DNA from: Candidatus Zixiibacteriota bacterium
Lineage (GTDB): Bacteria > Zixibacteria > MSB-5A5 > GN15 > JAAZOE01
DNA length: 64,000 bases
Assembly (NCBI GenBank): GCA_030668485.1
Contig: DAOUTW010000010.1
Coordinates: forward strand, 1-64,000
Direction: 5' to 3'
Shown: positions 1 to 64,000 of the stretch, one piece after another
How positions within the stretch are numbered: position 1 is the first letter of the stretch
Layout of the letters: each line of letters opens with the position of its first letter
The notes under the pieces: model-generated
The model's database searches: none
What the model saw: the letters and a program-made list of their open reading frames with translations, nothing else
Told to the model about the DNA's origin: nothing
Position numbers and translations under genes: made by a program

Positions 1-212
1 GAAAGGCCGAAGCCGAAGCGAGTGACGGTAAAAGTGGTCGGCCCCATTGTATTCAGGCTGCGCTCGATATCAGCCTGCATCCCCTCCACCACCGAGACAA
101 TGGCAATCACCGACGTCACGCCCATCACCATGCCGAGAATCGTCAGGAATGATCGCAGACGATTGGACCACAGGGCGCTCACAGCTTCTTTTAAGAGAGA
201 TACAAAAATCAT
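1..212 (-). CDS. ABC transporter permease, MacB-like (N-terminal 70 residues only)
   Basis: Reading the minus strand from the ATG at 212 gives MIFVSLLKEAVSALWSNRLR and then a hydrophobic first membrane segment (FLTILGMVMGVTSVIAIVSV), the standard N-terminus of MacB/FtsX-family permeases. The gene runs off the left edge of the window, so the large periplasmic domain and the last membrane segments are not visible. It starts 29 bases after the stop of the MacA-like adaptor at 242-1618, so the two are surely co-transcribed and form an inner-membrane exporter together with an ATPase outside the window. The family exports peptides, lipopeptides or small molecules; the substrate cannot be told from this sequence. 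Confidence 0.85.
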   Translation of the reverse strand, partial: MIFVSLLKEAVSALWSNRLRSFLTILGMVMGVTSVIAIVSVVEGMQADIERSLNTMGPTTFTVTRFGFGL

Positions 213-241
213 CGGTCACTTACCGTCTGAGATTATTCCGG

Positions 242-1618
242 TTAGAGGTCTATTCTGATTTCTTCGATATTTTCTTTCGAATATTCATCAATTTCAACTT
301 CTTCGCCGGCGGTCAGTTTTCTGAGGGTCTGGAAGGAGCCTGAAATGACAGTATCTCCGGGGTTCAGTCCGGTCAGCGCGACAATATTGCGGTCATCGGC
401 GATACCGGTTGTAATTTCGAAGAACTTGGCAATCCCATTATCAACGATAAATACACCGGTCAGTTTAACCTTCTTCTGCCTTTTCGATCCGGGTTTGTCC
501 TCGACCTCGCCGCCGACTGGTGCGGGGTTGTCGTTGGTGGCCGCCATAGCCACATTACCGCCGGTTTCGACTTCAACATCGGCCTGTTCGATTTCGGTAT
601 CGCGATTACTTGAAGGCAATGAATCGGGATCGAATTCGCGGGTTATAACCGCGGCATACGGAACCAATAAGGCGTTGTCGAGTTTTGAAGTGGTTATATC
701 GGTAGTGGCTGACATCCCCGGCCGAATGCCGGGATTGGTTTCATCGAATCGGACCTTGACCAGAAAGTTGGTCGAGTAGTTTTCCGTTCCCTGGCCTTCA
801 ATCATAGCCGAATTGCCGATTTCTACCACTGTACCGGCAAATGAAGTATCGCGGAAGGCATCAACCCGAATCCGGGACGGTTGTCCGATGGAAACTTTGG
901 CAATTTCGGTTTCGTCGACCTCGACCTCAACCTCAAACACCGACAGGTCAGCGATGGTCATCAGCCGCTTGCCCTGGGTGTAAGATGTCTGTGCCTGCGA
1001 GATTTCACCGACCTCGGCATTGAGGTATGTAACAACCCCTGCCATCGGGGCGCTGATTCTCGTCTTGGTGAGATTATCCTCCACCTTCTGCAACCGGGCC
1101 TGTCCGGTTTTTACCTGAGCGGTCATGGCATCATAATTGGCACTGGAGTTTTCATAAGTGAATTTGGCGTTGATATAGGCGGTCTCTGATATCAATTTTC
1201 TGTCATAGAGGCGGGATTGTCTCTCGAATTCCAGCTTGTCTTTTTCATATTGAGCGCGGGCGGCCTCGGTGCGAGCGGTGATTTCATCAAGGCCGAAGCG
1301 GGTCTGTGCCACATCCGACTGGAGTTGGATGGTGTCGAGGAGGATTAAATCCTGCCCCTTGGCAACCTGATCGCCCTCGGCCACAAATAACTCAATAATC
1401 TGTGCTGAAACCTCAGAGGTGATATCCACTTTGGTCTGCGGCTGGATTCTGCCGGAGGCGGCTACGATTTCCGAGATTTCATCGAGATAAGCCAGGTCGG
1501 CCTGAACCGAGGTTTTATTGCCGTTCGATCCCTGCAGGTTGAGAATCACGATAACAGCCACGACAACTACCGCTGCCAGGCCGATGATCAACTTTTTCGA
1601 GCGTTTTTTCTTTGCCAT
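242..1618 (-). CDS. Periplasmic adaptor subunit (MacA/HlyD family) of a tripartite efflux system
   Basis: 458 residues. A basic N-terminus (MAKKKRSKK) is followed by one membrane segment at about 9-28. The rest is the usual membrane-fusion-protein order: first lipoyl half and strand pair (about 45-90, with GRIQPQTKVDITSEVSAQI), a long helical hairpin (about 95-190), second lipoyl half (SAPMAGVVTYLNAEVGE), beta-barrel (about 215-310) and a membrane-proximal domain at the end (GLNPGDTVISGSFQTLRKL). An acidic, Asn/Pro-rich insertion lies at about 330-385, before the last domain; this is not typical of short MacA proteins. It sits directly upstream of the MacB-like permease. It should link that permease to an outer-membrane channel, which is not encoded nearby. 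The start ATG is preceded only by a weak AGGGTAG ribosome site. Confidence 0.9.
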   Translation of the reverse strand: MAKKKRSKKLIIGLAAVVVVAVIVILNLQGSNGNKTSVQADLAYLDEISEIVAASGRIQPQTKVDITSEVSAQIIELFVAEGDQVAKGQDLILLDTIQLQSDVAQTRFGLDEITARTEAARAQYEKDKLEFERQSRLYDRKLISETAYINAKFTYENSSANYDAMTAQVKTGQARLQKVEDNLTKTRISAPMAGVVTYLNAEVGEISQAQTSYTQGKRLMTIADLSVFEVEVEVDETEIAKVSIGQPSRIRVDAFRDTSFAGTVVEIGNSAMIEGQGTENYSTNFLVKVRFDETNPGIRPGMSATTDITTSKLDNALLVPYAAVITREFDPDSLPSSNRDTEIEQADVEVETGGNVAMAATNDNPAPVGGEVEDKPGSKRQKKVKLTGVFIVDNGIAKFFEITTGIADDRNIVALTGLNPGDTVISGSFQTLRKLTAGEEVEIDEYSKENIEEIRIDL

Positions 1619-1859
1619 AAAAATCTACCCTGTGCCATGTTTTAGTCTGTAAGTTTGTGTACGCACCATTTCAGGCATTGTTACCGGAAATATCGCCCCG
1701 ATTAAATATTCGCCGTAGTCGGCAGCGTTTTCCCATAAACTCCGATCTCTCATATGTAAAGCAGACAGCTTTACCCGGTAAATGTTGCAGAATAACCTTT
1801 GTATTACAAAAATGGTGAATTGGGGAGAAGGCGATTAAACGCCGATTATGTCAAGGTTA

Positions 1860-2780
1860 TCAGTCATGACTTTCGGCAATGCGGCGTTTTTCAGCCCTTT
1901 CGCGATACAGTTGGCCGATTTCAGCTCCGAGAATAAAAACCAGGGAGGTATAATAGATCCAGAAGGCAACCACGATCAGGAAGAAATAAGCGCCATAAAC
2001 CTGTTTTAGGGTAACGACGTTGGTAATATAGAACCCGAATAATTCCCGGGCTACCTGCCATAATACTGTCGCCGAAAGAGCGCTGATAATGATCACTTTG
2101 CGAGGCGGCCGACTCTGAGGAAGAAGGAAATAAACAAAAAGAAAGCTTAGAAAAATCAACAACATGGAGAAGAAAGTGAAGGCGAAATTCGACAAGAATT
2201 GAAGACTGAAATTCTTCATCACCCCCATCTTGTGGGCCAGGGCGTTGGAGATATCGAGGCCGGGCAGGATGGTGGTCGACAGTAGAAAGTAGATTAGGAC
2301 CAGAGCCACCAGTCCCAGGTCGCGCAGCTTTCCGATCAGAGCCGATTTTCCCGGAGGAGTGCGGTAAATGGTGTTGAGAGTGGTGCGCATGCCGCTGAAC
2401 AGCCCGCTGGCAGCAAAGAGCAGTCCGACAATGCCGAACAATCCGGCCAGGTCTTTATAAACAATGAATTCATCTACACGGGAGAAGACCAGGTCTTTGG
2501 CTTTGTCGGCATATTCCACATAGGGCACGGCATGTTCAATAAACGAGGTTATCTCGGCCTCAATCGAAGGTTCGTTCAGGATATTTCCGAGAACCGAAAA
2601 AACAATCAGCACCATCGGGATAATACAAACGAATAGAGAAAAGGCAAGTCCGCCGGCCAGAAGAAAAATATGGTGGTCGTCGGCTCGGTTAAAAAGCCCG
2701 CCGGCGTAGTGGCGGAGCCAGTCCAGTACGGCCCGGAGTGATTTGGCAAATGGTCTTTTGTCGAATAATAACGGCATCAT
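1860..2780 (-). CDS. YihY/BrkB-family inner-membrane protein (UPF0761-like)
   Basis: 306 residues with about six hydrophobic segments and the family landmarks: an early GGLAFSLFVCIIPMVLIVFS segment, the middle LFAASGLFSGMRTTLNTIYR stretch, and a C-terminal segment ending in ILGAEIGQLYRE. YihY/BrkB proteins are widespread and their cell role is poorly defined; the old name ribonuclease BN is wrong for the family. The N-terminus is cytoplasmic and basic. There is no clear Shine-Dalgarno site, but a TATTAT box stands a few bases before the two tandem ATG codons, so the message may be leaderless. It is single-gene, 241 bases from macA, in the same direction. Confidence 0.9.
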   Translation of the reverse strand: MMPLLFDKRPFAKSLRAVLDWLRHYAGGLFNRADDHHIFLLAGGLAFSLFVCIIPMVLIVFSVLGNILNEPSIEAEITSFIEHAVPYVEYADKAKDLVFSRVDEFIVYKDLAGLFGIVGLLFAASGLFSGMRTTLNTIYRTPPGKSALIGKLRDLGLVALVLIYFLLSTTILPGLDISNALAHKMGVMKNFSLQFLSNFAFTFFSMLLIFLSFLFVYFLLPQSRPPRKVIIISALSATVLWQVARELFGFYITNVVTLKQVYGAYFFLIVVAFWIYYTSLVFILGAEIGQLYRERAEKRRIAESHD

Positions 2781-2922
2781 AATTATAATACGGTTTTCTC
2801 TGTTTGGTCTATTCCCATTGTCTGGAATTTTATGAGATTTATCAAATAAAAATCTTTCTGGTAGAACTGTTGCTTTGGGGGAGGGGGATTCATCACGGGG
2901 AACCTGGCTAAAATGGAGGGGG

Positions 2923-2953
2923 AAAAAAAAGGGGCCGATTAATTATCGGCCCC
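2923..2953 (-). terminator. Intrinsic terminator
   Basis: On the minus strand GGGGCCGAT, a 5-base loop and ATCGGCCCC form a perfect 9-bp stem followed by a run of eight T. It is the likely end of transcription for the lipoprotein gene at 3245-4414. Confidence 0.85.
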
Positions 2954-2990
2954 GGAAAATCACTATATACCTTTTCTGGTTCTGCGCCGT

Positions 2991-3008
2991 GCAGATGTCC
3001 ACATCTGC
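2991..3008. repeat. Short palindrome of the intergenic repeat set
   Basis: GCAGATGT-CC-ACATCTGC, a perfect 8-bp inverted repeat. Related elements with GTGGACATGTGCCGC or GGCAGACGTCC cores lie at 39930, 36561 and 17733, always between genes. Confidence 0.55.
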
Positions 3009-3244
3009 GAGGGATAACACCTAACGGTCGATGTGGATTCGCCGCTGCGAGCTGTCCACGGAGTTTTTGTATGGTTTTGTTTGTTCGCCGCTGGTCTAGT
3101 CAAAGGTTGGCACAAAACAGCGCAAAATGAGAAGGGCCCATTAGAGGCCCTCCTCTCTATACAAAGATGTGATGTCCAGTTGTTATGTCTATGACGTCTT
3201 CCGGCCATATATTGTTCCCGGAAATTCAATTCGAACATTAATCC

Positions 3245-4414
3245 TCAGTTGGTTATTTCATGTCGGAGCAGGGTCCACTCCCGGGTGTACCATGGCCCGA
3301 GCCCAAAGCGACTGTGAATCGCGAAGACCATTCCGGTTCCTGGTACGAGCCACTCATCATCGACCCAGTAATCATTCAGCGCTCCGCCCGCAGCGGTGTA
3401 GTGGAATGCGGAAGCGAATTGGCCGGCAGGAACTGAGATCATACCCTTATCATCAATGATTGGCACGGGTACGAACGACTCTATGCCCCAGTGACGCCCT
3501 ACGGCCAGTGGAAAATCATAGTATTTGTCATAGAACGGACCGATTATTGTGTCATAAAGAATGTGTACGCGGTTGCCTTCAACGGCCACGTACCGCAATT
3601 CAGAAATATCATTCCCCAAGACTGTCCAAAGTGTCGCGGAGTCTGCCCATGAGATCGAGACTCTTGATTCAACGTTTACTGTCACTGTTTCCGGAGGAGC
3701 TCCAATGCCGGTATCCGTCACTTCGTAAACCCATTGAGTCCCTACCGCATTGGGAAACATGCCCAGGGGAAACGTGGAGAGATCGTACCGGATGAGATCC
3801 CAAGTCTGGTTTTTTGTCACATGGATCTGCGCCCCATCCGAGTATCGACAGCGCAAATACCGGTAGACAATTCCAACATTCGGTGCAATCCAGGTTTCGC
3901 TTCGTTTTCCGCCGCCTTCAAAATCAATTTCCCAGGATCGCTCAATATAAGCACTGCCCATGAAGTTTCCGGCCGGCACGCTGGCCGTTCCTGTATCCGT
4001 CACCCGGCTTGTGTCAGCGAACGACGGACCCGTCCATTGTGCTCCTAACTCTATTGGGTATACGAGATGTTCCAGATGAGTTGGCTCTGCTGTGGTGTCC
4101 GCGAGGAACTCCACGGTGTCACCCTTGACAATTACGTATCGATCGACGACACTGTCTCCGATAGTCCAGTACATTCGCCATTGAAGGCCCGGAAGATGGC
4201 CAGACATATCAAGGGAGTCAGTAACAGATATCATCACCGTATCCAATGTCTGCGCAAGGCTGTCGTACACTTCATAAACCCATAACATGCCGACAGCGTT
4301 TGGGAACGCATCGGGAATCGGTTTGCTCCCGACAGGCGTTTTGTCTTCAACGCACCCATAAAGCAACAGAGTGCCCGTTAGAAGGGCGGCGAGTACAATT
4401 CTCAGGATTCTCAT
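3245..4414 (-). CDS. Lipoprotein with two internal repeats, function unknown
   Basis: 389 residues. The N-terminus has a signal peptide with a lipobox (LLTGTLLLYGC), so the mature protein should be tethered to a membrane by its Cys at about 21. It holds two related halves, each opening with the same motif: FPNAVGMLWVYEVYD near residue 38 and FPNAVGTQWVYEVTD near 221. Each half goes on to a VPAGNF/VPAGQF turn (about 145 and 330) and a Trp-rich end. I do not recognise a named domain; the pattern resembles a beta-sandwich lipoprotein that has duplicated. A good GGGAGGG ribosome site is 5 bases before the ATG. It follows the dockerin protein gene at 4488 with a terminator between them. Confidence 0.8.
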   Translation of the reverse strand: MRILRIVLAALLTGTLLLYGCVEDKTPVGSKPIPDAFPNAVGMLWVYEVYDSLAQTLDTVMISVTDSLDMSGHLPGLQWRMYWTIGDSVVDRYVIVKGDTVEFLADTTAEPTHLEHLVYPIELGAQWTGPSFADTSRVTDTGTASVPAGNFMGSAYIERSWEIDFEGGGKRSETWIAPNVGIVYRYLRCRYSDGAQIHVTKNQTWDLIRYDLSTFPLGMFPNAVGTQWVYEVTDTGIGAPPETVTVNVESRVSISWADSATLWTVLGNDISELRYVAVEGNRVHILYDTIIGPFYDKYYDFPLAVGRHWGIESFVPVPIIDDKGMISVPAGQFASAFHYTAAGGALNDYWVDDEWLVPGTGMVFAIHSRFGLGPWYTREWTLLRHEITN

Positions 4415-4431
4415 TTCTACCCTCCCTTATT

Positions 4432-4460
4432 AAAAGGGGCCGATCCTCTCCTTCGGCCCC
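4432..4460 (-). terminator. Intrinsic terminator
   Basis: Minus-strand stem GGGGCCGA / TCGGCCCC with a 9-base loop, followed by TTTTA. It ends the gene at 4488-6731 and its 3' side abuts the ribosome site of the next gene. Confidence 0.7.
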
Positions 4461-4487
4461 GTGGCAGAATCTTATAATGTTTTTTTT

Positions 4488-6731
4488 CTATTGCGGACAG
4501 CCGGGTGCCGGACCGCCGCGAAAAGTATAGGCGACGATAGAGACAATGTCGCCGACATTTACATATCCATCGCAGTTGGCATCGGCCGCAGCATACGGAT
4601 CGGGAGGGGCTCCATGGCGGAAAACAAAATTGACAAGATAAACGGCATCGCCGACATCAATCACCTCGTCGCCGTTGGCATCACCGCAGGTATAGGCGCC
4701 GGGAACGGTCAACACCACCGGAACGGCTAAGGTCTGAATATTGAGCGTATCCTCAGGCAGCGACCAGATGAATATCGAATCGATATAAATTCCCGGCTCG
4801 AGTCCCGCCGCATTGGCTATCACCGGCATCGACATCGGCGTCACATAGGGCGGCATTCCGAAAGGATTGACGACAAGCCAGTTGCCGGTTGTCTGATAAT
4901 AAAAGCCGATTTGCTGATCGGACGCTTCATAAACAAACAGGGAATCATATCCGACTTCGCTTTCATTGAGGGAGAAACTAAAAGACGTCGGAGAAGTCTC
5001 AAGGCGATAATCGAGGGTGTCTTCCTGAATGGTCAGAATAACCGGCACAATAACATCATCAAAGCCATAGATGTCATCCAGAGGATAAAAAATCACGATC
5101 GAATCGCCATATGTCCCGGGCGGGAGAGTGTCGGTGAAGATGCTGAAGTGCAGCGAATCCGGGGTGACCCCCGATGTCGGAATGAAGGGGAATGCGATCC
5201 AGCCGCTTCCCGCGACAGTACTGACGGCAAACGCCAAAGCATCGCCGCTTTCTTCGTAGATATACATGCTCGCATTATAAATCGAATCACCTGGGGCGAG
5301 ATAAAAGTGGAAAAAGTCGGGTACGGCATGCACTACAGCGACTTCCGACTGAACCTGAACGTAGACCGGGACGGCCACCGGAGGAAATGAATATGAGTCG
5401 GTATCGGGAAAAAGGAAAATGGTATCGGCATAAAATCCGGGTGCAAGCGAAGCGGTATTGATACTAATATCGAGATCCGCCGGGGTGACATTGAAGGTTC
5501 CGCCGGGAATATCCAGCCATGAAGCGTCATACGAGATGTGGAACCAGGTTGCATAACCATGAGTCTCATACACATAAAGTGATGTGTCGAGAGTCGTCTC
5601 GGGCTGCAGGTTGAGATGGTAATAGGTCGGACTGGTAGCCACTTCATAATCGGGCGATCCACCCTCGATAATAATCGATACCGGTACCAGTAGCGGTGAA
5701 GCGCTGTCATCATCGGCATAAATGAAAATAGTGTCGGTATACACTCCCGGATCGAGAAGAGTATCGGCATAAATATCGACGATTAGGAGACGGGGGGTAT
5801 ATAACGGCGAGGCGGCCATAGTATCGACATGAAGCCAGTAGGCCTCGTTATGGGTCCAGAAGTTGATCGAATAACCATGCTCCTCATAAACATACAGGCT
5901 TTCACCAAGGATCGGAACGCCCTGAGGGACGGTGAAGTTGAACGATTCCGGGTTCGAAGCCAGGACATAGCTGTCTTCGGATACATTCAGCCTGACGGGA
6001 ACGGCAGTCCAATTGTCAGAATTATCCGAGGATGAGACGATGATGGTATCGTAATATACCCCGGGATCGAGCCCAATAGTCGAGACCATGAATTCAACCG
6101 AATCCGGAGTGAACAAAGGCGCAAAAAACACGGGCAGGATCAGCCAGTTGCTGGAATTGCTTAAATAAAATTCAATATTGGCATTGTGGGCCTCAACGAC
6201 AAAAATATGCATGGCAAGAGTATCATCCGGCGGCGCTGTCAACTCGAAATGGGATGGATATGCCAATAGCTGGTATTCTTCCGGATCACAGGTGTAACCA
6301 AGCTGAACAATGATCTGCTGAGGTGAATTCTCCGCATCGGGTGACTCGATGACGATCTCAGTTTCGAACAATATGGTATCACCCGGTTGGGGAGGAGTGA
6401 ATATTACTGGCGCCCGAGACCAGTCGATCCAGGCAATGACCGAATCATAATCTCCACCCGAGACCGGACTTAATCCGACCCAGCCTTCACCGGCAGAGCC
6501 GGTCCAGGTCATGGAACCGCCGCCGATATTGGCAACCATGAAATTCCCAGGAATAGTATCGTCCGGGATCGGGTCACCTCCGCAGAAATCGGCATAAAAC
6601 CGAAGAGTATCGGGGTTGACATCCAGGACGGGGGTGGTCCGAGCTTTGGCGATGCACGGCGGCAGGAATATAAATACCACCGCCAGAAATAATGATAGAG
6701 TGAGGTTCCGAATTTGAAACAGGGTTCGCAT
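4488..6731 (-). CDS. Exported BACON-like repeat protein with C-terminal dockerin
   Basis: 747 residues. A signal peptide (about 1-30) leads into a first BACON-like beta domain (about 35-145). Five to six repeats of about 95 residues follow, each with the frame xxxPxxFxFxxPxxxxxxxSLYVYExxGxxxxFxxxxxxxWLxxxxxxxxTP and a closing GVYxDTIFIxxxD...VPVxLxV strand. The last 65 residues are a dockerin-like pair of calcium loops ([19 protein letters not shown] and ADANCDGYVNVGDIVSIVA). The layout suggests a long extracellular stalk made of beta-sandwich modules and attached by its dockerin to a cohesin partner; cohesin-like modules are found in the proteins at 33509 and 62190. The start has a strong GGAGGGAG site. 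No catalytic motif is visible. Confidence 0.85.
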   Translation of the reverse strand: MRTLFQIRNLTLSLFLAVVFIFLPPCIAKARTTPVLDVNPDTLRFYADFCGGDPIPDDTIPGNFMVANIGGGSMTWTGSAGEGWVGLSPVSGGDYDSVIAWIDWSRAPVIFTPPQPGDTILFETEIVIESPDAENSPQQIIVQLGYTCDPEEYQLLAYPSHFELTAPPDDTLAMHIFVVEAHNANIEFYLSNSSNWLILPVFFAPLFTPDSVEFMVSTIGLDPGVYYDTIIVSSSDNSDNWTAVPVRLNVSEDSYVLASNPESFNFTVPQGVPILGESLYVYEEHGYSINFWTHNEAYWLHVDTMAASPLYTPRLLIVDIYADTLLDPGVYTDTIFIYADDDSASPLLVPVSIIIEGGSPDYEVATSPTYYHLNLQPETTLDTSLYVYETHGYATWFHISYDASWLDIPGGTFNVTPADLDISINTASLAPGFYADTIFLFPDTDSYSFPPVAVPVYVQVQSEVAVVHAVPDFFHFYLAPGDSIYNASMYIYEESGDALAFAVSTVAGSGWIAFPFIPTSGVTPDSLHFSIFTDTLPPGTYGDSIVIFYPLDDIYGFDDVIVPVILTIQEDTLDYRLETSPTSFSFSLNESEVGYDSLFVYEASDQQIGFYYQTTGNWLVVNPFGMPPYVTPMSMPVIANAAGLEPGIYIDSIFIWSLPEDTLNIQTLAVPVVLTVPGAYTCGDANGDEVIDVGDAVYLVNFVFRHGAPPDPYAAADANCDGYVNVGDIVSIVAYTFRGGPAPGCPQ

Positions 6732-7558
6732 AACTCCCTCCTACAGAAGTTAAGTTTCTTTTCCCCATCATGGGGCGATAGAATATCCTCCAATGTGGAT
6801 GAATCGGTTGCAGCCCTGAGATTGAAAAAATCAAATCCAATATCGCTTTTCGCATTCCGTGCTTCAGGCGATATGTCCTATTACATTATACGAAAGAAAG
6901 GGCGCATCATCAATTCGAAACTTTAATGTGTGCAAAGGATATGCCGGATATGCGATCTTGTCCTTAAGTGCATGGATAATAATCGTATCAGACCGACCGG
7001 CAGCCGTTTCCTAATTTAAAAGATGTACCTTTACGTACAGCAAAGGGCATGAATGAACCGCACGGGACAATGTTTGAGCAAAAAATATTTAAAATCTAAT
7101 TTCCCGATCATATTAGCGTAAAAACAATTATGCGCTGTGGCAGGCTCTGATCGGTACCTTTTGGAGCGAGTCGCATCGGAGATTTACGATATCGAAGGAA
7201 ATCGGTATTTCGGGGGTGGATATACCGAATATGTGGAGACTCTGCAGGCGGAACAATAACGGCAGGTACAGCAATGATTTAGAGTGTTGGGCTTCGCATT
7301 CGGGCAGGGTTCAGTATTATATGCATAATGTTATATTATAAAAAATACTTGCCTTACCTTGTATTTTTACTAAATTGAAATAAGCTCCATGCGCGTATTT
7401 CATTAAAGTGTCACACAGCTAGTTCTCGCACAGGTTAATAGATGATTTCGTGTCCATATCTCTATCCTTTTAGAGGGGGGTGATAGCACCTGGTCAAATA
7501 GTAAATTGGGAGGGGTATCCAATTATTGAGTAACTAACATTCAATTGGAGGATCTGAA
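6732..7558. other. Long intergenic region with gene debris
   Basis: 827 AT-richer bases. Apart from the ABC-F-like remnant at 7137-7259 I find no supported gene. Several TATATT-like boxes are present (7332-7337) but none with a matching -35 element. The last 20 bases carry the GGAGG ribosome site for the gene at 7559. Confidence 0.6.
7137..7259 (+). pseudogene. Remnant of the C-terminal end of an ABC-F type ATPase
   Basis: The frame ending at the TAA of 7257-7259 reads AGSDRYLLERVASEIYDIEG, then NRYFGGGYTEYVETLQAEQ. ABC-F proteins (Uup/EttA type) typically read SHDRYFLDRVATRILEIEDG...YPGNYSDYLE here, that is, the H-loop of the second ATPase domain and the stretch after it. The H-loop His is replaced and there is a stop at 7119-7121 with no ATPase sequence upstream, so this is a decayed tail and not a gene. 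About 40 codons are all that remains. Confidence 0.55.
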
Positions 7559-10500
7559 ATGCGATTTAGAATAATTCTTCTAACTGCAATACTTCTTGTT
7601 CTCGTCGGATCTGCTCTCGCCGATCAGCCGGATGTGAAGCAGATCACGCGACCGGAAAATATTCCCTCATTTTTGGGATATGCCCCGGGCGAACTGATAG
7701 TCCAATTCAAAATGCCGGTAGAGCAGGTTAATGCTACCAAATCACTAGCCGGCTATCTCTCACTGAATATGTTCTCTCTGGATGCGATTGCCGAAAAATA
7801 TGAAGTTACAGGCATGCGCCAGGTATTTCCAGGAGCAAAACCGACGGTTAAAAATGGCCAGGCAATGGATCTTTCGCGGTATCACAAAATTCGTTTTGAT
7901 CCTGCTGCGGACCTCGATGAGGTAATGAATGCCTACCTTTCCGACCCCAACGTGGAATCGGTAGAGAAAAACGGTATGCATTCCATGTATGCCACGCCGA
8001 ATGACGGCTATTACGATCCCCATCAGTGGTATCACAATCAGGTTAGCGATCATGATATCGATTCGCCTGAGGCTTGGGATCTCGAAACCGGTGATGAAAA
8101 TCTAATCATCGCCCTTCTGGATTCAGGAACTCGCTATTTCCATCCCGATCTTGGCGGCGTTAACGCCTCCATATCAAATCCCGGCGCCTCACGCGGGAAT
8201 ATGTGGATTAACAATGCCGAGTTAAACGGTTCCTCCGGTGTCGATGACGACGGCAACGGCTATGTCGATGACTGGATCGGCTGGGACTTCATCGACGGCG
8301 TTTCCAATTGCTGGACCGGAGAAGACTGCACCACCGAGGATAACGATCCTCGCGATTTCAATGGTCACGGCACTCACACCGCCGGAATCATGGCGATGTT
8401 GACCAATGACGGCTACGGCATGGCCGGCACTGCCGGCGGCTGGGGCAATGGTTCCCAGGCCGTAACCGGCAATGGTGTCAAAGTTATGGTCCTGCGCAAC
8501 GGCTATTCCTACAATTACCTCGGCCAGGAATACGGCGTGGTGATGATGGACGCCTCAGCGGCGGCCTTCTATTATGCGGCCGACAACGGCGCCCAAATCG
8601 CCTCGTGCAGTTGGGGATCGTCCAACAGCGGTGGTATCGGCGCGGCAGTCGATTACTTCCTCGCGTCCGGAGGGATGGTTTTTGTCGCAGCCGGTAACGG
8701 CAGCGCTGAGGAATCTCCCGATTATCTTAATGGACGCGGCGACTGCATCTCGGTCGGTGCTACAAATGAAAGTGATGACGGCGCCAGTTTCACCACCTAT
8801 GGCACCTGGGTCGATATTTCCGCCCCGGGCGACAATATTTACAGTACTTTCCATGATCACACCGACCCCAACACCAATTACTGGGCGTCAATGGGCGGCA
8901 CCTCGATGGCGACGCCGATGACGGCCGCCGTAGGCGGTTTGATCTGGTCGAAGAATCCGGGCTGGACCGCCTCGCAGGTGGAAACTCAGCTTTATGCCAG
9001 TGCCGACAATATTGACGCCTATCTCAGCTCCAAGTATATCGGTAAAATGGGCGTGGGACGTATCAACTCCTATAATGCCGTAAATACCGGTACACCTCCT
9101 CCGGTAGCTGCTTTCGTCGGTTCGCCGACATCGGGCTGCGCTCCTCTATCGGTTAATTTCACCGATCAATCGACCGGCGATATTACGTCATGGAGTTGGA
9201 ATTTTGGCGACACTCAGACCTCGACGGCCCAGAGTCCGTCGCATAGCTATACCTCGGCCGGTACCTATACCGTGACTTTGACGGTAACCGGACCGGGCGG
9301 TAGCGATGACGAGATCAAAACCAATTATATCACTGTCAATGGCGCTCCTACTGCCGGATTTATCGGAAGCCCGACATCAGGTACCGAGCCTCTGACGGTG
9401 AACTTCACCGATCAGTCAACCGATGCGACCGGTTGGTCATGGGACTTCGGCGATGGAGTCGGGACTTCCACACTTCAGAACCCGAATTATACCTATGACA
9501 ATGCAGGCACCTACACCGTCACACTGACGGCTACCAATGCCTGCGGTTCAGATCAGTTAGTCAGGACCGATTACATTACGGTTAACCCTTGTGTACTTCC
9601 GACAGCCGATTTCACCGGAACACCGACATCGGGCGAGGTTCCTCTGCTCGTCAATTTCACCGATGCCTCGACCGGCGCGACATCTTGGTTGTGGGATTTC
9701 GGTGATGGAGTGGGAACATCCACCCAGCAGAATCCGGGTTATACCTATAACGCGGCCGGAACCTATACCGTAACGCTGACAGCGACCAATGCCTGCGGTT
9801 CGGATCAGTTAGTCAGGACCGATTACATTACGGTAACCTGCACACCGCCGGTGGCTGGCTTCTCCGGAACACCGACATCGGGTGAGGTTCCTCTGCTCGT
9901 CAATTTCACCGATGCTTCAACCGGCGCGACATCATGGTTGTGGGATTTCGGTGATGGAGTGGGAACATCCACCCAGCAGAATCCGGGTTATACTTATAAC
10001 GCGGCCGGAACCTATACCGTAACCCTGACAGCGACCAACTCGTGCGGTGCCGATGATGAAATCAAAGCCGATTACATCACCGTTACTTGCACCGCTCCGG
10101 TGGCCGATTTCTCCGGCACACCGACATCGGGTAGCGCTCCCTTGACCGTCGACTTTACCGACCTGTCAAGTAATGCGACCGGCTGGTCATGGGATTTCGG
10201 CGATGGAGTGGGAACTTCCACACTTCAGAACCCGAGTTATACCTATACTGCCGAGGGCACTTACACGGTCGCCCTGACGGCATCCAATTCCTGCGGTTCG
10301 GATGTCGCCACCAAGCTTGACTATATCTCGGTCACGGTTCCTTCCGAAACCAAGGCTTATGCCCAATCGGAAGTGACTGCTCTGGGTACGACGACCGGTA
10401 GTTACGTGAATACCTATGCCAGCGACAATAGCTATGAAGCAATCGTCGAAGCCGTCTCAACAAACCATCCCGTCAAAGTCACCAGCAATGCCGATCATAC

Positions 10501-11668
10501 CTGGACCTTCAACCTCGGCAGTGGCGGCAGCAATACAATGTTCTATCTCGAGGCGTATCGTCCCGCCAATTCCGATGGCGATGATTTTGTCTTCGAGTAT
10601 TCCACCGACGGTTCGACATTCCTGCCGCTGGTTACAGTTGCCAGCGCGACCGAGCAGGTTTACTCGGTCGGCATGCCGGCCCTGACCGGAACGGTTTATG
10701 TCAAAGTTACCGATAATAATCGTTCATGGGGCTTGATATCCCTTGATGCCGTTTATGTCGATGAGATCTATTTCTCCTTCGAATCGGGTCCGACTCCGCC
10801 GGTAGCCGCTTTTGTCGGAACACCGACAAGTGGACAGCCTCCGTTGTCGGTTGCTTTCACCGATCTGTCAACCGGATCTCCCACCTCATGGGATTGGGAC
10901 TTCGGCGATGGCGTCGGTACCTCGACGGCACAAAACCCGGGCTATGTTTATAATGCGGTCGGAAGTTATACCGTTACCCTGACCGTGACCAATGCCTATG
11001 GCTCTGACGCCGAGGTCAAAACCGGGTATATCAATGTCACCGAGGCAGGCAACAATATGTTTGTCTTTGACATGGCCGTCGGTCGGGCCAAATCTGGCCC
11101 GAATTATTACGGCACATGTACAGTGACTATCCATGACGATAATACCAATCCGGTTTCAGGTGCAACGGTTTATGTCACCGCAACCGGACCGACCGGCGGC
11201 AGTTATAATGGTGTCACCGTGGCCGACGGATCGGTTGATTTCCAGACATCTGGAATGAAAAAACCGGTTGGTGAGTGGTGTTTTGAAGTCACGAATGTGA
11301 CCCATGCTACCTTGACCTATGATCCGGGATCGAACAATGTTACCCAGGAATGCGAAAGTGGACCGGTTTACAAGAACGGCGGCGGCGATTTGATGGCGGC
11401 TATTCCGGCCGACTTCAAGATATCGAACCATCCCAACCCGTTCAACCCGTCAACGATACTGGCTTTCGCTCTGCCGAGTGACAGCTATGTCAGATTGGAT
11501 ATCTATAATATCCTGGGGCAGAAGGTTGAGACCCTGGTTGACGAGCATCTCTCGGCGGGCAACTATTCTTATGACTGGGACGGCTCCAAGGTTGCCAGCG
11601 GTATTTATCTTTACCGCCTGACGACCGATCAATTCAGCGCCACGAAGAAGATGGTGCTAATGAAATAA
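7559..11668 (+). CDS. Secreted subtilisin-like protease (S8) with six PKD domains and type IX-like sorting domain
   Basis: 1369 residues. Signal peptide 1-21, then a propeptide with GYAPGELIVQFK (about 40-135). The S8 catalytic domain (about 160-505) shows all three active-site blocks: ALLDSGT (Asp), NGHGTHTAG (His) and GGTSMATPM (Ser). Five PKD domains follow (about 515-925), each with SPTSG/TPTSG...FTD.S...W.WDFGDG...YT..GTYTVTLT. Then come a beta-sandwich module of about 150 residues, a sixth PKD, an Ig-like module and the sorting domain NHPNPFNPST...VRLDIYNILGQKVETL...GIYLYRL ending in KKMVLMK. It should be exported by Sec, cross the outer membrane by a type IX-like route and act as a surface or secreted protease. 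GGAGG precedes the ATG by 7 bases. PKD 3 and 4 are nearly identical in DNA. Confidence 0.93.
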   Translation: MRFRIILLTAILLVLVGSALADQPDVKQITRPENIPSFLGYAPGELIVQFKMPVEQVNATKSLAGYLSLNMFSLDAIAEKYEVTGMRQVFPGAKPTVKNGQAMDLSRYHKIRFDPAADLDEVMNAYLSDPNVESVEKNGMHSMYATPNDGYYDPHQWYHNQVSDHDIDSPEAWDLETGDENLIIALLDSGTRYFHPDLGGVNASISNPGASRGNMWINNAELNGSSGVDDDGNGYVDDWIGWDFIDGVSNCWTGEDCTTEDNDPRDFNGHGTHTAGIMAMLTNDGYGMAGTAGGWGNGSQAVTGNGVKVMVLRNGYSYNYLGQEYGVVMMDASAAAFYYAADNGAQIASCSWGSSNSGGIGAAVDYFLASGGMVFVAAGNGSAEESPDYLNGRGDCISVGATNESDDGASFTTYGTWVDISAPGDNIYSTFHDHTDPNTNYWASMGGTSMATPMTAAVGGLIWSKNPGWTASQVETQLYASADNIDAYLSSKYIGKMGVGRINSYNAVNTGTPPPVAAFVGSPTSGCAPLSVNFTDQSTGDITSWSWNFGDTQTSTAQSPSHSYTSAGTYTVTLTVTGPGGSDDEIKTNYITVNGAPTAGFIGSPTSGTEPLTVNFTDQSTDATGWSWDFGDGVGTSTLQNPNYTYDNAGTYTVTLTATNACGSDQLVRTDYITVNPCVLPTADFTGTPTSGEVPLLVNFTDASTGATSWLWDFGDGVGTSTQQNPGYTYNAAGTYTVTLTATNACGSDQLVRTDYITVTCTPPVAGFSGTPTSGEVPLLVNFTDASTGATSWLWDFGDGVGTSTQQNPGYTYNAAGTYTVTLTATNSCGADDEIKADYITVTCTAPVADFSGTPTSGSAPLTVDFTDLSSNATGWSWDFGDGVGTSTLQNPSYTYTAEGTYTVALTASNSCGSDVATKLDYISVTVPSETKAYAQSEVTALGTTTGSYVNTYASDNSYEAIVEAVSTNHPVKVTSNADHTWTFNLGSGGSNTMFYLEAYRPANSDGDDFVFEYSTDGSTFLPLVTVASATEQVYSVGMPALTGTVYVKVTDNNRSWGLISLDAVYVDEIYFSFESGPTPPVAAFVGTPTSGQPPLSVAFTDLSTGSPTSWDWDFGDGVGTSTAQNPGYVYNAVGSYTVTLTVTNAYGSDAEVKTGYINVTEAGNNMFVFDMAVGRAKSGPNYYGTCTVTIHDDNTNPVSGATVYVTATGPTGGSYNGVTVADGSVDFQTSGMKKPVGEWCFEVTNVTHATLTYDPGSNNVTQECESGPVYKNGGGDLMAAIPADFKISNHPNPFNPSTILAFALPSDSYVRLDIYNILGQKVETLVDEHLSAGNYSYDWDGSKVASGIYLYRLTTDQFSATKKMVLMK
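9615..10039 (+). repeat. Direct repeat of a PKD domain, 249-base period
   Basis: About 175 bases from 9615 recur almost unchanged from 9864 (both run GGAACACCGACATCGGG... to ...CCGTAAC). The linker copies around 9535 and 9787 are also nearly identical. The period is 83 codons, one PKD domain. Confidence 0.8.
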
Positions 11669-11725
11669 CAAGCGCAAGCTTGTTTGGGTGAGAACCCGAC
11701 AGTTAAACTGTCAAACCCAACTCAG

Positions 11726-11757
11726 GGGACAGGGCATCACGCCCTGTCCCTTTTTTT
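11726..11757 (+). terminator. Intrinsic terminator
   Basis: GGGACAGGGC, a 5-base loop and GCCCTGTCCC make a perfect 10-bp stem followed by seven T. It ends the protease transcript. Confidence 0.93.
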
Positions 11758-11790
11758 GTCATGATTATGAATTTCTTTGGTTATCAAGCC

Positions 11791-11819
11791 TTGCCCCAAA
11801 AATAAACATTGAATATATT
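11791..11819 (+). promoter_or_regulatory. Predicted promoter TTGCCC-17-TATATT
   Basis: It lies 90 bases before the ATG of the gene at 11909. The predicted start of transcription falls inside the palindrome at 11818-11838. Confidence 0.55.
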
Positions 11820-11838
11820 GTCTACCAATAGTAGACAA
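11818..11838. promoter_or_regulatory. Operator-like palindrome over the transcription start
   Basis: TTGTCTAC-CAATA-GTAGACAA is a perfect 8-bp inverted repeat with a 5-base spacer. It overlaps the end of the -10 box, where a dimeric repressor would block RNA polymerase. As an RNA hairpin it lacks a T-run, so a terminator is unlikely. Confidence 0.5.
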
Positions 11839-11908
11839 TTTCCAGTTAGATATCACACGCCCGTCGGGATATATCTGTATCGGGCCGTAATTGCGGGAGG
11901 CGACCAAA

Positions 11909-14095
11909 ATGAAAAAGATATTTGTGTTTGGAATTCTGGCTCTGGCTTTGGCTTTATCCCTCACGATTGACGCGACAGCCAAAGGACGATGGGTGGAGCA
12001 TAATCTGGATGATTTCTCAGGGGGGACTTCGCTAAGAGACCGCGATGAAGGCTGCCTGGTTTACACTCGCGACAACTCCGATATCATTTTGATATTCGAT
12101 ATAACACTAGGTGATTGGCTGAAAGTCGATCTGGGAATCACTCAGAGTTTTCAGGATGCAATGACCAAGGGAAATGTTGTTTTCGCCCGGACCGACAGCC
12201 TGCTGTTCGGATACAGTGCCACCCTGCAGGAATGGGATACGCTGACCTTCACCGGCGATTATATGGCTGCCACCACCTATTACACCGAATGTGGCAAAAA
12301 TTTGGCCTGTTTCGTAACGCGTAGCTATATGTATGTCTTCGATGCAAATCTCGGCTACTGGCAGTCCTACGCTTACGGTCTTCCGGCCGAATTCACCGGT
12401 GGTTCCGTGTGGATTGCAGATACTTACGTGGGAATGAAATTTAGTTTACCGTATCCCGGAGAACCGAAAAATGTGGTCTATAGCGGCCTGACGCATAGTT
12501 TCAACCAAATAGAATTGGGTGTGTACCAGCCGACCCCAATTACAGAATACGGCTTCGCCGGGATGTTCAATGTCGGGTACGATAATGAGACATATCGCCT
12601 CGTCGGCTATAGCGCCGTCACCAATCAATTTGATGTCGTGCAATATGTATGCGGCGACAATGAAGCAATTATCAGCCTTACCGGCGCCGGTGCCCTGGCG
12701 GCCGATATGTTCACCACCCAAGTCTATGGATTTCGATATGTTGTTCCGTTTACCTCAGTGACCGCCAACTGGTATGGGTTCGACACTCGACGAGGTACAT
12801 GGGATCATGGGTATCGGTTCGACGACTGGGATATCATCCGTTATTACGGCAATATCCGCCAGGCTGGCCAATTTTCCTATGATATCTCCACCTACACCGA
12901 CGACGAATCGCTTCATTTCCAGTTTTATAGCGGTATCGACGGGGTATACCGGGATTATTCGCCCGGTCTTATTTATAAAAGCACAACTTCAAGCTGGGGC
13001 GGTGGCGGAACCGTTTTCTACGCCCGCGACACACTCAATGCCTGGGGATACGATGTCGCCGGCAACAGAGGCAGTGAGATCAGTTTACCGCTGGCCAAAA
13101 CGGCCAATATATATCGGGGAGAAAATTATGCCACGTTGACCCGATATGAAACCGGTGTCGATACCATGTTTACCTTTTTCTACAACAGCGATGCCAACCG
13201 GTGGACATCGGCTTCCGCGCCCGACTATCATACCACCGACGGAATTGCTCTGGCTCATAGCTACCTTCACAAGGGCGCCACCGATAATGTCGTCGTCTAT
13301 TACTCCGCCTATACCGATTCGATTATCAAGGAAGATTTTCCGGACGATATCTCAGTGTACATCAGAGCGAAAGGTAATATGGCCTGGGCCCGGTCGGACG
13401 GCGGATCGGTTCTGTTCGACGGCCTCCGAGGCGAAGAGTTTTCGTACGGTTTCGATTTTAATAAGAGTTCCATGGGGACTCATACGGCCACCCTGTGCGA
13501 TACCCTGGCCAATATCCTGTATGGATACAGTGCACTCACCGGAAACGAAAGCCAATTGGTGATTGATTTCGATCCCTATTATGTTCTTGATACCGGCTAT
13601 GTCGGATTTATCGAAAATGCGTCTGGCTTAACCAAATGCTACGCCTACAACGGTCTTGGCGACGGTTGGGTGGAATTGATACCGGAAGGGTCGGATGTGA
13701 TGACCTTGGTGGGCACCAAGACGATCCTGGTGGAGCGTTCAGATCGGGTGTATGGCTTCGATCCGGAAGGCGATCCCAGCGATGTTGATGAAGATAATCC
13801 GGTGGCAAATCTGCCGCGCGTTCTGGAGCTGGCTCAGAACCATCCCAACCCGTTTAATCCGGTAACACAGATTGCGTTTACTCTGCCGCGTTCAACCGAT
13901 GTGAGGTTGGATATATTCGATATCCTCGGGCGAAAGGTTGTTACGCTGATAGATGAACACATGGTAGCCGGCGAGCATGAACTCCAATGGGATGGAAAAG
14001 ACAGTGACGGTCAGAATGCGTCGACCGGGATTTACTTCTATCGCATCAGCACCGAAACCGGTATTGCCGCGAAGAAGATGTTGTTGTTGAAATAG
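11909..14095 (+). CDS. Exported protein with type IX-like C-terminal sorting domain, function unknown
   Basis: 728 residues from the ATG at 11909; GGGAGG 8 bases upstream decides this start over a TTG 18 bases earlier. Signal peptide about 1-24 (MKKIFVFGILALALALSLTI). The main body (25-640) has many short blocks rich in Tyr, Trp and Gly with VYGYS/LFGYSATLQ-like turns (VVFARTDSLLFGYSA, NVVYSGLTH, ILYGYSAL), as expected for a beta-propeller built of irregular blades; I recognise no named family. The last 85 residues are a clear sorting domain: LAQNHPNPFNPVTQIAFTLP, then DVRLDIFDILGRKVVTL, GIYFYRIST and a final KKMLLLK. Its promoter carries an operator-like palindrome. It is likely a surface or secreted protein that uses the same export route as the S8 protease upstream. 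Confidence 0.85.
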   Translation: MKKIFVFGILALALALSLTIDATAKGRWVEHNLDDFSGGTSLRDRDEGCLVYTRDNSDIILIFDITLGDWLKVDLGITQSFQDAMTKGNVVFARTDSLLFGYSATLQEWDTLTFTGDYMAATTYYTECGKNLACFVTRSYMYVFDANLGYWQSYAYGLPAEFTGGSVWIADTYVGMKFSLPYPGEPKNVVYSGLTHSFNQIELGVYQPTPITEYGFAGMFNVGYDNETYRLVGYSAVTNQFDVVQYVCGDNEAIISLTGAGALAADMFTTQVYGFRYVVPFTSVTANWYGFDTRRGTWDHGYRFDDWDIIRYYGNIRQAGQFSYDISTYTDDESLHFQFYSGIDGVYRDYSPGLIYKSTTSSWGGGGTVFYARDTLNAWGYDVAGNRGSEISLPLAKTANIYRGENYATLTRYETGVDTMFTFFYNSDANRWTSASAPDYHTTDGIALAHSYLHKGATDNVVVYYSAYTDSIIKEDFPDDISVYIRAKGNMAWARSDGGSVLFDGLRGEEFSYGFDFNKSSMGTHTATLCDTLANILYGYSALTGNESQLVIDFDPYYVLDTGYVGFIENASGLTKCYAYNGLGDGWVELIPEGSDVMTLVGTKTILVERSDRVYGFDPEGDPSDVDEDNPVANLPRVLELAQNHPNPFNPVTQIAFTLPRSTDVRLDIFDILGRKVVTLIDEHMVAGEHELQWDGKDSDGQNASTGIYFYRISTETGIAAKKMLLLK

Positions 14096-14200
14096 CAGGT
14101 GACGGATTTTCGATAAAAGTGTATATGTCGACCGCGAAAATGTGAGTCTGGAGAGGGTTCCTGACGCTTCAGAAATTTAATCTAAATCCCTAACGAGAAG

Positions 14201-14746
14201 TTATGATACTGCATCAGAATATGTAAGCCCATTCATATAATCACCAAATTTCACACGCCAATGCTGCATTGTCCTAACACTTTTCGCCAGAAATAATATG
14301 AGAAATGAGAAAATTAGAGTCAAAGGTGATGTGCGAATCATGTGCCAACCGATAATAAATTGCATTTGCCTAAGGATATCCAAAAACATATATTTTGTTT
14401 CTTTATCTCCTATATTTTTTATGATATTATCTACCTCTTTGGCATATTCCTTCAAAGGCTTCTGATGAGTAATCCCAAATACGAGAATAGTATACGTTAT
14501 TCGAATAAGACTCATATGGTGGGTGAAGCGCAAACTAGAATTTAACATTGCACGAAGCACTTGATATGGAGGTTCGGATCGTTCCAATTTTCCGGATGTT
14601 GCCAAATCGAATACTTGATCTCGCAGCTCAAATAGTTGATGACGTGTGGCATCTATCACATATTGTTGCCAAAGGTGATATAAGAAAGCAAAAGCCAGTG
14701 CAACTGTAATTAACGATACCAGTGCCGTAAAACCGTTGCTAATCAT
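14201..14746 (-). CDS. Small membrane protein, unknown
   Basis: 181 residues with one hydrophobic segment at the N-terminus (about 5-25, ALVSLITVALAFAFLYHLW), a helical middle with charged residues, and a C-terminal hydrophobic stretch (about 140-160, TSPLTLIFSFLILFLAKSV). No family recognised. It starts 3 bases after the stop of the other small membrane protein at 14750-15154, so the two form a two-gene operon. The region is more AT-rich than its neighbours, which fits acquisition from elsewhere. There is no similarity to the dockerin or redox genes around it. Confidence 0.65.
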   Translation of the reverse strand: MISNGFTALVSLITVALAFAFLYHLWQQYVIDATRHQLFELRDQVFDLATSGKLERSEPPYQVLRAMLNSSLRFTHHMSLIRITYTILVFGITHQKPLKEYAKEVDNIIKNIGDKETKYMFLDILRQMQFIIGWHMIRTSPLTLIFSFLILFLAKSVRTMQHWRVKFGDYMNGLTYSDAVS

Positions 14747-14749
14747 AAC

Positions 14750-15154
14750 TTAACCACCTTTCGGCGTGTCGCCCTTCTTCGTAAGCCCACTTGTGGTCCT
14801 TTTTGGGTCTATAATTATCTCCAGATCAGTTATTCTTGCTGCCATATATTTGACTTTGCGCCTTCTTAAATGACTCTGCAATATTCCATAAACAAATCCG
14901 ATGATTGCCACAACCCACGCCCATTTGCAGCCCAAGTCGAGGCCAGACCATAACTTCACCAAGATGGTCGATTCAGCGTCAATATCAAGACTAGTAGATT
15001 GACCACCAATAGCTTCCACGATGTCGGCGGCACTAATGACAAAGAAAATCCAAAAGGTGACCTTAACCGCAAGCTTCAATAAATCGAAAAGCCTGTCACT
15101 AATGGTAACAATCGCGCGTAATGTTTCTGCTCTAGGCAGATGCTTCTCCGCCAT
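14750..15154 (-). CDS. Two-segment membrane protein with conserved-looking basic tail, unknown
   Basis: 134 residues from the ATG at 15154, which has GGGGGA just upstream; a TTG 9 bases further is the alternative. Two hydrophobic segments (about 30-55 and 75-100) flank a short acidic loop. The cytoplasmic tail reads RRRKVKYMAARITDLEIIID and then PKRTTSGLTKKGDTP. Such two-helix proteins with a soluble tail occur as unnamed partners of small membrane proteins; I cannot assign a role. It is first in an operon with the gene at 14201. Confidence 0.65.
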   Translation of the reverse strand: MAEKHLPRAETLRAIVTISDRLFDLLKLAVKVTFWIFFVISAADIVEAIGGQSTSLDIDAESTILVKLWSGLDLGCKWAWVVAIIGFVYGILQSHLRRRKVKYMAARITDLEIIIDPKRTTSGLTKKGDTPKGG

Positions 15155-15360
15155 TTCCCCCAACCCTATAAGATAATACCTTACAATAATTAAAGGGGGA
15201 AATTACATTTTGTCAATCCCAATCTACTACTTTTACGTTTATATCGGTATATTGTTCGAGGTTATTAAGTCTCCCATAATCAAAAAAACTACATCTACAA
15301 ATGACGACAATCCCTTTATTAACCCCAAAGTACTAGCGAAAATGTAAGGAATTTATGTTT

Positions 15361-15407
15361 CGCAGGGTCCTTCCCGCTCGGGTCCGCCTCAGGCGGATGA
15401 CCCTGCG
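15361..15407. repeat. Nested intergenic hairpin element
   Basis: Outer arms CGCAGGGTC / GACCCTGCG (15361-15369 and 15399-15407), inner arms TCCGCC / GGCGGA. The same outer arms with a different inside occur at 37692-37735. Confidence 0.7.
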
Positions 15408-15421
15408 ACACTCTCAAATTT

Positions 15422-16576
15422 TCAGCGAATACTTTCAAAAGCCTGTTTCAAATCGGCGATAAGATCACCGGGGTCCTCAATACCAACCGAAAGACGAACC
15501 AATCCGTCGGTGACGCCATGCTCTTCACGGATTTCTTTCGGGATGGATGAATGTGTCATCAAGGCCGGGTGATTGATCAGCGATTCCACACCGCCCAATG
15601 ATTCGGCCAGGACAAAAACTTCGGTAGCCATCACAAACTTCTTCACAGTATCAAGATCGGCTTTGATCGTAAATGAAATCATGCCGCCCGGAAGAGACAT
15701 CTCATTCTGCAGAGGCTTTCCATCAAATCCCGGAAAATAAATCTTCTCGACCAGATCGACCGTTTTGAGAAATTCAACCACCTTGAGGGCATTGGCCGAA
15801 TGGCGCTCCATGCGGATCGCCAGAGTCTTGATCCCACGCAAAACCAGCCAACTATCGAACGGTCCGGCGGTAGCTCCGACTGCGTATTGATTAAAACGCA
15901 GCTTTTCGGCCAGTTGATCATCGCGCGTCACAACCGCTCCGGCGACAACGTCGCAATGACCGCCAAGATATTTGGTTGCCGAATGATGGACAATATCGGC
16001 GCCCAGTTCCAGTGGACGCTGGATATATGGGGTGGCAAAAGTATTATCAACCGCGGTGATTATGCCATGCTTTTTGGCAATCGCGGAGGCCGCTTTGATA
16101 TTGATCAGTTTCAACAATGGATTTGTCGGCGTTTCAATCCAGAGCAGTTTCGTATTATCCTTGATAGCCTTTTCAAAATCATCCGGATCGGTACCCTCAA
16201 CATAACTGAAACTGATCTGAAAATTGCGCATCAAATTCTCAAAAAGACGATGGGTTCCACCATAGAGATCACTCACCGCAACCACATGATCGCCCGGTCG
16301 GAGAAGATGCAAAATAGCGGTCACCGCCGCCAGCCCCGATGAAAAGAAATAGGCGTGCTTGCCGTTTTCGAGTTCGGCCAGAGTATTTTCCAGCGCCTGA
16401 CGGGTCGGGTTGGACCAGCGAGAATAAACATAACCGGAGTCATCACCGGGAAAATCCATACGATAAGTGGAGCTGGGATAAATCGGGGTCGTAACCGAAC
16501 CGGTGCCGTCCTCCGGAACCCGGCCAAGATGGATCGCCTTGGTGGCGAATTTCTTATCTTTCATATTGTCGCTCAT
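15422..16576 (-). CDS. Cystathionine gamma-lyase / gamma-synthase family PLP enzyme
   Basis: 384 residues, full length for the Cys/Met-metabolism PLP family. The PLP lysine is in SATKYLGGH (Lys202). Other family marks are YSRWSNPTRQALE (about 50-62), SSGLAAVTA (79-87), DLYGGTHRLF (103-112), IETPTNPLL (about 147-155) and DNTFATPY (177-184). Family members catalyse beta/gamma elimination or replacement on cystathionine or homoserine esters. The gene lies 9 bases after a cystathionine beta-synthase-like gene, which favours the reverse transsulfuration role (cystathionine to cysteine, 2-oxobutyrate and ammonia) over methionine synthesis. Sequence alone does not settle lyase against synthase. Confidence 0.9.
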   Translation of the reverse strand: MSDNMKDKKFATKAIHLGRVPEDGTGSVTTPIYPSSTYRMDFPGDDSGYVYSRWSNPTRQALENTLAELENGKHAYFFSSGLAAVTAILHLLRPGDHVVAVSDLYGGTHRLFENLMRNFQISFSYVEGTDPDDFEKAIKDNTKLLWIETPTNPLLKLINIKAASAIAKKHGIITAVDNTFATPYIQRPLELGADIVHHSATKYLGGHCDVVAGAVVTRDDQLAEKLRFNQYAVGATAGPFDSWLVLRGIKTLAIRMERHSANALKVVEFLKTVDLVEKIYFPGFDGKPLQNEMSLPGGMISFTIKADLDTVKKFVMATEVFVLAESLGGVESLINHPALMTHSSIPKEIREEHGVTDGLVRLSVGIEDPGDLIADLKQAFESIR

Positions 16577-16585
16577 GGTTTCTCC

Positions 16586-17617
16586 TCAGTCGATGAATCC
16601 TTTTTCACGCATCCAATCGTCATTGAAAATCTTGCTGATATATTTCAAACCGCTGTCGGGTAAAATAACCACGACAGTTTGATCGACATCCAGTCCTGCG
16701 GCATATTTCAAGGCCACATGAACAGCGGTGCCCGATGACCCCCCGGCGAAGATTCCTTCTTTGCGTGTCAGGTCGCGCGTCGCCAGGAACGACTCCTTGT
16801 CGGTCACCTGGTAAATTTCGTCGATAACCGACATGTCGATACTGGGGCACATCATATCCTCGCCGATACCCTCCACATAATAAGTATGTGGTTCGATCAG
16901 CGTCTGGTCTTTGTGATATTGATAAAAAATAGACCCGACCGGATCGGCAGCGATGACTTTGATGTTGGGATTTTGTTCCTTGAGATAGCGGGCCGATCCC
17001 GAGATAGTACCGCCGGTGCCGATTCCACCGACGAGGACATCGATTTTACCCTCGGTTTGCTTCCATATTTCCGGGCCGGTCAGTTCATAATGAGCCTGGA
17101 TATTGTCGAGGCTGAAATACTGCCCGATATAGAAAGAACCGGGTGTCTCTTGATGAATTTTCTTGGCAACTTCATAATAACTCTCCGGCGATTCAGCCGG
17201 GACCGCCGTCGGGCAGACATGGACTTCGGCGCCAAAGGCTTTCATGGAATCGATTTTTTCCTGCGACATCTTATCGGGAATAGTCAAAATCGCCTTATAA
17301 TCATTGGCGGCGGCAAACATGGCGACCGCGGCGCCGGTATTGCCGGAGGTACCCTCGACGATAGTCGCGCCCGGTTTCAGTTCGCCCTTGGCGATTGCCT
17401 GGTTCAGGATAAAAACTGCCATACGATCTTTGACCGATCCGGTCGGGCTCATAAATTCCAGTTTGACCAGAATATTGGCTTTGATTTCGTTTTCCCCGGT
17501 CATTTTGCGCAATTTGACCAGGGGAGTATTTCCGACCGCCTCGGTGATGGTGTTACAATAGAATTTATCTTTCAATTTTCCTCTTTTCGGTTCGATTTCC
17601 TTACTGCTTTGTAACAT
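16586..17617 (-). CDS. Cystathionine beta-synthase-like PLP enzyme (cysteine synthase fold)
   Basis: 343 residues from the ATG at 17617. Catalytic Lys is in SPTGSVKDRM (Lys63); substrate loop EGTSGNTG (about 103-110), PLP-phosphate loop GGIGTGGTISG (about 195-205) and the late GGSSGTAVHVALKYA are all present. The block HTYYVEGIGEDMMCPSIDMS followed by VIDEIYQVTDKESF is closer to eukaryotic-type cystathionine beta-synthase than to CysK. There are no C-terminal CBS domains, so no S-adenosylmethionine control is expected. With the downstream gamma-lyase it makes a two-gene route from homocysteine plus serine to cysteine. Predicted promoter at 17672-17700. Confidence 0.9.
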   Translation of the reverse strand: MLQSSKEIEPKRGKLKDKFYCNTITEAVGNTPLVKLRKMTGENEIKANILVKLEFMSPTGSVKDRMAVFILNQAIAKGELKPGATIVEGTSGNTGAAVAMFAAANDYKAILTIPDKMSQEKIDSMKAFGAEVHVCPTAVPAESPESYYEVAKKIHQETPGSFYIGQYFSLDNIQAHYELTGPEIWKQTEGKIDVLVGGIGTGGTISGSARYLKEQNPNIKVIAADPVGSIFYQYHKDQTLIEPHTYYVEGIGEDMMCPSIDMSVIDEIYQVTDKESFLATRDLTRKEGIFAGGSSGTAVHVALKYAAGLDVDQTVVVILPDSGLKYISKIFNDDWMREKGFID

Positions 17618-17671
17618 CAATTTTCGGTTTCAGGTTCATAAAAATAGCCGTCAAATACGCATGGGAATGGG

Positions 17672-17700
17672 AAAATAGCAATGACTTGCATTGCAGTCAA
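17672..17700 (-). promoter_or_regulatory. Predicted promoter TTGACT-17-TATTTT
   Basis: Minus strand, 55 bases before the start of the beta-synthase gene; the only good match to the promoter pattern used elsewhere in the window. Confidence 0.5.
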
Positions 17701-17732
17701 GAAGATACTCACCGTTTGCCTATTATGTGGGC

Positions 17733-17860
17733 GGCAGACGTCCCCGTCTGCCCCAAAAGTCGTTTTGCCATCCGGCCTTTTGTTGAGAAGAAAAGATTAT
17801 GGTCTTGATCTTGAGGTATGCCAGGCATCTACATCCCACCCGTGCAAGAGCACGAGTGGG
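17733..17860. repeat. Two intergenic hairpins
   Basis: GGCAGACG-TCCC-CGTCTGCC at 17733-17752 and CCCACCCGTGC...GCACGAGTGGG at 17835-17860, between the convergent-side end of the Memo-AMMECR1 gene and the beta-synthase promoter. Confidence 0.6.
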
Positions 17861-17900
17861 GCACCCTGACTGAATTATTTGAAATTCGCCAGCCTTCCGT

Positions 17901-19388
17901 TTATTCCTCAAAGATTATCGCCTGGAATTTGTAGATTTCGGTGTCCTTCTCCTTGTAGGCGTTGGGGAATAAGTTGGCCTTACGGCAGGTGTTCTCCAGA
18001 AATGCGGTACGATCCCAGCCGTAATCGGTCGCCACCTGTGGCAACAACAATCCGCGATACCGCCCTTTGATAATCATCAACCCGTCGCGGCCAACTTCGA
18101 TCTCATCGAGCGAGGCGACTCTCTGGAGCGGCGTCAGGACCGAAATCTCGATATGAATCTCATCCAACTCGTTGGCCGTCACCGGTGGGAATCGCGGATC
18201 GGAAACAGCCGCCTGAATAGCGCAATAAGAAACGGTCTCATGCAGTGGTTTGATAGCCACTGTGTGGCCGATACAGCCGCGTAACTGCCCTTGTTTATTC
18301 AGAGTGACAAAGGCGGCTCCCATCTGCTTGAGATTGTCGGAAACTTCGAAGGTGGGAGTGGTGCCGTCGGCCAGATATGATTCAATCGTCTTGCGGGCGA
18401 TGACCAGCAGTTGAGCTTTATCATCATCGGTGACAAACATCTTCTCCGGAAGATCACTCTCTTCGACTTTTGGATTGACGGCCTGAGAGTCATCGGATTT
18501 GTATATGACCGCCGCGATATAACTGACAACCGAACTCTTATCGCCCGAAACATCACCGGAATCGCCGTACTTGAGGATTTTGACTTTATCGGCCCCCAAC
18601 GCTTTGGCTGCCTTTATGACAGATACTGTCGATGCTCCGCCGCAGGCCTGAGTTTTTTCCTCGGCCAGATATTTTTCCAGCCTGTTATCGTCGAGAGCCT
18701 TAATACATTCCAGCCCGGCCGAATCATACGGCCAACCTTCGGTGGCCGACATATAATGCTGCCAGTCGGTAGAGGCGACAATGATGGTTTGATCATCAAA
18801 ATCAACCGACGATAACGCCTTGGCCAGAGTATTGATAGTCTTCGTATCAGGACGGCCCATTATGGCCGGAACGATGGTGAAATCGTCAAGTACCGTTTGC
18901 AAATACGGGAGCTGGACCTCGAGGCAATGCTCCTGAGTATGAGCGTCAGAAACGACTCGAATCATTTTATCGTGATCGATCATCTGATTGCAAAGATCAT
19001 TATGGCATTTAACCGTACCGAGAGGGGTAAGCCAGTCGACACCGGGGCCGTAAATCGAAATCCCCTCGAAACGATAGCGATGCGACGGCCCGCACAGGAT
19101 AACTTTGTTGATGCCGGAATTCTCCAACAGCTTATAAGAATGAGCCGCAATCGCCCCGGAATAAACCAGCCCGGCATGGGGCACGATAAGGGCAATGATC
19201 TGCCCGTCGATTTCAGGGACATCGACTTGCTGGAGATGCTGTGTCACAGTCCGGGTTAATTCATCAGCATTGGCAGAGTAAAACGCTCCCGCCACAGCCG
19301 GTTGCCTGGTTTCGGCAAGCCCAGTATCAGCACTCATGGCAAATGCAAAGGAAAAAGCAAGGAATTGCAAAATGGCTATAATCTTCAT
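17901..19388 (-). CDS. amrB: Memo-AMMECR1 fusion (AmmeMemoRadiSam systems B and A) with signal peptide
   Basis: 495 residues. Start: the ATG at 19388 has a near-perfect AGAGGTGAT site, better than a GTG 9 bases upstream. Signal peptide about 1-26 (MKIIAILQFLAFSFAFAMSA). Residues about 28-290 are a Memo-like domain with its conserved blocks AVAGAFYSANADEL, VPHAGLVYSG, CGPSHRYRFEGI, HCLEVQLPYLQ, STDWQHY and ACGGAS, which supply the His and Cys of the metal-binding pocket. Residues about 310-495 are an AMMECR1 domain with RGCIGH and FPPVTANELDEIHIEISVL. The two domains are separate genes in many prokaryotes. Neighbouring, divergent genes encode DUF362 and the radical SAM partner. The signal peptide puts this protein outside the cytoplasm, which is unusual. 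The chemistry of the system is not established. Confidence 0.9.
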   Translation of the reverse strand: MKIIAILQFLAFSFAFAMSADTGLAETRQPAVAGAFYSANADELTRTVTQHLQQVDVPEIDGQIIALIVPHAGLVYSGAIAAHSYKLLENSGINKVILCGPSHRYRFEGISIYGPGVDWLTPLGTVKCHNDLCNQMIDHDKMIRVVSDAHTQEHCLEVQLPYLQTVLDDFTIVPAIMGRPDTKTINTLAKALSSVDFDDQTIIVASTDWQHYMSATEGWPYDSAGLECIKALDDNRLEKYLAEEKTQACGGASTVSVIKAAKALGADKVKILKYGDSGDVSGDKSSVVSYIAAVIYKSDDSQAVNPKVEESDLPEKMFVTDDDKAQLLVIARKTIESYLADGTTPTFEVSDNLKQMGAAFVTLNKQGQLRGCIGHTVAIKPLHETVSYCAIQAAVSDPRFPPVTANELDEIHIEISVLTPLQRVASLDEIEVGRDGLMIIKGRYRGLLLPQVATDYGWDRTAFLENTCRKANLFPNAYKEKDTEIYKFQAIIFEE

Positions 19389-19406
19389 AATTATCACCTC
19401 TTTCGC

Positions 19407-19435
19407 AGGATAAGTCTCCGGAAGCGGCCGGTCAA
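19407..19435 (-). promoter_or_regulatory. Predicted promoter TTGACC-17-TATCCT
   Basis: Minus strand, 19 bases before the Memo-AMMECR1 start. It shares a 95-base divergent control region with the DUF362-amrS operon. Confidence 0.5.
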
Positions 19436-19446
19436 GGCAAAAAGGA

Positions 19447-19477
19447 TTGGCAGATCGATATGGTTCCTTTGTATATT
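19447..19477 (+). promoter_or_regulatory. Predicted promoter TTGGCA-19-TATATT
   Basis: Spacing is long, but the TATATT box ends 6 bases before the ATG at 19484 and no Shine-Dalgarno site exists, so a leaderless message is likely. Confidence 0.4.
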
Positions 19478-19483
19478 ATATGT

Positions 19484-20407
19484 ATGAGCCGAGTGGTGGT
19501 GGTTAAATATTCGGGCAACGCCGACAACAAATTCCTCGATAAGAAACAGTATCGTCGGCTATTGGAAACGGCGCTGGGCAAGCTTGCCAGAGACGCCGAC
19601 TATAAGACGTATATCATGCAGCGTTTTCCCAAAGGGGCGGTCGGTATGAAAACCAATTGCCTGGCCGCTTTCAATCCGACGCTATCGCCGCTAATTGACG
19701 CCCTTTCGGAATTAATCACTAAAAACTCGAAAATCGACAACAATGACCTGATCGTATGGGAAAGGACCAATAAGGAACTCAAGCGGGCCGGGTATAAGCT
19801 GAACGCCTCGTCATTCGGACGGCGTTACCTCGGCACCGACTCATCCGGTGTCGGTTACGATGACAGCCAATTCTACAGCGCCGGCAAAGTCGACAGCATG
19901 GTCACCCGCATCCTCACCCGCATGGTCGATCACAATATCAACCTGGGCGTGCTCAAGCACCATTCCATCGCCGGGATGTCGGCCGGAATGAAAAATATGT
20001 ATGGCGCGGTTCACAACCCGAACAAATATCATGGCAACAACTGCAGCCCCTTCACAGCCGATATCAACAACCTCGAACCGATAAAAAGCAAACACCGTTT
20101 AACGGTTATCGATGCCGTCCGGGTGCAGTATGACAAAGGGCCCGGTTTCAACTCCAAATATATGGGATATTACAACGGCCTGGTTCTCTCGGAAAATCCG
20201 GTCGCTGCCGACAGTGTCGCCCTGATGATTCTGGATCATCTACGGCGGGAGAACGGTTTGCCGCAACTGGCAGCCACCTCACAAAAAGTTAAATACCTGG
20301 AAGCCGCCGAAAAAATCGGGCTGGGTACCGCTAATATTAAAAGTATCGATCTTCAGGTAGCAGTAGTTGCCTCCGATGGCACAACCTCTACAGGGGACCT
20401 GTTCTGA
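19484..20407 (+). CDS. DUF362-family protein
   Basis: 307 residues. I chose the ATG at 19484 (MSRVVVVKYSGN) over one 24 bases earlier because the TATATT box at 19472 would overlap the longer form. Family marks are GMKTNCLA (about 52-59), LKHHSIAGMSAGMKNMYGAV (about 150-170) and AVRVQYDKGPGF (about 215-225). DUF362 proteins occur near iron-sulfur and radical SAM genes; no reaction is proven to my knowledge. No signal peptide is seen, unlike the second DUF362 protein at 26338. The stop overlaps the amrS ATG by one base, so translation is probably coupled. It is the first gene of a three-gene operon. Confidence 0.88.
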   Translation: MSRVVVVKYSGNADNKFLDKKQYRRLLETALGKLARDADYKTYIMQRFPKGAVGMKTNCLAAFNPTLSPLIDALSELITKNSKIDNNDLIVWERTNKELKRAGYKLNASSFGRRYLGTDSSGVGYDDSQFYSAGKVDSMVTRILTRMVDHNINLGVLKHHSIAGMSAGMKNMYGAVHNPNKYHGNNCSPFTADINNLEPIKSKHRLTVIDAVRVQYDKGPGFNSKYMGYYNGLVLSENPVAADSVALMILDHLRRENGLPQLAATSQKVKYLEAAEKIGLGTANIKSIDLQVAVVASDGTTSTGDLF

Positions 20408-21546
20408 TGGATCGGCGCAAGTTTATAAAATGTCTTGGATGCACAGCCGCTGCCGCCGCGGCTTCACAAACCGATTTCCTCCCCAGGGCTCTGGGTGGGC
20501 TGCAGAATGCCTATGCCTTCAGCTATACCGAAAAATTGTCAAAAGTCGAGGCCCGTTTCTACAAGAAACTTGAAGAAGGCGGTATTGAATGCGGCTTATG
20601 CCCCCGTCATTGTCGGATAACCGATCTGGAGCGAGGCTATTGTGGCGTACGCGAAAACCGCGATGATGTTTACTATACCCTGGTTTATGGATTACCATGC
20701 GCCCTCAACATCGATCCGATCGAGAAAAAACCGCTCTTCCATTTTCATCCGGGAACAACCGCCTTTTCGCTGGCGACGGCCGGATGTAATGTCAATTGTA
20801 AATGCTGTCAAAACTGGGATATATCGCAATCGCGGCCGGAACAGACCAAAAACATAGATATGCCGCCCAAAGATGTTATCGATATCTGCCGGGAAAGAAA
20901 AATCCCGACTATCGCCTATACCTATTCCGAGCCGGTAATATTTTATGAATACATGTCCGATATTGCCGAGCTAGGACATAAACATGATATCAAGTCGGTC
21001 ATGATCACCGGTGGATATATCGAAAAGGAACCGCTGGCGGAATTGATCCCGCGACTCGATGCGATCAAGGTTGATCTTAAGGCGATACGCACCGATTATT
21101 ACCGCGATTATGTCGACGGTGAATTACAGCCGGTGCTCGATGGTCTGGTGCAGATGAAAAAAGCGGGGATTTGGCTGGAGCTGGTATACCTGGTAATTCC
21201 GACCCTGAATGATTCGGACGCGGAATTCAAAGAACTGGCGAGGTGGATAAAAACCAACCTCGGAAGCGATGTTCCGGTACATTTTTCACGTTTCCATCCG
21301 CAGTATCTGCTGAAGAATCTGCCGATGACGCCGGAGGCGACCCTGCAGCGGGCGCATGATATATCCAAAGCCGAGGGGCTTGATTTTGTTTACCTCGGGA
21401 ACCTGCCGGGACATCCGGCCGAGTCGACTTATTGTCCCGGATGCGGCGAGATTCTGATCGAACGGCGTGGCTATCGGGTTGCTCCTCGTAATCTCAAGGG
21501 GAATCGCTGCGGATCATGCGACCGCGAAATCCCCGGGCGATTTTAA
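20407..21546 (+). CDS. amrS: AmmeMemoRadiSam radical SAM enzyme with Tat-like signal
   Basis: 379 residues. The radical SAM motif is TAGCNVNCKCCQNW (Cys127, Cys131, Cys134; CxxxCxxC). Upstream is a Cys cluster ECGLCPRHCRI...GYCGVRE (62-81) and near the end a zinc-ribbon-like pair (YCPGCGEILIERRGY, RCGSCDREI), all typical of the family. AmrS belongs with PflA-like activases in sequence and co-occurs with Memo and AMMECR1 genes; its substrate is unknown. The N-terminus reads MDRRKFIKCLGCTAAAAAAS, which looks like a twin-arginine signal, but it has only DRRKF and an alanine-rich core. If real, this enzyme works outside the cytoplasm. It overlaps the DUF362 stop by one base and lies 3 bases before the next gene. 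Confidence 0.92.
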   Translation: MDRRKFIKCLGCTAAAAAASQTDFLPRALGGLQNAYAFSYTEKLSKVEARFYKKLEEGGIECGLCPRHCRITDLERGYCGVRENRDDVYYTLVYGLPCALNIDPIEKKPLFHFHPGTTAFSLATAGCNVNCKCCQNWDISQSRPEQTKNIDMPPKDVIDICRERKIPTIAYTYSEPVIFYEYMSDIAELGHKHDIKSVMITGGYIEKEPLAELIPRLDAIKVDLKAIRTDYYRDYVDGELQPVLDGLVQMKKAGIWLELVYLVIPTLNDSDAEFKELARWIKTNLGSDVPVHFSRFHPQYLLKNLPMTPEATLQRAHDISKAEGLDFVYLGNLPGHPAESTYCPGCGEILIERRGYRVAPRNLKGNRCGSCDREIPGRF

Positions 21547-21549
21547 ATC

Positions 21550-23718
21550 ATGAAGCGACAAGGATTTTTACTTGGCCTTTTCTCTGTCGGCGGACAGGTC
21601 CTTGTCCTCCGCGCACTGGTATCCTCGCTCAACGGCGATGAACTGTTTATCGGCACCGCCCTTTTCGGATGGCTAATTGCAGTTGCTCTTGGGGCTTATT
21701 GGGGTGGCAAATCACTGCGTCCTAAAAATCCGAATCTGCTGTTCGTCCTTGGTGCAATTTTACTGCCTGTGATGGTAGTCGCAGTGAAGCTTTCACCATT
21801 GATGGTAACTTCGGTGACCGGAGAGGTTGTCCCTTTTGTCAAAGCGGCAGTTATTTCCATACTTGCCATGATGCCAATCGGAATAATTTCCGGATGGTTA
21901 TTTCCCCTCATTACCAGAAAGATATTATTTCCAGCCTCGGATGCCGTTATCAAGGTTTATCTCTATGAAGGGATTGGAGCCTTTGCCGGCGGCCTGATTA
22001 TCTTCCTGCTGGTAATTGTAGATTTTCCAAACATCGTTGCAGGTGGAATTATATGTTCAGTTGTTGTTGGAAGTCTATTAGCGACCGGTAGTGTCTTCAG
22101 GCGGACCATGGTTATTATTGGATGCATAATTCTTGTCTTTGTGTGTTTTATTTATTTGTGGTCCGGCGATTACTACCTGGAATCCGCCAAAACTGAATCA
22201 TTTGAAATCAGCTACAGTATTTATACATCCTACGGACATTACCTGTTACTAAAGAGAGAAGGCAATCTGACGCTAATGACCGATAACATGTTGGAAGTCA
22301 CATATCCGGACCCGGAAACGGCGGAGAATCAATTCCTGGTTCCAATGATATATTCTCCTTCTTCCACATCGATTGTGTACATCGGGCAGGGGCATTTTAT
22401 GCTGGCCTCGTTAGCTAAGGGTAAAATTCCGGATACCGTAGCGACCGTTCATCCAAGACCGTTAATGGGACGGATATTATATCCCAAAATAATCGACATG
22501 GGGGGGTATTGGCCTATTATGGCGCCGAAGGTCACCGACCCGGTGGACTATTTTTCCTCAAACAGCGATTATGCCCTATATGATATAGTCATCCTCAATT
22601 CCGGTTTGCCGGACAGCTATACCCACAGCCGGTATTTCACATCCCGGTTTTTGCAGTCGGTGAAAAATAAAATGTCCGATTCCAGTGTGCTGTCGATTCC
22701 GCTGGCATACGATACCGATAGATACATAACGGCGGAGACACAGGATGTTCTCTCGATTATCTATGCGACCCTATCGGCTGAGTTTGCCAATGTATCTGTC
22801 TGGCCGGGAACAACAACCATCTTCCTGGCTTCGGATCGGGTTCCGCTTGATCTGACTACCGATGAAATTATTGGACGTCTTGACGAACACAACCTCGGCG
22901 GCGATTATATCTCCGATGCCTATTTGTATGATCGCCTCAGTGAGATGAAGGTAGAACGGCTGCATTCCGCAATCTCCGGATCAGCTCCGGTTAACACTAT
23001 CGATAAGCCGATACTTACGCATTACCAGGCTCTGTATCGGTCAACGGCACATCCGGTGGACCGGAGTGTTATTTCGTTCATTCTGGGATGGTCGTGGTGG
23101 CTGCTGATGGTTCCGATTGTCATTATTTTCTTATTCTGGAGATCGTACCGGGAGGGGGGGACCTCACCCGCATTCGGTTTATTTCTATATTTCACCGCCG
23201 GAGTGGTCTCATTGTCATTGGAATTGATATCGTTTTATCTCTATCAGACGATGGCCGGATCTCTCTACTCGGAAATGGCGCTGCTGATAGGAACCTTTAT
23301 GCTCGGTCTGGCGGTGGGTACATATTATGCGCATAAAACCGGCGATGGCCCGCTTCAATTTCCCGCCCTGATTATTTTGTTGATAGCCACCCTTATCTTT
23401 CTGACAACCTGGAATAAGATCGGAACCGACACTCTGCTTCTGTTTCATACACTGTTCCTATTTGTAGTCGCAGTGGCAACCGGAACATTGTTTGTGGGAG
23501 CCACCAATATTTATTACGGAGACAACAAGCAGACTAATCGAGGTCTCGGCTATGCTTGGGAACTGGCCGGTTCAGCATTGGGAGCGCTTCTAACTTTGAC
23601 TATACTATTGCCGGTAATCGGTCTGACCTGGTTGCTGATTTCACTGATGAGTTTAATCGTTCTGGCCTTGGCCGGCGCGATTATAACTCACAGGCCGATG
23701 AAAATATACCTGGGGTAA
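21550..23718 (+). CDS. Polytopic membrane protein with degenerate spermidine-synthase-like domain
   Basis: 722 residues: about seven membrane segments (1-215), a soluble domain (about 220-500) and about seven more (515-720, LGWSWWLLMVPIVIIFLFW to the end). The order matches the family of MFS-like membrane proteins fused to a spermidine-synthase fold. In the soluble domain the fold's YxxYLLLxREGNLTLMTDN strand pair is present, but the glycine-rich nucleotide loop is VYIGQGHF in place of the usual LxIGGGDG, and the acidic residues that bind the polyamine are not obvious. I infer a fold without that reaction. It is the third gene in the DUF362-amrS operon and could be a carrier or assembly factor for it. 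Confidence 0.75.
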   Translation: MKRQGFLLGLFSVGGQVLVLRALVSSLNGDELFIGTALFGWLIAVALGAYWGGKSLRPKNPNLLFVLGAILLPVMVVAVKLSPLMVTSVTGEVVPFVKAAVISILAMMPIGIISGWLFPLITRKILFPASDAVIKVYLYEGIGAFAGGLIIFLLVIVDFPNIVAGGIICSVVVGSLLATGSVFRRTMVIIGCIILVFVCFIYLWSGDYYLESAKTESFEISYSIYTSYGHYLLLKREGNLTLMTDNMLEVTYPDPETAENQFLVPMIYSPSSTSIVYIGQGHFMLASLAKGKIPDTVATVHPRPLMGRILYPKIIDMGGYWPIMAPKVTDPVDYFSSNSDYALYDIVILNSGLPDSYTHSRYFTSRFLQSVKNKMSDSSVLSIPLAYDTDRYITAETQDVLSIIYATLSAEFANVSVWPGTTTIFLASDRVPLDLTTDEIIGRLDEHNLGGDYISDAYLYDRLSEMKVERLHSAISGSAPVNTIDKPILTHYQALYRSTAHPVDRSVISFILGWSWWLLMVPIVIIFLFWRSYREGGTSPAFGLFLYFTAGVVSLSLELISFYLYQTMAGSLYSEMALLIGTFMLGLAVGTYYAHKTGDGPLQFPALIILLIATLIFLTTWNKIGTDTLLLFHTLFLFVVAVATGTLFVGATNIYYGDNKQTNRGLGYAWELAGSALGALLTLTILLPVIGLTWLLISLMSLIVLALAGAIITHRPMKIYLG

Positions 23719-23754
23719 GAGATTAATAGCTGATAGATAAAGACGTTGATTTTT

Positions 23755-24660
23755 TTAACCGACTTTTTCCGGTAATGAATTTATCCAGTCATTCATAAAT
23801 TGCTTGTGCCGCTCGTCATAGCCCATCATGGCAGTCATAATATCATTTTTTATTCCTATAATGACCCGGCCGTATCGTTGGTGCTCGATTATAAATCCCT
23901 TGTCCTCATCATAAGGGATATCTTCGGGAAGAGGACGGATAGTGCTGTCGGCCTCGGCAATCTTACTCCATTGTAGAAACATTGCCTCGGCACTGTCACA
24001 GGCAAGAAAAAGAAAAACAGTATCAGTATCAATCTTCTGATAACTGGAATAGACACATTTCATAAAATCGATACCCAAAAAGGCATTGGGGAAATACATG
24101 GCCGAAGACGGCACGGTCCCTTCCGAAGGGAACAGAGCAAAACGATCCGGCATGGTATTGTCACCTGGAATTTCATCGGCATAGTAGGCCGCCAGATCAT
24201 CCAGAGCCCTGGCCGGTTTTTCGGAATCGTCAAAACCCATGGTGTGAACGACGTAAGGTCCTTTTACAAAATAGACATTCGGCAATGACCGGAAACCTTC
24301 GACGCCGATCGGGAAAGTTTTGTCGGAATTACCCCAGCGGACGTGGCTATAATAACCATATGCGTCCTCCGGCGATGCGAAGCGGTAGATTTCAACCTCA
24401 AGAACAATATCATCCCCGGTGTAATCGGCGCTGGCCATATCGATGAAGTTGAAACGCTGGATGAATTGTGCTTCGTTGGTGTAATAGGTCAGCGAATCAC
24501 CTCTGAAGACCAATACTTCGGCAGAGCGGTCCAGTCCCAGTTCGGATATCGACTCCGGAATGAACTCTTCAGGGGTGACGCGAGTGTCTTTACCGGTGCA
24601 GGAGATCAGTATCAAAAACAACAGAACTGAACAGGTGAAAAAGGAGTTCGATTTATTCAT
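23755..24660 (-). CDS. DUF6599-like lipoprotein
   Basis: 301 residues from the ATG at 24660, which has GAGGCGG upstream; an ATG 27 bases earlier is possible. Lipobox LILISC gives Cys at about 20. The rest matches the DUF6599 pattern as I know it: a first half with VEIYRFASPEDAYGYYSHVR (about 90-110) and a second half with FPNAFLGIDFMKCVYSSYQK (about 200-215). Function unknown. It is the last gene of the minus-strand operon DUF362, polyferredoxin, lipoprotein and overlaps the reading of the polyferredoxin end only in its alternative start. Its placement suggests a membrane-tethered, non-cytoplasmic part of the redox system. Confidence 0.75.
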   Translation of the reverse strand: MNKSNSFFTCSVLLFLILISCTGKDTRVTPEEFIPESISELGLDRSAEVLVFRGDSLTYYTNEAQFIQRFNFIDMASADYTGDDIVLEVEIYRFASPEDAYGYYSHVRWGNSDKTFPIGVEGFRSLPNVYFVKGPYVVHTMGFDDSEKPARALDDLAAYYADEIPGDNTMPDRFALFPSEGTVPSSAMYFPNAFLGIDFMKCVYSSYQKIDTDTVFLFLACDSAEAMFLQWSKIAEADSTIRPLPEDIPYDEDKGFIIEHQRYGRVIIGIKNDIMTAMMGYDERHKQFMNDWINSLPEKVG

Positions 24661-24667
24661 GACCGCC

Positions 24668-26341
24668 TCAGGTTTTTTGTGCTCCATTTCTTTGTAGCAG
24701 AATCTGATTCTCCGGCGAACGAGATTCGCCTATCGAGGTAATATACACGGCTGGTTTGTCGATCACCGGGCAGGCAAATTCACACGCTCCGCAACCGGTA
24801 CATAATTCCGGCTCGATATAGGGACGCTTGACCAGACTTGACTGTCCATTGCGATCAACAACGTTCTCCTCTATGAAAAATACCGCCTTGGGTGACGTCG
24901 GACACCATTCCTCACAAACAATACAGGTTTTGCCCATTGCCCACGGCAGACAGCGGCCGCGATCAAAGAAGGCGGTGCCGATCCGGTTCGGCGGATTATC
25001 CTTATCGCCGACTTTTTGGAGAGTGGTCAATTCCAAAATCGCCCCGGTTGGGCAAACCTGTCCGCATAGAGTGCAGGTCGGCTCGCAATATCCGATGCGG
25101 GCGATTATAATCGGCGTCCAGATACCCTCCAGCCCCGATTCCAGAAGGGTCGGGTGCAGGGCATTATTGGGGCAGACCCGCATGCATTGACCGCAACGAA
25201 TACATTTGGCCAAAAACGCCGATTCATCGACAGCGCCCGGCGGACGGATAAGTCCCGGATTGGGATTGGCCTCATAGGCATCGCCGGAGCGTATCATCGG
25301 GACGAACACGGCACCGGCGGCCAGTGAAGCCAGAACTTTCCGGCGCGTGATATCGACTTTAGGCGTCCCCGCCGGATTGGCGGCAGTGTGTTCCTGGTCA
25401 GGGAAGAAGCAGAAACTGAGAGAATTTTCCGGGCAGGTGGCCTGGCAATTGAGACAAAGATGGCATTCCGCCTGCCGCCATTTCGATCCGACATCGGGAT
25501 TATCGGCCCCCTGACAATGAAGCAGGCATTCATTACAATGGGTGCAAGACGGCTCGTCTTTTTTCAATCCAAAGATAGCATAACGCGAAAAAATCCCCAG
25601 CATCGCCCCCAGCGGACAAACGGCGCGGCACCAGAAGCGGGTATAGATACGGTTCAGTACCAGGACAATTATAAAAAGCAGACCAATGGTCAGCATGGCA
25701 TGAAAATGGACTTGCCGGAAATTAAAAAAGAGGGGGGCGAGAAGGTCGTAAACATACTGCGCGGCGTCACCCAGTGGAGGGTAGCCGATAGACTTGACCC
25801 AGCCGACAACGCCCAGCGCCCCGGTTTGGACAGTCGGCAGGACAACCGTACCGATCGAACGGGCCAAAAAGGGAAGCGGATCAAGCAGGCCGGCCTGCAG
25901 CGATCCCATCAGGGCGGCGGCGATGAAGAATAGGAAAACGAAATATTTTATCCGCTGATATTTTTTGTAGCGGTTGGAGTCGATCTTGCCTTTCCCTTTG
26001 CGGCGCAGGCGTTCGGAAGGGATTTCCGAAATCCAATGATTAAGCGAACCGAGAGGGCAGATCCAACCGCAAAAAAAACGTCCCAGAAAAATCGTCGGAA
26101 TCAAAATCACCAGCGACCAGAGGAGACCTTTATAAATTGTCCCACCGGAAAGCAGGGTGGTTAGCGCCGTTAGAGGGTCGAATTCGAGGAAAAGCGAGAC
26201 CGGATAGGGAAGCCTGATATCGCCTCCGGAAGTGGCCTCGAAGCTGACGCCGAAATTGGTTTTCAAAATGAGCCAGAAAAAGATCAGAAAGAATAGTACT
26301 TGAGATATCCGGCGAAGGTTTCTGGCCGATCGTGCTGTCAT
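24668..26341 (-). CDS. Fused NapH/NapG-like membrane polyferredoxin
   Basis: 557 residues. The N-terminal half (1-290) is NapH-like: membrane segments around 15-35, 65-95, 135-160, 175-195, 210-235 and the two cytoplasmic CxxxCP motifs FFCGWICPLGSLNHW and FWCRAVCPLGAMLGI. It goes on to Cys motifs CTHCNECLLHC and CHLCLNCQATCP. A second part begins with TRRKVLASLAAGAVFVPM, a twin-arginine-like segment inside the chain, and then has CIRCGQCMRVCP, CTLCGQVCP, CIVCEEWCP and CTGCGACEFACP, as in NapG. It should pass electrons from the quinone pool to outside acceptors or the reverse. The start overlaps the DUF362 stop by 4 bases (ATGA). It could supply electrons to the Memo/AmrS set. No nitrate reductase is nearby. 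Confidence 0.9.
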   Translation of the reverse strand: MTARSARNLRRISQVLFFLIFFWLILKTNFGVSFEATSGGDIRLPYPVSLFLEFDPLTALTTLLSGGTIYKGLLWSLVILIPTIFLGRFFCGWICPLGSLNHWISEIPSERLRRKGKGKIDSNRYKKYQRIKYFVFLFFIAAALMGSLQAGLLDPLPFLARSIGTVVLPTVQTGALGVVGWVKSIGYPPLGDAAQYVYDLLAPLFFNFRQVHFHAMLTIGLLFIIVLVLNRIYTRFWCRAVCPLGAMLGIFSRYAIFGLKKDEPSCTHCNECLLHCQGADNPDVGSKWRQAECHLCLNCQATCPENSLSFCFFPDQEHTAANPAGTPKVDITRRKVLASLAAGAVFVPMIRSGDAYEANPNPGLIRPPGAVDESAFLAKCIRCGQCMRVCPNNALHPTLLESGLEGIWTPIIIARIGYCEPTCTLCGQVCPTGAILELTTLQKVGDKDNPPNRIGTAFFDRGRCLPWAMGKTCIVCEEWCPTSPKAVFFIEENVVDRNGQSSLVKRPYIEPELCTGCGACEFACPVIDKPAVYITSIGESRSPENQILLQRNGAQKT

Positions 26342-27294
26342 GATATGATCTCTTTGTATCCGGCAGCTTTATAATCGATTTCGCCCAGCCCGCTTTTGTG
26401 GGCCAACGCGATATGGCCGACCTGAGCCGCTTCCATTGCGAGGAATTCGGCAGCACGGGCATCGGCCGCTACCTGATCGGTGGCGCACATGACGGTATTC
26501 TCAATTGTAACGTCGTCAAGCGATCCTCCGGTGGGCCCACCGCGATGCATCACCCGCGTAGCGTCGACAACGGTCAGGGTCGGACGGCAGAAATTGGCCA
26601 GATCGACAATCGACTGGTCGATCTGCTGATGGAGCTGGTTGCGCCGGCCGCCGAGAATACCATACAGATTTTTCATTCCGATGGTGCAGCGTGACAGGGA
26701 ATGATGCTTGACAATCGGCATATTGATCAGCCGGTCGGTTTCTACAAAATGCTTCAAAACCGGCCAGACGGTCAGCATTTCACCGCCGAGGTCGATTTTA
26801 ACATAATCCTCATCACGCGGCAGAATAACCCTGGCGCCGGCCGCTTCTGCGGCCTCCTGAATTCCGGAACGAAGGAAGCATCGCGGCGCATAATTGCAGG
26901 TAACGTCGGTAACAATCACCTCGGCCGCACCCGCTTCCAGGCATAAGCGCACCATTTCACCCACCAGGATCGGATTGGTATTGGCGCCCTGTTCAGGAGT
27001 ACGATCCCAGCCGACATTCGGCTTGATGGTGATTTTTTCTCCCTTTTTGACGAAGCGCGTGATCCCCCCGATTGCATCCAGAGTGGCATTGAGGGCCTTA
27101 ATATGATCCTCACTTGCAGACAGAGTCAACTGCGGTAAACCGGGATTAACCGGAACGATGAACGAGGCGGTTTTGGAACTGAGTTGCTGATAGGCGACTG
27201 ATTCCCGGTTGTGAAACAGGAGGCCGGTCCCTCCGGTGACGACCGCCAAACCCAGGGCCTGACCGGTTTTCTTGATAAACTCGCGGCGCTTCAT
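26338..27294 (-). CDS. Exported DUF362-family protein with Tat signal
   Basis: 318 residues from the ATG at 27294; GGGGGTG stands upstream and the start begins at MKRREFIKKTGQALGLAVVT, a convincing twin-arginine signal, so the chain is likely folded with a cofactor before export. The body has the family marks KPNVGWDRTPEQGANTNP (about 85-102), VTDVTCNYAPRCFL, PVLKHHSLSRCTIGMKNLYG (about 190-205) and a late VDATRVMHRGGPTGG. First gene of the operon with the polyferredoxin and DUF6599-like lipoprotein. It is a paralogue of the untagged DUF362 protein at 19484, and a decayed third copy lies at 29880-29946. Predicted promoter at 27329-27357. Confidence 0.9.
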   Translation of the reverse strand: MKRREFIKKTGQALGLAVVTGGTGLLFHNRESVAYQQLSSKTASFIVPVNPGLPQLTLSASEDHIKALNATLDAIGGITRFVKKGEKITIKPNVGWDRTPEQGANTNPILVGEMVRLCLEAGAAEVIVTDVTCNYAPRCFLRSGIQEAAEAAGARVILPRDEDYVKIDLGGEMLTVWPVLKHFVETDRLINMPIVKHHSLSRCTIGMKNLYGILGGRRNQLHQQIDQSIVDLANFCRPTLTVVDATRVMHRGGPTGGSLDDVTIENTVMCATDQVAADARAAEFLAMEAAQVGHIALAHKSGLGEIDYKAAGYKEIIS

Positions 27295-27328
27295 GGCACC
27301 CCCGTTTGGATGTCGATGAATTTTGAGC

Positions 27329-27357
27329 AATATACGGTCTTTTTTATCCTGATGCAA
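27329..27357 (-). promoter_or_regulatory. Predicted promoter TTGCAT-17-TATATT
   Basis: Minus strand; -10 box ends 34 bases before the ATG of the Tat-DUF362 gene. One of the best matches to the window's pattern. Confidence 0.65.
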
Positions 27358-27543
27358 GGCAAAGGCCGCCTCGGCAACTTATAGAAGTTACGACGAATTG
27401 AGTTCTCTCAGTGTCCAAATCCCGATGGGAAATATATGTGCCCCTACCGGACCAGGCGCCTCTTTTATCTTTACTAATATTGCAGCAGTTTGACATTGAT
27501 CCGAGATGTTCGTGAATGTTGGGGATAGGGTAGGTCTCTATGT

Positions 27544-27578
27544 AACAAAAGGATGCGATATTCTACCGCATCCTTGTT
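27544..27578 (-). terminator. Hairpin at the end of the BNR-repeat gene
   Basis: AACAA(A)GGATGCG / CGCATCCTTGTT with a 9-base loop; on the minus strand it is followed by TTTTGTT. It ends the gene at 27618. The rest of the 323-base gap 27295-27617 shows nothing further beyond the promoter at 27329. Confidence 0.65.
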
Positions 27579-27617
27579 TGTGTCCGGTTGGTTTACTCAG
27601 GGCGCCTGTTCGCCACA

Positions 27618-29702
27618 TTAACAATCGGGTTGTCCGTCTCCGCCGGGGTCACATGGGGCAGGGCCGCCCATGAAGGTATTGTTAATCATGTAGACCGCAT
27701 CACCAACGTTTATCTCGCCATCACAGTTGGGATCTCCGGCTTCAAGCTGCTCGGGGGCGGGACCGCCCTTGAAGACATAATTAATCAAATGGACGGCATC
27801 ACCGACATTTGCCGTCCCATCGCCATTGGCATCGCCGCATACATAATTAAGCATTCGAAAGACACCTTGGTCGGTAGCTGCAAAGATATATTCCGTATCG
27901 CCGGAGGCGAGGGCATAGACAGTATTGCAGGTTAGGTTGTTGTTCAATAGTGTCCAACTGGCGCCGTTATTGAGGGAGCGATATACTCCATAGTCGCTTT
28001 CGGTTCCTGCAAAAATGGCCCCGCCGGCATCGATAGCCAGGGTGTATGATCTGCCGAGGGCCAGGCCGTTGTCGACAGGTTCCCAACTCTCACCGTTATC
28101 GATGGATCGATATACTCTATCATAAAATGCTGAAGCGAATATATCCCCAACCTCATTGATCGCAAGAGAAGTGCCGAAGCCAGTAAAGAGGTTGTTATTA
28201 AACCACTGCCAGCTATCCCCGTTATCAGTGGATCGGTATATACCGCTTGGGCCCTCCATGGCAAAAATATGTCCGTCGCCGTTGATAGCAAGAGCATAGA
28301 TCGAGTAACTGGGTAGGCCATTGTTTTTAAGTTCCCAACTGGTGCCGTTGTTGGAGGAACGAAAAACATCGCCATCAGTCGTCCCGGCAAAGATATCTCC
28401 GGCGGAGTTAATGGCAAGATCCCTTATGCCACTACCGGATAGGCCGCTATTTACTGGCTGCCAGCTATCGCCGTTGTCAGTGGACAGATAAACACCTCCG
28501 CCATAGACATTAAGGAAATACGCCCCGGCAAAAATATCCCCATCGGAGTTAATGGCAATGGCTTCGACAGTGGCGTAATTCAAACCATTGTTCAGCTTTT
28601 CCCAGCTATCGCCGTAGTCAGTAGACCGAAATACAGTGCCCCACGCTCCGGCAAAAATATCTCCGCCGCTGTTGACGGTCAGTGCGCTGACATCCGTACC
28701 GGTCATGCCGTTGCTTTTTTCCTCCCAGTTGTCACCATTATCGGTGGATAAATACGCACCACTCATTGTCCCCGAGATGATCTCTCCATCAGGATTCATA
28801 ACAATAGATCGAACCTTCTTATCGGCCAGTCCGATATTTATCGGTTCCCAACTGTCACCATTATTACTGGACCGGAAGATGCCGCCGTCTTCACTCGAAC
28901 TTCTATAGGTACCGGCGAAAATTTCCCCGGCGGCGTTTATGGCAAGAGCATAAACATCAAGGTTGGCCAAACCAGTATTTATCCCTGCCCAACTGTCTCC
29001 ATTATCGGTGGAGCGGAAAACACCTTCATCCCATGTTCCGGCGAAGATATCTCCATCACTATTGATGGCCAAGGAACGAACTGGCCGATTGATTAAACCG
29101 CCATCTATCTGCTCCCAACTATTGCCATCATCGGTGGACCGATATACATCACCCTGCCAACCCCCATCACTAAACCATACCCCGGCAAAGATATCCCCTC
29201 CGGCGTTGATAGCCAAGACCTTAACATTAAGGCCGGCAAAATCGCTGCCCAACCATTCCCAAGTGTCGCCGTTATCGGTAGAGCGATATACACTGCCAAC
29301 GTCAACTCCAGCGAAGATGTAGCCATTGGAGTCGATAACAAAATCCCAAACCCAAAGATCCGGCAAACCGCTGTTTATCGGTTCCCAGCTGTCTCCATTG
29401 TTGGTGGAACGAAAGACACCACCACCGTATGTTCCAGCAAAGATGTCGCCATCGGCATTAATCGCAAGCGCCGGGATAAACGACCTGGTTAATCCGTCGT
29501 TTGCAAATTCCCAGCTCACGCCATTATCGGTGGAACGATAGATCCCCCTTGTCCATGTCCCGGCAAAGATATCCCCTGAGGCGTTGACGGCCAGACAAAA
29601 TATGCTGCCGCCGTACGGCCCGTTGGTTTGTTCCCAGGTTTGGGCCACGGGCGACATAGTAAGAAGAAAGATCCCAATTATAGAGAAAATGGTAGATTTC
29701 AT
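27618..29702 (-). CDS. Exported BNR/Ycf48-like beta-propeller repeat protein with dockerin
   Basis: 694 residues from the ATG at 29702, with GGGAGGG upstream; a longer form would add 23 residues and break the signal peptide. Signal peptide about 1-21 (MKSTIFSIIGIFLLTMSPVA). The rest is about fourteen repeats of 40-45 residues, each with GDIFAGTxxxGVYRSTDNGDSWExxNxGL, the pattern of sialidase BNR and photosystem-assembly Ycf48-like propellers. The last 60 residues are a dockerin-like pair (GDANGDGTANVGDAVHLIN, GDPNCDGEINVGDAVYMIN). No enzyme active site is visible; I infer a surface binding or structural role in the dockerin network. The high DNA similarity between repeats hints at ongoing expansion. 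Confidence 0.87.
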   Translation of the reverse strand: MKSTIFSIIGIFLLTMSPVAQTWEQTNGPYGGSIFCLAVNASGDIFAGTWTRGIYRSTDNGVSWEFANDGLTRSFIPALAINADGDIFAGTYGGGVFRSTNNGDSWEPINSGLPDLWVWDFVIDSNGYIFAGVDVGSVYRSTDNGDTWEWLGSDFAGLNVKVLAINAGGDIFAGVWFSDGGWQGDVYRSTDDGNSWEQIDGGLINRPVRSLAINSDGDIFAGTWDEGVFRSTDNGDSWAGINTGLANLDVYALAINAAGEIFAGTYRSSSEDGGIFRSSNNGDSWEPINIGLADKKVRSIVMNPDGEIISGTMSGAYLSTDNGDNWEEKSNGMTGTDVSALTVNSGGDIFAGAWGTVFRSTDYGDSWEKLNNGLNYATVEAIAINSDGDIFAGAYFLNVYGGGVYLSTDNGDSWQPVNSGLSGSGIRDLAINSAGDIFAGTTDGDVFRSSNNGTSWELKNNGLPSYSIYALAINGDGHIFAMEGPSGIYRSTDNGDSWQWFNNNLFTGFGTSLAINEVGDIFASAFYDRVYRSIDNGESWEPVDNGLALGRSYTLAIDAGGAIFAGTESDYGVYRSLNNGASWTLLNNNLTCNTVYALASGDTEYIFAATDQGVFRMLNYVCGDANGDGTANVGDAVHLINYVFKGGPAPEQLEAGDPNCDGEINVGDAVYMINNTFMGGPAPCDPGGDGQPDC

Positions 29703-29879
29703 GATTTCCCTCCCATGAAATGGTTGCTTGAGTGTGCGTTTTCTCCTCAAAGTGTAATTAATGTAGATCAAGCGTATTCACGTAGTGGTCCGGTGCTAAC
29801 CTTCCATGAGTTAAGATATAGCAATTGAGCCATTTCACAAGCCCTTTTTAAGGGCCAACTCCACGAGTTTCAATACAAA

Positions 29880-29946
29880 GGAAGCACTGCGGCGCGTATT
29901 TGCAGGTGACATCGATGACAATCAGCTCGGCAACTCCCGCTTACAG
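29880..29946 (-). pseudogene. Fragment of a DUF362 gene
   Basis: The minus strand reads AGVAELIVIDVTCKYAPQCFL; the intact gene at 26338-27294 reads AGAAEVIVTDVTCNYAPRCFL at the same place. The homology lasts only about 67 bases and has a stop just before it. The rest of the 359-base gap 29703-30061 has no gene. Confidence 0.7.
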
Positions 29947-30061
29947 AATTTTAAGTAGTCTCCTTGCCGAGCGGCACATTATTATTTACTTTTCCACCCT
30001 GTGACAGCTTGGTTTCCGGCGGTAGAATTAAACTGCAGCCGGAGAAGTAAAGGAGTATGAG

Positions 30062-31624
30062 ATGATTATTAACGGCCGAGAGTATAAAGATTTTGTCAGC
30101 GCTTTCGATCCCGAATCCCGAACCGGAAGATTCACCGGAAGGAAAGTGGTTGAAAGAATTCCCCATAAAAAGAACAAGGTAACCACCATCGATGCGGTGA
30201 TGGAATATATCGAAAACGGCGATACTATCTCTTATCCCCATTATTACCGCACGGGCGACAATGGTCTGAAGATGGTTGTCGATAAATTGCGGGAAACCGG
30301 CAAGAGAGACATAATCATTTACGGCAATGCTTTCTTCGATCATACCGACCCCTGGTTGTTCGAGGCGATCAACGACGGTATCATCGCCGGTTTCTATGGT
30401 AATCCATATCGTAAACTGGGCGGGCACGTAATGAATGGCGACCTGCTTCCCTGGGTGACTGTGGGATTCTCGCATGGCAATCGCGTCAGAAAACTTCAAA
30501 CAGGAGAGGTGCATGTCAAAGTCGCTTTCGGCCCGGTGCCGATAGCCGACGTTTATGGCAATGCCAACGGCTTGCTGGGAAAAGAAGACCAGCTATGCGG
30601 CCCGGTGGGATTATTCCACGCCGACGCCGAATATGCCGATTACACCTGCCTCCTGGCCGGAACGGTCAGCGATATCGTCATTATGCCGACACCGCTTTCG
30701 ATGGAGCAGGTAGATTTCGTCGTCCCGATGGAGGTGCCCGGTCTTAATTCCGGAATCGGGTCGGGAACCCTGGATATGAACAAAGCCCGCTCCAATCCGT
30801 TCAACGCCACCGTCGCCGAAAATGTTACCAGGGTGATGAAAGCGGCTGGAGTGGTCAAAGATAATTTTGCCTTTCAGGTCGGTAGCGGCGCCGGTTTGAT
30901 TGTTTTGGAAAATATCCGGGCGATGCTCAAAGAGATGAAGATCAAGGCGAATTTTACCATCGGCGGAATAACTTCTCTGCATGTCGATATGCTCGAGGAA
31001 GGAACGGTGCGACATCTGATGCACGGGCAGCTCTTTGAACCGAGTGCACGGATGTTCGATTCGATGCTCAATCATCCCAACCATCATGAAATCACCACCG
31101 CCTATTATGCCTCGGTCGCCAATAAGGAATCGGCGGTCAATATGCTCGACCTCGCGGTCCTGTCGGCGCTGGAGGTTGACCTTGGTTTCAATATTAACAC
31201 CGTTTGCGCCAATGGCCGGATTATCGGCGGTATCGGCGGCGGTCAGGATGTGGCGGCGGGAGCCGACCTGACGGTGATTTTCCTGCCTCTGGCAACCGGC
31301 AAAAACGGCAAAGGCTTTCCCAAGGTGGTTGAAAAGGTCTATACCCGAACAACCCCCGGCGAGGTGATTGATGCCGTCGTCACCGAAGAATTTGCTGCTA
31401 TCAACCCGGACAGCAGGAGCAGTTATAAGGATGCTATTTTGGAACGGGCCCAAAAATTTGATCTTAAGCTGGTTTCGATTGAAGAACTTCATCAAAAGTC
31501 GATTGAGAAAGCAAAAGAATACGGCACTGTTCCGCCTGTCACGGAGACTACCGATGAGGTCGTTCATGCCATCGAATGGCGCGATGGTTCACTGCTCGAT
31601 GTTATCCGTAAGCCGGTCGGCTGA
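30062..31624 (+). CDS. citF: Citrate lyase alpha subunit-like protein (CoA transferase family)
   Basis: 520 residues, the normal CitF length (about 510). Family marks visible are YYRTGDNGLKMVVDKL (about 62-77), GSGTLDMNKARSNPFNATVAENV (about 235-257), NINTVCANGRIIGGIGGGQDVA (about 375-396) and the end part TRTTPGEVIDAVVTEEFAAINP. CitF moves the acyl-carrier-bound acetyl group to citrate in citrate lyase, together with CitD and CitE. Neither subunit nor citC/citG/citX is in the window, so the complex may be encoded elsewhere or the protein may act as a different CoA transferase. Good ribosome site AAGGAG. Flanked by a terminator on its 3' side and gene debris on its 5' side. Confidence 0.87.
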   Translation: MIINGREYKDFVSAFDPESRTGRFTGRKVVERIPHKKNKVTTIDAVMEYIENGDTISYPHYYRTGDNGLKMVVDKLRETGKRDIIIYGNAFFDHTDPWLFEAINDGIIAGFYGNPYRKLGGHVMNGDLLPWVTVGFSHGNRVRKLQTGEVHVKVAFGPVPIADVYGNANGLLGKEDQLCGPVGLFHADAEYADYTCLLAGTVSDIVIMPTPLSMEQVDFVVPMEVPGLNSGIGSGTLDMNKARSNPFNATVAENVTRVMKAAGVVKDNFAFQVGSGAGLIVLENIRAMLKEMKIKANFTIGGITSLHVDMLEEGTVRHLMHGQLFEPSARMFDSMLNHPNHHEITTAYYASVANKESAVNMLDLAVLSALEVDLGFNINTVCANGRIIGGIGGGQDVAAGADLTVIFLPLATGKNGKGFPKVVEKVYTRTTPGEVIDAVVTEEFAAINPDSRSSYKDAILERAQKFDLKLVSIEELHQKSIEKAKEYGTVPPVTETTDEVVHAIEWRDGSLLDVIRKPVG

Positions 31625-31631
31625 TTTTGAC

Positions 31632-31673
31632 AGGTCCGGTCGCGGCCCAAAATCGCGATCGGACCTTGTTTTT
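31632..31673 (+). terminator. Intrinsic terminator of citF
   Basis: AGGTCCGGTCGCG / CGCGATCGGACCT stem with one wobble pair, 9-base loop, followed by TTGTTTTTG. Confidence 0.8.
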
Positions 31674-31723
31674 GTATCAAAATATTTCCAATTTTCACAA
31701 TAAAATATGATATTTAACGGGGT

Positions 31724-31767
31724 AAAAACCGGCTGCTAATCATACGCTAACAATAAGCCGGTTTTTT
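31724..31767 (+). terminator. Second hairpin with T-run
   Basis: AAAAACCGGCT / AGCCGGTTTTT stem with a 21-base loop and six T. It may back up the citF terminator or work on both strands. Confidence 0.6.
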
Positions 31768-31845
31768 CGGGCAACAAGTGAAACAGACGACAAGAGCGGA
31801 AAATAAAGTGCAGGCTTGAGAAAATATTTCAAGGAAGGTGACCAG

Positions 31846-32922
31846 GTGAAAAGACTTTTTGCTATTCTCGGTGCGGTGGCGCTGTTGCTGACCACTCTGG
31901 TGTCAGCCGAAGATAAACCGACGTTCAAAGTCAAAGGCGATTTTCGGTATCGCCATGAGATGATCGAAAAGCAAGATACCAAAACGCGTACGCGCCATCG
32001 TCTGCGGGCAAGAGTTAACATTGAAGGCAAGGTCAATGACGAGGCCAAAATTGTCGTCGGCATCTCGTCGGGCTCGGATGATCCGGTGTCTAATAATCAA
32101 TCGCTCGATGACGGCTTTTCGAGTAAAGATGTCGTTCTCGATATCGCCTATTTCGAATACAAATTCAAAAAAGCTCCCGGGCTCAGCCTCTTGGGCGGTA
32201 AAGTCTACAACCCATTTTTTAAACCGGGCAAATCGGAACTGATTTGGGATTCCGATATCCGTTTCGAGGGTATGGTCGGTCAGTACAATCACACCATGGA
32301 TGACCTTTCGGTCCGCCTGACCGGAGCGGGATTCTGGGTCGAGGAGAGAAAAGACAATACGAATTCCTCGCTCCTGGCCGGACAAGGGGTGTTGCGTTAC
32401 GAAATACCGGATCAAAACGCAAGTGTGACTATCGGAGGCGGCTTTTATTTATATGAGTACATCAAAGGTTACGCGCCGTTTGCAGGGGATGGAGCCGGTA
32501 ACAGCCTCGCTCCCGATACCACCTACGCCAATGATTACGATCTGTTCGAAATACTCGGTGAAGTGAATATGAAAGCCGGAAAGACTCCGCTTACACTGAT
32601 GGGCAACTATGTTAAAAACACTACCGCCGACAGCCTCAACGATGGCTGGCTGGTCGGTGTTAGAGTCGGCAAACTCAAAAAGGTGTGGTCATGGGATCTC
32701 AAATACAACTATCGCGAAATCAATAAAGATGCGGTAGTTGGAACTTATACCGACTCCGACTTTATCGGTGGCGGCACCGATGGCAAGGGTCATGAATTCG
32801 GCGCCGGTATGCAATTGGCCGAAAAGACATCACTCGGTGTCACCTACTTCATCAATGAGATCGGCATGGACAACGGCAGGGATTTCAACCGCCTGCAAGT
32901 CGACGCCAAGTTTAAATTTTAG
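31846..32922 (+). CDS. Putative outer-membrane porin
   Basis: 358 residues from the GTG at 31846; AAGGAAGGTG 5 bases upstream decides this start over an upstream TTG. Signal peptide about 1-21 (VKRLFAILGAVALLLTTLVS). The mature part begins FKVKGDFRYRHEMIEK and continues as alternating strands rich in Tyr, Phe and Gly, ending in Phe (LQVDAKFKF), the terminal signal for outer-membrane barrel insertion. The N-terminal RYRHEM...RTRHRLRARVNIEG block is that of putative porins seen in FCB bacteria. The specificity is unknown. A second copy of the gene end with the terminator lies at 36149-36242. Confidence 0.85.
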   Translation: MKRLFAILGAVALLLTTLVSAEDKPTFKVKGDFRYRHEMIEKQDTKTRTRHRLRARVNIEGKVNDEAKIVVGISSGSDDPVSNNQSLDDGFSSKDVVLDIAYFEYKFKKAPGLSLLGGKVYNPFFKPGKSELIWDSDIRFEGMVGQYNHTMDDLSVRLTGAGFWVEERKDNTNSSLLAGQGVLRYEIPDQNASVTIGGGFYLYEYIKGYAPFAGDGAGNSLAPDTTYANDYDLFEILGEVNMKAGKTPLTLMGNYVKNTTADSLNDGWLVGVRVGKLKKVWSWDLKYNYREINKDAVVGTYTDSDFIGGGTDGKGHEFGAGMQLAEKTSLGVTYFINEIGMDNGRDFNRLQVDAKFKF

Positions 32923-32947
32923 TATCCTGCAAGAACGCAATCATTAG

Positions 32948-32977
32948 GGGAGGATGCGCATGTCCTCCCTTTTTTTA
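32948..32977 (+). terminator. Intrinsic terminator of the porin gene
   Basis: GGGAGGA-8-base loop-TCCTCCC and eight T. Confidence 0.88.
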
Positions 32978-33508
32978 TGCAGGGTCGATGTCAATATCTG
33001 CCGTCCACAATTTCGCGATGCGATAACAGTGCAAAAATTGTCTTGACGGAAACCAGTCGCATGGTATATTGTATAAGATACATAGAAATTTTGGTTCACT
33101 TGCTTCGGAGAATGGGAGGGAATTCCACGGCACATCTGCCCTGAGGCCATATCGTTACCCACCGGTAGAGTCTTGTTGCCCAGACTCGTAACTCAGGCGG
33201 TGCCGTTGTCAATCCATCTTAGCTAACGCGACAATACATGTAGAACTCTCTGTCGGGCCGATTCAGGCGGTTGTCAAGGTCGTATGTCCGGTCGGCGGGG
33301 GAGTCTGCAAGAGAATAGAGTGATAATATCCCGCGGTTGTCGTTCGTTAATAATCGTGGATGTCGCTCGGGCGCTTTAGTGTGGATTGACGGTTACGTTT
33401 TTGGGCCGTAATCCGATCATAAATAAAGAGATCTGGAACCAGGAGATTACTATGTCTGGTCGTTAAGGAATAGCTCTTACCTTAACTCATGTAACTGGAG
33501 GATGCAAG
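32978..33508. other. Long leader region with promoter, no gene
   Basis: From the -10 box at 33065-33070 to the ATG at 33509 there are about 430 bases with no convincing reading frame; a stretch with GGGAGG at 33114 leads nowhere. The region may be a structured 5' leader or contain a short RNA; I cannot match it to a known riboswitch. Confidence 0.4.
33043..33070 (+). promoter_or_regulatory. Predicted promoter TTGACG-16-TATATT
   Basis: Plus strand, about 440 bases before the gene at 33509; the match to the pattern is very good. Confidence 0.6.
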
Positions 33509-36139
33509 ATGAAGTTACCCACCAAACTGCGAGGGCTGTTTCTAATCGCTGCGGTGTTAACCCTTCTGGGAGCCGGAACGGCCGCCCAGACGCCGTATCA
33601 GATTGCGATCGATGTGTATCATGATGCCATGCAGGGAACGACGGTTTCAGTACCGGTCGTAAAGGCCGCCGGTTCCGAGGCGATCTGGGGTTTCGATTTC
33701 CTGATAAAGTTCGATACGGTAACGCTCTCCTTTGCCGGCTTAACTCCGGGTGAGGTGTTCGATATACCCGGAGCGTATGAATGGGAATATTTTGAATTCC
33801 GGGTGGATACGGTAGGCGATTATGCCGGATTTCTCCGGGCGGTCGCATTGGCCAACACCAATGATGGTCCGCATGTGCCGCTGGATGTGACCGTCCCCGA
33901 CGGCACGACGCTCTTTACCCTCAACTTTGACGTTACCGCCGATACCTCCTATAACTGCACCTGGAACCCTGTCCGTTTTTATTGGATGGACTGCGGCGAC
34001 AATGTCATAGCCCCCGATTCGCTGGGGATGGTTCTGGCCGTTTCCGACGGCGTTTATGATTGGATCGGTGGTGGGCATATGGATGTAAGCGAGCCATACG
34101 GCCCGTTGCCTGGGCTCTACGGGGTTCCCGACTCATGCGTGACCGACACGATGGTTATTCGTATGATCGATTTCTATAACGGTGGCATAGATGTTCATTG
34201 TACTGATGAAATCGACGATCGAGGTGATATCAATTGCAACGGTATAGCCAATGAACTAGCAGACTATGTCACCTACTTTGATTATTTCATATTCGATACG
34301 GATGCCTTCAACGAACATATCGAATGTTCGGTGAGTGCCTCAGATGTTAACGCAGACGGGTCAGGTTTACGGGTAGAGGATTTGATATACCTCCATCGAA
34401 TTACTAGAGGTGATGCCTTGCCATATCCCGATCTTACTCCGCACGATTCCGTTGCCGTGACATTTGTTCAGGACGACGACACCAAAACGATTGCACTGGA
34501 TTATACCGATACACTGGCCGGTATACACCTGGTGTTCGAAGGTGAAATTACGCCGACCATCATGGTCGATGAACCTGGAGTAATGTGGTATTATGCATAT
34601 TATGGTGGGCTTACCCGTGTCGTGATTGCACCGGAATTTGATTTTACCTGTCCCGGTTTTGTCGCCGATGGTGCAATCCTTACGTATACTGGCAGCGCAT
34701 TGTTGATCGAAGCCGACGCGGCTGATTGTGATGACCATGTCTTTTCAGTAACAATAGAAAACAACGGCAGTGGACTGACCATTCCCTACGCATTTGAAAT
34801 TGAAATGATACCCGATGCCATTCTCGGGCAGAATATATCAATTCCTATTACCAAAACAGCCGGGTCGAATCCGTTGGATGGATTTGATCTGCTGATTGGG
34901 TACGACATCTCGGCGCTGAACATAACCGGCGTCACTCCGGGAATCGTGTTCGATATACCGGGCGATTATGAATGGGATTTTGTAATCTCTCAGTTCGGAC
35001 CATTCGATTGCTCCGATCCGATCTGTCCGTCTGGCTTAGTGCGTATTCTCGGGCTGGCCGAAACGCTCGGTGACGGGCATTCTCCGCTTGATACCGATAT
35101 CCCCAACGGAACGGTGCTCTTCACCCTCGAGGCCGTGGTTACAACCGATCTCACCATGGAGGATTTGTTCATCCCGATACGATTTTTCTGGATCGATTGC
35201 GGCGATAATGAGGTGGCGTATGAAGTTAGTACTTCCCCCTATACTGCCGCGGGGTTTTCGGATCATGTGTACAATTATGATGGTTTTGAGATAACCGATC
35301 CGGCAGCCGAAATTCCCGGTTACACAGGCGCTCCCGACGCATGCTTTGAGGGTAATTCGCAAATGCGCTTTATCGATTTCACAAACGGCGGCGTGTACAT
35401 CGGCCCGTTAGAAGATATGAAACTGATTGTCAGAATCGACAGCGTCTCGGCCGATGTCGGCGATTCGGCAATTTATGTCGATATTCGACTCAGCAATCCG
35501 CAAGACACCGTGGTCGCATTCACTCTTTACATTCAGACCGATCGGCCCGACCTGGTCGAATTCGGGATGTCGCCCGATGATACGATGGCCGTCGATGTGA
35601 CCGGCACGCTGATTGAGGACTGGGAATTTATCGAACAACGCTCGCTGTCGGGGACCTATCATGATTTGAAGATCACAGCGATATCGAATTCGATGCCGCC
35701 ATACGACAAGGGCATCTCGCCCCGAATCGATGGTGTCCTGTGCCGATTGATATTGCATGCCTATGACGATATCCCTCCAGTCGTAACCGATTCCACGGTG
35801 CAGTTGATAATCAACCAAATGCCGTCGCAAACAAGTTTTTCCGATCCGAATGGAATCACTTTGGGTGTTGATGGCGGAGCTTACGATTTCGAGGTGGTAT
35901 CGTTCCGCGATGGCTACGTGACAGTGCAGGGCATGGAGATTGGCGACGCTAACGGCGACGGATTTACCAATGTCGCCGATATCGTGTTTCTTGTCAGCTA
36001 TGTTTTCAAGGGCGGCCCCGCCCCCGATCCGATTGGGCTTGGCGATGTTAATTGCGACGGTGGGGTAAATGTGGCTGATGCCGTGTATATGGTCAATTAT
36101 GTCTTCAAGGGCGGCCCGGCTCCGGGCGAAGGGTGTTAA
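33509..36139 (+). CDS. Exported protein with three cohesin-like modules, an internal dockerin-like segment and C-terminal dockerin
   Basis: 876 residues. Signal peptide about 1-26. First cohesin-like module about 30-220 (GTTVSVPVVKAAGSEAIWGFDFLIKFDTVTLSF), second about 430-610 (GQNISIPITKTAGSNPLDGFDLLIGYD), and a third, more distant one about 637-800 (VGDSAIYVDIRLSNPQD). Between the first two lies a dockerin-like pair of loops (240-308: RGDINCNGIANELADYVTYF and DVNADGSGLRVEDLIYLHR). The last 65 residues are a canonical dockerin pair (GDANGDGFTNVADIVFLV, GDVNCDGGVNVADAVYMV). Cohesins bind dockerins by calcium-dependent pairing in cellulosomes. A chain with both kinds could serve as an adaptor that collects other dockerin proteins of this window. 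Start has TGGAGG. Confidence 0.8.
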   Translation: MKLPTKLRGLFLIAAVLTLLGAGTAAQTPYQIAIDVYHDAMQGTTVSVPVVKAAGSEAIWGFDFLIKFDTVTLSFAGLTPGEVFDIPGAYEWEYFEFRVDTVGDYAGFLRAVALANTNDGPHVPLDVTVPDGTTLFTLNFDVTADTSYNCTWNPVRFYWMDCGDNVIAPDSLGMVLAVSDGVYDWIGGGHMDVSEPYGPLPGLYGVPDSCVTDTMVIRMIDFYNGGIDVHCTDEIDDRGDINCNGIANELADYVTYFDYFIFDTDAFNEHIECSVSASDVNADGSGLRVEDLIYLHRITRGDALPYPDLTPHDSVAVTFVQDDDTKTIALDYTDTLAGIHLVFEGEITPTIMVDEPGVMWYYAYYGGLTRVVIAPEFDFTCPGFVADGAILTYTGSALLIEADAADCDDHVFSVTIENNGSGLTIPYAFEIEMIPDAILGQNISIPITKTAGSNPLDGFDLLIGYDISALNITGVTPGIVFDIPGDYEWDFVISQFGPFDCSDPICPSGLVRILGLAETLGDGHSPLDTDIPNGTVLFTLEAVVTTDLTMEDLFIPIRFFWIDCGDNEVAYEVSTSPYTAAGFSDHVYNYDGFEITDPAAEIPGYTGAPDACFEGNSQMRFIDFTNGGVYIGPLEDMKLIVRIDSVSADVGDSAIYVDIRLSNPQDTVVAFTLYIQTDRPDLVEFGMSPDDTMAVDVTGTLIEDWEFIEQRSLSGTYHDLKITAISNSMPPYDKGISPRIDGVLCRLILHAYDDIPPVVTDSTVQLIINQMPSQTSFSDPNGITLGVDGGAYDFEVVSFRDGYVTVQGMEIGDANGDGFTNVADIVFLVSYVFKGGPAPDPIGLGDVNCDGGVNVADAVYMVNYVFKGGPAPGEGC

Positions 36140-36148
36140 TACTTATAT

Positions 36149-36192
36149 AGGTTTCGACCCAGCCACAGGTCGACGCCAAGTTTAGGTTTTAG
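36149..36192 (+). pseudogene. Duplicated 3' end of a porin gene
   Basis: CAGGTCGACGCCAAGTTTAG... encodes QVDAKFRF plus stop (36166-36192), against QVDAKFKF plus stop at the end of the porin at 31846-32922. The DNA match extends back to about 36149 with a one-base indel, and forward into the same kind of terminator. Confidence 0.75.
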
Positions 36193-36216
36193 TGCCCCGC
36201 ACTAAATAATCTTTCG

Positions 36217-36242
36217 GGGAGGATATTCATATCCTCCCTTCT
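36217..36242 (+). terminator. Intrinsic terminator
   Basis: GGGAGGATAT-TC-ATATCCTCCC, 10-bp stem, then TTCTTTT. Sister of the terminator after the porin gene; it now ends the cohesin/dockerin transcript. Confidence 0.8.
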
Positions 36243-36322
36243 TTTAATCATTTTTACTCACTGAGTACCCCGCCCAGAGGTTGCTTTGCGACCGGCGGGT
36301 GGGATTCTGTGTAATTCCGTAG

Positions 36323-36395
36323 GTCAGGACCCCTGCCGATATCACCGCACGAAGTGCGGGGGCAAAGGTCCGTGCGAAGCAAAGGAGGTCCTGAC
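36323..36395. repeat. Intergenic hairpin element with arms GTCAGGACC / GGTCCTGAC
   Basis: Arms at 36323-36331 and 36387-36395 enclose 55 bases with their own short repeats. The layout is the same as at 40352-40398 (GTCGAAACC/GGTTTCGAC): TAGGTC at the left, CCCCTGCCGA next, GGAGG before the right arm. Confidence 0.7.
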
Positions 36396-36450
36396 ACTAT
36401 TTTGTGAGTAGGCCTGCCCCGATGTTCCCAAACAACAAGCAAGTTAGAAA

Positions 36451-36469
36451 CCCGGAGCAGAGCTCCGGG
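36451..36469. repeat. Short hairpin CCCGGAGC-AGA-GCTCCGGG
   Basis: Perfect 8-bp stem with a 3-base loop, no T-run. Confidence 0.6.
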
Positions 36470-36756
36470 CCACGCCCCCTCTGCTTACTCCTGTCTCTGT
36501 AACCTGAGGTGTAAAGGAGGTCCTGATACAATCTGTAAACTATGTCTTGACACTGAACAATGTGGATATCTGCCGCGCACGGAGCATGAAATGGCTTTGC
36601 GGACGGAAACCCGCCAACTGATATGAAACGCCGGCCAGAGACTTTTTTTAAATAAAGAGAATAATATTTGCAACATGTAGACGTATTTGTCGTCTTTAAT
36701 GATGTGTATCAAAATTTACTGATAAAAAACAATTCTTAGCATGGAAGGAGGACTTA

Positions 36757-37545
36757 ATGTCTCTCAGAAAAGTATCTGTTTCCTTATTCCCGATGATTGG
36801 CATGTGCATTTTAGGTCTGCTGATTGCCGGGTGCTCACAGGATTCTGCTATCGATCCCGGTAGCGCGGATCTAACCAATATCTCCGACCAAATCGGTTCG
36901 GATGCCGGCGTTGCCGTCAAGAGTCCGGCCGGATTTTCGCTCGAAGCCAAAAAGGCCAGTCTGCTCAGTTGCCCGACCGGCGGCGGAGTGTTTATCATTC
37001 GTTTGGTTCCGGAAGAAAGCTTTTCCGGTACGGTGGGATTGTCGCTCAAAGCCGACAAACGACTCGATGCCGTACTCACGCGGACGTCGCTGGATCTCGA
37101 CAATATGATTGCCGAAGTCTCGATCAGTCCCAGCAGTTCCGTTGAGGTTATCACTCATATTATCGAAGTCAAAGCCGCTTATGCCGGTGAGGAAGTGGTC
37201 CTGCCGTTGGAAGTCGAAATGCTCGACTGGAGTGGCTGGGGATCGGGATCCTCCGATCAGGAACTGGCGCTATTCATCCCCTGGCTCGAATCCGAATACC
37301 CGGAACTGGGCAACTTTTCCGAGAGAACCTGGATGACCTATCCTCCGTATCCCGGCATTCTTGTCGTCGAGCACTGCACCTATCTCGATGCCGACTGGGA
37401 ACTGCGACTGCGCTATCATGTCACGATTCCGCCGCACGACTGGGCGAGGATTCAACTTCGCCGTCGCGGTGAATGGGACACGATGCTGGCTGCCGAGCGG
37501 GATACCTATGGCAACATTTATGAAATTCCGGTCGTGGAATATTAA
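36757..37545 (+). CDS. Lipoprotein, unknown
   Basis: 262 residues. Signal peptide with lipobox LLIAGC (Cys at about 27). The mature part begins with a Ser/Asp-rich linker, then a beta-rich domain (about 50-145, with SLKADKRLDAVLTRTSLDLD) and a Trp-rich C-terminal half (WSGWGSGSSDQELALFIPWL...WARIQLRRRGEWD). I do not recognise a family. A strong GGAGG site stands 7 bases before the ATG. It is transcribed alone and closed by a very strong terminator. Confidence 0.78.
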   Translation: MSLRKVSVSLFPMIGMCILGLLIAGCSQDSAIDPGSADLTNISDQIGSDAGVAVKSPAGFSLEAKKASLLSCPTGGGVFIIRLVPEESFSGTVGLSLKADKRLDAVLTRTSLDLDNMIAEVSISPSSSVEVITHIIEVKAAYAGEEVVLPLEVEMLDWSGWGSGSSDQELALFIPWLESEYPELGNFSERTWMTYPPYPGILVVEHCTYLDADWELRLRYHVTIPPHDWARIQLRRRGEWDTMLAAERDTYGNIYEIPVVEY

Positions 37546-37606
37546 CCTCTTAGCCGATATTATTACCCGGACTTGTGGATAGCATCCAAAGCTCGGGTAT
37601 TGATCA

Positions 37607-37637
37607 GGCGGGCGTTTTTGGCGCCCGCCCTTTTTTT
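37607..37637 (+). terminator. Intrinsic terminator
   Basis: GGCGGGCG-7-base loop-CGCCCGCC and seven T, after the lipoprotein gene. Confidence 0.92.
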
Positions 37638-37691
37638 GTCCATTAGAGTGGCCTATGTGTCAATAACTGGCAGCCCACCGCTTCACATGTT

Positions 37692-37735
37692 CCGCAGGGT
37701 CTTGCGGCCCGTCTTCGGGACGTGTGACCCTGCGG
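37692..37735. repeat. Nested intergenic hairpin element
   Basis: Arms CCGCAGGGTC / GACCCTGCGG at the ends, GCCCGTCTTCGGGAC in the middle. Same arms as at 15361-15407. Confidence 0.7.
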
Positions 37736-37745
37736 TCTTTTGGCC

Positions 37746-38996
37746 CTACTTGGTAAAAATAATATTAACAATAAATCCAAGGCAAACCAGCCCGCTTACA
37801 TAAATTAGCATTAAGTATGAAAATAAAAATGGATGCCTTTGGATTACACCATGTTGAAATTTATCAACACTCATCTTAAGTCCAAAAAAGATGACTGCCG
37901 TATATGCCGATGTTTGGAGAAAAAACCTGACCCATGAGAAGGGTTCGCGCCATTTAGGCCAGTTTATTGAACCCATAAATGAAATCGTATAGACACTACC
38001 ATTCAAGCGATGATAATACTTAATATTTATTATAGAAAAGAGTAGCCATAATGCGATTGTAATTACTAACGCGCGTTCCGGATTATATCCATATCCCCAC
38101 CATACCCGCTGAAATGGATCAGTAAAATATTTATATACCCACCCCTTATGCTGGTTCACAAAATGCCGATATTCCTTATCCAGAACTTCATAGCTTTCTT
38201 TCAGCCCGCGATCACCGAATTGTTTTAAGAGGCCTTCATATACGGCAAGCTGATCATCATATCTCGGATCGCCAGGAAACCATAGCTCGAACAAATCCAT
38301 ATTAATCCATATCTTACTCACATCCGCCTTGGTCAGAGCGATTTTGCATTTATTTCCGTTTCGGGGCATTCCGGAATTGGTCATATCTATTGGATACTCA
38401 ATTGGAGTGACATATCTTATATCCAGCCATTTAGGTAAGGCGCGGGGGGCAAAAAATACTCTTTCATTGAATTTTGCATAACGAAAATCAGCAAGTGGGC
38501 CAAAGAACGCCAGCGTAAAATCGGCCGTGGAATTAAAGTACGCCTCCGCAAAATTGGCCGTGAAATCAAAGATCGCCCCTCTAAAATCGGCCGTGGAATC
38601 AAAGTTGGCCTCCGCAAAATCGGCCGTGGAATGAAAGTCCGCCGCAACAAAACTGGCCGTGGAATGAAATTTCGCCCCCGCAAAATTGGCCGTGGAATTA
38701 AAGTAAGCCCGCGTAAAATCGGCCGTGGAATCAAAGCTTGCCAGTAGAAAATCGGCCGTGGAGTCAAAGGTTGTATTATAAAAGCTAACAGGTAATTTAA
38801 ATAAAACCATATCCAGCCTGTCAACCTTGATACCATCCAATTCCAAACTCGGCCAATAATATGGATATACAGGTTCGGTGAATATTTTACCACTGAAATC
38901 GAGAGTATTGGCACTTTGGCAATAACCACTGACTGATATAATAGCCAAAATCCCAATTAGTCTCGTGATATATGATTTGATGCCCAACTGGCGCAT
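37746..38996 (-). CDS. Pentapeptide-repeat protein with C-terminal membrane segments
   Basis: 416 residues from the ATG at 38996 (an upstream GTG is the alternative; AAGGCGG serves both). Signal-like N-terminus (about 8-27). Residues about 75-165 form nine repeats of 10 residues, FDSTADFxxAx, that is, two pentapeptides A(D/N)FxxA each. These build right-handed square helices in known families. The C-terminal third has three or four hydrophobic segments (about 275-290, 310-330, 345-370, 390-413), as in pentapeptide proteins with a channel-like tail. Role unknown. The repeat DNA is so regular (30-base units) that it must be recent or kept uniform. Confidence 0.8.
   Translation of the reverse strand: MRQLGIKSYITRLIGILAIISVSGYCQSANTLDFSGKIFTEPVYPYYWPSLELDGIKVDRLDMVLFKLPVSFYNTTFDSTADFLLASFDSTADFTRAYFNSTANFAGAKFHSTASFVAADFHSTADFAEANFDSTADFRGAIFDFTANFAEAYFNSTADFTLAFFGPLADFRYAKFNERVFFAPRALPKWLDIRYVTPIEYPIDMTNSGMPRNGNKCKIALTKADVSKIWINMDLFELWFPGDPRYDDQLAVYEGLLKQFGDRGLKESYEVLDKEYRHFVNQHKGWVYKYFTDPFQRVWWGYGYNPERALVITIALWLLFSIINIKYYHRLNGSVYTISFMGSINWPKWREPFSWVRFFLQTSAYTAVIFFGLKMSVDKFQHGVIQRHPFLFSYLMLIYVSGLVCLGFIVNIIFTK
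38512..38771 (-). repeat. Tandem 30-base repeats coding for pentapeptide pairs
   Basis: About nine units, each with the near-invariant core AAAATCGGCCGTGGAATCAA on the plus strand and a variable 9-base remainder, inside the gene at 37746. Confidence 0.85.
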
Positions 38997-39017
38997 GGTC
39001 ACACCGCCTTCATGTTG

Positions 39018-39515
39018 CTATCTCTGTTTATTAACTGCCAATGCCATAAACGCCTCGATCGCGTATTTATAATTCAACATGCCCATGGGCATGCGATTCA
39101 ATTGATATGATGCCTCAAATGGCGTTCTTTCATGTACAATTAATGAAAATTTGGCGTCATAGACTATATCATTCATCGAACCCAAAACCCGCCTGTTTCC
39201 CGTTTTGGAAAACGATATGGTCTTGGTTTCAGGAGCGATATGCCGATGATATATCTCCTCCAGCCCATCGGCGATCATATATTCATGTATGCAGTCCAAT
39301 GACCGCCGGACGAACCTGACGCCATCGGTAATTCCCCGCCCCAACATTACAACCGAGTACAACGATGCCGTGTTGGTAAGGATGATATATTGAACATGTT
39401 CAGCCCTGAAGAGGTTTGCGATCCAATCGGCATAGGGGTTCTCGTCCGGTTCGAGAGACAGCGATGGAGATACCTTTATTTTCTTGCCGAGCTTGTGTGT
39501 TAAGCGAAAAATCAT
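39018..39515 (-). CDS. DUF6933-like protein
   Basis: 165 residues from the ATG at 39515 (MIFRLTHKLGKKIKV). The family pattern as I remember it is visible: a first strand with T.KL.KK.KV, then YADWIANLFRAEHVQYIILTN (about 25-45), SLYSVVMLGRGI and a late TGNRRVLGSMNDIVYDAKF (about 120-138). Function unknown; such short proteins often come with mobile or defence-like loci, but nothing here tests that. It is 21 bases upstream of the pentapeptide-repeat gene in the same direction, so the two may be one transcript. Confidence 0.72.
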   Translation of the reverse strand: MIFRLTHKLGKKIKVSPSLSLEPDENPYADWIANLFRAEHVQYIILTNTASLYSVVMLGRGITDGVRFVRRSLDCIHEYMIADGLEEIYHRHIAPETKTISFSKTGNRRVLGSMNDIVYDAKFSLIVHERTPFEASYQLNRMPMGMLNYKYAIEAFMALAVNKQR

Positions 39516-39830
39516 GTTATGTCTGTTCTCATGTGCCACTGCCAAGCGGGCTTGTTATCTCATTGTCGGGTTTCTCGGCTTAACGCCATCGGAACCCGAC
39601 CTGCCCATACTTCTGTCGCTGATATCCCCGATGGCCTATCCACTGATTGTATCAATGTATATCAATCTAATGGTAAAATCAATGCCCCACATTGTATATC
39701 TTGTAGCTCCAAACTGTGGTCATCCACGCGACCGTCAAAAACAGGCTTCTGCCTGCGCGACAGCCTCAAATCCGCTGCTGCGGGCTTTTGCTCCCCCTGT
39801 TCTTGCGCATTGAATTAAAAAACTTTGTAC

Positions 39831-39858
39831 CCCACCCTCCGGGTGGGTTTATTTTTTT
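39831..39858 (+). terminator. Hairpin with T-rich tail
   Basis: CCCACCC-TCC-GGGTGGG then TTTATTTTTTT. No gene ends just before it on the plus strand, so it may be a leftover. Confidence 0.5.
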
Positions 39859-39929
39859 ATTCTGAGACATCAATTTCAAGTACTACATCGGATTTTGTTG
39901 CGGCGTAACCGGCTGCGGCGGGCAATCGG

Positions 39930-39947
39930 GCACATGTGGACATGTGC
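39930..39947. repeat. Palindrome GCACATGT-GG-ACATGTGC
   Basis: The right part TGTGGACATGTGCCGCGCAC also occurs, with two or three changes, at 36561 (TGTGGATATCTGCCGCGCAC). Confidence 0.6.
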
Positions 39948-40246
39948 CGCGCACAAAACGGGACGGCCAAAAGCCGCCTCTTGGCGGCAAAATCATACCC
40001 AAACCGCTGTAGATTACGGCACCGCCCTATATATTGAGATGAAAAACAAACAGCTCAAATGGAATGAGAACGCCATAACTTTCCCAATGGGACTATATAA
40101 AATGACAAAACGAACCAAATTCGGTGCAAGCGCTTGGAAAAGCACGGGTTACGATGAATTTCATGAAGAGCGATTATACCATTCGCCTCAGAATTTGTCC
40201 AATCTCGCGACAGCCACTAACCGGCGAGCCGGAAAAACTTTAAAAA

Positions 40247-40480
40247 ATGAGCAAACAAAGCCAAATCCCTCACAACTCCATGCCCGGCAACCTTATCTGG
40301 AGCATAGAAAGACGTCGGGTGTATGTTAAATACATACACCTGCCAGCGTAGGTCGAAACCCCTGCCGAAGGTCCCGAGTTCACGCGGGAGGTTTCGACAT
40401 CCGGAACCAAGACCGGTATGCCGCCATAGGACAGGAGGATACACCGATTATGTTAAAAGTGAGCAAACGAACCCAATTTT
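40247..40480. repeat. Short direct motif ATGAGCAAACAAAGCCAAAT and relatives
   Basis: ATGAGCAAACAAAGCCAAAT at 40247 and GTGAGCAAACGAACCCAATT at 40459; a partial form AAAACGAACCAAATTC at about 40107. Confidence 0.45.
40352..40398. repeat. Intergenic hairpin element with arms GTCGAAACC / GGTTTCGAC
   Basis: Arms at 40352-40360 and 40390-40398, with CCTGCCGAAGGTCCC inside. Same layout as 36323-36395. Confidence 0.7.
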
Positions 40481-40510
40481 CCGTAAATCGATAGCCAACA
40501 TATCCTTGTT

Positions 40511-40552
40511 GCGGTAGGTCTTGGCTCGCTCAGGCGAGGTGTGACCTGCCGC
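40511..40552. repeat. Nested hairpin GCGGTAGGTC / GACCTGCCGC
   Basis: Inner GGCTCGCTCAGGCGAGG loop. One more member of the intergenic set. Confidence 0.7.
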
Positions 40553-40564
40553 TTATAGAACATA

Positions 40565-40591
40565 TAAAAAAACCGCCCCACGTGGGGGCGG
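40565..40591 (-). terminator. Intrinsic terminator
   Basis: Minus-strand CCGCCCC-ACGT-GGGGCGG stem and eight T; ends the ferredoxin gene at 40618. Confidence 0.9.
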
Positions 40592-40617
40592 TTTGGGGAG
40601 TTTCTATTTGCAATGAC

Positions 40618-41712
40618 CTATTTTGTGAACTTGAACGAGATGGCGTCTTCGGGGCAGGACTGGATGCATTCGCCGCAGGAGGTACAGTCGGGCAGAAGCT
40701 TGAAATCGCCGGCGACAAGCGGTTTGATGGTCGGGCAGGGTGATTCCTCTTCGCATATACCGCATTCGGTGCATTTATCATGATCAATGCGGATTCTGCC
40801 GGGAGCGACCTTTTCCAAAAGCCAGGTCAAGGCTCCGATCGGGCAGATCGAATAACAGAACGGCCGGTAAAACATCAGGCTGGTAACCACCAGAATGGTC
40901 ATCATGATTATCCAGGTCGTCGTCACGTTCCAGTGCAGCAGTTCGAAAAAGTTGATCGGTTCATAGATACTGTAGGCGGAGAACGCTACCCATAAACCCT
41001 CCGACGTGTCCAGACTCAGCTCGGTTCCAAGATAGGTCATCAGGTCCAGAACCCAGAAGAAGGTGATGAAAAACATCGCCAGGAGGACCATTCGCACCGC
41101 ATTGAAGGCAGTGAAGTTGAACTGTTTCCACCGGTATTTGAACGGAATTTTGTTGATCAGATCCTGGAAAGCTCCCAGCGGGCAGACCCAGCCGCAAAAC
41201 AGCTTACGTCCGATCAGACTGGGGATAACAATCGCAAGAAAGGCGGCCATCATAGCCGGGAAGAAAATACCGTGCGTGAATTTGAACATAAAAAGCTTGG
41301 TGACGGCACACATCGGGCTGGGATGAAGCGGGAAGAGGAAAGCGAGATCGATCCCGAAAAGGATAAAGGCGATGGCGAGCATCACCAGCCGGACCCAGAG
41401 TTTTATCACACGGGCAAGCAGCAAGATCAGACCGATAGCGGCCATGATCAGGAAGGCCAGATATTTTCCGCTAAACAGGAAATAGGTCAAACTGGGTGGT
41501 TCAGATTCAGCCTCTGTAGCGGGGGTTATGACCTCATGCTCGTGAGTGGCATCCTCGGGCGATTCCTCGGCTGCTACGGCGGTTGTTTCGGCGCTTTGAT
41601 CCTGCGATGGATCGGGTGTGCCCTGGGCGAGAAGCGAAATCCCATTTACCTGCCAGAGCAGCAGGATTGCCAGAAAGCAAAACCCGACAAAGAAAGTATT
41701 ATTTTTAGTCAT
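40618..41712 (-). CDS. NapH-like membrane ferredoxin
   Basis: 364 residues. Signal-anchor N-terminus, an acidic linker (about 32-68, Gln/Ser/Thr/Glu-rich), then membrane segments near 75-95, 105-130, 150-170, 200-225, 250-275. Two CxxxCP motifs typical of NapH/CcoG relatives ([11 protein letters not shown] about 180-190; [11 protein letters not shown] about 290-300) are followed by two ferredoxin clusters near the end ([14 protein letters not shown] and [12 protein letters not shown]). It should move electrons across or along the membrane. It is a distant relative of the polyferredoxin at 24668, not fused to a NapG part. The TATATT box 6 bases before the ATG and the absence of a Shine-Dalgarno site point to a leaderless message. 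Confidence 0.88.
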
Positions 41713-41718
41713 GAAATC

Positions 41719-41746
41719 AATATATACAAATTTTCACCGGCGTCAA
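41719..41746 (-). promoter_or_regulatory. Predicted promoter TTGACG-16-TATATT
   Basis: Minus strand. Only 6 bases separate the -10 box from the ATG at 41712, so transcription would start at or next to the start codon. Confidence 0.65.
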
Positions 41747-41778
41747 TGGTCAAACGGTATCGAATTTCGATAAAATTT

Positions 41779-44202
41779 CTATTCCTCCTGAGACATCCCA
41801 GGCGGTATAATCTTCATCCGGTAAGTGGCCTCTTTTTCGACATCCTCGCGGTCGAGCAGAAACGGCCGGTATTCGACCTTGCGCCACAGTTCCACCTGAT
41901 CGGCATAGTGGTCACTCATGAAATTCCCCGAAATCCCGGCAGGAATAATGCGCAGAGAATTCTTCATATTGCCCAGATCGAATATGTGACGCTGGGAAGC
42001 GCCAGCCAGCATGGCATACGGTTCGGTCAGGCGATACAGACCGGGGTTGACACTATGCGACCCTCCGCCGACCGGGAACGGCCCGACATTCATTATTTTG
42101 CCCAATATCGGTATTTGGCGCCCGATAGGATGGAACAGCGTCAGAGTATGCAGTTTGCCCCATGTCCAGTCATCGATATTTTCTCCAAGCGTCAGGCCGA
42201 GATATTCGATGGCTCCGGCAAAGGCGGAAGAGAGAACCGCGTCAAGATTTTCAACCGGATCGGTGGCAGGATTATCAAACCATTCCGACTGCCCCTTTTC
42301 CAATAGACCATTGATGGCGTTGTGGACGATAAATGAATTGGACAGCCAGTTGTTATATAGCGAATCGCCCAATCTTTCTTGGAAAACGGCCTCGATGGTA
42401 TTTTGGAGAGTGACATGAAAAATAGCCGGAGCGACTTTATCGGCGTCGGCGACATAATTCCAATCCTTGATTACCTGCAGGGCCTGCTTTTGAAGTACGG
42501 GCAATTCCTGCGAACTCAGAGCCGATACGATACGTGGAACCCAGTTTTCCGCCATGACCATATAAAGGTCGGCCTGCATCCGCTTGAAATCGTCAACTCC
42601 CAGTTTTTCTTTCTCATTGAGCATTCTGGTGATCCTGATAATCCGATCGGGGGGAGCGTAATAAGTTGAGATTGTATGGGGGGAATCATTACCGGTATGG
42701 CGATTATTGGCCGAGGCGATCCATCCCTGTTCGGGGTTTTTCATATGGGGTTGCTGATCGGTCGGAACATAGCCGGACCATTCATGTTGTCCGTCCCATC
42801 CGGGGAGCAGTTGCCCGGCATCGAAACCATCGCGGATCGGAATACCGACGGCTGCCCAGAACCCGATATTCCCCTGGTCATCGGCATAAACCCAGTTTTG
42901 CCCCGGACATTTATACAGCGCGGCGGCCTGTTCCATATCATCGATATTTTTGGCCCGGTTGGCCAGGTAAAGCGCCTGCGCCTCGCGGTTGAAATCGACC
43001 ACTGTCCATCGCATAGCGATTGGACTCGCCGGCGGTTCCTCCATCCTGATAATATCGTCGATGATAACGCCGTGTCGAGTCATCCTGATTTCAATCGGCA
43101 CCGGTTCGCCATTGCGGACCGTTATAGTATCATGTCGGATGACAATATCTTCCCATTGCCCCATATACTCGTATTGGGTGGAGTCATCCGGGTTGATTTT
43201 TTCGATATAATAGTCGGCATCGTCGGCCATGACATTGGTAAAACCCCAGGCGACATGCTCGTTGGCTCCGGCGATGATCACCGGTACACCAGGAAGGACG
43301 ACGCCGGAGACATTCATGTTCGGTGTGACCAGATGAGCTTCATACCAGATCCCGGGAATAATCAATCCCAGGTGCATGTCGTTGGCCAGAAGCGGCATCC
43401 CGGTTTGAGATTTTTTTCCGGAAACGACCCAGTTATTGCTGGCGCCGCGAACCACCGCGCCGGTAAGTTCCCGCGCTTTCCGGATCGTGCTCAGCAGCTT
43501 GGTTTTTCCCCGCCCCAGAGCTTCGGGCGGGAGGATGGTCGGATCGCCAGCCGAATAGTCGTCGAATATTTCGGCAGCCATCTCTATCCCAACCTTGTCG
43601 GCGATGGCGGAATGGGTAAGTTCGGCATTGAAGGAGAAATTGAGGGCCCATGCCATGTAATAAAGCGAGGCCAATTCATCGGCGGCCGTCCAGTACTCCG
43701 GTTGATTACCCAATAATGAAAACTCGAATGGCAGTTGCTCCTCATGATTGGCGAGATAATGATTTATGCCCGAAGCATAAGCCTCCATCACCGACGTCAC
43801 CTCGGGAGGTAAATCGGCAAACATATCCTCGAGAGATTTTCTGGCGGTGATAGTACGAAACATCCGGTCGATATCGACGAACTCCTCGCCCAGAGCCTCG
43901 GCCAACCGCCCCCGGATCGAACGGCGAATCAATTCCATCTGGAAAAGGCGGTCCTGGGCTGTGCAATAACCGAGAGCAAAGGCGGCGTCTTCATCGGTGG
44001 ATGCGTATATATGGGGCATTCCGAAGGAATCGCGGATTATTTCTATTTCGCCATCGACACCGGTGACAATGATTTCTCCGTTGTATTCAGGCAGAGTCGA
44101 GCGCAGGTAGACATACACTCCAACGGATATGGAGACAATCAGCACCAGAACCAGGCCGGCGGCCCATTTGAAAATCTTCTTGCCTTTGCTTCCCGATTTC
44201 AT
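41779..44202 (-). CDS. Penicillin acylase family (S45) amidase
   Basis: 807 residues from the ATG at 44202 with AAGGA upstream. One N-terminal membrane segment (about 10-30), so the enzyme should act outside the cytoplasm. The family's Ntn-hydrolase layout is clear: an alpha chain (about 35-255) with GFGMPHIYA-like block DSFGMPHIYASTDEDAAFALGY, and a beta chain that starts at the Ser of GASNNWVV (about 260), the autocatalytic cleavage site and nucleophile. NDMHLGLIIPGIWYEAHL and the later RFVADLGN-like end (HIFDLGNMKNSLRIIPAGISGN) follow. Members cleave N-acyl bonds in penicillins, acyl-homoserine lactones or other amides; the substrate here cannot be told. Promoter at 44245-44272. Confidence 0.92.
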   Translation of the reverse strand: MKSGSKGKKIFKWAAGLVLVLIVSISVGVYVYLRSTLPEYNGEIIVTGVDGEIEIIRDSFGMPHIYASTDEDAAFALGYCTAQDRLFQMELIRRSIRGRLAEALGEEFVDIDRMFRTITARKSLEDMFADLPPEVTSVMEAYASGINHYLANHEEQLPFEFSLLGNQPEYWTAADELASLYYMAWALNFSFNAELTHSAIADKVGIEMAAEIFDDYSAGDPTILPPEALGRGKTKLLSTIRKARELTGAVVRGASNNWVVSGKKSQTGMPLLANDMHLGLIIPGIWYEAHLVTPNMNVSGVVLPGVPVIIAGANEHVAWGFTNVMADDADYYIEKINPDDSTQYEYMGQWEDIVIRHDTITVRNGEPVPIEIRMTRHGVIIDDIIRMEEPPASPIAMRWTVVDFNREAQALYLANRAKNIDDMEQAAALYKCPGQNWVYADDQGNIGFWAAVGIPIRDGFDAGQLLPGWDGQHEWSGYVPTDQQPHMKNPEQGWIASANNRHTGNDSPHTISTYYAPPDRIIRITRMLNEKEKLGVDDFKRMQADLYMVMAENWVPRIVSALSSQELPVLQKQALQVIKDWNYVADADKVAPAIFHVTLQNTIEAVFQERLGDSLYNNWLSNSFIVHNAINGLLEKGQSEWFDNPATDPVENLDAVLSSAFAGAIEYLGLTLGENIDDWTWGKLHTLTLFHPIGRQIPILGKIMNVGPFPVGGGSHSVNPGLYRLTEPYAMLAGASQRHIFDLGNMKNSLRIIPAGISGNFMSDHYADQVELWRKVEYRPFLLDREDVEKEATYRMKIIPPGMSQEE

Positions 44203-44244
44203 TGACAAATTCCTTATTACAAATGACAGCAGCAACAATCTGCC

Positions 44245-44272
44245 TTAATATCTTAAGGCCCAAGATTGTCAA
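44245..44272 (-). promoter_or_regulatory. Predicted promoter TTGACA-16-TATTAA
   Basis: Minus strand, 42 bases before the acylase start. Confidence 0.6.
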
Positions 44273-44423
44273 ATCAGGTTCAATTGGCAAGAAGTATAAG
44301 CCCCTAAATCAAGATTGCCGATATTTTCCGCTTTTATAAATCAGAACCATTGATATATTACTGTAGAGACTGATTACACCCATAACCGCCCCTCACAGGT
44401 TACCTTCGGACGGGAGAGTTATA

Positions 44424-47400
44424 ATGAAAAAAGTTCTACTGGCGTTTATCTGTATATCAATAATGACTGCTGCTGCTCATAGTGCGGATCTTTATCGGGT
44501 CTGGGTGGGTAGCGAAACGGATGCCGATCAACTCCGGGAAACCGGGGTCGAGGCGATTGCCAGGGTGAATGACGGATATCTGGTACTGACCGATCGGGTA
44601 TCTTCTGAGGCGCTTGAAAATTCCGATTTGAAAATAGAGCTTGTTGCTTTGTCCCTGGAAAAGGACAACCTGGCTATTGATATGGATCATGACCGGAGCA
44701 AGAGCGCCCGCCTTCCCGTCCTGTTTGAAGAAAACCATCTGCGCTTGTTTCAGGTGACAACGGATTACTGGATGCGATCCGAGGTGGAGGATCAGTTGGC
44801 TCCGGTACTGGTAGAGAATTTGCCGATTACCTACACCAAAACGATGATTTACAATCCTCGGGCAGCAACCGGAATCGCCGACCTCGATTCACTTATCGGC
44901 CTTATTAGTCAGGATTCCCTCGATTCATATAGCCACCGGCTGGAAGCCTTTTACCGGAGATGGGCCGGCACCGATTCGATGATGGCCGCCTCCGCTTGGA
45001 TTAAGTCAAAATTTGAATCTTTCGGCTATGATTCGGTCGTTTTCGACTCGTTCACTTTTTACAATTCCACCCATGGAGTGCGGCAATGCCGTAATGTTGT
45101 CGTGACCAAGGTTGGCAGTCGTCATCCTGAATGGGAAATTGTTGTCGGGGGGCATATGGATGCCGGGCAAGTATCACCCGGCGCTGATGATAATGGCTCC
45201 GGAACTGTCGGGACACTTGAAATTGCCCGGGTCCTCGCCAATATCGACACCGACGTAACCTTCCGGTTTATTACCTTCGATGGGGAAGAATGGGGGCTTT
45301 ACGGGTCATGGCACTATGCTAACCGTGCTCTGGCTCGCGGCGATAATATCATCTACATGCTCAACATGGATATGATCGCTCATTACACCAACGATGCTCA
45401 GGCCAACTTGTATTATGGTTCCGAAACGACTTTTTCGGAATTATGGGCCGATTTGGCCGATTCTCTGGTTGGGATTACCGCCCAGTTCAATGGTTCTTCG
45501 GGCGGTTCCGATCATTACCCGTTCACCCAGAATGGGTTTCAGGCCACTTTTGTCCAAGAATACCATTTTTCAGATGTTTACCATACGGTACAAGACAGCA
45601 CCGTTTATCTGAATTACGAATATATGACAAGGATGGTCAAGGCTTCGCTAGCGACCGCTTATACCGTTAACGTGCTGCCGCCCCCGGTGATCGTAACCTC
45701 CATCATCGATGGCGGCGACGGACAATCGCTGCAATTGAACTGGGTGCCGATGGATCCGGAACGGATCGACCATTACTGGATATATCATTGGCCGGACGGT
45801 ACTTCGGATATCGACTCAACATATATTTCGGGAACCGAATCATCCGGTCTGGTAACCGGATTGACCGACGGACAACTTTATGGCTTCTATGTCCTGCCAT
45901 TCAATGCCGATGGCGTGACCTCGGCTGAATACGATATCGTTTATGGTACTCCGGCCTCGATCCCGGTGCCAATTACCGGGCTTTCGGCGATGCCGGTCAG
46001 GTATGGCATCGCACTCACCTGGGCTCCAAACTCCGAACTTGATATTGATCATTATCGCATTTTCCGGGATGATAATCTGCTTCCCGATCTGGTTTATGAT
46101 ACGATCTTTGTCGATGACGACGCCGGGTTGGGCAAGAATATTCACTCTTACCGGGTCTTTGCCGTCGATATCGACGGTAACCCGGGCGATGACCTTGCCG
46201 GGGGAACGGTGTCATCCAAGGCGGCCGGGCTGGACGATGGGCGGATTCTGGCCATTAACAGGTCACATACCTCGACGGGTGATTTCCTGGTTGACGAGAC
46301 CGTCACCGGTGAATATATGCGTCAGGCGCTGACCGGATTCGATTATGATTACTATTCCGATACTGCGCATCAGGAGATGGATAAGATCAGCAGCCTGAGC
46401 CTGTATGATATGATCGATTATGAGTTGGTAATTATCGGTGGTGAATCGGCGCGGCTGGACGATCTGGGTGATGCAGCCACCATGGGCGGACGGCTGGATA
46501 CCCTGGCCTATTACCTGTCGATAGGCGGTAAGGTGATCGTATTCGGGCGCTGGGGTGAACTCGATTTCGAGGCGATCTATACTTATGATCCGGAATCGCA
46601 GAACTATGCCTATAATCAGTATTTCGGCATCGCTGCTCGCCATCTGGTCCTAACATCATCGTCAGGCGCCGAACTTCAGTCCGACCTCATTGGAGGTAAT
46701 GCACAGATTCCCGGATATCCCGATCTGACCTGGGATTCGGCGGCGACGGTCAACCATTCGATACCGTCATATACCGATGTTTCCGGGATACCTTGCATCA
46801 GCTATCCGACCCTAGATCAGCCGGGGATCGAAATCCTGTATACCTATAATTCATCCGATGACGGCGGTTCAACCGAGGGGCAGCCGATGGCCTGGCGCAA
46901 TCCGGGTCCCGATTATCAATATGTTTATTTCGAAATGCCACTGTCATTTATGGAGCGCGATGCGGCTATAATGGTCCTGGGTCGAGCGGTACTCGATTTC
47001 GGGTTTTCCTCGGGCAAGACGGTTTGCGCGGATACGGCCGATGTCTGGGCGACACCTGATGATACGGTCCATATCTACCTGGGCAACCTGACGGGGGGCT
47101 ATTCGACGCTGGATGTAGATCCGAGTTCGATTCTGGTCAACGGTACGGTGGTTCCCGTCCTTACGGCAGGGGTGTGGACTCATCCCGAATTTGAGGGCGA
47201 GGTCATGAAGATTTCCGTCTTGTCGACCGATCTGGCCGAAACATATGGTGAGATCATTGGTTATGATCACGCCGAGAACTATACTGTATCATGGAATTTC
47301 TATCTTGAGGAAGAACAGCAGTCACTTATTGGAGATGTGACCGTCAACGGTTACTTGTGTGGCGATGCCAACACCGATGGCGCCGTGAATGTCGGCGATG

Positions 47401-47558
47401 CCGTATGGATCATCCAATGGGTGTTTGGCAGCGGTCCCGATCCTTATCCATATCTGGCAGCCGACGCAAACGGCGATGGTCAACCGAATGTGGGAGATGC
47501 CGTTTACCTCATAAATTATATTTTTTCCGGCGGCCCGGCTCCAGATTGTCCTCAATAG
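44424..47558 (+). CDS. Exported M28 metallopeptidase with shared chassis and dockerin (array member 1)
   Basis: 1044 residues. Signal peptide about 1-20. N-terminal region (21-140) opens DLYRVWVGSETDADQLRETG and may be a prodomain. The M28 domain (about 150-415) has all expected zinc ligands: VGGHMDAG, GADDNGSG, DGEEWGL, MLNMDMIAHY and VYHTVQD. Two fibronectin-III-like domains (about 425-600) follow. The shared chassis begins at GRILAINRS (about 605), includes [34 protein letters not shown] and [10 protein letters not shown] (about 835), then a beta domain (about 885-970, IYLGNLTGGYSTLDVDPSS). Dockerin at 980-1044. The same C-terminal 620 residues occur in the next two genes with other heads. 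I expect an aminopeptidase acting on extracellular peptides and attached by its dockerin. Confidence 0.9.
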   Translation: MKKVLLAFICISIMTAAAHSADLYRVWVGSETDADQLRETGVEAIARVNDGYLVLTDRVSSEALENSDLKIELVALSLEKDNLAIDMDHDRSKSARLPVLFEENHLRLFQVTTDYWMRSEVEDQLAPVLVENLPITYTKTMIYNPRAATGIADLDSLIGLISQDSLDSYSHRLEAFYRRWAGTDSMMAASAWIKSKFESFGYDSVVFDSFTFYNSTHGVRQCRNVVVTKVGSRHPEWEIVVGGHMDAGQVSPGADDNGSGTVGTLEIARVLANIDTDVTFRFITFDGEEWGLYGSWHYANRALARGDNIIYMLNMDMIAHYTNDAQANLYYGSETTFSELWADLADSLVGITAQFNGSSGGSDHYPFTQNGFQATFVQEYHFSDVYHTVQDSTVYLNYEYMTRMVKASLATAYTVNVLPPPVIVTSIIDGGDGQSLQLNWVPMDPERIDHYWIYHWPDGTSDIDSTYISGTESSGLVTGLTDGQLYGFYVLPFNADGVTSAEYDIVYGTPASIPVPITGLSAMPVRYGIALTWAPNSELDIDHYRIFRDDNLLPDLVYDTIFVDDDAGLGKNIHSYRVFAVDIDGNPGDDLAGGTVSSKAAGLDDGRILAINRSHTSTGDFLVDETVTGEYMRQALTGFDYDYYSDTAHQEMDKISSLSLYDMIDYELVIIGGESARLDDLGDAATMGGRLDTLAYYLSIGGKVIVFGRWGELDFEAIYTYDPESQNYAYNQYFGIAARHLVLTSSSGAELQSDLIGGNAQIPGYPDLTWDSAATVNHSIPSYTDVSGIPCISYPTLDQPGIEILYTYNSSDDGGSTEGQPMAWRNPGPDYQYVYFEMPLSFMERDAAIMVLGRAVLDFGFSSGKTVCADTADVWATPDDTVHIYLGNLTGGYSTLDVDPSSILVNGTVVPVLTAGVWTHPEFEGEVMKISVLSTDLAETYGEIIGYDHAENYTVSWNFYLEEEQQSLIGDVTVNGYLCGDANTDGAVNVGDAVWIIQWVFGSGPDPYPYLAADANGDGQPNVGDAVYLINYIFSGGPAPDCPQ

Positions 47559-47583
47559 AAAACAATTACAGAGATATCTGAAG

Positions 47584-47610
47584 GAGCCGGCTGTTGCCGG
47601 CTCTTTTTTT
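47584..47610 (+). terminator. Intrinsic terminator
   Basis: GAGCCGGC-TGTT-GCCGGCTC and seven T, after array member 1; each array gene therefore has its own transcript. Confidence 0.93.
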
Positions 47611-47670
47611 GGCTATTTGCTTTGCACAATGGAATGCGATCGTCGTCATTAAATAAAAAGTGTTGAATAC

Positions 47671-47698
47671 TTGACTAACGTGGATAATATTGTATATT
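47671..47698 (+). promoter_or_regulatory. Predicted promoter TTGACT-16-TATATT
   Basis: About 90 bases before the start of the C1A peptidase gene. Confidence 0.7.
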
Positions 47699-47791
47699 AA
47701 ATTGACCATACACCAGAGTTGCTCGACAACCTGTCGAGCCTTCTCGCCTGGGAATTGATTATTTAAGATGGCATAAAATCCGGGAGGTAAT

Positions 47792-50700
47792 ATGAGACAT
47801 TATGGGGAAATTATACTGTATTTGGTGGCGGTTCTGTGCATCACGGCAGTTCTGGTTTCAGCTCAGGCAAAACTGCCCAGCAGTTTCGATTTGAGAGACT
47901 ATGACGGTCATAATTATGTGACCTCAATAAAAAGCCAGTCGGGTGGCACCTGTTGGACTCATGGTACTATGGCTTCCATCGAAAGCAATCTGCTGATGAC
48001 CGGCAATTGGCTCGCCGCCGGTGAGAGCGGGGAGCCGAACCTGGCCGAATATCATCTCGACTGGTGGAATGGGTTCAACGAGTTCAACAACGACGACATC
48101 GATCCTCCGTATGGCAGCGGCCTGATTGTCCATCAGGGAGGTGATTACAGGGTCTCATCAGCTTACATCACACGGGGAGAGGGGGCGGTGCGGGATATCG
48201 ATGGACAGTCATACGGCTCACCGCCCGACCGGCACGGTATGGATTACCATTATTATCATGTACGCGATATAGAATGGTATGTCGCCGAACCGGATTTGAG
48301 CAAAATCGATACCATCAAAAACGCTATTATGACTCATGGCGGCATAGCGGTGGCATTTCTTTCCGACGGTCAGTTTTTCAACTGGACCTATGTATCTCAT
48401 TATCAGCCGATGGACAGTCCCTATCCGCCGAATCATGCGGTGACGGTTATCGGTTGGAACGATTACCAGACAACCCAGGCCCCGCAGCCCGGCGCTTGGC
48501 TGGTCAAAAACAGTTGGGGTTCAAGCTGGGGAATTGGGGGTTATTTCTGGATTTCCTATTATGACAAGCATTGTTGCCAGGAACCGGAAATGGGCGCGGT
48601 ATCGTTTCAGAATGCCGAGATGATGCCATACGGTTATTTCTATAATTACACCTATGCCCACGATTACCACGGTTGGCGAGATACCAAAGAGGACTGCAGC
48701 GAGGCCTTTAATGCCTTTACGGCACGAAACGATCAGACGCTCCATGCTCTCAGTTTTTTCACCGGCACCGATAATGTGTCATATACCGCCAAAATATATG
48801 GTACCTTCGAAGGCGGCCAATTGCAGGACGAGCTTTATTCCTCAACCGGCAGCTATATCCACAGTGGTTTCCATACCATTGATCTGGAGACGTCCCTCGA
48901 CCTGAAGACGGGCGATAATTTTTATGTCTACCTGGATTTTTCTAATGGCGGACATCCCTATGACCGGACGTCGGAGGTCCCGGTATTACTGGGGGCGTCG
49001 TATCGCACAACAGTCGAATCCCGGGCCTATCCAGGTGAGAGTTATTATCGTGACGGCTCCGACTGGCTCGATCTTTATAATTGGAACTCGACGGCCAATT
49101 TCTGTATCAAGGCGATGGTCTATGAGGTGGCGCCGTTTCCGGTGCGCATAAATTCCATGTGGGATGTCGGCGACGGGCAATCGCTTATGGCCTGCTGGAA
49201 GGCCGATGATTTAACCGGAGTCGATCATTTTCAGGTATATTTTGAACCCGCCGCCGGAGGCGATCTCGATTCGGTCATGGCATCGGTATCGGATACTTCA
49301 GCTATAATTGGCGGCTTGACCGAGGGAGTTGAATATCGAGCATATGTCCTGGCTTTTGACAGCGAAGGCCGGCGGTCTCTGGCTTATGAGGAAGGCTACA
49401 ATACCCCGTATTCAATTCCGGCCAGCCCCACTTATTTATGGGTTTTACCCAGATATATGTCGATTGAACTGACCTGGGAGGCCGATAACAAGGAACTCGA
49501 TTTTTCACATTATACCCTCATTCGCGACGATGAAATCCTATCTGACATCATCACTGATTTACACCATATTGACAATGACTTCTCGCTCGGTACCGATTTT
49601 CACGATTATATAGTGGTTGCGGTCGATAGCGATGGCAATATGTCAGACACGACCGGAGTGGAACCGGTTTCGATGCGGGTGGCGACTTTGACTCCGGGGA
49701 GGATTCTGGCAGTCAATCGTTCCAATCGATCCAATCCTTATCTTGTCAATGAGGTGGTCACCGGCGAGTTCATGCGCGATGCCCTCAATGGGTATGATTA
49801 TGATTATCTGTCCGACACCGCCGCTTCGGGCGGTGACGATACTCTTTCGGTGAACCTGGTTGATATGATCGATTATGAGGTGATAATTATCGGCGGCGAA
49901 GCGGCCCGCACCGATGATTTTGCCAATGATCCCGCTTTTGGCGGCATACTCGATTCAATCGGATACTATCTGTCAATCGGGGGAAAGGTGATCATCTTTG
50001 GACGCTGGGGCAATATCACCACCGGCTCAGATATCGCCGACACCATCATCTTTGGCAGTAGCGGTTTCGATCATGGTTACAAAACCTACTTCCATATGAA
50101 TCAACGGGTGCAATGCCTGTCCAGCTTCGATGATATAACAATGTATTCCGACCTGATCGGAGCTCACAGCCAGGCCGCCGGTTATCCTGATATGGTCTGG
50201 GATTCAATGGCTTCGGTGAATCATGCCGTACCGTGGACACAGGTTACCGGCGTCCCTTGCCCCAGTTTCGGGATTCTGACCGGAGGGGAGAGTGAAATTT
50301 TGTACACCTATGATTCCGGGGACGACCTTGCTTTGACCGAGGGGCAGGTGGTCGCATGGCGCCACAGCGGCCCCGGCAGCGAATATGTTTTCTTCGAAAT
50401 GCCATTGTCGTTTATGGAGCGGAATTCGGCCAAGACGGCCCTTCAGACTGCTCTTATGGGAATGTTATCCTCCGGTTCGGCTGCTGCCTGTGTAATTGAT
50501 CCGGATACGATCAGCTTGCCGGATGGTGTGCCGTTTACCACGACGATCTGCCTTGGTGATTTCATCGAAGGATATGCCGCAGGAGATGTTGACCAAAGCA
50601 GCCTCATGATAAACGGCACTGTAGTGCCGCTGGCGGCTACGGTCCTGCCGTCGCACCCGGAATTTACCGGTGAAGCTCTCGAAATAAGCCTCTCGACCGG

Positions 50701-51031
50701 GGAACTGCTGGAAACTTACGGCATGATAATCGACACCGTCGGCAAAGTGTTTACGGTACAATGGAATTACATCGGTGAGACGACAAAACATACGGTCTAT
50801 GGCCAGATTATACTTATCGGTCAGCCATATTTGCCGGGCGATGCCAATGGAGATTTAAGCATAGATATCGGTGATGCGATATTCGTCGTCAATTATGTCT
50901 TCAAAGGCGGCCCCCCACCAGATCCGCTTGAGGCCGGGGACGCCAATTGCGATGCTTTTGTCGATGTCGGTGATGCCGTATATCTGATCAATTACATTTT
51001 CCGTGGCGGTCCGCCGCCAGGTTGCGAGTAA
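47792..51031 (+). CDS. Exported C1A papain-like peptidase with shared chassis and dockerin (array member 2)
   Basis: 1079 residues. Signal peptide about 1-25. The papain-type domain (28-255) begins almost at once ([20 protein letters not shown]), so there is no long propeptide. Catalytic residues are Cys54 (GGTCWTHGT), His215 ([13 protein letters not shown]) and Asn240 ([10 protein letters not shown]). A beta domain of about 190 residues follows (265-445, [20 protein letters not shown]), typical of bacterial C1A proteins with a lectin-like domain. Two fibronectin-III-like domains, then the chassis from [21 protein letters not shown] (about 635) through [14 protein letters not shown] and [10 protein letters not shown] (about 864), the IYLGDFI-like beta domain ([19 protein letters not shown], about 910-1000) and a dockerin (1015-1079). 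GGGAGG stands 6 bases before the ATG. Confidence 0.92.
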
Positions 51032-51056
51032 ATCTCACCGTCTTATTAGTAATAAA

Positions 51057-51087
51057 GGGCCGGTTTTGGCAAGCTGGTCCTTTTTTT
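51057..51087 (+). terminator. Intrinsic terminator with wobble stem
   Basis: GGGCCGGTT-5-base loop-AAGCTGGTCC pairs with G-U wobbles, followed by seven T. Confidence 0.75.
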
Positions 51088-51178
51088 GTTGATAAAACTG
51101 CATTTCTGTCGATTCTCTGGAAAACAAGACGTGTCAATACTATAGCCAAAACCGGACTACAAATATCGGATTATATGC

Positions 51179-51206
51179 TTTACAGAAGAGACCTTTTATG
51201 TATATT
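51179..51206 (+). promoter_or_regulatory. Predicted promoter TTTACA-16-TATATT
   Basis: About 48 bases before the GTG start of array member 3. Confidence 0.6.
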
Positions 51207-51253
51207 ATGTGTGTTGTTACACCGCCGGACATACATGTCACAAGGAGACCAAA

Positions 51254-54200
51254 GTGCGTAGAATATCTCTGATCGTCCTCCTGTTATGCCTTGTTTTCTC
51301 CCTGACTGCCGCAGGAGAGGATTTATGGAAAGTTTCCGTTAATAATCAAGGCGACGCTGAAGTACTAAGAGCTACCGGTATCGAACCGATCATGATCGTC
51401 AGAGGCGGCTACCTGGTTCTGGCTGAGCCCGAATCGTCGGCTCATTTGGAAAAAGGAAGTTTGAAGGCTCGAAGGATTGCCACCGATATAGAGAGGGAAT
51501 TACTGGCGCTGGATAATCGCCGGGACAGGGTCAATATCGATCGTTTTCCGCTTCTTTATGAGGAAGACGGTTTGCGTCTTTTCCGCATTGATGCTGCCAA
51601 ATCGATGATGTCCGAAGACGGTTCTTCACTGGTGCCGCTCAAAAACGACAATATTGTCATCAGATATAAAGCACCTATGAGTCTTAATCAGGCGGCGGTT
51701 TTTCAGGCCGATGATTTGGTCGAACTGATTGACAAAGTATCGTACGATTCGGTCTATAATCACCTGCATCATCTCCAGTCATATAATGAAAGGGTGGCGG
51801 CGACTACGAGTAATCGCGCCGCTCGCGACTGGATTCAAGATGAGTTGCAGGCGTACGGTTATGGGGGAGCCTACACAAGCTCTTTCTCTGCCTATATATA
51901 TACCGGTTATAGAACCTGCTATAATGTGATTGCCTATAAAGAAGGAACAGTTTTCCCCAACCGCCAAATTGTGGTTGGGGCTCATTTTGATGCCGTTCCC
52001 GGTTCGCCCGGCGCTGATGACAATGGCACCGGGACTGTCGGCGTGCTCGAAGTTGCTCGCGCACTGGCCGATGTCGAGACTGAAATGAGTTTTGTCTTTG
52101 TCCTTTTCGATGCCGAAGAACAGGGCCTGAACGGTTCCTGGGATTATGCCGGCGATGCCGCCTCACGTGGCGACAGTATCATCTGTATGCTCAATATGGA
52201 TATGATCGGGCATTATGTTAATAACAATTATGCCGATCTCCAATATGGCCCCGAAGCGGCCTACGCTCTCTTATGGGGCGAACTGGCCGACTCGCTGGTG
52301 AATATCACTGGCTACATGGCCGGATCTGCCTCCAACTCCGATCACTACCCGTTTACGCAATACGGATACGATGTCCTTTTCGCAGCCGAACATGATTTTT
52401 CAAACGTTTATCATTCACCGCGCGACAGCACTTCCTATATTAACTTTGATTACTGTACACGGATGATTAAGGCGACCCTCGCCACTGCCTATACTATCAA
52501 CCTGTCACCCCTTCCGGTGCGGATTTCGTCTATCCGCGATGGCGGCGACGGACAGTCTTTGCAGGTCAACTGGTATGCCGATGATCCGGGCAATATCGAT
52601 CACTATCAGGTATATTTTCTCCCCGAGCCGGGCGGTATGCTTGATTCCGTAACCGTGGCCGCAGGAGAAACCAGTATTATTCTTAACGGACTGACAGAGG
52701 GTCAGGAATATCGCGTTTATGTCCATGGTTATAATGCTGCCGGCTACAGTTCGGCTGTTCGTACCGAGGTATTAGGTACGCCATACTCGCTCCCGTCAAT
52801 ACCGCATGATTATTCTGCGCTGCCCCAATACCGGGCTATCAGCCTGACCTGGAAAGGCGACAACACCGAACTCGATTTCAGTCACTATGTCTTGATCCGC
52901 GACGGGGAAGAATTACCATACATCGTGACCGATACTTTTTTTATCGATAACGATTTCTCTCTCGGCAGCGATTTTCATGATTACTTGGTTGTGGCGGCCG
53001 ATATCGAAGGCAATATCTCAGATACGTCCGGAATTGCCCCGGTTTCGATGCGGGCGGCAACGCTGGAGCCGGGCAGGATTCTGGCTGTCAATCGCTCCAA
53101 TCGTTCCAATCCCTATCTTGTCAACGAAGTAGTCACCGGTGAGTTTATGCGAGATGCCCTCGACGGATACAATTACGTTTACTTGTCTGATACGGCTTCT
53201 TCCGGCGGTGATGACACGTTATCGGTCAACCTGGTCGATATGCTCGATTATGAGGTAATGGTTCTTGGCGGCGAGGCGGCGCGGACTGACGATTTTGCCA
53301 ATTATGCCACTTTTGGCGGTATTCTCGACACAATTGGGTATTTCCTGTCAATCGGGGGCAAAGTGATCATGTTCGGCCGCTGGGGAAATCTCACAACCTC
53401 GTCTGATATTGTCGATACAATCATCTTTGGTACCAGCGGGCCCGACCACGGTTATAAATCTTATTTCCACATGAGTAAGCGTATCCAATACCTGTCGTCT
53501 TTCACCACGACCATTATTAATTCCGACATGATCGGGGCTCACAGCCAGGCAGTAGGATATCCTGATATAGTGTGGGATTCAGTCGCCACCATCGACCATT
53601 CTCTGCCGTGGGCCGAGGTCGGAGGCATTCCCTGCCCGAGTTTTGCCCTGCTGACCGGAGGCGAGTCGGAGATTTTATATACCTATAATTCTCGCAGTAA
53701 TTTTCCTTTAACCGAGGGCAAACCGGTGGCATGGCAGTATAGCGGTGAAGATTATCAATATGCCTATTTCGAGATGCCGCTTTCCTTTATGGAGCGGACA
53801 TCAGCCAAAACTGCTCTGCTGACAGCGCTTTCAGGCATGCTCTCTTCGGGACCGGCCGCTATAGGCGCTATCGAACCGGATACTCTGGACGAGTCCGCGG
53901 GGCTTCCGCCGACAACAGCTATTTATCTCGGCGATTTCATCGACGGCCATACCGCAGCGGATGTTGATCAAGGCAGTCTCCTCATCAATGGTGCCATCGT
54001 GCCGCAGTCGGTATCGGTGTTGCCGTCGCATCCGTCGTTTACCGGCGAGGTCCTTGAGGCTGTGGTGGCGACAGTCGATTTGTTGGATACCTACGGCCCG
54101 ATAATCGACACTCTCAACAAAGTTTATACCGTGCTTTGGAAATATACCGGCGAGACACCAATCTATACCGTGTTTGGACAGATAACTTTGATCGGCATGC

Positions 54201-54406
54201 CGTTTGAGCCGGGTGACGCCAACGGCGACTGGCTGGTCAACGTCGCCGATGCTGTTTATGTTATAAACTATGTTTTCAAGGGCGGTCCGGCGCCTGAACC
54301 GATCGGGGCGGGCGACGCCAATTGCGATGGCACTGTCGATGTCGGTGATGCCGTCTACCTGATCCAATATGTCTTCAATGGTGGTCCGCCGCCGGGCTGC
54401 GATTGA
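51254..54406 (+). CDS. Exported M28 metallopeptidase with shared chassis and dockerin (array member 3)
   Basis: 1050 residues from the GTG at 51254 (AAGGAGA upstream; the ATG at 51209 would sit at the promoter). Signal peptide about 1-19. Prodomain-like DLWKVSVNNQGDAEVLRATG parallels array member 1. M28 zinc ligands: VGAHFDAV, GADDNGTG, DAEEQGL, MLNMDMIGHY, VYHSPRD. Two fibronectin-III-like domains, chassis from [21 protein letters not shown] (about 606) with [28 protein letters not shown] and [10 protein letters not shown] (about 839), a beta domain IYLGDFIDGHTAADVDQGS, dockerin (985-1050). The chassis is closer to that of member 2 than of member 1, whereas the head is closer to member 1. 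Third-position changes dominate, so the copies are not recent. Confidence 0.92.
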   Translation: MRRISLIVLLLCLVFSLTAAGEDLWKVSVNNQGDAEVLRATGIEPIMIVRGGYLVLAEPESSAHLEKGSLKARRIATDIERELLALDNRRDRVNIDRFPLLYEEDGLRLFRIDAAKSMMSEDGSSLVPLKNDNIVIRYKAPMSLNQAAVFQADDLVELIDKVSYDSVYNHLHHLQSYNERVAATTSNRAARDWIQDELQAYGYGGAYTSSFSAYIYTGYRTCYNVIAYKEGTVFPNRQIVVGAHFDAVPGSPGADDNGTGTVGVLEVARALADVETEMSFVFVLFDAEEQGLNGSWDYAGDAASRGDSIICMLNMDMIGHYVNNNYADLQYGPEAAYALLWGELADSLVNITGYMAGSASNSDHYPFTQYGYDVLFAAEHDFSNVYHSPRDSTSYINFDYCTRMIKATLATAYTINLSPLPVRISSIRDGGDGQSLQVNWYADDPGNIDHYQVYFLPEPGGMLDSVTVAAGETSIILNGLTEGQEYRVYVHGYNAAGYSSAVRTEVLGTPYSLPSIPHDYSALPQYRAISLTWKGDNTELDFSHYVLIRDGEELPYIVTDTFFIDNDFSLGSDFHDYLVVAADIEGNISDTSGIAPVSMRAATLEPGRILAVNRSNRSNPYLVNEVVTGEFMRDALDGYNYVYLSDTASSGGDDTLSVNLVDMLDYEVMVLGGEAARTDDFANYATFGGILDTIGYFLSIGGKVIMFGRWGNLTTSSDIVDTIIFGTSGPDHGYKSYFHMSKRIQYLSSFTTTIINSDMIGAHSQAVGYPDIVWDSVATIDHSLPWAEVGGIPCPSFALLTGGESEILYTYNSRSNFPLTEGKPVAWQYSGEDYQYAYFEMPLSFMERTSAKTALLTALSGMLSSGPAAIGAIEPDTLDESAGLPPTTAIYLGDFIDGHTAADVDQGSLLINGAIVPQSVSVLPSHPSFTGEVLEAVVATVDLLDTYGPIIDTLNKVYTVLWKYTGETPIYTVFGQITLIGMPFEPGDANGDWLVNVADAVYVINYVFKGGPAPEPIGAGDANCDGTVDVGDAVYLIQYVFNGGPPPGCD

Positions 54407-54434
54407 TCGGTTATTTCCCGATAGAGTAAATATA

Positions 54435-54466
54435 AGGACCGGCCCACGAAGCCGGTCCTTTTTTTT
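54435..54466 (+). terminator. Intrinsic terminator
   Basis: AGGACCGGC-7-base loop-GCCGGTCCT and eight T; closes the protease array. Confidence 0.93.
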
Positions 54467-54556
54467 GGTAGATTTTTTAACGGTTTCGCTTGCTGTCAAC
54501 CCGGCGACCCCTTAATATATATGAAACTTTAAACTGATTATCATATAACCTTATCT

Positions 54557-56080
54557 GTGGCGGTGTCGATGCTGAAACAGATATTATTGGCAGTTGTTGT
54601 CATTTTCGTCATCCTCCTGTTGCTGGAGGGGGGCGCGCTACTTGTCGAATCGGCGTCTTTCTCGACTCCCTCAACCGAGACCCGACGGCCGGGGTGGCAA
54701 ACCGAATTTTTCGGTTCCCTATTTGACTGGCATGAACCCGATCCGGAACTTCTCTGGCGCTTCCGAGCCGGTCTGACAAATCCTCTGATCACCACCAATT
54801 CCGAACATCTTCTCGGCCCGGAGATTTCACGGGATAAACCAAAAAGCAGCTACCGCGTGCTTATCTTGGGCGATTCCTCTCCGGTAGGATTTGGCCTGAA
54901 ATCAAGGCGGCAAACCTTCGGCGAAATTCTGCAATTCCTTCTCAACGAAAATTACAAGTCTCATAAACAAGTCGAAGTCGTCAATGCGGCCGTTTCCGGC
55001 TATTCCAGTGAGCAGATACGATGTTTCCTGAAAATGCAAGGATGGGATTATGACCCCGATTTGATCGTGCTGTATTGTGGCAATAATGATGCCTCGATTT
55101 CAGGCGAATTTTCCGATCACGATCTGCTGAAGGGGCAAAAACTGAAATCTCTACGATCACTTTTTTCCCACCTGGCCATTTATCGCGTGATGCGAGCCAT
55201 AATCAGGCCTCAGCCGGAATCCTGCGGCGGCAATCTCTCTCGACTTAAGGTTAGAGTTACGCCGGAACAATATGGAGCCAATTTGACCTCGATTGTCGAC
55301 CAATGCCGGGATCATAACTGTCCGGTAATCATCTTAAAACCACCGGTTCCATATCTCTGGCCCGCCGGGCTACAGTTCAAGCCGTTCCTTCGACTGACCG
55401 GCAAAGACGGCCGGATTCTCCTCCCGGAGGAAATGGTCGAATTTCTTGGGAGAGATATTGTCTATTGCATCGATACTGTTCATATGCGGAAGCTTTACGG
55501 GGAGACCGATATATTTACCCGCAAAGTTTATAACTCAGGCATGTGCGACACGATTTCGACCGATTCAGCCATAAACTGGTACCGTTCGAGATTGGCTTGT
55601 GAACCGGACAATCCGATCTGGCCCAATAACCTCGGAGCCACTTGGTGGAAAATGGGAAAATTTCGCGAGGCTGACAGCGCCCTCCATATCGCGCTTGAAC
55701 TTTTCTGTAGTAAGAATGGAGATAATTTATCTCCGGCCGTCGCCGCGTGTGTCTCTCCCATTCTGTATAATATCGGGATTAACAAAATGTGCATGGATTC
55801 CGCTCAGCGAATATCAAATATAGATACCGGCTCGGAAGCATACCTATATCTCGACTCGGCCTTGCAAGCCGACTATTTTTCACTTCGAATTAAGCGCTCG
55901 TACTGTAATGAACTCGACAAACTTAAGACCGCATCCGGCGTCATGGTCATCGATTTACCGGAGTTATTTCGCAAACATGGAGGCGAAGGGCTCTTTATAG
56001 ATCATTGCCACCCGACCGTGGATGGGCATCTCATTATCGCCGAAGCAGTTTACGATTCAATCAAAAATCGCCGCTGGTGA
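54557..56080 (+). CDS. Membrane-anchored SGNH/GDSL-like hydrolase
   Basis: 507 residues from the GTG at 54557; an ATG at 54569 is the alternative and neither has a clear ribosome site. One N-terminal membrane anchor (about 5-28). SGNH blocks are LILGDSSPVGFGL (Ser nucleophile in block I, about 97-109), NAAVSGYSSEQ (Gly block II), YCGNNDASI (Asn block III, about 172-180) and DHCHPTVDGH (Asp/His block V, about 483-492). A TPR-like stretch (about 340-400, WPNNLGATWWKMGKFREADSALH) is inserted before the last block. Family members are O-acyl esterases or transferases acting on polysaccharides or lipids. It stands alone after the protease array. Confidence 0.83.
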   Translation: MAVSMLKQILLAVVVIFVILLLLEGGALLVESASFSTPSTETRRPGWQTEFFGSLFDWHEPDPELLWRFRAGLTNPLITTNSEHLLGPEISRDKPKSSYRVLILGDSSPVGFGLKSRRQTFGEILQFLLNENYKSHKQVEVVNAAVSGYSSEQIRCFLKMQGWDYDPDLIVLYCGNNDASISGEFSDHDLLKGQKLKSLRSLFSHLAIYRVMRAIIRPQPESCGGNLSRLKVRVTPEQYGANLTSIVDQCRDHNCPVIILKPPVPYLWPAGLQFKPFLRLTGKDGRILLPEEMVEFLGRDIVYCIDTVHMRKLYGETDIFTRKVYNSGMCDTISTDSAINWYRSRLACEPDNPIWPNNLGATWWKMGKFREADSALHIALELFCSKNGDNLSPAVAACVSPILYNIGINKMCMDSAQRISNIDTGSEAYLYLDSALQADYFSLRIKRSYCNELDKLKTASGVMVIDLPELFRKHGGEGLFIDHCHPTVDGHLIIAEAVYDSIKNRRW

Positions 56081-56175
56081 TGCGCCGGTAACGGTAATTG
56101 TGCGAAATGCCAATCGGCTAATGCATCAATAGGACTAATATGGCGTAAATAATAATTAATTTTTTGCCCCGGCTC

Positions 56176-56203
56176 TTGACATCGGCCAAAATTGTGATAT
56201 TTT
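56176..56203 (+). promoter_or_regulatory. Predicted promoter TTGACA-16-TATTTT
   Basis: Upstream of the broken dockerin gene at 56377; a relic promoter if that gene is dead. The 296-base gap 56081-56376 shows nothing else. Confidence 0.5.
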
Positions 56204-56376
56204 TGGCAAGCTTTGGACGCCCGCCGCCGCCATACGTTAGGGAAGACATGTTGTGAAGGTGCCCAGAGATACATTTCTTGCGGATAACCCCTAAAATCAA
56301 CAGTCTGCCTTATACACCAAGGATTTGGAACAACGTGATATGACATCGCGGAATGACAACGGAAAGGTGCGGATTG

Positions 56377-56995
56377 ATGAAACGTCTGCTGGTTCTTACT
56401 TTACTTCTTGCGACTGCAATTGGGGCGGGGGACAAAACACCTTACAAATTTGTATTCGGGGGCAACAGTTATACCGGGCCGGAAAACGCCTCGATCACCT
56501 GGCTGGCCGAACGGTATGACTGCGCTATTGCCGGTCTTTCCGACTGGCCGGGGATGTTTGACAGCATCTCGGATACTGCTGATGCGATGGGCAAGGTCTT
56601 CCGGGCCGGGCCGTACGCTTCATCGCAGGAGATCAATCTCTACGACCGCTTCGATCCCGGCAAACAGTACAATGAACGGTTAAGCAGCAGCGCCCTCAAT
56701 GCTGCCGGATGACTGTGGCTTCGATGCCATTGTCGTATATGCTGTGGATAAAGAAGGCCATCGGCTGTACCTCCCGAATGCGCTTGAGATTCCGGTATCC
56801 GCCATGCTTATCGATGTCGGGGATGCGGTACGCCTAATCAGTTACATATTTTTCAATGGTTTGCCCCCTGATGTATTTTCCGCGGGAGATGCTAATTGCG
56901 ACGGCCTGATCAATCTGGGAGATCCGATTTACATTATCAATCATATCTTCCGCTACGGTCCGCCGATTTGTTGTCTTCCCGATCCGGGATTGTAG
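56377..56995 (+). pseudogene. Broken exported dockerin protein gene
   Basis: From ATG 56377 the chain has a signal peptide (MKRLLVLTLLLATAIGAGDK) and KFVFGGNSYTGPENASITWL, then stops at 56710-56712. The reading continues in another frame (56699-56995) with DDCGFDAIVVYAVDKEGHRL and a dockerin that has lost the first calcium loop (only VGDAVRLISYIFFNG remains) but keeps the second (GDANCDGLINLGDPIYIIN). Both a frameshift and at least one large deletion are needed to derive it from a normal gene of the type seen around it. The N-terminal domain is unknown to me. Confidence 0.8.
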
Positions 56996-57173
56996 AGGAT
57001 AGCTCCCGGTTTTAGTAATATTCCCTTTAATATCAGGTATGAGGACTGCCGATCAGGGCAGTCTTCATACTAATCCGCTACCGCGAGGTGCGTCGGATAA
57101 TGTCTCTTGCATTGTGGAGGCGGATATTATATACATTAGATATAGCACCGATTTTAACGGGATAATAAATGCC

Positions 57174-57728
57174 ATGAAAATTTATACCAAAACCGGCGAC
57201 AAGGGTGAGACAGGATTGTTCGGCGGCGACCGGATTGCCAAAAACAGCGCCAGAATCAGCGCTTACGGAACTGTCGATGAGTGCAATGCCCTTTTGGGAA
57301 TAGTCCGGACCTTCGATATCGACGACGAACTGGACGATATACTGATAAAGATTCAAAACCAGCTATTCGTTCTCGGTTCTGATCTGGCCACTCCCGGCGA
57401 CAGGGAACCGTCAATCCCTCGCATCGGCAGCGATGATGTTAAACAACTTGAGGAATGGATCGATCACCTGGAAGCTTCATTGCCGAAGCTGAAACAATTC
57501 ATCCTGCCGGGGGGCAGCCAGAGTAGTTCCTTTCTGCATTTGGCCCGAACGGTTTGTCGTCGAGCGGAGCGCTGGGCGGTTGCTCTTCTTCGAGATGAGC
57601 CGATCAACATCCAGGCCGCGATCTATCTTAATCGGCTTTCTGATTTTTTATTTGTGGCGGCCCGATCAGCTAACCTGAAAAGCGGCCATTCCGACCATTT
57701 TTGGAATACTCCCGGCGAGAAGAAATAA
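57174..57728 (+). CDS. Cob(I)alamin adenosyltransferase, PduO type
   Basis: 184 residues from the ATG at 57174. It begins MKIYTKTGDKGETGLFGGDRI, the ATP-binding start of the PduO/MMAB family, so the longer frame upstream is not used. Other marks are SAYGTVDECNALLG (about 29-42), IQNQLFVLGSDLATP (about 60-75), FILPGGS (about 107-113), ARTVCRRAERW (about 122-132) and the final YLNRLSDFLFVAARSAN. It makes adenosylcobalamin from cob(I)alamin and ATP in the cytoplasm. No cobalamin-dependent mutase or cobalamin biosynthesis gene is in the window, so it is an orphan here. Confidence 0.93.
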   Translation: MKIYTKTGDKGETGLFGGDRIAKNSARISAYGTVDECNALLGIVRTFDIDDELDDILIKIQNQLFVLGSDLATPGDREPSIPRIGSDDVKQLEEWIDHLEASLPKLKQFILPGGSQSSSFLHLARTVCRRAERWAVALLRDEPINIQAAIYLNRLSDFLFVAARSANLKSGHSDHFWNTPGEKK

Positions 57729-57988
57729 TAATAGATCCATCTATCTGTGATCAATCAATTCTAACCTGGCCGCCAACGACGGCCTTAAAAATATTATGGG
57801 TATATCGGGAGTGCATTCTGAAATTGACCCTGAAAGGAGTTGTGAAATCGGAGAAATCTTCATATATTTTTATCCGGATGACGAAACTCCGTAGAATATC
57901 GGTATCGTTCCGCCACCCCGTTATTTTGAAGGTCTCAAGAATACGCGCGGAGTACGGGCGCTTTATTTGATCGAGAGGTTTTGATTTT

Positions 57989-59095
57989 ATGCTGAGTAAG
58001 AAGGCAATACAATATCTTGTTCTGGTGGTTATGGTCGCAGGGCTCCTGCTGACTTCGGTTTCGGCGGACGAAGACAATCCGGTCGTAAAACCGACCGAAA
58101 CCGGCGCCACAACTCCGGATGTGAATCTGTCCCAGGGCGACAACGCCGAGGGCAGGCCGGCTATTTACTTCCCAGAAGAAATCCATAATTTCGGCGATGT
58201 CTCGCAGGCGACTACCCTGGTTCATACTTTTATAGTGATGAATAAAGGCGATGCTCCCCTGAAGTTGATAAGCGCCAGGGCGTCGTGAGGCTGCACCGCC
58301 GTCGTTCTGACGAAGGCGGATATTCCCCCGGGCGGGGAAGGCGAAATTAAGGTTTCTTTAAAAACCGGACGCAAGCGAGGTAATATAAACAAGGGGATCC
58401 GCGTCACTTCCAATGATCCCAAAAATAAAACAAAAACGATTCGGGTTAAAGCTAAGATCAACGCCGATAGCGGGGATGAGGACTTCAGTCTCAATATGGA
58501 CAATGTCCGGCGGAATGCCCAGGTTATCAAGGACGTCTATATTCCGATTGACAAAATGACCACCTACGATGTATCCGAAATCGTATCATCCTCAAAATTC
58601 ATTACCGTCAAACAGGTCTTCCCCGATGATTCTGCCGCAGTGCGAGACAGCTTGCATTTCCAGATTTTGATCGGACCGGGACTTGATGTCGGGCTTATGA
58701 GCGAAACAGTGGTTATCCATTTCGAGGATAACAAGAAAGCGCGAGCCAACTACTTTCTGTATGGAATCGTCGTGGACGATATCGAGGTCGCACCGCTGAG
58801 ATTGAGTTATGTCGTCTCCGGAACTGCTATCGATATACCGAACAGTACCAGGAAACTGACCTTGACCAATTATCTTAAGGAAATGTCGCTGGAGATAATA
58901 GATGTCCTGACTCCCGGGAAAAATCTGGATTTCACCATCACGGAGACAAAAAAAGGCGAAGAGTACCAGATTATGGCGGTGGCAAATGATAAAATGCTGG
59001 CGGTTGATTCCACTCTGGAAAGCAAAATTATTATAACAACCAATAATCCGGAAATGCGTCAGATTAAGGTCCCGTTCCGTGTGGTCAGGAGATAA
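57989..59095 (+). CDS. DUF1573-family exported protein with in-frame TGA, probable selenocysteine (U100)
   Basis: 369 codons from ATG 57989 (GAGAGG upstream) to TAA 59095, read through TGA at 58286-58288. Signal peptide about 1-26. The DUF1573 domain (about 50-165) reads YFPEEIHNFGDVSQ, NKGDAPLKLISARAS, then the TGA, then GCTAVVLTKADIPPGGEGEI and KVSLKTGRKRGNINKGIRVTSND. In this family the turn is SCGCT; here the TGA stands exactly where the first Cys belongs, giving S-U-G-C-T. The frame after the TGA is open for 268 codons with normal sequence and a second beta domain. A hairpin directly downstream fits a bacterial SECIS. Alternatives are a fresh nonsense mutation or sequencing error. The Sec-Gly-Cys motif would be a redox site outside the cytoplasm. 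Confidence 0.8.
58286..58319 (+). promoter_or_regulatory. SECIS-like hairpin after the in-frame TGA
   Basis: CCGCC (58296-58300) pairs with GGCGG (58315-58319); inside, GTC (58301-58303) pairs with GAC (58309-58311) around the loop GTTCT, with GAA bulged out. The loop begins 15 bases after the TGA and its first base is G, as bacterial SECIS loops prefer. A second hairpin TTCCCC-CGGGC-GGGGAA lies at 58323-58339. Confidence 0.5.
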
Positions 59096-59224
59096 TCAAA
59101 CGGGATAAGAAGCGGGCACTTAGGAAAAATAAAAGTTTGCTATAAAGCATGCCGTAAGGCCCGGAGTGGACCTTACGAGGGAAATCACAATATTGGAATA
59201 TGTATTACTCTATCTGAATTGTAT

Positions 59225-59740
59225 ATGAATATTTTGTTTCTTTGTACCGGTAATTCCTGTCGCAGCCAGATGGCGGAAGGCTGGACCAGGCATTTACAGA
59301 GTCCTGCCATTCAGCCTTATTCAGCCGGTATCGACCCAAAAACCTTGGACCGGCGTGCGGTGATCGTTATGGCGGAAGCCGGAATCGATATTTCCAGGCA
59401 CCATTCCAAGCATGTAAGAGATTTATCGGGAATAACTTTCGATTATGTAATTACCGTGTGCGGTCACGCCGATGAGAATTGCCCGGTTTTTCCCGATGAG
59501 ACTACCGTTGTTCACGTTGGTTTCGATGATCCGCCCCGCCTGGCCGAGGGAGCCGGAACGGAGGAGGAGGCATTGGATCATTACCGCCGAGTGCGGGATG
59601 AGATAAAGGCGTTTGTCCAAACCTTACCCGAGAGTTGGGTAAGAAAGAGTTGGGTAAGAGAGAGGAATCGTAAAAGATGTCGGCAGAAGCCTGTATTACC
59701 AAGAAACCGAAAGGACTCGGTTCGTTCGAGAGATATTTGA
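59225..59740 (+). CDS. arsC: Arsenate reductase, low-molecular-weight phosphatase type
   Basis: 171 residues from the ATG at 59225 (a TTG 6 bases upstream is possible). P-loop [12 protein letters not shown] (Cys8, Arg14) and the redox Cys pair [13 protein letters not shown] identify the thioredoxin-linked ArsC class; [13 protein letters not shown] is the usual Asp-Pro loop. It reduces arsenate to arsenite in the cytoplasm. The last 35 residues go beyond the normal family end, are very basic and overlap the acr3 gene by 64 bases; two copies of a 15-base unit (AGTTGGGTAAGAAAG / AGTTGGGTAAGAGAG) sit where the family normally ends. With acr3 it forms an arsenic resistance pair; no arsR regulator is visible. 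Confidence 0.92.
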
Positions 59741-60861
59741 CTGTCTGGGTTCTCCTTTGTATCGCCGCCGGAATACTTTTGGGCAAATTTGCTCCAGGAG
59801 TGGCAAAACTCCTCGACGGCATGGCTATTTATATCAATAATGCTCCCGTGGTTTCGATTCCGATCGCTGTCTGCCTCTTTTTTATGATGTATCCGATCAT
59901 GGTCAAAATCGATTTTGGCGAAGTGCTAAAAGCCGGGAAAAACGCCAAACCGGTCGGCCTGACACTTTTTGTAAACTGGCTGATCAAACCATTTACCATG
60001 TTTGCCATCGCCTATTTTTTCCTGGGAACGGTTTTCCAACACCTGATCGGACCCGATGCGGTTGATTTAATAAAAATGCCCTTCGGACTCGATCTGCCGC
60101 TTGGCGCCGTCCATGGCGAAGGTACTGTGGTTGATGTCAACGGCGTCAAAATGCTCCAGGTGCCGCTCTGGCGCAGCTATCTGGCGGGATGTATCCTGCT
60201 CGGAATCGCGCCATGCACGGCGATGGTTCTGGTATGGGGATTCCTGGCTCGCGGCAACGATGGTCATACGCTGGTGATGGTCGCCATCAACTCGCTAGCC
60301 ATGTTTTTTCTTTATGGCCCGCTGGGAGGATTTCTTCTCGGAATCGGCCGTTTGCCGGTGCCGTGGCAGGCGCTTCTTTTGTCAATTGGAATTTATGTCG
60401 CTCTGCCGCTGGTGGCAGGATACTTATCACGCCGCGGGATTGTCGCTGCCAAAGGTAAAGCCTGGTTTGAAACAAGGTTCCTGCCTTTTCTGACTCCGAT
60501 TACCATTGTCGCCTTGCTGATCACCCTGATTCTTTTGTTCTCCTTTAAGGGGGAAGTGATATTGGGTAATCCTCTGACAATCCTCTGGATCGCGGTGCCG
60601 TTGTTTATCCAGACAGTGCTTATTTTTGCATTGACCTATATTCTGGCGCGCGTCATGCGCCTTTCGTACCGTGACGCTGCGCCATCTGCAATGATCGGCG
60701 CTTCCAATCATTTTGAAGTCGCGATTGCAACGGCAGTCATGCTTTTTGGATTATCTTCCGGTGCCTCATTGGCTACCGTGGTCGGCGTGTTGATAGAAGT
60801 GCCGGTAATGCTAATGCTGGTCAAAATCTGTCTGCGAACTCAAAATCACTTTGCCAAATGA
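59677..60861 (+). CDS. acr3: Arsenite efflux permease ACR3
   Basis: 394 residues, ten membrane segments, full family length. Marks of ACR3 are the early [19 protein letters not shown], the third segment region with [33 protein letters not shown] (the Cys thought to bind arsenite, about residue 180) and [18 protein letters not shown] (about 344-361). It exports arsenite made by ArsC, driven by the proton gradient. It starts inside arsC (overlap of 64 bases), so translation should be coupled. Confidence 0.95.
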
Positions 60862-60868
60862 TATAAAA

Positions 60869-61354
60869 TCAAGCGTTTTCTTGCTGCCCGCATAATAATT
60901 CAGGTATAATTATCCAATCGACCGCCCAATGGTTATCCGGATTGCGTCTGAGACAGATTATTCCGGCATTGTGGATATGAACCGGTTGAAGTTCTGCATC
61001 GCCGCACAACAGCAGCGAGGCGAGGCGACCCATATGCGGCAGATGTCCTACCAGCATCACCTCACTATTGATGCTTTTGAGTTTTTCGGCCCATATGGCA
61101 GGATCATCCATCGGCGACAGACCCTCGCTTTTCTCGACGCCAATGGTCGGCTGGATCGCCGCCGCAAGCAATGTCGCGGTCTGTTCCGCTCGCTCCTTAC
61201 CGCTGTGGAATATGGTTTCGACGTTGATTTTCCTGGAAGTATCCAGAAAAGACATCACCTTGAGCAATTCGCTTCTTCCGCGATCCGAGAGCGGCCGGGA
61301 AGGATCTTCCTCTTTCGGACGCGCTTTTGCATGCTGCACCAGATAGAGGTTCAT
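60869..61354 (-). CDS. sixA: SixA-type phosphohistidine phosphatase
   Basis: 161 residues. Histidine-phosphatase fold with YLVQHAKARP (His8 nucleophile; the usual RHG is QHA here, as in SixA), SGKERAEQTA (phosphate Arg), and EVMLVGHLPHMGRLASLLL (second catalytic His). SixA removes phosphate from His in phosphotransfer proteins of phosphorelays. GGAGGGAG precedes the start. Convergent with acr3, with only 7 bases between the stops. Confidence 0.9.
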   Translation of the reverse strand: MNLYLVQHAKARPKEEDPSRPLSDRGRSELLKVMSFLDTSRKINVETIFHSGKERAEQTATLLAAAIQPTIGVEKSEGLSPMDDPAIWAEKLKSINSEVMLVGHLPHMGRLASLLLCGDAELQPVHIHNAGIICLRRNPDNHWAVDWIIIPELLCGQQENA

Positions 61355-61595
61355 AAAACTCCCTCCTGCGTGTAGCTTCGATTATATGTTATAACCGACA
61401 ATTTCCTATAAAATATAAGTTATCGATAATTACTATACCACAAGAATCGTAACGGACATAGGAGATAACCTATGGAGGAAATAACCCTTGTATAGAACCG
61501 GCAGCCGGCTATATTGACAGTGAGATCGCTAATGATCCGCACTTCCGGTGTGCCGCTGTGCCACGCCGATGATGCGGAAGGGAGAAATAATTGGT

Positions 61596-62012
61596 ATGAA
61601 GCGGTATGCCCAAAATCATGCGCGGTCTATTTTTGTTTTCGGCTCGACTCTACTGATAATATTTGCGGCAATATCGGCGGAAGCTGATCAAGAAAATCTC
61701 AAAAAATCCACAGACCGGGCTAACGCCTTTATCCTCAAACACAATATCGACGGATCAAATATCTTCTGTTGTACCCACCCGGGCGATGCCAATGGTGATG
61801 GAAATTTCAACGTCGCCGATCCGGTGTTTGTTATCAGCTATATTTTCCGGCAGGGAATTAAACCGCTCTGCCCCAACGCCATCGATGTCACCAATGACTG
61901 TGCAATAAACATCGCCGATGTGGTCCAAATGCTCGGCGCCCTGTTTGTGCCGACATGGCCGGACCCGTCGTTTGAATGCGCTCCTGAATCGTGCGAATAC
62001 TGGGGATATTGA
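61596..62012 (+). CDS. Short exported dockerin protein with CAPESC tail
   Basis: 138 residues from the ATG at 61596 (AAGGGAGA upstream). Signal peptide about 1-33. Between 34 and 62 only a short linker is seen, then CCTHPGDANGDGNFNVADPV starts a dockerin pair (65-125). The second loop, DVTNDCAINIADV, has lost Gly and part of its acidic set. The chain ends in ECAPESCEYWGY. It has no other domain, so it might occupy cohesins or act as an adaptor. It is closest to the C-terminus of the next gene. Confidence 0.75.
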   Translation: MKRYAQNHARSIFVFGSTLLIIFAAISAEADQENLKKSTDRANAFILKHNIDGSNIFCCTHPGDANGDGNFNVADPVFVISYIFRQGIKPLCPNAIDVTNDCAINIADVVQMLGALFVPTWPDPSFECAPESCEYWGY

Positions 62013-62189
62013 CCTGATATGATTTCGATTTTTTAAAACCGGGTGCGAAGTTTTTGGTATAAGGCAATACGCGAGGTATGGCGATATCATTTTCTCAGGG
62101 CGAGAAATAGGGAGGTATGCGACTGACATAGCTAAGGGAAGGTTTGGCACAAAGCCATAACCCGATAACCCCTTGGGAGGAGCACGAAG

Positions 62190-63281
62190 ATGCTTGTATT
62201 GACTCAGTCGCGGATGACAACGCTTGTTGTCATGGGGGCCATTCTACTAAGTTTCACGGCAATCTCAGGCGCGGAAAACACCGATCCGATATTACTCGTA
62301 GGGCTTACTGATACTACAGCACAGGTTGGCGCCGACGCCTGGGTTAGCGTCTACCTCGCCAATTACCAGGATACCCTCGCAGGATTTAGCCTTTATGTTG
62401 TGGCCGACCAGCCCGATATAATTCAATTCCAGACCGATCCCGACGACCCGGTGCTCACGCCGGGCGGAGTCGACACCGCCGGGACGGCAATATCCGGATG
62501 GCAATATGTGGGAGCCAATTCGTTTTCCGCCGGTCGCACCGATATAAAAGTAACGGCCATGGCCAATGTTGCTGGCCCCCCGTATCAGCCGGGGCTGCTG
62601 CCACAGGAGACTCCGGTTTTGCTCATGCGCCTCAAGGTCAGGGTAGCTGATGAACTTCCGTTTGCGACCGATTCTGTGGTTATTCTTCATATCGAGAAAA
62701 GTCTTCAACTCACGGCCTTTTCCGATCCCTCGGGAGACCTGATCGGAACGGTAGCCAATTACAATATCTGCGATACGACCTATTGGTGCTGCGTGGAGTG
62801 GAGCGGTGATACCTGCCTGGGGTGGACGCCCTGTGATCCTATTTTGGCCGATTCTATCTATATCGACACTTTCTCCACCTACTGGTGTTGCGATGAATGG
62901 TCCGGCGATACCTGCATGGGATGGACGGTATGTTTGCCTCCCGGTGATTCCGTTGAAATCCATCATCAACCCTGGACCTCGTTGGATACTTCCGCCGTTT
63001 TCTATGTTGATGGCGAGTTCCGGGTTGTTCCCGATTTCTGCTGCAACTTCCCGGGAGATATGAACGGTGACGAGATGGTCAACGTCACTGATCCTGTATT
63101 CCTGATCAATCATATTTTCAGGAACGGACCACCACCGTCATGTCCTCAGGCGGCCGACGTCAACGGCGATTGCATGATAAATATAGGCGATGTACTTGGG
63201 GTCTTACGCCCGATATTCAATATCGACCCGTGGGAACCGCTTGAATGTGCACCTGATAGCTGTGTCTATTTTGGTTATTAG
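62190..63281 (+). CDS. Exported cohesin-like protein with Cys-rich repeats and dockerin
   Basis: 363 residues; GGGAGGAG 7 bases before the ATG. Signal peptide about 1-28. A cohesin-like beta domain (about 29-190) resembles the third module of the protein at 33509: VGADAWVSVYLANYQDTLAGFSLYVVADQPDIIQF. Two copies of a Cys/Trp-rich motif follow: YWCCVEWSGDTCLGW (about 195) and YWCCDEWSGDTCMGW (about 230). Dockerin pair 288-345 (GDMNGDEMVNVTDPVFLIN; DVNGDCMINIGDVLGVL). The end ECAPDSCVYFGY matches that of the gene upstream. I infer an extracellular scaffold or binding protein. Confidence 0.82.
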   Translation: MLVLTQSRMTTLVVMGAILLSFTAISGAENTDPILLVGLTDTTAQVGADAWVSVYLANYQDTLAGFSLYVVADQPDIIQFQTDPDDPVLTPGGVDTAGTAISGWQYVGANSFSAGRTDIKVTAMANVAGPPYQPGLLPQETPVLLMRLKVRVADELPFATDSVVILHIEKSLQLTAFSDPSGDLIGTVANYNICDTTYWCCVEWSGDTCLGWTPCDPILADSIYIDTFSTYWCCDEWSGDTCMGWTVCLPPGDSVEIHHQPWTSLDTSAVFYVDGEFRVVPDFCCNFPGDMNGDEMVNVTDPVFLINHIFRNGPPPSCPQAADVNGDCMINIGDVLGVLRPIFNIDPWEPLECAPDSCVYFGY

Positions 63282-63365
63282 TCTCTGACCGATTTTGGAG
63301 ATAACTGACTTCTGGCGGGACATTAATAAATGCCTCGCCAGGTTTTCATCCGGTTAACCAGAACT

Positions 63366-63394
63366 TGACAGGCAGTTAAAAGGCGTGTATCATG
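63366..63394 (+). promoter_or_regulatory. Predicted promoter TTGACA-17-TATCAT
   Basis: A perfect -35 element; the -10 box ends 6 bases before the ATG at 63401, so the message would begin at or near the start codon. Confidence 0.65.
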
Positions 63395-63400
63395 AATCAA

Positions 63401-64000
63401 TGCCGAATCTGCCTGACCATAAATCGAAACCGGAGCATTGCCTTTTTTCCATCGATGTTGAGGACTGGTTTCATATTCTCGATATACCGTCGGCGCCACC
63501 GGTCAAGGAATGGGACAAGCTGCCGTCGCGGGTCGAAAACAATTTTTTGAAACTGCTGGAAATACTCGATGGCGGGCAGGTCAGGGCAACCTGCTTTTTT
63601 CTGGGATGGGTCGCAGAGAAATATCCTCACTTGGTGAAGAAGGCAGCCGCTTCCGGGCATGAAATCGCTTCGCACGGATACGGTCATCAATTGGTTTACA
63701 AAATGACGCCGCAGGAATTTCTGAATGACGCGGCAAAAGCCAAAAAGATCCTTGAAGATATCACCGGTATGCCGGTGCTTGGTTACCGTTCCTCAGGCTT
63801 TTCGATGACTGACAAAACCCCATGGGTTTTCGATATCCTTACCGAGGCCGGATACCGCTATGACTCATCGATTTTCCCCGCCGCGAGAGAGCACGGTGGT
63901 TACAAATCCGATCTAATGGCCCCCTATAGAGTAACAGAAAATAGCGACAGCTTAATTGAAATCCCGATCTCCGTCGCCCGATTCCTCGGCCGCCCGATCT
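63401..64000 (+). CDS. Polysaccharide deacetylase family protein, 3' part missing
   Basis: First 200 residues; runs off the right edge. LFSIDVEDWFHILD (about 15-28, metal-binding Asp-Glu-Asp) and GHEIASHGYGHQLVY (about 95-109, two metal His) are the carbohydrate esterase 4 / NodB motifs; LGYRSSGFSMT (about 128-138) is the active-site Arg region. The VEDWF form of the first motif is typical of exopolysaccharide-linked deacetylases that carry a DUF3473 tail, and I would expect that tail in the missing part. They remove acetyl groups from polysaccharide or peptidoglycan. No Shine-Dalgarno site; the start depends on the promoter placement. Confidence 0.88.

Follow-up and report, generated by a model that had tools for sequence, protein, structure and literature searches.

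The AmrS protein encoded by the ORF at 20407-21546 (+) of the window, the whole 64,000-nucleotide stretch of DNA analysed here, carries what appears to be a genuine Tat signal. This signal likely marks a deep clade of AmrS proteins that reside beyond the cytoplasmic membrane, next to Memo-AMMECR1 proteins that are exported as well. The Tat-exported radical SAM enzyme proposed in the earlier note is thus supported by the conservation of the signal, the contrast with a signal-less paralogue, the tree of AmrS cores, the partners, and the c-type haem context in Chloroflexi. Radical SAM enzymes are regarded as cytoplasmic, since that is where SAM and the low-potential reductant are found. The puzzle of export belongs to the whole predicted clade, not to one odd gene.

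The N-terminus of the window AmrS reads MDRRKFIKCLGCTAAAAAASQTDFLPRALGGLQNAYA followed by FSYTEKLSKVEARFY (also given as MDRRKFIKCLGCTAAAAAASQTDFLPRALGGLQNAYA followed by FSYTEKLSKVEARFYKKL). As read from the sequence, it consists of MDRRKF with its twin arginine, a hydrophobic stretch, and an AYA site at residue 37, which together make a complete Tat signal peptide of residues 1-37 (20407-20517, +) with a predicted cut behind AYA. The signal is probably cleavable. The Tat-like segment reported earlier at 20407-20500 is therefore real, and the signal itself is slightly longer. The AmrS family model TIGR04337 matched the protein at 366.7 bits against a curated cut-off of 220, which places it in the family. 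The match begins at residue 49, so that 48 residues stand ahead of the normal start of the family, as had been claimed. The radical SAM core (20551-21546, +), as defined by TIGR04337, PF04055, the structure model and the fold match, extends from this residue. The ATG start at 20407 is sound, because it overlaps the stop codon of the upstream DUF362 gene (TGATG, 20405-20409), is preceded by a ribosome-binding-like AGGGGA (20392-20397), and has only one in-frame competitor ahead of residue 60, a TTG at codon 44. A late start at this codon was rejected, since the leucine there is encoded by TTG in just 4 of the 27 Zixibacterial orthologues.

In an alignment of 27 Zixibacterial AmrS sequences, including the window copy, R3, R4, G11, P26, G31, and A37 are invariant, and F6 is conserved in 26. 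Both arginines of the DRRKF segment to which the earlier note had drawn attention are thus among the invariant residues. The 27 genes use five kinds of codon at R3 and six kinds at R4, indicating that the protein sequence of the signal, and not the DNA, is conserved. The conservation of the N-terminus exceeds chance. The nearest named relatives of the locus are Ca. Zixiibacteriota bins. Two cysteines of the segment, C9 and C12, are found in 22 and 24 of the 27 sequences, respectively.

The core retains the residues expected of a radical SAM enzyme. CxxxCxxC occupies residues 127-134 (20785-20808), C127, C131, and C134 are invariant, and PF04055 matched the protein at 58.8 bits. The motif and the fold together identify a member of the radical SAM superfamily, for which SAM cleavage is predicted. 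The three radical-SAM cysteines, the N- and C-terminal cysteine sets, and E181, K225, E258, N268, D269, H292, and N332 are all at least 95% the same in signal-bearing and signal-less AmrS. The structure model of the window AmrS has a pLDDT of 93.4, and its best solved fold match by Foldseek was the AdoMet-bound pyruvate formate-lyase activating enzyme (3cb8/3c8f, E 3e-14; TM 0.81-0.82 on the target). The two proteins share 15-16% identity, and AmrS differs in its additional N- and C-terminal cysteine sets and signal. The window AmrS was not recognized as a glycyl radical activase, as its score against TIGR02493 (PFLA) was 49 bits, below the cut-off of 231.75.

The source genome, which encodes TatC, contains a second AmrS on contig C59 that begins with MIREALYYTRL and lacks the N-terminal extension, and a second Memo-AMMECR1 on C105 whose probable start (MGFSKERFEV) allows no space for a signal. 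TIGR04337 matches were found in 53 of 60 related genomes, over the cut-off in 49, and AmrS frames of a long class (about 380-420 residues) and a short class (about 335) were both common. Among 80 named loci, drawn from over a dozen phyla, 66 AmrS proteins were classed as Tat, 9 as Sec/TM, 4 as without signal, and 1 as truncated, by a simple rule rather than a trained predictor and on sequences that come nearly all from metagenome bins. Because the ranking of these loci was based on their similarity to an alignment containing the signal, the exported share among them is not a frequency. One of the nine rule-called Sec/TM proteins (L113) has KR where others have RR. A Sec-like signal in place of the Tat signal was seen at L090, L102-L105, L110, L112, and L116. 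Of the four proteins classed as without signal, that of L076 is part of a triple fusion headed by a Sec-like signal. For the others, the N-terminus is ambiguous at L089, no signal was seen at L082, and the AmrS of L101 has no signal in its own frame. At L101 (8146-10963), a NapGH-like ferredoxin and a membrane segment, encoded upstream in another frame, appear to run into AmrS; this join is possibly an electron-donor fusion.

In view of how the 80 loci had been chosen, a second set was assembled from the other over-cut-off AmrS copies in 45 genomes of the 80-locus set. A signal-bearing AmrS is present in 44 of these genomes, and both kinds are present in 40. The exported AmrS is most likely part of an extracytoplasmic AmmeMemoRadiSam module, distinct from the AmrS that most of these genomes also keep in the cytoplasm. 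In one Poribacteria bin, two Tat-AmrS genes lie in tandem (L157, 3432-5988), and the genome (G076) has four exported copies.

In an unrooted tree built from 135 AmrS cores of many phyla, with the signals removed and with support from a quick search, the distribution of 85 signal-bearing and 48 signal-less rows requires only three state changes, against a mean near 40 after shuffling. When L082 and L101 are left out, one change suffices. For this tree, L076 was labelled by hand as Sec/TM, by the signal that heads its triple fusion, and L070 and L089 were unlabelled; the Zixibacterial L012-L041 except L015 and L020, as well as L168, L194, L195, L203, and L204, were left off. Homologues that start near residue 40, which the earlier note had named as a sign of a later start, do exist, but they are confined to the separate signal-less group. 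Among the signal-bearing rows, Tat and Sec-like signals (76 and 9, with the KR-bearing L113 set by hand to Tat) are separated by four changes. Such switches with the signal retained fit what would be expected if the outside location is what is conserved. This location, which we infer, is well supported for the clade by the sequences.

The partners of AmrS are consistent with the same location. The window encodes a Memo-AMMECR1 fusion (17901-19388, -; TIGR04336 255 bits, TIGR04335 182 bits) with a Sec-type signal, read from the sequence as MKIIAILQFLAFSFAFAMSADTGLA, so that Memo, AMMECR1, and AmrS are encoded together at 17901-21546, as in AmmeMemoRadiSam. Memo was within reach in 44 of the 80 loci, many of which are ended by contig edges, and the simple rule called a signal on the Memo next to AmrS in 42 of the 44. 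For the two others, a signal is visible by eye at L094 and the match at L110 is partial. In the 45-genome set, Memo carries a signal in all 19 cases where an exported AmrS lies no more than 6 kb away and in 23 of 58 cases elsewhere; the Fisher value on this table ignores kinship. The table uses 77 of 87 Memo matches, with 10 weak or partial ones (including G097:C112) left out. By hand, L277 was set to no signal against the rule, as the stretch concerned is part of a different N-terminal domain, L281 was set to no signal, and L215 was set to signal though weak. L008 was excluded from the counts, since its rule-called signal came from upstream non-coding sequence. No signal-bearing Memo is found among the classed copies in 4 of the 44 Memo-bearing genomes, and most standalone Memo proteins (about 275-300 residues) have no signal. 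In a Planctomycetota bin, a Sec-like signal, Memo, AMMECR1, and AmrS form one chain (L076, 4565-6868), and the three parts must therefore share one compartment. A third type of Memo, observed at L269, L274, L275, L277, L278, and L280, has about 418-431 residues and differs in its N-terminal domain.

For the Chloroflexi, a further sign of the outside location was obtained. Among 168 classed AmrS N-termini, CxxCH occurs in that of L117 alone, and a match to this protein was found in 66 of 80 genomes of one Chloroflexi class. Sixteen Chloroflexi Tat-AmrS proteins (L282-L295, L298, and L302) have CxxCH and then [YF]CHxxH in an insert ahead of the first cysteine set, and the C, C, H, C, H, and H of the insert are invariant in all 16. 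CxxCH thus stands behind an export signal, as in c-type cytochromes, in 16 of 16, and a bound haem is predicted. In 11 of the 16 genomes, the gene immediately upstream of AmrS, on the same strand, encodes a ResC-type cytochrome c assembly protein (PF01578), and in 8 it is preceded by ResB (PF05140); these family assignments were confirmed on selected proteins. Of the remaining five genomes, G122, G149, and G181 have their ResB/PF01578 matches elsewhere, G152 has them on another contig, and in G180 AmrS lies at the edge of its contig. L296 and L297, which are closely related but lack the insert, carry a lipobox at the end of their Tat signal, and neither a ResB nor a PF01578 match adjoins them. 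The genome of L296 (G128) has no ResB or PF01578 match at all, and that of L297 (G163) has them elsewhere.

These results suggest that the Chloroflexi AmrS carries a covalently bound haem. The third cysteine and the further histidines of the insert could also suit zinc. In the structure model of the Chloroflexi enzyme, the block means of pLDDT in the CxxCH region are 40-42, and because the model is uninformative there, the argument for haem over zinc is the ResB/ResC context. The attachment of haem c takes place solely outside the membrane, and therefore CxxCH together with ResB/ResC is an independent sign that this AmrS is outside.

The other genes of the window cluster include candidates for supplying the enzyme. 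The AmrS gene is translationally coupled to a gene for a DUF362 protein with no visible signal (19460-20407, +; PF04015, 60.8 bits). It is followed by a membrane protein with a spermidine-synthase-like domain (21550-23718, +), assigned by homologue alignment, as the window copy gave no Pfam match. On the opposite strand are a DUF6599 protein with an N-terminus that is lipoprotein-like by eye (23755-24687, -; PF20244, 97.7 bits), a NapH-NapG-like fusion, which is a ferredoxin-type membrane protein with an internal ITRRKVL (24668-26341, -; TIGR02163 at 79.9 bits and the NapG model at 105.9 bits, both below their cut-offs), and a second DUF362 protein with a Tat-like signal, MKRREFIKKTG, as read from the sequence (26338-27300, -; PF04015, 162.3 bits). 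In the 80 loci, DUF362 was found at 51, the spermidine-synthase-like membrane protein at 39, NapGH at 15, and DUF6599 at 6. Clustering of the neighbours gave no widely recurrent family besides AmrS, Memo-AMMECR1, DUF362, the spermidine-synthase-like protein, and NapGH.

For DUF362, the protein next to the exported AmrS has no visible signal in the window and at L038-L043, L050, L051, L059, L062, L077, L079, and L093, and the Acidobacteria counterpart has a Tat signal; some DUF362 Tat signals that the simple rule missed, such as those at L044 and L083, can be recognized by eye. The signal-less DUF362 may either hitchhike through Tat or be a partner that stays in the cytoplasm. For the spermidine-synthase-like membrane protein, the GGG motif present in most homologues is lost in the window copy. 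In copies with seven helices before the domain, the K/R count indicates that the domain is outside, and copies with five or six helices gave mixed counts. Extracytoplasmic SAM handling by this protein is a lead, no more.

From these observations, a mechanism can be proposed. AmrS would fold and receive its Fe-S clusters in the cytoplasm, be moved in the folded state through Tat, and then be cut behind AYA. It would act in the periplasm alongside the Sec-exported Memo-AMMECR1, with electrons delivered by the NapGH-type membrane protein that the cluster encodes or, alternatively in the Chloroflexi, via a c-type haem put on AmrS by the neighbouring ResB/ResC. Haem attachment, the electron route, cleavage, and catalysis outside are steps that we infer. 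We only tentatively extend this to the whole clade, in which SAM-radical chemistry may be performed outside with a dedicated membrane electron line and extracytoplasmic SAM, and, in the Chloroflexi, with an enzyme that is also a c-type cytochrome. The Sec-like AmrS members are the least explained part, and they are odd for an Fe-S enzyme because the clusters would have to be acquired outside. Also counting against an outside location are the lack of a signal at L082 and, in its own frame, at L101, the signal-less DUF362 beside AmrS, and the four Memo-bearing genomes in which no classed Memo has a signal.

The Sec-like members also bear on a different order of events, in which the chemistry comes first: AmrS would turn over, or be loaded with a product or partner, in the cytoplasm, and Tat would export the finished or spent protein. 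Tat transports folded, cofactor-loaded proteins, as this order would require, and the signal-less Zixibacterial DUF362 beside AmrS could be a co-exported partner. However, some AmrS have Sec-like signals, one by way of the Sec-like triple fusion, and because Sec passes unfolded chains, no cytoplasmic turnover is expected for these. The Memo-AMMECR1 partner is exported too, and we regard this order of events as rather unlikely. Considerably less probable is that the signal serves as an uncut anchor or a quality-control tag on an enzyme that is active on the cytoplasmic side of the membrane. The signal region is modelled as a helix, which would suit an anchor, and the export location itself is predicted, but the AxA site is conserved with an invariant A37, Sec-like signals replace the Tat signal, the partners are exported, and the Chloroflexi CxxCH adjoins ResB/ResC. 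The cysteine-based metal-binding or lipoprotein-like site that the earlier note had suggested for the N-terminal segment is hardly credible and was rejected, since, although C9 and C12 are frequent in Zixibacteria, they are not invariant, they lie (as CLGC, which does not form a lipobox) ahead of the main hydrophobic stretch, and counterparts are missing from the AmrS Tat signals of most other phyla.

An extracytoplasmic AmrS, the reading preferred here, resembles known systems in part. All three AmmeMemoRadiSam domains (TIGR04337, TIGR04336, and TIGR04335) are over the NCBIfam cut-offs in neighbouring window genes, and the window system differs in that the three domains stand behind export signals and in its recurrent DUF362, spermidine-synthase-like membrane protein, and NapGH neighbours. 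The Chloroflexi AmrS alone resembles the system II (ResB/ResC) c-type cytochromes, with CxxCH behind a Tat signal and ResB/ResC directly upstream; it differs in that the protein carrying the motif, within an insert, is a radical SAM enzyme. NapG-type ferredoxins are Fe-S Tat substrates and, like AmrS, are folded Fe-S proteins with a twin-arginine signal. We know of no radical SAM example among Fe-S Tat substrates, and none was found in the literature searched. Memo-AMMECR1-radical SAM contexts are most likely to be discussed in the 2019 paper by Burroughs (doi 10.1074/jbc.RA119.007595). In the portions covered of the open-licence literature, including PMC11770544, PMC7955657, PMC2964644, PMC10924467, PMC11208441, PMC6411480, and PMC7694686, no report of an exported AmrS was recognized; an earlier mention is possible, for example in Burroughs 2019, which is cited in PMC7159879.

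If the exported clade is real, there must be either an outside supply of SAM or a way to export radical enzymes that are already charged. Memo and AMMECR1, which are uncharacterised and have human relatives, would gain a second compartment in which to search for their function. The Chloroflexi AmrS would be a sharp test object, as a radical SAM enzyme that is predicted to bind haem covalently and has genes of its own for attaching it. In the window, two genes that are transsulfuration-enzyme-like by eye (15422-17620) adjoin the cluster.

Follow-up and report, generated by a model that had tools for sequence, protein, structure and literature searches.

The window analysed here, a stretch of 64,000 nucleotides from the genome of a Candidatus Zixiibacteriota bacterium, carries on one strand, in this order, a DUF1573 gene interrupted by an in-frame TGA, an arsC-like gene and an ACR3 gene. 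DUF1573 genes with TGA at the first Cys codon of their motif are referred to below as Sec-type genes or Sec-DUF1573, and their homologues with Cys at this position as Cys-type. The features of the locus are as follows.

57989..59095, plus strand: gene for a putative DUF1573 (OS_HP2-like) selenoprotein of 368 aa, with Sec as residue 100
58169..58456, plus strand: DUF1573 domain (Pfam PF07610)
58286..58288, plus strand: putative Sec-encoding TGA (UGA), position 1 of the U-G-C turn, found in the same column in 58 domains
58296..58319, plus strand: hairpin 1, candidate SECIS spacer hairpin, UUCU loop, UGA-to-loop distance 17 nt
58323..58339, plus strand: hairpin 2, candidate SECIS (TTCCCC-CGGGC-GGGGAA), G-rich loop, UGA-to-loop distance 40 nt
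59225..59740, plus strand: next gene downstream, ArsC-like arsenate reductase of the thioredoxin-linked (LMW phosphatase) type (TIGR02691, E 1.4e-38)
59677..60861, plus strand: ACR3 arsenite efflux transporter (TIGR00832, 385.6 bits, cut-off 282.8)

The frame 57989-59095 runs from an ATG to a TAA codon. Just as the initial annotation had stated, its single internal stop is the TGA of codon 100 (58286-58288); the surrounding residues read RAS-*-GCTAVVL. When this TGA was read as a residue, residues 61-156 matched DUF1573 (PF07610) with 79.3 bits (E 2.2e-22; gathering cut-off 26.1 bits), in agreement with the claim that the sequence on both sides of the TGA is normal for the family. In all alignments made, the TGA coincides with the first Cys of the DUF1573 CGC motif, the position that had been assigned to it. 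The protein has an N-terminal hydrophobic segment followed by three Ig-like beta domains, of which DUF1573 is the first, and its predicted structure (mean pLDDT 78) begins with a helix at the N-terminus, after which come three beta-sandwich domains. From the hydrophobic segment we infer that the protein is exported or anchored. In the model, Sec is placed in the turn joining strands 93-98 and 102-106 of an Ig-like domain, and the active site is probably this Sec-Gly-Cys turn. The fold search with the window protein retrieved generic Ig-like/ASH-type matches with low TM-scores, mostly HYDIN/ASH-type axonemal proteins and cadherins, and the sole PDB sequence match was the uncharacterised protein 2qsv (E 0.005); neither search gave a functional lead. 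Several other proteins of the window (51209-54406, 56699-56995, 61548-62012 and 62190-63281) end in dockerin-type-looking repeats (GDANGDWLVNVADAVYVINYVFKGG), which may be common to many exported proteins of this genome.

All of the sel genes that the initial annotation had proposed to look for, selA, selB, selC (tRNA-Sec) and selD, were found in the source genome, whose completeness is 99.95%. The selA gene (506 bits) adjoins selB (328 bits), both scoring above the profile cut-offs, and the tRNA-Sec (73.5 bits) lies on the same contig. The selD gene (387 bits; contig C39, L073:1441-2484) has one in-frame TGA of its own (CAGUASK), thus indicating that SelD itself is a selenoprotein in this organism. 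Searches with TIGR00475 (selB) and RF01852 in the relatives were of no use as a negative control, since Sec decoding is present in nearly the whole phylum.

The source genome has five DUF1573 genes; four contain a single TGA, and the fifth has CDC. Across all fetched loci, which yielded 58 Sec-type and 90 Cys-type DUF1573 domains, TGA occurs solely at the first Cys codon of the motif, never at a random place; it pairs there with the Cys of the homologues, and coding is conserved on both sides of it. The window protein thereby shows the published OS_HP2/DUF1573 motif, with Sec first in U-x-C or UGC. The motif varies in two genes, L174:3248-3493 and L175:3626-3868, which have U-H-C instead of U-G-C; each stands in an arsenic cluster with a U-G-C paralogue alongside and carries the same downstream hairpin. 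One further copy (L180, G036:C91:17727-18434) has UGC and the usual hairpin, but its matched frame contains two TGA and one TAG, which may mean that the gene has decayed or that the frame is an artefact.

In metagenome assemblies, a lone in-frame stop often stems from a sequencing error or a nonsense mutation, and the window gene might accordingly be taken for a decaying pseudogene. We consider the probability of this negligible and reject it: 58 distinct domains, from several phyla and many genomes, share a TGA at this codon, as do four of the five paralogues of the source genome, the frame 3′ of it is still conserved, and the sel genes are at hand. The presence of TGA inside several genes of the same genome could also reflect a general reassignment or read-through of this codon as Trp, Gly or Cys, without selenium. 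However, TGA terminates other genes of the window, which rules out a genome-wide code change; moreover, the in-frame TGAs are confined to a redox Cys position, the Sec machinery is complete, tRNA-Sec included, and downstream hairpins are limited to the TGA-bearing genes, so that this possibility is very improbable as well. Taken together, the sel genes, the invariant TGA site and an RNA fold conserved in the Sec but not in the Cys genes uphold the proposal that Sec replaces the first Cys of the turn, and we estimate at about 0.96 the probability that UGA codon 100 is decoded as Sec in a DUF1573 selenoprotein. Most probably, SelB and tRNA-Sec would decode this codon under the direction of a bipartite element located just 3′ of the UGA.

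This RNA element differs in part from what had been described. The initial annotation placed one hairpin with a G-first loop where bacteria keep the SECIS. A hairpin is indeed present there, but there are two of them: hairpin 1 has the loop UUCU in the minimum-energy fold, not a G-first loop, and hairpin 2 is a 6-bp stem closed by the loop CGGGC, with an energy below -7.5 kcal/mol. The published bSECIS model requires a G within the first two loop positions and a UGA-to-loop distance of 16-37 nt (PMC13188914). Hairpin 2 is a stem-loop 3′ of the UGA with the required G but lies beyond this range, at 40 nt, whereas hairpin 1, at 17 nt, occupies the proper place but lacks the G. According to the same review, some bSECIS elements lie outside the model (PMC13188914). 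In the relatives from Desulfobacterota, which are one codon shorter, the same G-loop is found at 37 nt, within the bSECIS spacing; the GIVIPP group of Sec genes (see below) has a different hairpin, with the loop AGUU 29 nt from the UGA, which also falls within the spacing. The Rfam search around the TGA gave no match, and evidently no Rfam model catches the downstream element.

The synonymous recoding test showed that the stability of hairpin 1 in the window gene exceeds that of the recoded sequences (p = 0.0066); for the whole stretch 3′ of the TGA the test gave p = 0.036, and for hairpin 2 alone p = 0.15, which is not significant. When the region +12..+41 after the TGA was compared between the two types of genes, the mean z was -1.93 for 37 Sec genes vs. 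-0.09 for 34 Cys genes, and p < 0.05 was reached by 20/37 and 3/34 of them, respectively. RNAalifold did not recover hairpin 1 as a common structure of subfamily 1 but did recover it in the Desulfobacterota group; because its register varies among the sequences, hairpin 1 is supported by the recoding test and, except in Desulfobacterota, not by covariation.

The codons that make up hairpin 2 vary very little in Sec genes. For the peptide IPPGGEG, the codons ATT CCC CCG GGY GGG GAA are almost invariant across 35 Sec genes from Zixiibacteriota, Desulfobacterota, Myxococcota and CSSED10-310, whereas none of nine Cys genes encoding this peptide or one almost identical to it has this codon set, and hairpin 2 is absent from them. 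The difference in codon usage between Sec and Cys genes is significant both at the first Pro codon (Fisher 8e-6) and at the second Gly codon (2e-6). In the A[VI]GDS group, a compensatory change of a G-C to an A-T pair distinguishes GCTGTCGGTGACAGC from GCTATCGGTGATAGC in 6 of 20 sequences, and the position held by Pro in most Cys relatives is Val or Ile in the Sec genes; here, the hairpin appears even to have dictated the protein sequence. We suggest that the element would be bipartite, in that a variable hairpin acting as a spacer precedes a second, strongly conserved one whose loop is of the C-GG-N type; hairpin 2 would serve as the SelB site and hairpin 1 would shorten its distance to the UGA.

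The two genes downstream of the Sec-DUF1573 gene belong to arsenic detoxification families. ACR3 is confidently assigned by its profile, and the ArsC-like protein scores 132 bits against TIGR02691, below the equivalog cut-off of 174. Similar neighbourhoods recur in other loci (L049, L051, L052, L091, L143 and L174-L178). In L051 the order is ArsR, an ArsP-type permease, ArsE, ArsF, ArsG, ACR3 and Sec-DUF1573, and in L052 it is a permease, ArsE, ArsF, ArsG, Sec-DUF1573, ArsC and ACR3. L091 and L177 have the same set, with ArsR and ArsC 3′ of the Sec gene, and variant ars clusters with Sec-DUF1573 were found in L049, L176 and a Desulfobacterales contig, L143. In another family (L174, L175 and L178), ACR3-ArsC clusters contain two Sec-DUF1573 genes of the A-I-GDS group. 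ACR3 is found near five of the phylum's 15 full-length subfamily-1 Sec genes, where well below one such case would be expected; the chance of this under random placement is ~3e-9, a figure that ignores shared ancestry. A sixth gene (G101) stands beside ArsG and ArsC on a contig whose end holds the beginning of ACR3. By a hand count, ACR3 is nearby for 8 of ~66 TGA-type vs. 0 of ~84 Cys-type DUF1573 hits.

The association is not general. The other 10 of the 15 subfamily-1 genes, some of them cut by contig ends, are not near ACR3; the C77 paralogue of the source genome and several orthologues lie outside ars clusters, and the genome's own ArsEFG set is on another contig (L181), without DUF1573. 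The Sec-DUF1573 copies of Myxococcota mostly follow pgk and tpi. In Desulfobacteraceae and related bacteria (L101, L105, L117, L119 and L120), Sec-DUF1573 stands between a rex-like gene, identified by sequence only, and an RNase HI gene; the Desulfobacteraceae copies come after the rex-like gene. Since most subfamily-1 genes of the phylum are outside ars clusters, and the neighbours in Desulfobacteraceae and Myxococcota are mostly Rex/RNase H and pgk/tpi, arsenic cannot be the sole role of these proteins.

Given the recurrence of Sec-DUF1573 in ars clusters, it most likely serves there as a selenol/thiol partner for arsenic detoxification in the periplasm, and for the window gene taken alone we regard a role in arsenic handling as an even bet. 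The Sec-Gly-Cys turn, which the initial annotation called a strong redox centre, may be one; it would either form a selenenylsulfide reversibly or provide a site for soft metals, and the protein would act as a periplasmic redox or As(III)-binding partner that binds or reduces arsenic species in this compartment. ArsG is a DsbD-like membrane protein by profile (PF13386) and ArsE is thioredoxin-like, which makes it plausible that electrons are relayed outward, to ArsF and Sec-DUF1573: ArsE, ArsG and ArsF may pass them on and so keep Sec-DUF1573 reduced. We tentatively propose, at somewhat less than even odds, that Sec-DUF1573 represents an unrecognised selenium-dependent branch of arsenic detoxification working with ArsEFG, ACR3 and ArsP, and that it is made with the help of a two-hairpin SECIS in which the SelB-binding loop, though distant, would come within reach by means of the spacer hairpin.

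The genomic data are also compatible with a general thiol redox function of Sec-DUF1573 in the envelope, the arsenic genes being incidental neighbours. The 10 subfamily-1 genes away from ACR3, with the reservation about contig ends, and the Rex and pgk-tpi neighbours in Desulfobacteraceae and Myxococcota speak for such a function; on the other hand, two Sec-DUF1573 sequence groups occur in ars clusters, in several families of the phylum and on one Desulfobacterales contig, and no Cys-type match in the same list, read by eye, is near ACR3. We give this possibility, too, a little under an even chance. Selenols bind As(III) tightly, and an Ig-like scaffold carrying a selenol and a thiol in vicinal positions, encoded beside efflux genes, could belong to a periplasmic metallochaperone, in which U-G-C would bind a soft metal(loid) such as As(III) or Cu rather than perform redox chemistry. 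This seems unlikely, as the thioredoxin-like and DsbD-like proteins of the ArsEFG set point to redox.

The Sec-DUF1573 genes fall into three sequence groups: the long IPPGGEG form, to which the window gene and the C77 paralogue belong, the short A(V/I)GDS form (C26 and C2), and the GIVIPP form of other families. Parsimony on the tree, in which this short domain is weakly resolved, implies at least nine changes between Sec and Cys, of which three are made unavoidable by branches with strong support. In L020 and L067, Sec and Cys copies stand in tandem within one genome, and these adjacent paralogues form a natural pair for studying the gain or loss of Sec. Sec-DUF1573 is common in a whole phylum, with several genes per genome and dozens of Sec/Cys pairs, of which some are tandem copies in one genome, and thus offers a large natural data set on the gain and loss of Sec and its RNA signal.

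The family itself is not new. The initial annotation took the gene for a probable new selenoprotein and knew of no described DUF1573 selenoprotein; the published tables and the NCBIfam model NF041425, "OS_HP2 family (seleno)protein", show that this was wrong (PMC2398784, PMC9312934, PMC13188914). DUF1573 has been listed as a selenoprotein since 2008: the ocean survey reported OS_HP2 (pfam07610, UxC) with 2 Sec vs. 354 Cys sequences (PMC2398784), and the selenoprotein tables of the 2022 and 2026 reviews include DUF1573 with the UGC motif (PMC9312934, PMC13188914). The listed OS_HP2/DUF1573 selenoprotein comes from the Olavius algarvensis symbiont and from ocean metagenomes. Apparently new are the several Sec-DUF1573 paralogues per Zixiibacteriota genome in three sequence groups, the candidate bipartite SECIS with its G-loop hairpin 40 nt from the UGA, and the recurrent linkage to the arsenic genes ACR3, ArsC, ArsEFG, ArsP and ArsR. 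In the literature searched, we found no report tying DUF1573 or selenoproteins to arsenic-resistance clusters or to ArsG, and no description of Sec-DUF1573 as a component of an ars operon. The arsenic context thus provides the first concrete functional lead for a family of selenoproteins listed since 2008 without a function.

When compared to the bSECIS model, hairpin 2 of the window is similar in its vicinity to the UGA, in its 6-bp stem, in its energy below -7.5 kcal/mol and in a G within the first two loop positions followed by another G; it differs, as in most Zixiibacteriota genes, in that the G-loop hairpin lies 40-41 nt away with an extra hairpin between. If hairpin 2 is a SECIS, the usual limit of 37 nt can miss real bacterial SECIS elements. 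The clusters described here consist of the same gene families as known ars operons (arsEFG, acr3, arsC, arsP and arsR), as confirmed with NCBIfam and Pfam, but hold in addition one or two Sec-DUF1573 genes. With the OS_HP2 family, the window protein shares the domain and the site of Sec (UxC/UGC), and the Desulfobacteraceae members found in this work exceed the NF041425 cut-off of 100 bits (107.7 bits for L101). The C77 paralogue scores 95.6 bits, and the window protein itself remains below the cut-off, with 89.9 bits (E 1e-25) over positions 2-97 of the 98 in the profile. It is also longer, with three Ig-like domains, and belongs to a Zixiibacteriota host in which the Sec paralogues have multiplied and arsenic genes lie alongside.
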